Source of the DNA: Pavlovales sp. CCMP2436
Lineage: Eukaryota; Haptophyta; Pavlovophyceae; Pavlovales
Assembly (NCBI GenBank): GCA_026770615.1
Contig: MU631441.1
Location: 132,758 to 145,256, forward strand
Direction: 5' to 3'
DNA length: 12,499 nt
Part shown: positions 1-12,499 of the stretch, one piece after another
How positions within the stretch are numbered: position 1 is the stretch's first letter
Layout of the letters: every line of letters begins with the position of its first letter
Translations under genes and position numbers: made by a program
Notes under the pieces: model-generated
What the model was told of the DNA's origin: nothing
The model's database searches: none
Seen by the model: only the letters and a program-made list of their open reading frames with translations

Positions 1-22
1 AAAAAAAAAAAAAAAAAAAAAA
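1..22. repeat. Poly(A) run at window edge
   Basis: The first 22 bases are all A. It could be a genomic A-run, the tail of a retroposed sequence running in from the left, or an assembly edge. Nothing to its left is visible, so these cannot be separated. Confidence 0.6.
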
Positions 23-77
23 GAGCTCCTACCAGATCGAAGAGCTCGAGGGCAATTGGCGCACGTCCCGTGCGCGG

Positions 78-182
78 CTGTCCGGTTGAGACCCGGCCTT
101 ATTATCAATTTGGGGGTGGGGGTGGGGGGAGGGGGAGGAGGTTAGCTGCTGTCCAGCTGAGACCCGGCCTTTTTATTATCAG
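78..182. repeat. Pair of ~30-bp direct repeats around a G-rich tract
   Basis: Two copies of a motif built on CTGTCC, TGAGACCCGGCCTT and ATTATCA lie at about 78-107 and 149-181. The second has a few extra T's before ATTATCA. Between them is a G-rich stretch (about 110-140). I see no gene in 1-346; this repeat pair is its only clear structure. It could be the edge of a larger tandem array or a mobile-element fragment. Confidence 0.6.
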
Positions 183-457
183 TTTTAGAGGAGAATTAGC
201 ATATATAATTTATTCCGCTCGAAACCTCACATTGTCGTCGGTTCATAACGACGTCACTTTTGCAAGTGAATACGCCGTTCCAGCAGGTACGATGGCGGAG
301 GGGGTAATTTTCTAGCGCTGCCAGGGTAATATATTTCATACAAAAATCAGCTGGGACCCCATCGGAAAGCATGCCGTGGAAACCCGCCTGCCAATGGCCT
401 GATAGAATTTCGTATAAATATATACAGTGCTATACATATGTCTAGCAATATACACCT

Positions 458-534
458 GGTTCACAATGGTGGAGGTGGGACAATTATAGCAGTAAATAAA
501 TGCTATAATTGTCCCACCTCCACCATTGTGAACC
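458..534. repeat. Perfect 34-bp inverted repeat with 9-base loop
   Basis: Bases 458-491 are the exact reverse complement of 501-534, around the loop GTAAATAAA. The arms begin GGTTCACAATGGTGG. The transcript of either strand would form a long perfect stem. It lies just downstream of the exon 3 donor of the RRM/zinc finger gene, and the donor (538-533 on the minus strand) overlaps the arm end by two bases. It could be a small foldback transposable element or a small-RNA hairpin. No clear target-site duplication is seen. Confidence 0.9.
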
Positions 535-538
535 TCAC

Positions 539-1803
539 CGAGGCCCTCCCCGTGACCGTAGCCATTACTCGCGTCGGCGGGGGCGCCGTTCCTAGCGGAG
601 GCGGCGTTGGTGTGGCGGTTTGCGATGTGCTGCGCCAGTTTTCGAGCGGAGCCGATTTCGGAGAAGCACGTGGGGCATACGTGCAACCCCTTCTGCCGCA
701 GATCTGACCCCGCGCCCATGCCTGTGGGCAGGGCAGGGTACGATTGTTGGGAGCACATGCACCAAGGGTATAGAATTTAAGTTAAACTTGAAAATTGTAT
801 TCACAGGGTGCATCACACATCGACGAATCGTGCATTGCCGGAAACCAACCCCCTCTATACCCCTGTATGCACGCATGTCAGGCAGGTAGTTAAGCGCGGA
901 TGAGTCCCACGGGAGTGACAAGGGCGCGTTAAGCGCGGATGAGTCCCACGGAAAGCTCCGGGCCGCATGGACGGCCGAGTCAAGCTTTGAGCACCCAATA
1001 AAATAAACGTCCAATTATAAGGAAGCCCTCGATCACAGCGTCAGAAATTTGGAAACACGGTCAAAATAAAGGGAAGCCTGAGTTGCCAGCCCTTACACCC
1101 TTGACCGAGTACCTTGCAGCGTGCAGTAGCTGACATGGCACTCGCACCCTAGAAGGCTTAGCTTGCCGCCGTCTAACCCCACGGCCCGGGCGGCCGAGGC
1201 CGCGTCGGAAAAGTCCGCAAATGCGATGCGCCTGCGTAGCACTTTGACCGCGAGCACGAGGCCGAAGCGCCCGAGACAGCCGCGCACGTCATCTTCCGTC
1301 GTGGCCTATTACCAAAGCAGGAGGAAGGATCCTCGTCATTGAACGACTCCATCAAAATAAAATTATTAAAACGTAAATAAAATAATACAAGCCATCTCGC
1401 CCCTAGCAAGTCGATGATCTGCTGCAGCAATAACGAAAATGGCACATTTCTCGTGGTTGCTTACTATCTTCTGATCATTGAACATGGATCCATACTCACG
1501 GGCGCAGCCCAGCCGTGGTCCGGAACAGATATTGCGGACCGCAGGTAATAATAGCATAATTGTTAAGCAACCCCGCTGTTTTAAAAACAGCAGTTCTAGC
1601 TGCGAAAGAAAGTTATATACCTTGGGGAAGCTCCTCACGATCACCGAGCAGAACCCGTTCAACGGTGTGTGCTCGGCCTCGCCCACACCTGCGTCCAGCG
1701 TGCATTCGCCCTCAGCTCCGGACAGATACGGGGTGGATAACTCACTAACTAATTCACTCGGCGCGGCGGATCCACAAGCATCTGTGGGCGCGAAATCTGA
1801 CAT
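539..1803 (-). CDS. RRM plus C2H2 zinc finger protein, split gene (partial model)
   Basis: This is a predicted RNA-binding protein. Three exons fit with matching phases: 1803-1621 (starts ATG, preceded by a TTGCAG acceptor), 1305-1113 and 721-539. Introns are 1620-1306 (GTATAT...TAG, phase 0) and 1112-722 (GTACTC...CAG, phase 1). Joined, exons 1 and 2 form one RRM: an RNP2-like strand SVIVRSFP ends exon 1, then helix TTEDDVRGCLGRFG, RNP1-like strand RRRIAFADF, and a second helix DAASAARAV. Exon 3 encodes one C2H2 finger with C-x2-C-x12-H-x4-H spacing (CPTCF ... HIANRH), then an Ala/Gly/Asn-rich tail. Exon 3 ends at a GTGAGG donor in phase 1. A possible last exon is 387-347, ending ...FRWGPS and TGA, in phase, but this is weak. 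The N-terminus may extend upstream of 1803, where the frame stays open to about 1930. The domain calls rest on motif recognition by eye. I do not know an orthologue, so the cellular target is unknown. Confidence 0.65.
890..951. repeat. Tandem 23-bp repeat, 39-bp period
   Basis: Bases 890-912 and 929-951 are identical (TTAAGCGCGGATGAGTCCCA plus CGG), separated by 16 bases. The pair lies in the intron between the RRM exon and the zinc finger exon. Only two copies are seen. No function is evident. Confidence 0.85.
1423..1595. repeat. Dispersed ~175-bp repeat, copy 1 (in RRM intron)
   Basis: This stretch matches 8023-8204 in the same orientation along its whole length. The differences are small substitutions and two short insertions in the other copy. 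It holds two stem-forming segments: GGTCCG (1517-1522) with CGGACC (1535-1540), and a CTGTTTT/AAAACAG stem around 1576-1592. Here it fills most of the intron that splits the RRM. Sharp boundaries and internal stems suggest a short non-autonomous element, but a structured RNA cannot be excluded. Confidence 0.85.
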
Positions 1804-2362
1804 CTGCAAGGATGCGCCACTGCCCGCGTCCTGCCACGTGCCTTCGTACACGAATCGACACGTTCGTAAACACGTGCCACGTAGACTCACACGCGCCCCC
1901 TCGTACAGCCGCTTGAGCTTGGTGTTCACTCACAGACTTGGTTCGGGCGAGGCTCGGGCGGCGACGGCTGACCTCGAGCGAACCTCGGCTCGGCGCAGCT
2001 CGGCGCGAGCGGTGCGGCGAGGCGGCTGCGCTCGGCGCGCGGCGTGGCGAGGCGGCTGCGCACGGCACGCGGCGGGCAGCGCACGGCTGCGCTCGGTGCG
2101 CGGCTGGCTGCGCGGGCGGCGCGGCGCGGTGGCGAGCTGGTGAGCTCGATGTGCGAGCTCGGTGGTGAGCTCGGTGAGCGAGCGCGCGAGTGCTCTGCTC
2201 GGGGCTGCACTTGCAAGCGGTGCTCTGCTCGGTGGTGAGCTCGGTGGGCGAGCGCGCGGTACTCTACTCGGCGCTGCCTTGGCCAAGAGTGCGCTCGCGC
2301 CCAGTGTGCTCGGTACAGTAGCCCGTGCACGGGGGGGGGGCTATAGTATCTAACACATAGCA
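1804..2362. promoter_or_regulatory. Divergent intergenic region, candidate shared promoter
   Basis: The region lies between the proposed starts of the minus-strand RRM gene and the plus-strand glycosyltransferase gene. Two CACGTG palindromes occur at 1835-1840 and 1871-1876, within about 75 bases of the RRM gene's first ATG. A TATA-like CTATAGTATC lies at 2341-2350, close to the ATG at 2363. CACGTG is a known bHLH/bZIP target in eukaryotes; its use here is inference. If the RRM exon extends upstream of 1803, the CACGTG sites would be coding instead. Confidence 0.35.
1960..2330. repeat. GC-rich degenerate tandem repeats
   Basis: Two repeat families are visible. From about 2000 to 2110, units of roughly 30 bases are built on GGCGAGGCGGCTGCGC and CGGCGCGCGGC. 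From about 2158, a ~70-base unit beginning CTCGGTGGTGAGCTCGGTG recurs at 2228. Low complexity and strong GC bias leave several frames open on both strands, so the long frames here are not evidence of genes. A G-run lies at 2331-2340. Confidence 0.75.
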
Positions 2363-5249
2363 ATGGCGCGTACGCCGGACGATGCGGGTGAGTGCGACAA
2401 GCTTACCGGCGACACGGGCGAGGGTGGCGTGCACGTGGGCGAAACGGGGGGTGGCTCGCTCGCGCGCGCGAGGACGCGCGCGTAGTGCTGCAGCGCGCTC
2501 GTCTGCGGTGACTTCTCGCGCTGCTGGCGTGCGCGGCCCTGGGATTGGCGCCGCGCTTGGAGCGCTGGCTCACGCTCGCTTCGCTTCCGCACGCGCGGCT
2601 GCCGGCGGAGCTGCGCACCGGTTCCGCTCGGGGTAATTAGCAGTAATAGAAGTAGTAGTAGTAGAAGCTGAGCAAGGTAGCTTCCTAGTCATCTCACTGT
2701 CAATCTCACTGTCACCCCCCCTCCCTCCCCCCTCCTCCTAAAGCCCCCCTCCCCCTCCGATGGAAGTAGGTGGCCTCTTGCGCGGCTCGCACGATGCTAT
2801 TGTGCTGCTGACACTCAGCCCGGGCGGCGAAGCCGGTTACAAGGGCAAGTATGCGAGCACCCCCTACTCCCCTACAGTACCTCCTACTCCTGTTCCTGCC
2901 CTTGCCCTACACCTACCCCTGCCATCTTACATCCACCCCAAATTCGCCCTCCCCCCCCACTGCAGCCGCTCACGGGACACAAACGGCTGGCCACCCAACG
3001 CCAAGGCTATGCGCGCAGTCTACGAGTCCAGTGTGAGATGTTACGCATGGCTGCACAGCTACAAGCTTGTCATCGAGCGGAATGACCAGCGCGCGCGCCA
3101 CCGCTTCGTCGGCGGCGGCGAGCTGCACGGCGCCGCACGCCTTAAGAAGAGCGTGTGTGTAAATATCTATAAAAACGTCTGGCCCCGTAAAGGTCTCCCA
3201 GTCTCCCAGTGGTGCAGCAACAACACACTGTTAGCCTAGGACCGTTCCCGAGCACACGGATAGCGTCATCATCCCCTCGTCGTCATCTGAGCTTATTCCC
3301 CCCTCCTCTTCCCTCCCCCTCCCTCCTTCCTAAACAGCGCCAACGTCCTGGAGCACGATGCAATGCATGCGCACACGTCCCTTCTCCTGACCCCTAACTC
3401 CCTGCTTCTCTCTCCTTCTCTCTCTCTCTTTGTCTCACTCACTCACCCCCCCCCCTTCCCCCCCTAGGTTTACTCAGAAGAGCTCCAACGCCCTGGAGCG
3501 CCAGTCCCTCCTCGTGTTGCCTGCACCCTACTCCCCCTCTGGGTCAAGGTGGACCTCTTCGAGGAGCACCTCGGCCGCGTGGCGTGGGCGCTCTGGCTTG
3601 ACTCGGACGTGATTGCACTCAGGTGGGGATGTTATTTGCACACTTATTTGTCTGCTTATTTTGTGCTACAGGTGCGGCACGTGCGCAGGCGAGCTGCATT
3701 TTGAAACGAGCGAGAGGCAGCAGCGGCCGGTCAGCGCGCCAGTCAGAGAGTCGTCGACTGTTGTTTGCCTGATCAGCCTTAGCGGTGGGGACGGTATCCG
3801 TGTGCTCTGCAAAGCTCCCTTGATTCGAGTGTTTCTCAACGCTTGGGTCCGTTGGAGACCTGTCAGGTGACGGACGTTGATCTAGATATTTACAAACATA
3901 CTCAGCTTGCCAGAGCCGCTCGAGCACGTGCTAGAGCGCGTATCCACCGCCTCAACCGACGTCGTTGTCATCGCGTCAAGGCTCGTCGGCGACGCGGCGA
4001 CGCAGATCGCGCAAACCGTGACGGCGGGTGTGTTCGCCGTGCGCAACTCGGCGGGCGGCTGGTGGTTTGTCCGTCGCTGGTTCGCACTGCGCGAGTTCGT
4101 AGATCTATGGGGGGATCAAGGTGGTTTTGTTTTTGTTTTGTTTTGATGATGATGGTGGTGATGATGCTTAACTCCTTTTTGCTCTATTCAATTTGATATA
4201 TTATTATCTTACCGTGGCAGCGGGCATGGTGTAGTATACTTACCATACTTTTGATCATGATTGTATTCTTGTTGAACCTATTACAAAGTGCCTTCATGCA
4301 TACTCTCTTTGTGCATTACACTAAGCTGCCACTAGGTGTGGGGCGCTGTGAGCAGCAGTAATACTGTGATATAATCTTATCGCAATACTGCAATATATTA
4401 CTATGATATGATGCAATATAATCTCATATAATATTACAATATAATCCTGACTGTAACTATAAAATAAAATAAAAATAAAAATCATAATACTGACGGGGAT
4501 CAAGGTGCCTTCATGCATTTTTTTTTTTTCGCTCTCTTTGAGATGCACCTTCGCCACGCTGATGATGATTTACTGCCTTTTTTCTATTTTATTTGTTGTA
4601 TTCTATTCTTACCACGGCAGTGGGCACGGGGTAGTATTCTTAACTTAATAATGATTATGATTGTATTCTTGTTGAACCTATTACAAGCTCAGGGGGGCTG
4701 AGCGCCCCCTCCCACTGCAGATATCATGAAAGCCACCCTCAACGCCTAGGGCGGTTGCGGGTGTGTTGAAGGGTCATACCAACTAACTAAGTAATTAAAT
4801 ACTAATCATAATTAGGTGCCTTCATGCACGCTCTCTTTGACATGCACCTTCGCCTTACTTTTTATTCGATTTAATTTAATTATTATGTGTACCTTATTGT
4901 ACCTATTACAAGGTGCCTTCATGCACGCTCTCTTTGAGATGCACCTTCGCCACGCCGCCTCGCTCGCCGCCGGCGCCGGCGCGCCGCCATGGTTCGACCG
5001 CGCCTATGACAGGTGCGGAATCCATGTCTGTGCAGCCACTGGAGCCTGTCCACGGTGAGAGCAAACAACAACAACAACAACAACAACAAAATGGCAGTGA
5101 GAGCAGACTGTGAGAGCAGACCCCCTACATGAATATAATTACGTACTCATATATACGTGGTACACGTATAACACATCATGCTATATACTACCGTGATGAT
5201 GATGATGATGATGCCACTACTACACTACAACTACTACTCAACTACTACA

Positions 5250-5298
<49 letters not shown>

Positions 5299-5767
5299 GG
5301 TCGATCACGACGTCCCGTACATGGCCCGCGAGCTCTCCAAGCTCCCCGGGCTTCCGCACGCCGATGAGCGCACGCACTGGCCGGTGGCGTGGAGCACAGA
5401 GCTGGCTGTCAACATGGGCAACCTTCGCCGACGCGAGGGCCAGTCGGTCGTCGAGCAAGAGCGCGCGGTCGCGCGCAAGGTCACGCTCGACGGCAAGTCG
5501 CGACCCGTGCTGTTCGCGCACAGCAAGACGGGCGACAAGTACCCCCTGCTCTCCATGTACCGCAGCCGCACGATCGCCGAGCTCGCGCACAGATGTCCGC
5601 CGGGCATCGCGCACGCCAACGCGTCCGAGTTCGTGCAGGGCGCACTGCTCACCGCCGACCCCTCGCCGGCGTACGCGCTGCTCGCGCGCGGCGTTGTCGA
5701 TCGGCTGGTGTACAATTGGCAGGGCAGAGATGACGCGCGACTTGCAATCATTGGCGTTCCAAGATAG
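2363..5767 (+). CDS. GT-A glycosyltransferase, GT34-like, split gene
   Basis: It should transfer a sugar from a nucleotide-sugar to a glycan acceptor, probably in the endomembrane system, although no signal anchor is seen. Proposed exons: 2363-2387 (MARTPDDAG), 2770-2848, 2966-3158, 3468-3622, 3906-4120, 4913-5012, 5036-5054 and 5300-5767. Introns are GT-AG and the phases match. A first beta strand (DAIVLLTLSPG) is followed by RCYAWLHSYKLVIE, then WVKVDLFEEHL and ALWLDSDVIAL (exon 4). The last holds the D-x-D motif that binds metal and nucleotide-sugar in GT-A enzymes. Exon 5 gives TAGVFAVRNS, like the N-x-G-x-F-x-x-R-N region of GT34. The exon 5/6 junction gives LWGDQGAF. The last exon (YMARELSKLPGLPHADERTH ... 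IIGVPR) I do not recognise. Uncertain points: the start could be the in-frame ATG at 2760; exon 3 could end at 3152; and the frame changes between 5012 and 5036. It could instead belong to another GT-A family with a similar D-x-D core. Confidence 0.8.
3340..3400 (+). repeat. Degenerate copy of exon 4 start inside intron 3
   Basis: A CCAACGTCCTGGAGC segment beginning at about 3342 in intron 3 (3159-3467) matches CCAACGCCCTGGAGC at 3484-3498 in exon 4 with one difference. Weaker similarity (GTCCCTTCTCC against GTCCCTCCTCG) continues downstream. It is preceded by a pyrimidine tract and AG, as a real acceptor would be. It is probably a dead partial exon duplicate. The match is short, so chance is possible. 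Confidence 0.4.
3819..3896 (-). repeat. Dispersed 78-bp repeat, copy A (in glycosyltransferase intron 4)
   Basis: The reverse complement of this stretch aligns without gaps to 9447-9524, at about 80% identity by hand count. Both copies are open in the same frame with shared residues VCK, RPSP, DP and VEKH, but the substitutions show no third-position bias, so coding constraint is not supported. It sits at the 3' end of intron 3623-3905, antisense to the host gene. Probably a relic of a mobile element. Confidence 0.8.
4121..4912 (+). repeat. Intron 5 built of tandem units with copies of exon 6
   Basis: The 792-base intron carries three extra partial copies of the start of exon 6 (true copy from 4913). 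They are at 4287-4310 (truncated), 4495-4559 (with a T-run inserted) and 4814-4854. Two longer units share further blocks. TTACCGTGGCAGCGGGCATG at 4210 matches TTACCACGGCAGTGGGCACG at 4609, and ATTGTATTCTTGTTGAACCT followed by ATTACAA occurs at about 4259 and 4657. The copy at 4495 begins GGGGATCAAG joined directly to GTGCCTTCATGCA, which equals the spliced exon 5/6 junction. Extra AGGT sites in these copies could act as cryptic acceptors. Confidence 0.85.
4747..4797 (+). repeat. Inverted dispersed repeat, copy 1 (in intron 5)
   Basis: A block starting TAGGGCGGTTGCGGGTGTGT matches the reverse complement of 7444-7498, with a similar run of CTAACTAA/TTAATTAG-type sequence on its right side. It interrupts the tandem exon-copy units of intron 5, so it was probably inserted after those units formed. 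Likely a small mobile-element fragment. Confidence 0.75.
5013..5035 (+). other. 23-base frame break: mini-intron or frameshift
   Basis: Exon 6 reads well to FDRAYD and AG at 5012, but the downstream exon needs another frame. Bases 5013-5035 start GTGCGG and end TGCAG. Removing them gives AG|C, continuing SHWSLST into VDHDVPYMARE with matching phase. A 23-base intron would be unusually small. Alternatives are a single indel in the assembly or a true frameshift; without removal, the later frame reads VRNPCLCSHWSLST here. Confidence 0.4.
5055..5299 (+). repeat. Intron packed with three trinucleotide microsatellites
   Basis: This 245-base intron of the glycosyltransferase gene holds (CAA)n at about 5062-5090, (GAT)n at about 5193-5212 and (CTA)n at about 5250-5298. 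The acceptor AG (5298-5299) forms directly at the end of the CTA array, as CTACTAG|GTC. Length change of the array would therefore act right beside the splice site. Confidence 0.85.
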
Positions 5768-6506
5768 CACAAGCTGCGAACACAACTGGGGGGGGGTGGT
5801 ATTGTAACAATAATGCAACAACATAACAGCGCGCAACATTAAAAGTATTTTAACATTTAGAGATGAGGGCCGGCGCTGCCCAGCGAGGGGGTGTCAAGGT
5901 TAAGGAGTGACGTGCGCACGCCCACGTGGCCTGGATATAATTACTCGTAGCCGCGCGCAGAGAGCCGGAGGGTCGTCCGCCGGTTTTATAAACTTGCGTA
6001 TTGCTATAAATAGTTCTTTCAAGCTGTAATTAAAAATAACTCGAGTTAAACTTAAGCTTAAAAATATGATTCTCGATGTCAATGTTTTTCCTGTTACTAC
6101 TACACTGTAAACATTAATATTTTGCACGGCTTTGCCGATAGATATTCTATACGACAGCTGCTAATTACTCGCCTATCGGCTGTCGCCGCCCATGCAATTG
6201 GTGCACACTTAATGATGTCGTTAAGCGATCCGATCACTGCAGAGGCGCACAAAACGTAATCTCCCCTGCGGTCAAAATGTCACACGCCGCGGCCCGCCCC
6301 CCTTGCGCCACTACCTACGTGACTCAGACCATCCGCCCTTTTTTATATTGGGTTAATAGGAATAGGATAGTTTACACACACCAAGCCACGTGCTATGCTG
6401 AACTTCCATTTGCAGGTACAGTATAGCACGGCTCAGGCTTTACGGAGGTTTGTTTTGCGTTTATGTTTTGTTATGATTATGCGCAGGAACTAATTGCCCG
6501 ATAAGT
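5768..6506. other. Gene-free stretch after the glycosyltransferase gene
   Basis: No convincing gene is seen. A G-run (5789-5797) and A/T-rich sequence follow the stop codon at 5767, but no clear AATAAA signal is present there. A small inverted pair GCCGATAG (about 6133-6140) and CTATCGGC (about 6173-6180) is present. Open frames are AT-rich and without motifs. Confidence 0.5.
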
Positions 6507-7120
6507 TTATCCCGATGAGAAAACAGCTAGTCTGGCTGTTTTATCGGAATTAAATGACATATCATAATGCCCAAGGAAGTTGATGAAGAATTGGGCTATT
6601 TTCTGGGAGTGTTTGTCTTCCCCTGCGTATATTGTGACATCGTCTAGGACCGCTCCTGATGAGATTTTCACATATCCTGCTTGGTCGTCCGTGGGTATGA
6701 TGCTTCCTTTTGATACCATTTTGAAGCCTAGTTCGATGTGTTCTTTGAGGTACTTACATGATGAAGGCATTCGTGATGAGCAGGCTAAATAGCATTGGGC
6801 TGGGGGGGTCCCCCTGTTTTCATCCTCTTCGGATTCCGAATTCGAGCGTGCGTCCATATGGTGTGCGTAATTTCGCGCTTCCTACAGATGTGAGGGTGGA
6901 TTCTAGGTTCGCAAAGTCTTCTGGGAAGCCATGTGATGTGAGCAAGGGCTTCCTTGAGTGCCTCGAATGTTACCGAGTCAAACGCTTTAACCACATTGCA
7001 AAAAATGACGAGTAAGCATTTCTTGTGTCGTCTTGCGCTGGCTAGCACGTAGGACGTGAGTATCGCTTGGTGTACCACTTGCCTATCTTTGCTGTTGCAT
7101 CCATACTCTCCACAGAACAA
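6507..7120 (-). pseudogene. Decayed non-LTR-type reverse transcriptase
   Basis: The remains of a reverse transcriptase domain are spread over all three minus-strand frames. At 7120-6785 the frame gives QVVHQAILTSYVLASARR, then LLVIFCNVVKAFDSV. This is the A box, with Asn where the first catalytic Asp is expected. At about 6822-6763 another frame gives KQGDPPSPMLFSLLI, the RT B box with the QGDP-x-SP signature. From about 6760 to 6507 a third frame gives GFKMVSKG, VLDDVTIYAGE (the catalytic DD box) and MSFNSDKT, a usual follow-up block. Two frameshifts, a stop after the B box and the Asp to Asn change mark it as inactive. The order and spacing fit LINE-like elements. No endonuclease or RNase H domain is recognised around it, and the element ends are not defined. 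Confidence 0.8.
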
Positions 7121-8022
7121 TTCTAGGACATTTTAGGTGCGTTTTTTTTAACAGTTCTTGCATATTTTCCCCCGGCTTGCAGCCCAAAGGCGTAAGGGCA
7201 TGGCTTGAGCGGGCCAGCGCGTTAATAATTATTTCCAGGAAGCTCTCCGGGCTATCAGTTAAACTATTGGGTCGAACTCTGAAATACTGATGCTATCCTG
7301 AGGAAATGAAAAAGTTCGTTGAAAATCATGCGGAGCAACTTACGAACCGGGTTGTAGAGTTAAGGGTATTTTATATGATAACACGTCGTTATTGTTCGTA
7401 AACTGTTACGGGGGGCTGCCCACTGCCGGCTGTGACGGGCTGCTAGCTAGTTAATTAGTTGGTTAGTATGACTCTTCAACACACCCGCAAACGCCCTACT
7501 CCCCGACGCAGTAGATACGTCACATTTGGTACGCACTACATACGAAGGCCTTGCTGACGTCCCCGCCGGCTGAAAAGTTAGTACTCAGTCGCCAATCCTA
7601 TGGGGCGTATTTGGGTAGCTTAATATTTCCCAACATGAATAAAGTATAAGTGCAATAAACAAATTTATTAAATACATACAAAAAATGGTATTTTTTCCCA
7701 ACTTTTGAGCACCCGGCCGTCTACGCCGCGGGGACTCGGATTCCAGCCGCGCCACGCCCGGAGGTGATACCGCGGGTGAGTAGAGAGGGCTAGTGCTTGT
7801 CGGGGGTGCTCCCCGAGCGCGCCACTTCGCATTTGAGGCGCGCAGGTGCGGCCGTCGCACCCTCGTTCGCCTGGGACAGGGTGCGATTAGGCGGGTCTTC
7901 GGAGGAGAAGGGCACACGGCTCGCCTATGAGGCGCGCGACGGCTTCTAAGGTCCCCCTGAAGGCCCGGGGACCGGGAGAAGGCCCCGCGTTGCGCAGTCG
8001 AACCAGTGGCATGTTAGTTAAA
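7121..8022. other. Gene-free stretch between the RT relic and the kinase gene
   Basis: No gene is supported. The minus strand at about 7294-7085 has an ATG-less open stretch (SLTDSPESFLEIIINALARS) that might be more of the retroelement, but I do not recognise it. From about 7700 to 8010 composition becomes GC-rich, unlike the AT-rich sequence on either side. The frame open there (7917-7585, minus) is Arg/Pro-rich and motif-free. Confidence 0.5.
7444..7498 (-). repeat. Inverted dispersed repeat, copy 2
   Basis: Its reverse complement matches 4747-4797: TAGGGCG, TTGCGGGTGTGTTGAAG and GTCATA are shared with few differences, followed by a similar CTAA/TTAA-rich tail. Unlike the other copy it lies outside any gene model. 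Confidence 0.75.
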
Positions 8023-8204
8023 TGCAGCAATAACGAAAATGGCATATTTTTCGTATTCGCTTACTATCTTCTGATCATCAAACACAGATCCATACATACT
8101 CACGAGCGCAGCCCAGCCGTGGTCCGGAGCAGATATTGCGGACCGCAGGTAATAATAACATAATTGAATTCTTTAGCAAGCCCGCTGTTGTAAAAACAGC
8201 AGTT
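8023..8204. repeat. Dispersed ~175-bp repeat, copy 2 (intergenic)
   Basis: It is the direct-orientation partner of 1423-1595. It keeps both stem-forming segments (GGTCCG/CGGACC and CTGTT/AACAG). It has about four extra bases near 8095 and about six near 8167. It lies downstream of the stop codon of the kinase gene. Confidence 0.85.
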
Positions 8205-8523
8205 TTCGACTTCCTCTGCATTCACCACTTTTAGTAAATTCTACCCGGTTTCGCACTTCGGCGTAGCGCGTAGGAGCCTGCGTCGAAGCGCCAAGATCAG
8301 CTTACTTGAACTTGAAACACCGCCAGCCAGAACCCCACTTCATTAACATACCTTCTGGGATAAAAATAGAGATACTGAAGGGTACAACTACTATCGATGC
8401 GTCGTCTGCAGCCCAGGCGAGCTTTTGGAATACAAGCGCAAAAAACGGATACATGCATAGAGGTATTCACTGTGTGCCAGCCAGGCGTGCTCACAGTGAT
8501 CACATCACTAATGGGTCAGGGTT

Positions 8524-11500
8524 TCATTCGGACGGGCTCGCTTGGTCGACCGGCAGCCCCGGTGGCGAGCTGCTGCTGCCGGCGCCGGGCTCCTCCTCGT
8601 CGAGCGCGAAGGAGCCGAGCACTTGGATGAACTTATGGACGCCAGGCGAGTCCTTGTCGACGCATAGGTTGAGCCCCGCCGCCTCGAACTCGTCGCGCTC
8701 GAAGCAGCCGTGCGGGTCGCCCGTCATTCCGACAATCACACCCTCGAATCCACCCGCACGCAGGGTACGTGTCGCTATTTCACCGGTGAGGACGGGCATC
8801 TACTTGCATACAGAGGATTGCAGGCAATAAGAATGGCGAATTTTGAGTTGAGGCCCACTTTCTTAGCAAATTACTTTCATTCGTTTACGGGGCCGGACGT
8901 TTTTTTAGATATTTAAACCGTCGTGTTTGTTTCGATTTGTTTTGCTGATTTTTTGCATGCTTTTGAAAAGCATCAAGAAACTACTTCGGGGGCACTTTCA
9001 AAACTCAGTTTTGTACCTAGCAGTAATTCCGAAGATACTCCTGGACGTAAATTTGGACGGTGAATGTCTTCGGTAATACGTGGTTCGAAACCTGGTTCTG
9101 AAGAGAATGACGAGTAAAATAATGGCCTCCGAAGTGCGAGTGTTGTTTTGACTCGGATGCTGAAATCTTCGGAGGTTCAGTTCGTGTCCTTCCCTTCAAA
9201 ATAAGGTGCTGGTACACAACGCCAAAGATTTTTCTCGTCAAACCCTGCGTCTAGGCGTCTCTTCCGAATTAAACACAAGAAATTATTCATATTCATTCAA
9301 TACTATTTCTCAAATGAACAAGGGGATGGCCCGGTGAGACCTACGATGGTTAAATTTTACTTACTGTGAATTACTATTGAAGGGCAAAAAAGCGAGGCTC
9401 AAGTTCTTAACGTTAAGGATTCTTACTGCCCACGACCGACCTCCTGTGTGTAAACATCTAGAATTACGTCCGTCCCCTGGCTGGTCTCCACCGGACCCAC
9501 GCGTTGAGAAACACATGGAACAAGTGAATAAACTTAGGTCAGGAACCCAGGTGACAGAGCAGTCACGGGTGTCGTAATACGGTAGTGGTGAAACGCACCT
9601 GGTTGTCCATCAGCACGAGCGCGTACTTGCGCTTCTCCTCGAGGATAAGGCGCACCTGTAGTTTTTTGTGTATATGTTTCGGTGCTGGTGTGAGTGTGTC
9701 GGTGTTGGCGTGTGTGTCGCTTTGTGTGTGTGTGTGTGTGTGTGTGTGGCGCTCACCGCCTCGGCGCCGTTCACGGCCACGTCGTATGGCACCCCGAGCT
9801 TCTTTACAACGCGAAGCTCAAACGAGCGGCGCAGTAAAGCGTCATCCTCCACGTGCAGCATGCGGAAGTCAGGAGGGAAGCAGAGCTGCGGCCGCGCCTG
9901 GCTTTTACTTTTGGCCGCGTCCAACGCCCTGCTAGCGCCGCCCCCCGGTATGCCCTCCCCGAGTGTACCCGCCACGGCCGCAGTCGACCCGGAAGTGGAG
10001 CGGGTAGGCAGTAAGACCGCAGCGGCCAGCGTCATCGCTCCCCCTGGGGTTTTTCCATGATTGTATTTCGGGTTATCACGGCGCTCGTTGACGATGGGCG
10101 TAGTCTCGGTTGAAGCTTGCGAGTTCGGGTGCGACTGCGCAAGAAAGAGCCGTTTGGCGAGGCCTGGCGAAACATCACCTAGCACAAACGAGCCCTCTGG
10201 AGCCTCGGCCAATGCAAGCTCGAGCCGGAACGTGGAGCCATGCCTGTGGCCTACCGATTCGAGGCGCATGCGCGAGCCGCCTATGCACAACACAACACGC
10301 ACAATACTTACAATAATCAGGTACGTGAGAGCACATTATGCCCTGACTGACCGCCTCTGACTGTCTGCTGCCCGCGTTTATATTAATCAGTCGTATACAC
10401 TATCAATGTCGGTAAGGCAAGCACATGGCTGGGGGCTTACCAAGCATATAAGTATTCACCAGGCAAAGGGCAGTGGGCTAAGGGCAGCCCTACCGTGCAG
10501 CTTGAGGAGTTCGCGGACGATGGTGAGGCCGAGGCCAGTGCCGCCACTGCCCTGCAGCTGCCCTTGGCCCACCTTCGGGTTGAGAGTAGGGGTGTGGGTG
10601 GGACAGAGTTAGTGCATACGCAGTTGTGGGTGCAGGAATAGGGCTAGCCACTGGAACACACCTGCATGAAAGCCTCGCCCTGGTTGAGCACGTAAAGCTC
10701 GTCGGTAGTAAGTCCCGCGCCCGAGTCACCCACCTCGAGCACGATAGACGCGTAGGGGACGGCCGCCGCCGCCGGCGCCGCTGCAGCGGCGGAGCTAGCG
10801 TGGGGCTCGGCCTGCGCTTGGGTGTCGTCCCCGCGCCGCGCGCGAATGGTCACCGTGCCGCCCGCCTCGGTGAACTAGACGGAAAAGAGTAGGAACGGGG
10901 CGCATGCGAGGCAAGAAAGACAAAATACACGGTGAGCTGCGCGTCGGCAATACAGATAGTTTTCCACGCGAGTATTCCACGCGAGTCTGCAGCTGGCGCG
11001 CGCAGGTGCACACGGGGCGATAGCCTGGCGCGCGCAGGCGCACACGGGAAGCGCACACCTTGATCGAGTTGCTGACGCCGTTGTTGACGCACTGCTGCAG
11101 CCGGCGCATGTCGCCTGCACAGTGTAGGGGAGGGTTGGAAGGGCGGGATCAGTTTGTGGGGGTATAGAGTGGACGTTCGGGCGTAGGCGCCTACGAGCCT
11201 ACCGATAAAGACCGCGCGCTCGAGGTCGGGGAGCAGCGGGACGAGGCGCAGCGTGACGCCCTTGACCGCGGCCAGGCCGCCAAAAGCGTCGGCCGCTGCC
11301 TCCAGCAGCTGCGAGATACGCATCGCGGCCGGTACGAGGACCAACCTCCCTGCGGACGGACAGTCAGCGAGGGTAGGTAAGGCAGAGCAGAAGTGGGGCA
11401 GTTGTCAGGCAGCCAAGTGCGGTGCGGTAGGGGCCAGCTTGAACTCACCACTGTCGATACGCTCGAAGTCCAGCATGTCCGAGACGATGTGCTGCATGAG

Positions 11501-12417
11501 CTGGCTGCACGTGGCCATCGCGCGCAGGCACTCGACGACGACTGAATCGTCGACGCGAGTATGGGGCATCATATCGAGCACAATCGCGACCGCATTGGCC
11601 ACGGAGAGCAGCGGGCTGCGCAAGTCGTGCATCACCTGGCAGGAGCAGAGTGGTGGTCGAAGTATTAACAGGGTGGCGCGAGTCGCACACTCAAGTGAGA
11701 GCAACCACTAACACGCACGCGTGGGAGAACTATTGGGCCTACCATCCGGATCAAGCTGCTGCGGGCATTCTTGGCCGCCTCAGCGGTGCGCAGCTTGAGC
11801 TCGACTTTCGCCTCGTGCTGCAGCATCCGCTCGCGCTCGGCTGCTGCCAACTCGCGCTGCGACGCGTTTGCATCGATCGCACGGTAGCTTTGGTAGGCGG
11901 TGCGCATTGCAGTGTTGATGCTGACGCTGACCTACAAGACGTTGGGATGTTATGAGTGGTGGGTGTGAAAGCGGGGCAGGCAGTGCGGGCAGATAGGAGC
12001 AGGAGCAGAAGTGTATAGGTACGTACGAAGACCATCACAGCCTCGAGCAAGCCATGGAACAACGCCCCGAAGATACGCTCGATGATCTCTATGCGTCCCA
12101 GTGCCGAGCAGGAGAGCAGCGGGATATCGCGCGCGAGCAGGAGGGCCTGGCAGGTTGCAGGTGCGCGGGAGGGAAGGCAGCAAACATTGCAGTCGCCGAC
12201 AGTCAGCGGACGCGACGATGTGCAGGTTTGCGCGCGTGCAGCAAGCGCGCAGTCTCACCGTGTTGATGGTTACCCCGAGCGTGCCAGCGCATGCGATGAC
12301 AGCGCAGTGGCGGACATCGAGCTGTGCATAGGCCGCGGCGAGCGATGCGATGAAGAGCTGGTATTCCGAGATAGCGCTGCGCCCGATGGTTGGGGTCTCC
12401 CGCAGTCCGCCGAAGAG
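8524..12417 (-). CDS. Hybrid sensor histidine kinase, 5' end outside window
   Basis: It should autophosphorylate on His and pass the phosphate to its own receiver Asp, as a membrane-bound phosphorelay sensor. Twelve exons fit with all phases matching: 12417-12259, 12146-12027, 11931-11743, 11635-11449, 11349-11203, 11114-11059, 10874-10662, 10572-10494, 10280-9757, 9655-9599 and 8799-8524, eleven complete exons, plus unseen upstream ones. The first two encode hydrophobic, probably membrane-spanning segments. The third is a charged, coiled-coil-like linker. HisKA follows with MHDLRSPLLSVANAV (phospho-acceptor His at 11629-11627). HATPase_c shows the N box (RLQQCVNNGVSNSIKFT), G1 (GDSGAGL), F-box-like GEAFMQ and G2 (GGTGLGLTIV), ending GSTFRLELAL. 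A low-complexity linker leads to a complete receiver: acidic pocket VEDD, acceptor Asp in LMDNQMP (9607-9605), Thr in GMTGDP and Lys in CVDKD. It ends SPSE at 8524. No sensor domain is visible, so the signal is unknown. Confidence 0.93.
8800..9598 (-). repeat. Enlarged kinase intron carrying repeat sequence
   Basis: This intron (GTGCGT...AG) is 799 bases, while the other kinase introns are 88-213. It falls between MDNQ and MPVLTG, splitting the receiver just after its phospho-acceptor site. It contains repeat copy B at 9447-9524, a palindrome ATGCTTTTGAAAAGCAT near 8957, an inverted pair CCTCCGAAG/CTTCGGAGG around 9126-9177, and several further CTTCGG/CCGAAG words. Insertion of a mobile element is the simplest reading. 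Confidence 0.75.
9447..9524 (+). repeat. Dispersed 78-bp repeat, copy B (in kinase intron)
   Basis: It aligns without gaps to the reverse complement of 3819-3896, sharing blocks such as ACGTCCGTC, GGTCTCCA, CGGACCCA and GCGTTGAGAAACAC. It lies near the 5' (donor) end of the 799-base intron, antisense to the kinase gene, as copy A is antisense to its own host. Confidence 0.8.
9723..9748. repeat. (TG)n microsatellite in a 101-base kinase intron
   Basis: A run of TG repeats fills much of the intron 9756-9656. On the kinase-coding strand it reads (CA)n, shortly after the GTGAGC donor. Confidence 0.9.
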
Positions 12418-12429
12418 CTAGTTAGCCAA

Positions 12430-12461
12430 GGGGGGGGGGGGGGGGCGGGGGGGGGGGGGGG
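12430..12461. repeat. Poly(G) run next to kinase acceptor
   Basis: About 32 bases of G with a single C at 12446. On the kinase strand it is a poly(C) pyrimidine tract just upstream of the acceptor CTAACTAG of exon 12417-12259. Its length may be poorly determined by sequencing. Confidence 0.85.
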
Positions 12462-12499
12462 TGGTGGTCAGAGTTATGGTGCATACGCAAGTGTGGGTG

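Follow-up and report, generated by a model that had tools for sequence, protein, structure and literature searches.

A predicted intron made largely of repeated exon-6 starts in a sugar-transferase-like gene of Pavlovales sp. CCMP2436

The gene and its copies in the genome

The stretch of DNA analysed here, called the window, covers 12,499 nt of one contig (C135:132758-145256). Genome searches were carried out over the 119-Mb assembly with its 703 contigs. Two protein models match the window. P0008 (T492DRAFT_906185, Pavlovales sp. CCMP2436) is encoded at 2382-3236 in two pieces at 99%, and two pieces of the partial model P0010 (T492DRAFT_997839) align to 4921-5732, one at 87% and the other at 97%. 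They represent the 5' and 3' portions of a single gene, and the intron described below, intron 5, is left out by both models. The C-terminal end of P0008, at about 3140-3236 of the window, is within a dispersed repeat (most of 106 matches are to the repeat) and is therefore probably not coding.

In a profile search, the joined window exons scored 17.3 bits against PF03407 (Nucleotid_trans), below the cut-off of 22. Against the same profile the homolog P0003 scored 30.3 bits and P0004 scored 21.4 bits, and P0003 reached 19.7 bits against Glyco_transf_34, whose cut-off is 23. By these similarities, the gene resembles a GT34/Nucleotid_trans-like sugar-transferase.

A sister locus is found on contig C37. 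Its gene is a single open frame from MARTPDG to the stop, with seven exons and six GT-AG introns whose boundaries were picked by us to keep the frame. Compared with C37, the window gene misses single bases near 2450, 3538 and 5012 and has a TGA at 2509-2511, four frame lesions altogether. The window copy is probably a young pseudogene, so statements on splicing are safer for C37. C37 has one extra base near the 3' end, and its last residues RRRQR differ from the window and from the MMETSP protein P0009. Over the codons compared, dN between C37 and the window is 0.027 and dS is 0.068, and over aligned sites in the gene the two contigs are about 4-6% divergent. The similarity runs from window position 2338 to at least 9319, which is the end of the C37 stretch compared. 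It is absent between C37 117001-121000 and C135 149001-155000. This absence argues against allelic contigs, and a segmental copy is tentatively favoured.

Contig C316 carries a third, partial copy that skips window 3603-4836, and TTGAC is common to both sides of the join (L022:5092-5096; an alignment overlap). The transcript open reading frame of P0009 mixes C37-type and C135-type residues. By eye, there is an in-frame TAG at the end of intron 6, and the reading frame opens at the next ATG. P0009 is possibly a further gene copy with intron 6 retained.

Exon-6 copies and shared cores inside intron 5

Exon 5 is located at 3906-4120 on the plus strand, as are all parts of the intron given below. 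It ends with GGGGATCAAG, and its frame is common to C37, to a paralog on contig C3 and to the protein homologs. Intron 5 would extend from 4121 to 4912 (792 nt; 927 nt in C37), followed by exon 6 at 4913-5054, which is one base short of C37 near 5012. With boundaries taken from the reading frames, CAAG/GT (slash, splice boundary) stands at both 4120/4121 and 4912/4913, which agrees with the AAG/GT reported for both ends in the preliminary description. The predicted join in C37 (L021 5620) leads from GGGGATCAAG to GTGCCTTCATGCACGCTCTC. Once joined with boundaries chosen to keep the frame, the C37 exons read GDQGAFMHALFEMHLRHA. GDQGAF is found in P0002, P0003, P0004 and P0007, in a comparison limited to the stretch up to and around these residues. 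The frames predict splicing of intron 5 as drawn here; protein searches returned no product of the window gene or of C37 that spans the exon-5/exon-6 junction.

The start of exon 6, from 4913 on, has three more copies inside intron 5, as had been claimed. Copy 1 (4288-4320) is identical to exon 6 at 22 of 24 positions up to 4311 and is diverged beyond. Copy 2 (4505-4559) is identical at 43/43 positions when an inserted run of T12 is set aside. Copy 3 (4814-4854) shares a 41-nt repeat with exon 6 at 98%. With T12 apart, copies 2 and 3 match exon 6 at 40 of 41 positions.

The copies are arranged within three units. Unit 1 (4111-4287) comprises the exon-5 end, a decayed, T-rich, exon-6-like stretch and an AT-rich core. 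It is followed by copy 1 and by 174 nt of filler (4321-4494). The start of unit 2 (4495-4559) consists of GGGGATCAAG joined directly to copy 2 with its inserted T12, and the AT-rich core of this unit (4560-4687) ends with TATTACAAG. A dispersed repeat, named SINE-like in this analysis, occupies about 4687-4800; it is 5'-truncated with a degenerate CTAA tail, and its 3' limit is approximate. Copy 3 then leads into the short core of unit 3 (4855-4912), which has weak homology to the other cores and ends with TATTACAAG, the predicted acceptor of intron 5. The same unit order, T12 and SINE-like repeat are present in C37. The T12 insert, the SINE-like repeat, the frame lesions and the sister locus all go beyond the preliminary description.

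When both strands were searched, the window yielded two occurrences of GGGGATCAAG, one closing exon 5 (4111) and one at 4495, and 10 kb of C37 likewise had two. At 4495-4509 GGGGATCAAG passes seamlessly into GTGCC. Copy 2 starts at 4505 with no intron between, which upholds the earlier claim that the exon junction is preserved here without an intron. On its left side, unit 2 opens with exactly the final ten bases of exon 5. The proto-splice site CAAG/GTGCC is present at the true acceptor boundary and also at 4501-4509.

The cores of units 1 and 2 (4159-4286 and 4560-4686) are identical at 105 of 126 sites, and the score of 135 compares with a shuffle mean of 20.2 and a maximum of 30 (n=300). 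The C37 alignment, split by a 121-nt insert in unit 1, gives 84/102 sites and a score of 64 (shuffle maximum 37). Shared intronic blocks had been proposed for all three units. They hold well for units 1 and 2 and are weak for unit 3. The window cores of units 2 and 3 align at 43/47 with gaps (z 6.2), in C37 this comparison only ties with the best shuffle at a score of 29, and units 1 and 3 align with a score of 32, short of the best shuffle at 35. The block ahead of unit 3 was also considered as an end of the filler and was rejected with a score of 22, inside the shuffle range (maximum 26).

The seamless GGGGATCAAG-GTGCC joint is what would be expected from a failed intron loss, in which a spliced cDNA recombined into the locus and the copied junction landed in the intron. 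However, the copied sequence takes in only ten bases from exon 5 and 43 from exon 6, and the downstream core is common to unit 1. If a tandem duplication has its left edge within the final ten bases of exon 5, it carries along the junction in its state at that time; it accounts for the junction and the core together, and no retrocopy is needed. The retrocopy is thus improbable. The earlier view was that it would explain the junction and not the shared blocks; the junction itself is no longer a puzzle, since one tandem duplication copies it.

The 5' end of unit 1 was compared with the exon-6 copy of unit 2, in an alignment that rests partly on T runs and a common TGATGAT. The score was 31.5 in C37 (shuffle mean 8.5), reached by 2 of 2000 dinucleotide shuffles, and 22.0 in the window (mean 3.3), reached by 0 of 2000. 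The control against exon 6 without T12 gave P 0.0085. Because unit 2 and the decayed unit 1 both run from GGGGATCAAG into an exon-6-like stretch, exon-6 sequence probably stood at an earlier 5' end of the intron, with the CAAG/GT of the coding junction as its donor.

Age of the array and repeats within it

The preliminary description had proposed to date the divergence of the units. The core divergence between units 1 and 2 is JC 0.19-0.20. Between C135 and C37, 48 of 789 aligned intron-5 sites differ, which gives JC 0.063. The larger value for the cores indicates that the unit duplication is older than the locus duplication. The array is present in both C37 and C135; it therefore predates the locus duplication, and assembly error is unlikely. 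Repeats are a usual source of assembly error, but two contigs about 4-6% apart carry the identical unit order, SINE-like repeat and T12, and an artefact is hardly credible.

The exon-6 copies (4288-4320, 4495-4560 and 4815-4853) differ between C135 and C37 at 2/138 sites, versus 46/651 elsewhere in the intron (one-sided Fisher test, 0.005). Such conservation, together with a T12 insert that preserves the frame, might suggest that the copies are under selection as alternative or decoy exons or as AG/GT re-splicing points. This is very unlikely. By eye, there is no GT donor directly after copy 2, copy 1 diverges after 24 nt, and the divergence of the copies is like that of ordinary exons, where 53 of 1359 sites differ (P 0.23). 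The low divergence could come from gene conversion by exon 6, from later re-copying, from a lower rate in GC-rich sequence, or from selection; gene conversion or a lower GC-rich rate would look like selection. Copies 2 and 3 are near-identical to exon 6, yet there is a 17% difference between the unit 1 and unit 2 cores, and a duplication of a single age does not explain both.

The SINE-like repeat sits between units 2 and 3 at both loci. Its family, with a CTAA tail (L005-L020), accounts for most of the at least 42 matches to the intron-5 query, with 40 of 491 first-look candidates scored. When this repeat was taken out, intron 5 matched only C135 and C37 in the genome, plus exon-6 stretches at C316 and others. 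The filler matched C135 and C37 only. The tail of the intron in C3 matched C3 only. The genome searches with core, filler and C3 tail skip very common words. A mobile origin of the whole array was considered and is not supported, as in these searches core and filler match only C135 and C37. The middle of the C3 intron is another dispersed repeat (GGGATTCAAGCTGGCGTC..., L036:4310-4404; L048-L076) with at least 48 matches, 40 of 251 first-look candidates having been scored. The C3 intron was likewise rejected as an introner: its middle is this dispersed repeat, but in a search that skips very common words its tail matched C3 alone. The dispersed repeats inside these introns are apparently passengers.

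Origin of intron 5 and comparison with known intron gains

In the paralog on C3, the stretch matching exons 1-5 is a single open frame that lacks introns 2-4. At a distance of 1 nt from the position of intron 5, at GDQ/G, the paralog carries an intron in phase 0 that is 174 nt long (within L036:4281-4464). An ancestral intron is possible because of this neighbour. The alternative is that an old intron already lay between exons 5 and 6, and that duplications across its 3' splice site only enlarged it by adding intronic exon-6 copies. The C3 intron and intron 5 both begin with GTG. P0001 is identical to the C3 gene up to the donor of this intron and leaves the frame exactly there. Past the donor it moves on, by eye, to the exon after next, read in a different frame, and its contig of 1516 nt is shorter than the genomic span; because of these two features, P0001 may be a transcript that skips exon 6. 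In the Diacronema lutheri model P0005, too, the sequence diverges at GDQ. Exon counts in Diacronema are treated in PMC8379373.

Several observations stand against enlargement alone. As far back as the 5' end of the window intron can be traced, it consists of exon-6 sequence. The C3 intron differs from intron 5 in phase and is bounded at either end by a 9-nt direct repeat of its own, GCGACCAGG; this repeat suggests a separate insertion. C282 reads VDQGAW through the site with no intron at that codon, and P0002, P0003, P0004 and P0007 continue across it as proteins, whose underlying DNA may be genomic or cDNA. In the homolog tree only C3+P0002+P0003, one of three inner branches, is well supported, which leaves C37 without a firm position. 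Enlargement of an older intron is a serious possibility and the less probable one; birth of intron 5 is favoured on the sequences compared.

Direct repeats at intron ends were tested on eight of the nine introns placed in the C37 and C3 genes; C37 intron 3 was omitted, as its donor is ambiguous (GTGTGTGT). The donor and acceptor sides match at 4.25 positions on average, versus 2.66 in 56 mismatched pairs (20,000 permutations, P 0.001). The signal comes from three introns, with 9 bases in C3 intron 5, 7 in C37 intron 5 and 6 in C37 intron 4. The other five introns have 0 to 4, and the mismatched pairs range from 0 to 6. Separate gains in C3 and in C37/C135 are more likely than one sliding intron, about two to one. 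A wider reading is more tentative and is held at somewhat under even odds. It says that the GDQ/G junction gained introns twice in one alga, by exon-start tandem duplication in C37/C135 and by insertion with a 9-nt target duplication in C3, that introns of these genes in general were born by local duplication, and that unit 2 is the fossil of a former 5' end.

Our main reading, with a probability of roughly 0.6, takes intron 5 as a spliceosomal intron that consists for the most part of repeated copies of the exon-6 start and of an AT-rich core, and that was born by duplication and later enlarged. The gene would at first have had no intron here. A duplication would have taken in at least 43 nt of the exon-6 start, with the two copies set apart by about 120 nt of AT-rich filler. 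The exonic CAAG/GT of the old junction would have served as the donor and TATTACAAG/GT at the filler end as the acceptor, and the protein would have stayed GDQ-GAF. In what is the least firm step, the unit of exon start and core may then have been repeated, yielding the short unit 3. The next step is well supported: a tandem duplication beginning at the last ten bases of exon 5 would have copied GGGGATCAAG, the exon-6 start and the core, leaving the 174 nt of filler at the duplication junction. Unit 2 would then be the fossil of the former 5' end of the intron, and unit 1 would have decayed since. The two remaining steps can be read directly at the loci, namely the entry of the SINE-like repeat between units 2 and 3, seen in both, and the separation into two diverged locus copies, C37 and C135, with the C135 frame broken.

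The preliminary description had suggested an intron born or enlarged by duplication of coding sequence in repeated rounds. That much of intron 5 derives from duplicated coding sequence, in more than one round, is well supported; birth is favoured over enlargement less firmly, in view of the C3 intron and of the acceptor end. The suggested model of a duplicated AGGT segment, with GT from one copy and AG from the next, is borne out by the exon duplicate and by AG/GT in the segment. It fails at the acceptor end, TATTACAAG (TAATACAAG in C37), which matches the exon-5 end in CAAG only. The scheme is therefore not the pure one of Rogers.

According to the account in PMC4974935, the source sequences are known for few gained introns. 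The Rogers model, cited there with ATP2A1/ATP2A2, shares with our case a duplicated exonic segment, AG/GT at the junction and a spliced product that is predicted to be unchanged. Unlike that model, an AT-rich filler between the copies supplies the acceptor here, further rounds and a SINE-like insert followed, and splicing is read from the reading frames. An acceptor from outside the duplicated exon segment fits the broader version argued in PMC4974935. That source, which also summarizes ATP2A1 and fission-yeast cases, describes the second intron of potato RdRp as arising from a duplicate that crosses an intron-exon boundary. As here, the new potato intron combines the exonic segment of one copy with the intronic segment of the next and uses intronic acceptor signals. 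Unlike here, the duplicate crosses a known older intron, and splicing is proven by RNA reads, whereas ours is read from frames. Two fission-yeast introns, SPOG_01682 and SOCG_00815, are tandem exon repeats (PMC3629103). They resemble intron 5 in having tandem exonic copies with a proto-splice site; they differ in having 24-nt repeats with AGGC, and the cited part of that report mentions neither an AT-rich core nor an inserted repeat. Near intron pairs in Drosophila were explained by sliding or by proto-splice-site duplication (PMC2891723, in the portion cited). These also place two introns at almost one site, whereas here the offset is 1 nt and the introns are in paralogs of one genome.

Introners have been described in Chrysochromulina, which is a haptophyte. 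As outlined in PMC9860276, direct repeats border the sites of introner gain, among them 4-bp duplications in Chrysochromulina. The C3 intron is similar in its flanking 9-nt repeat. Unlike introners, the core and filler of intron 5 match only C135 and C37 and the C3 tail matches only C3, in searches that skip very common words.

A literature search over titles and abstract openings, mostly without subscription papers, returned none about this intron. Intron formation by local duplication of coding DNA is known and rarely caught. Intron 5 belongs to this known class of mechanism, and its history is unusually easy to read. With the source exon, the junction that was duplicated and an earlier stage of the 5' end all legible, such a case would allow the steps of intron birth to be ordered and tested.

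Two features lie elsewhere in the window. In the profile search of its minus strand, five other stretches gave no match, and a HisKA domain was found at 11405-11707. A perfect 34-nt inverted repeat with arms 9 nt apart is located at 458-534.
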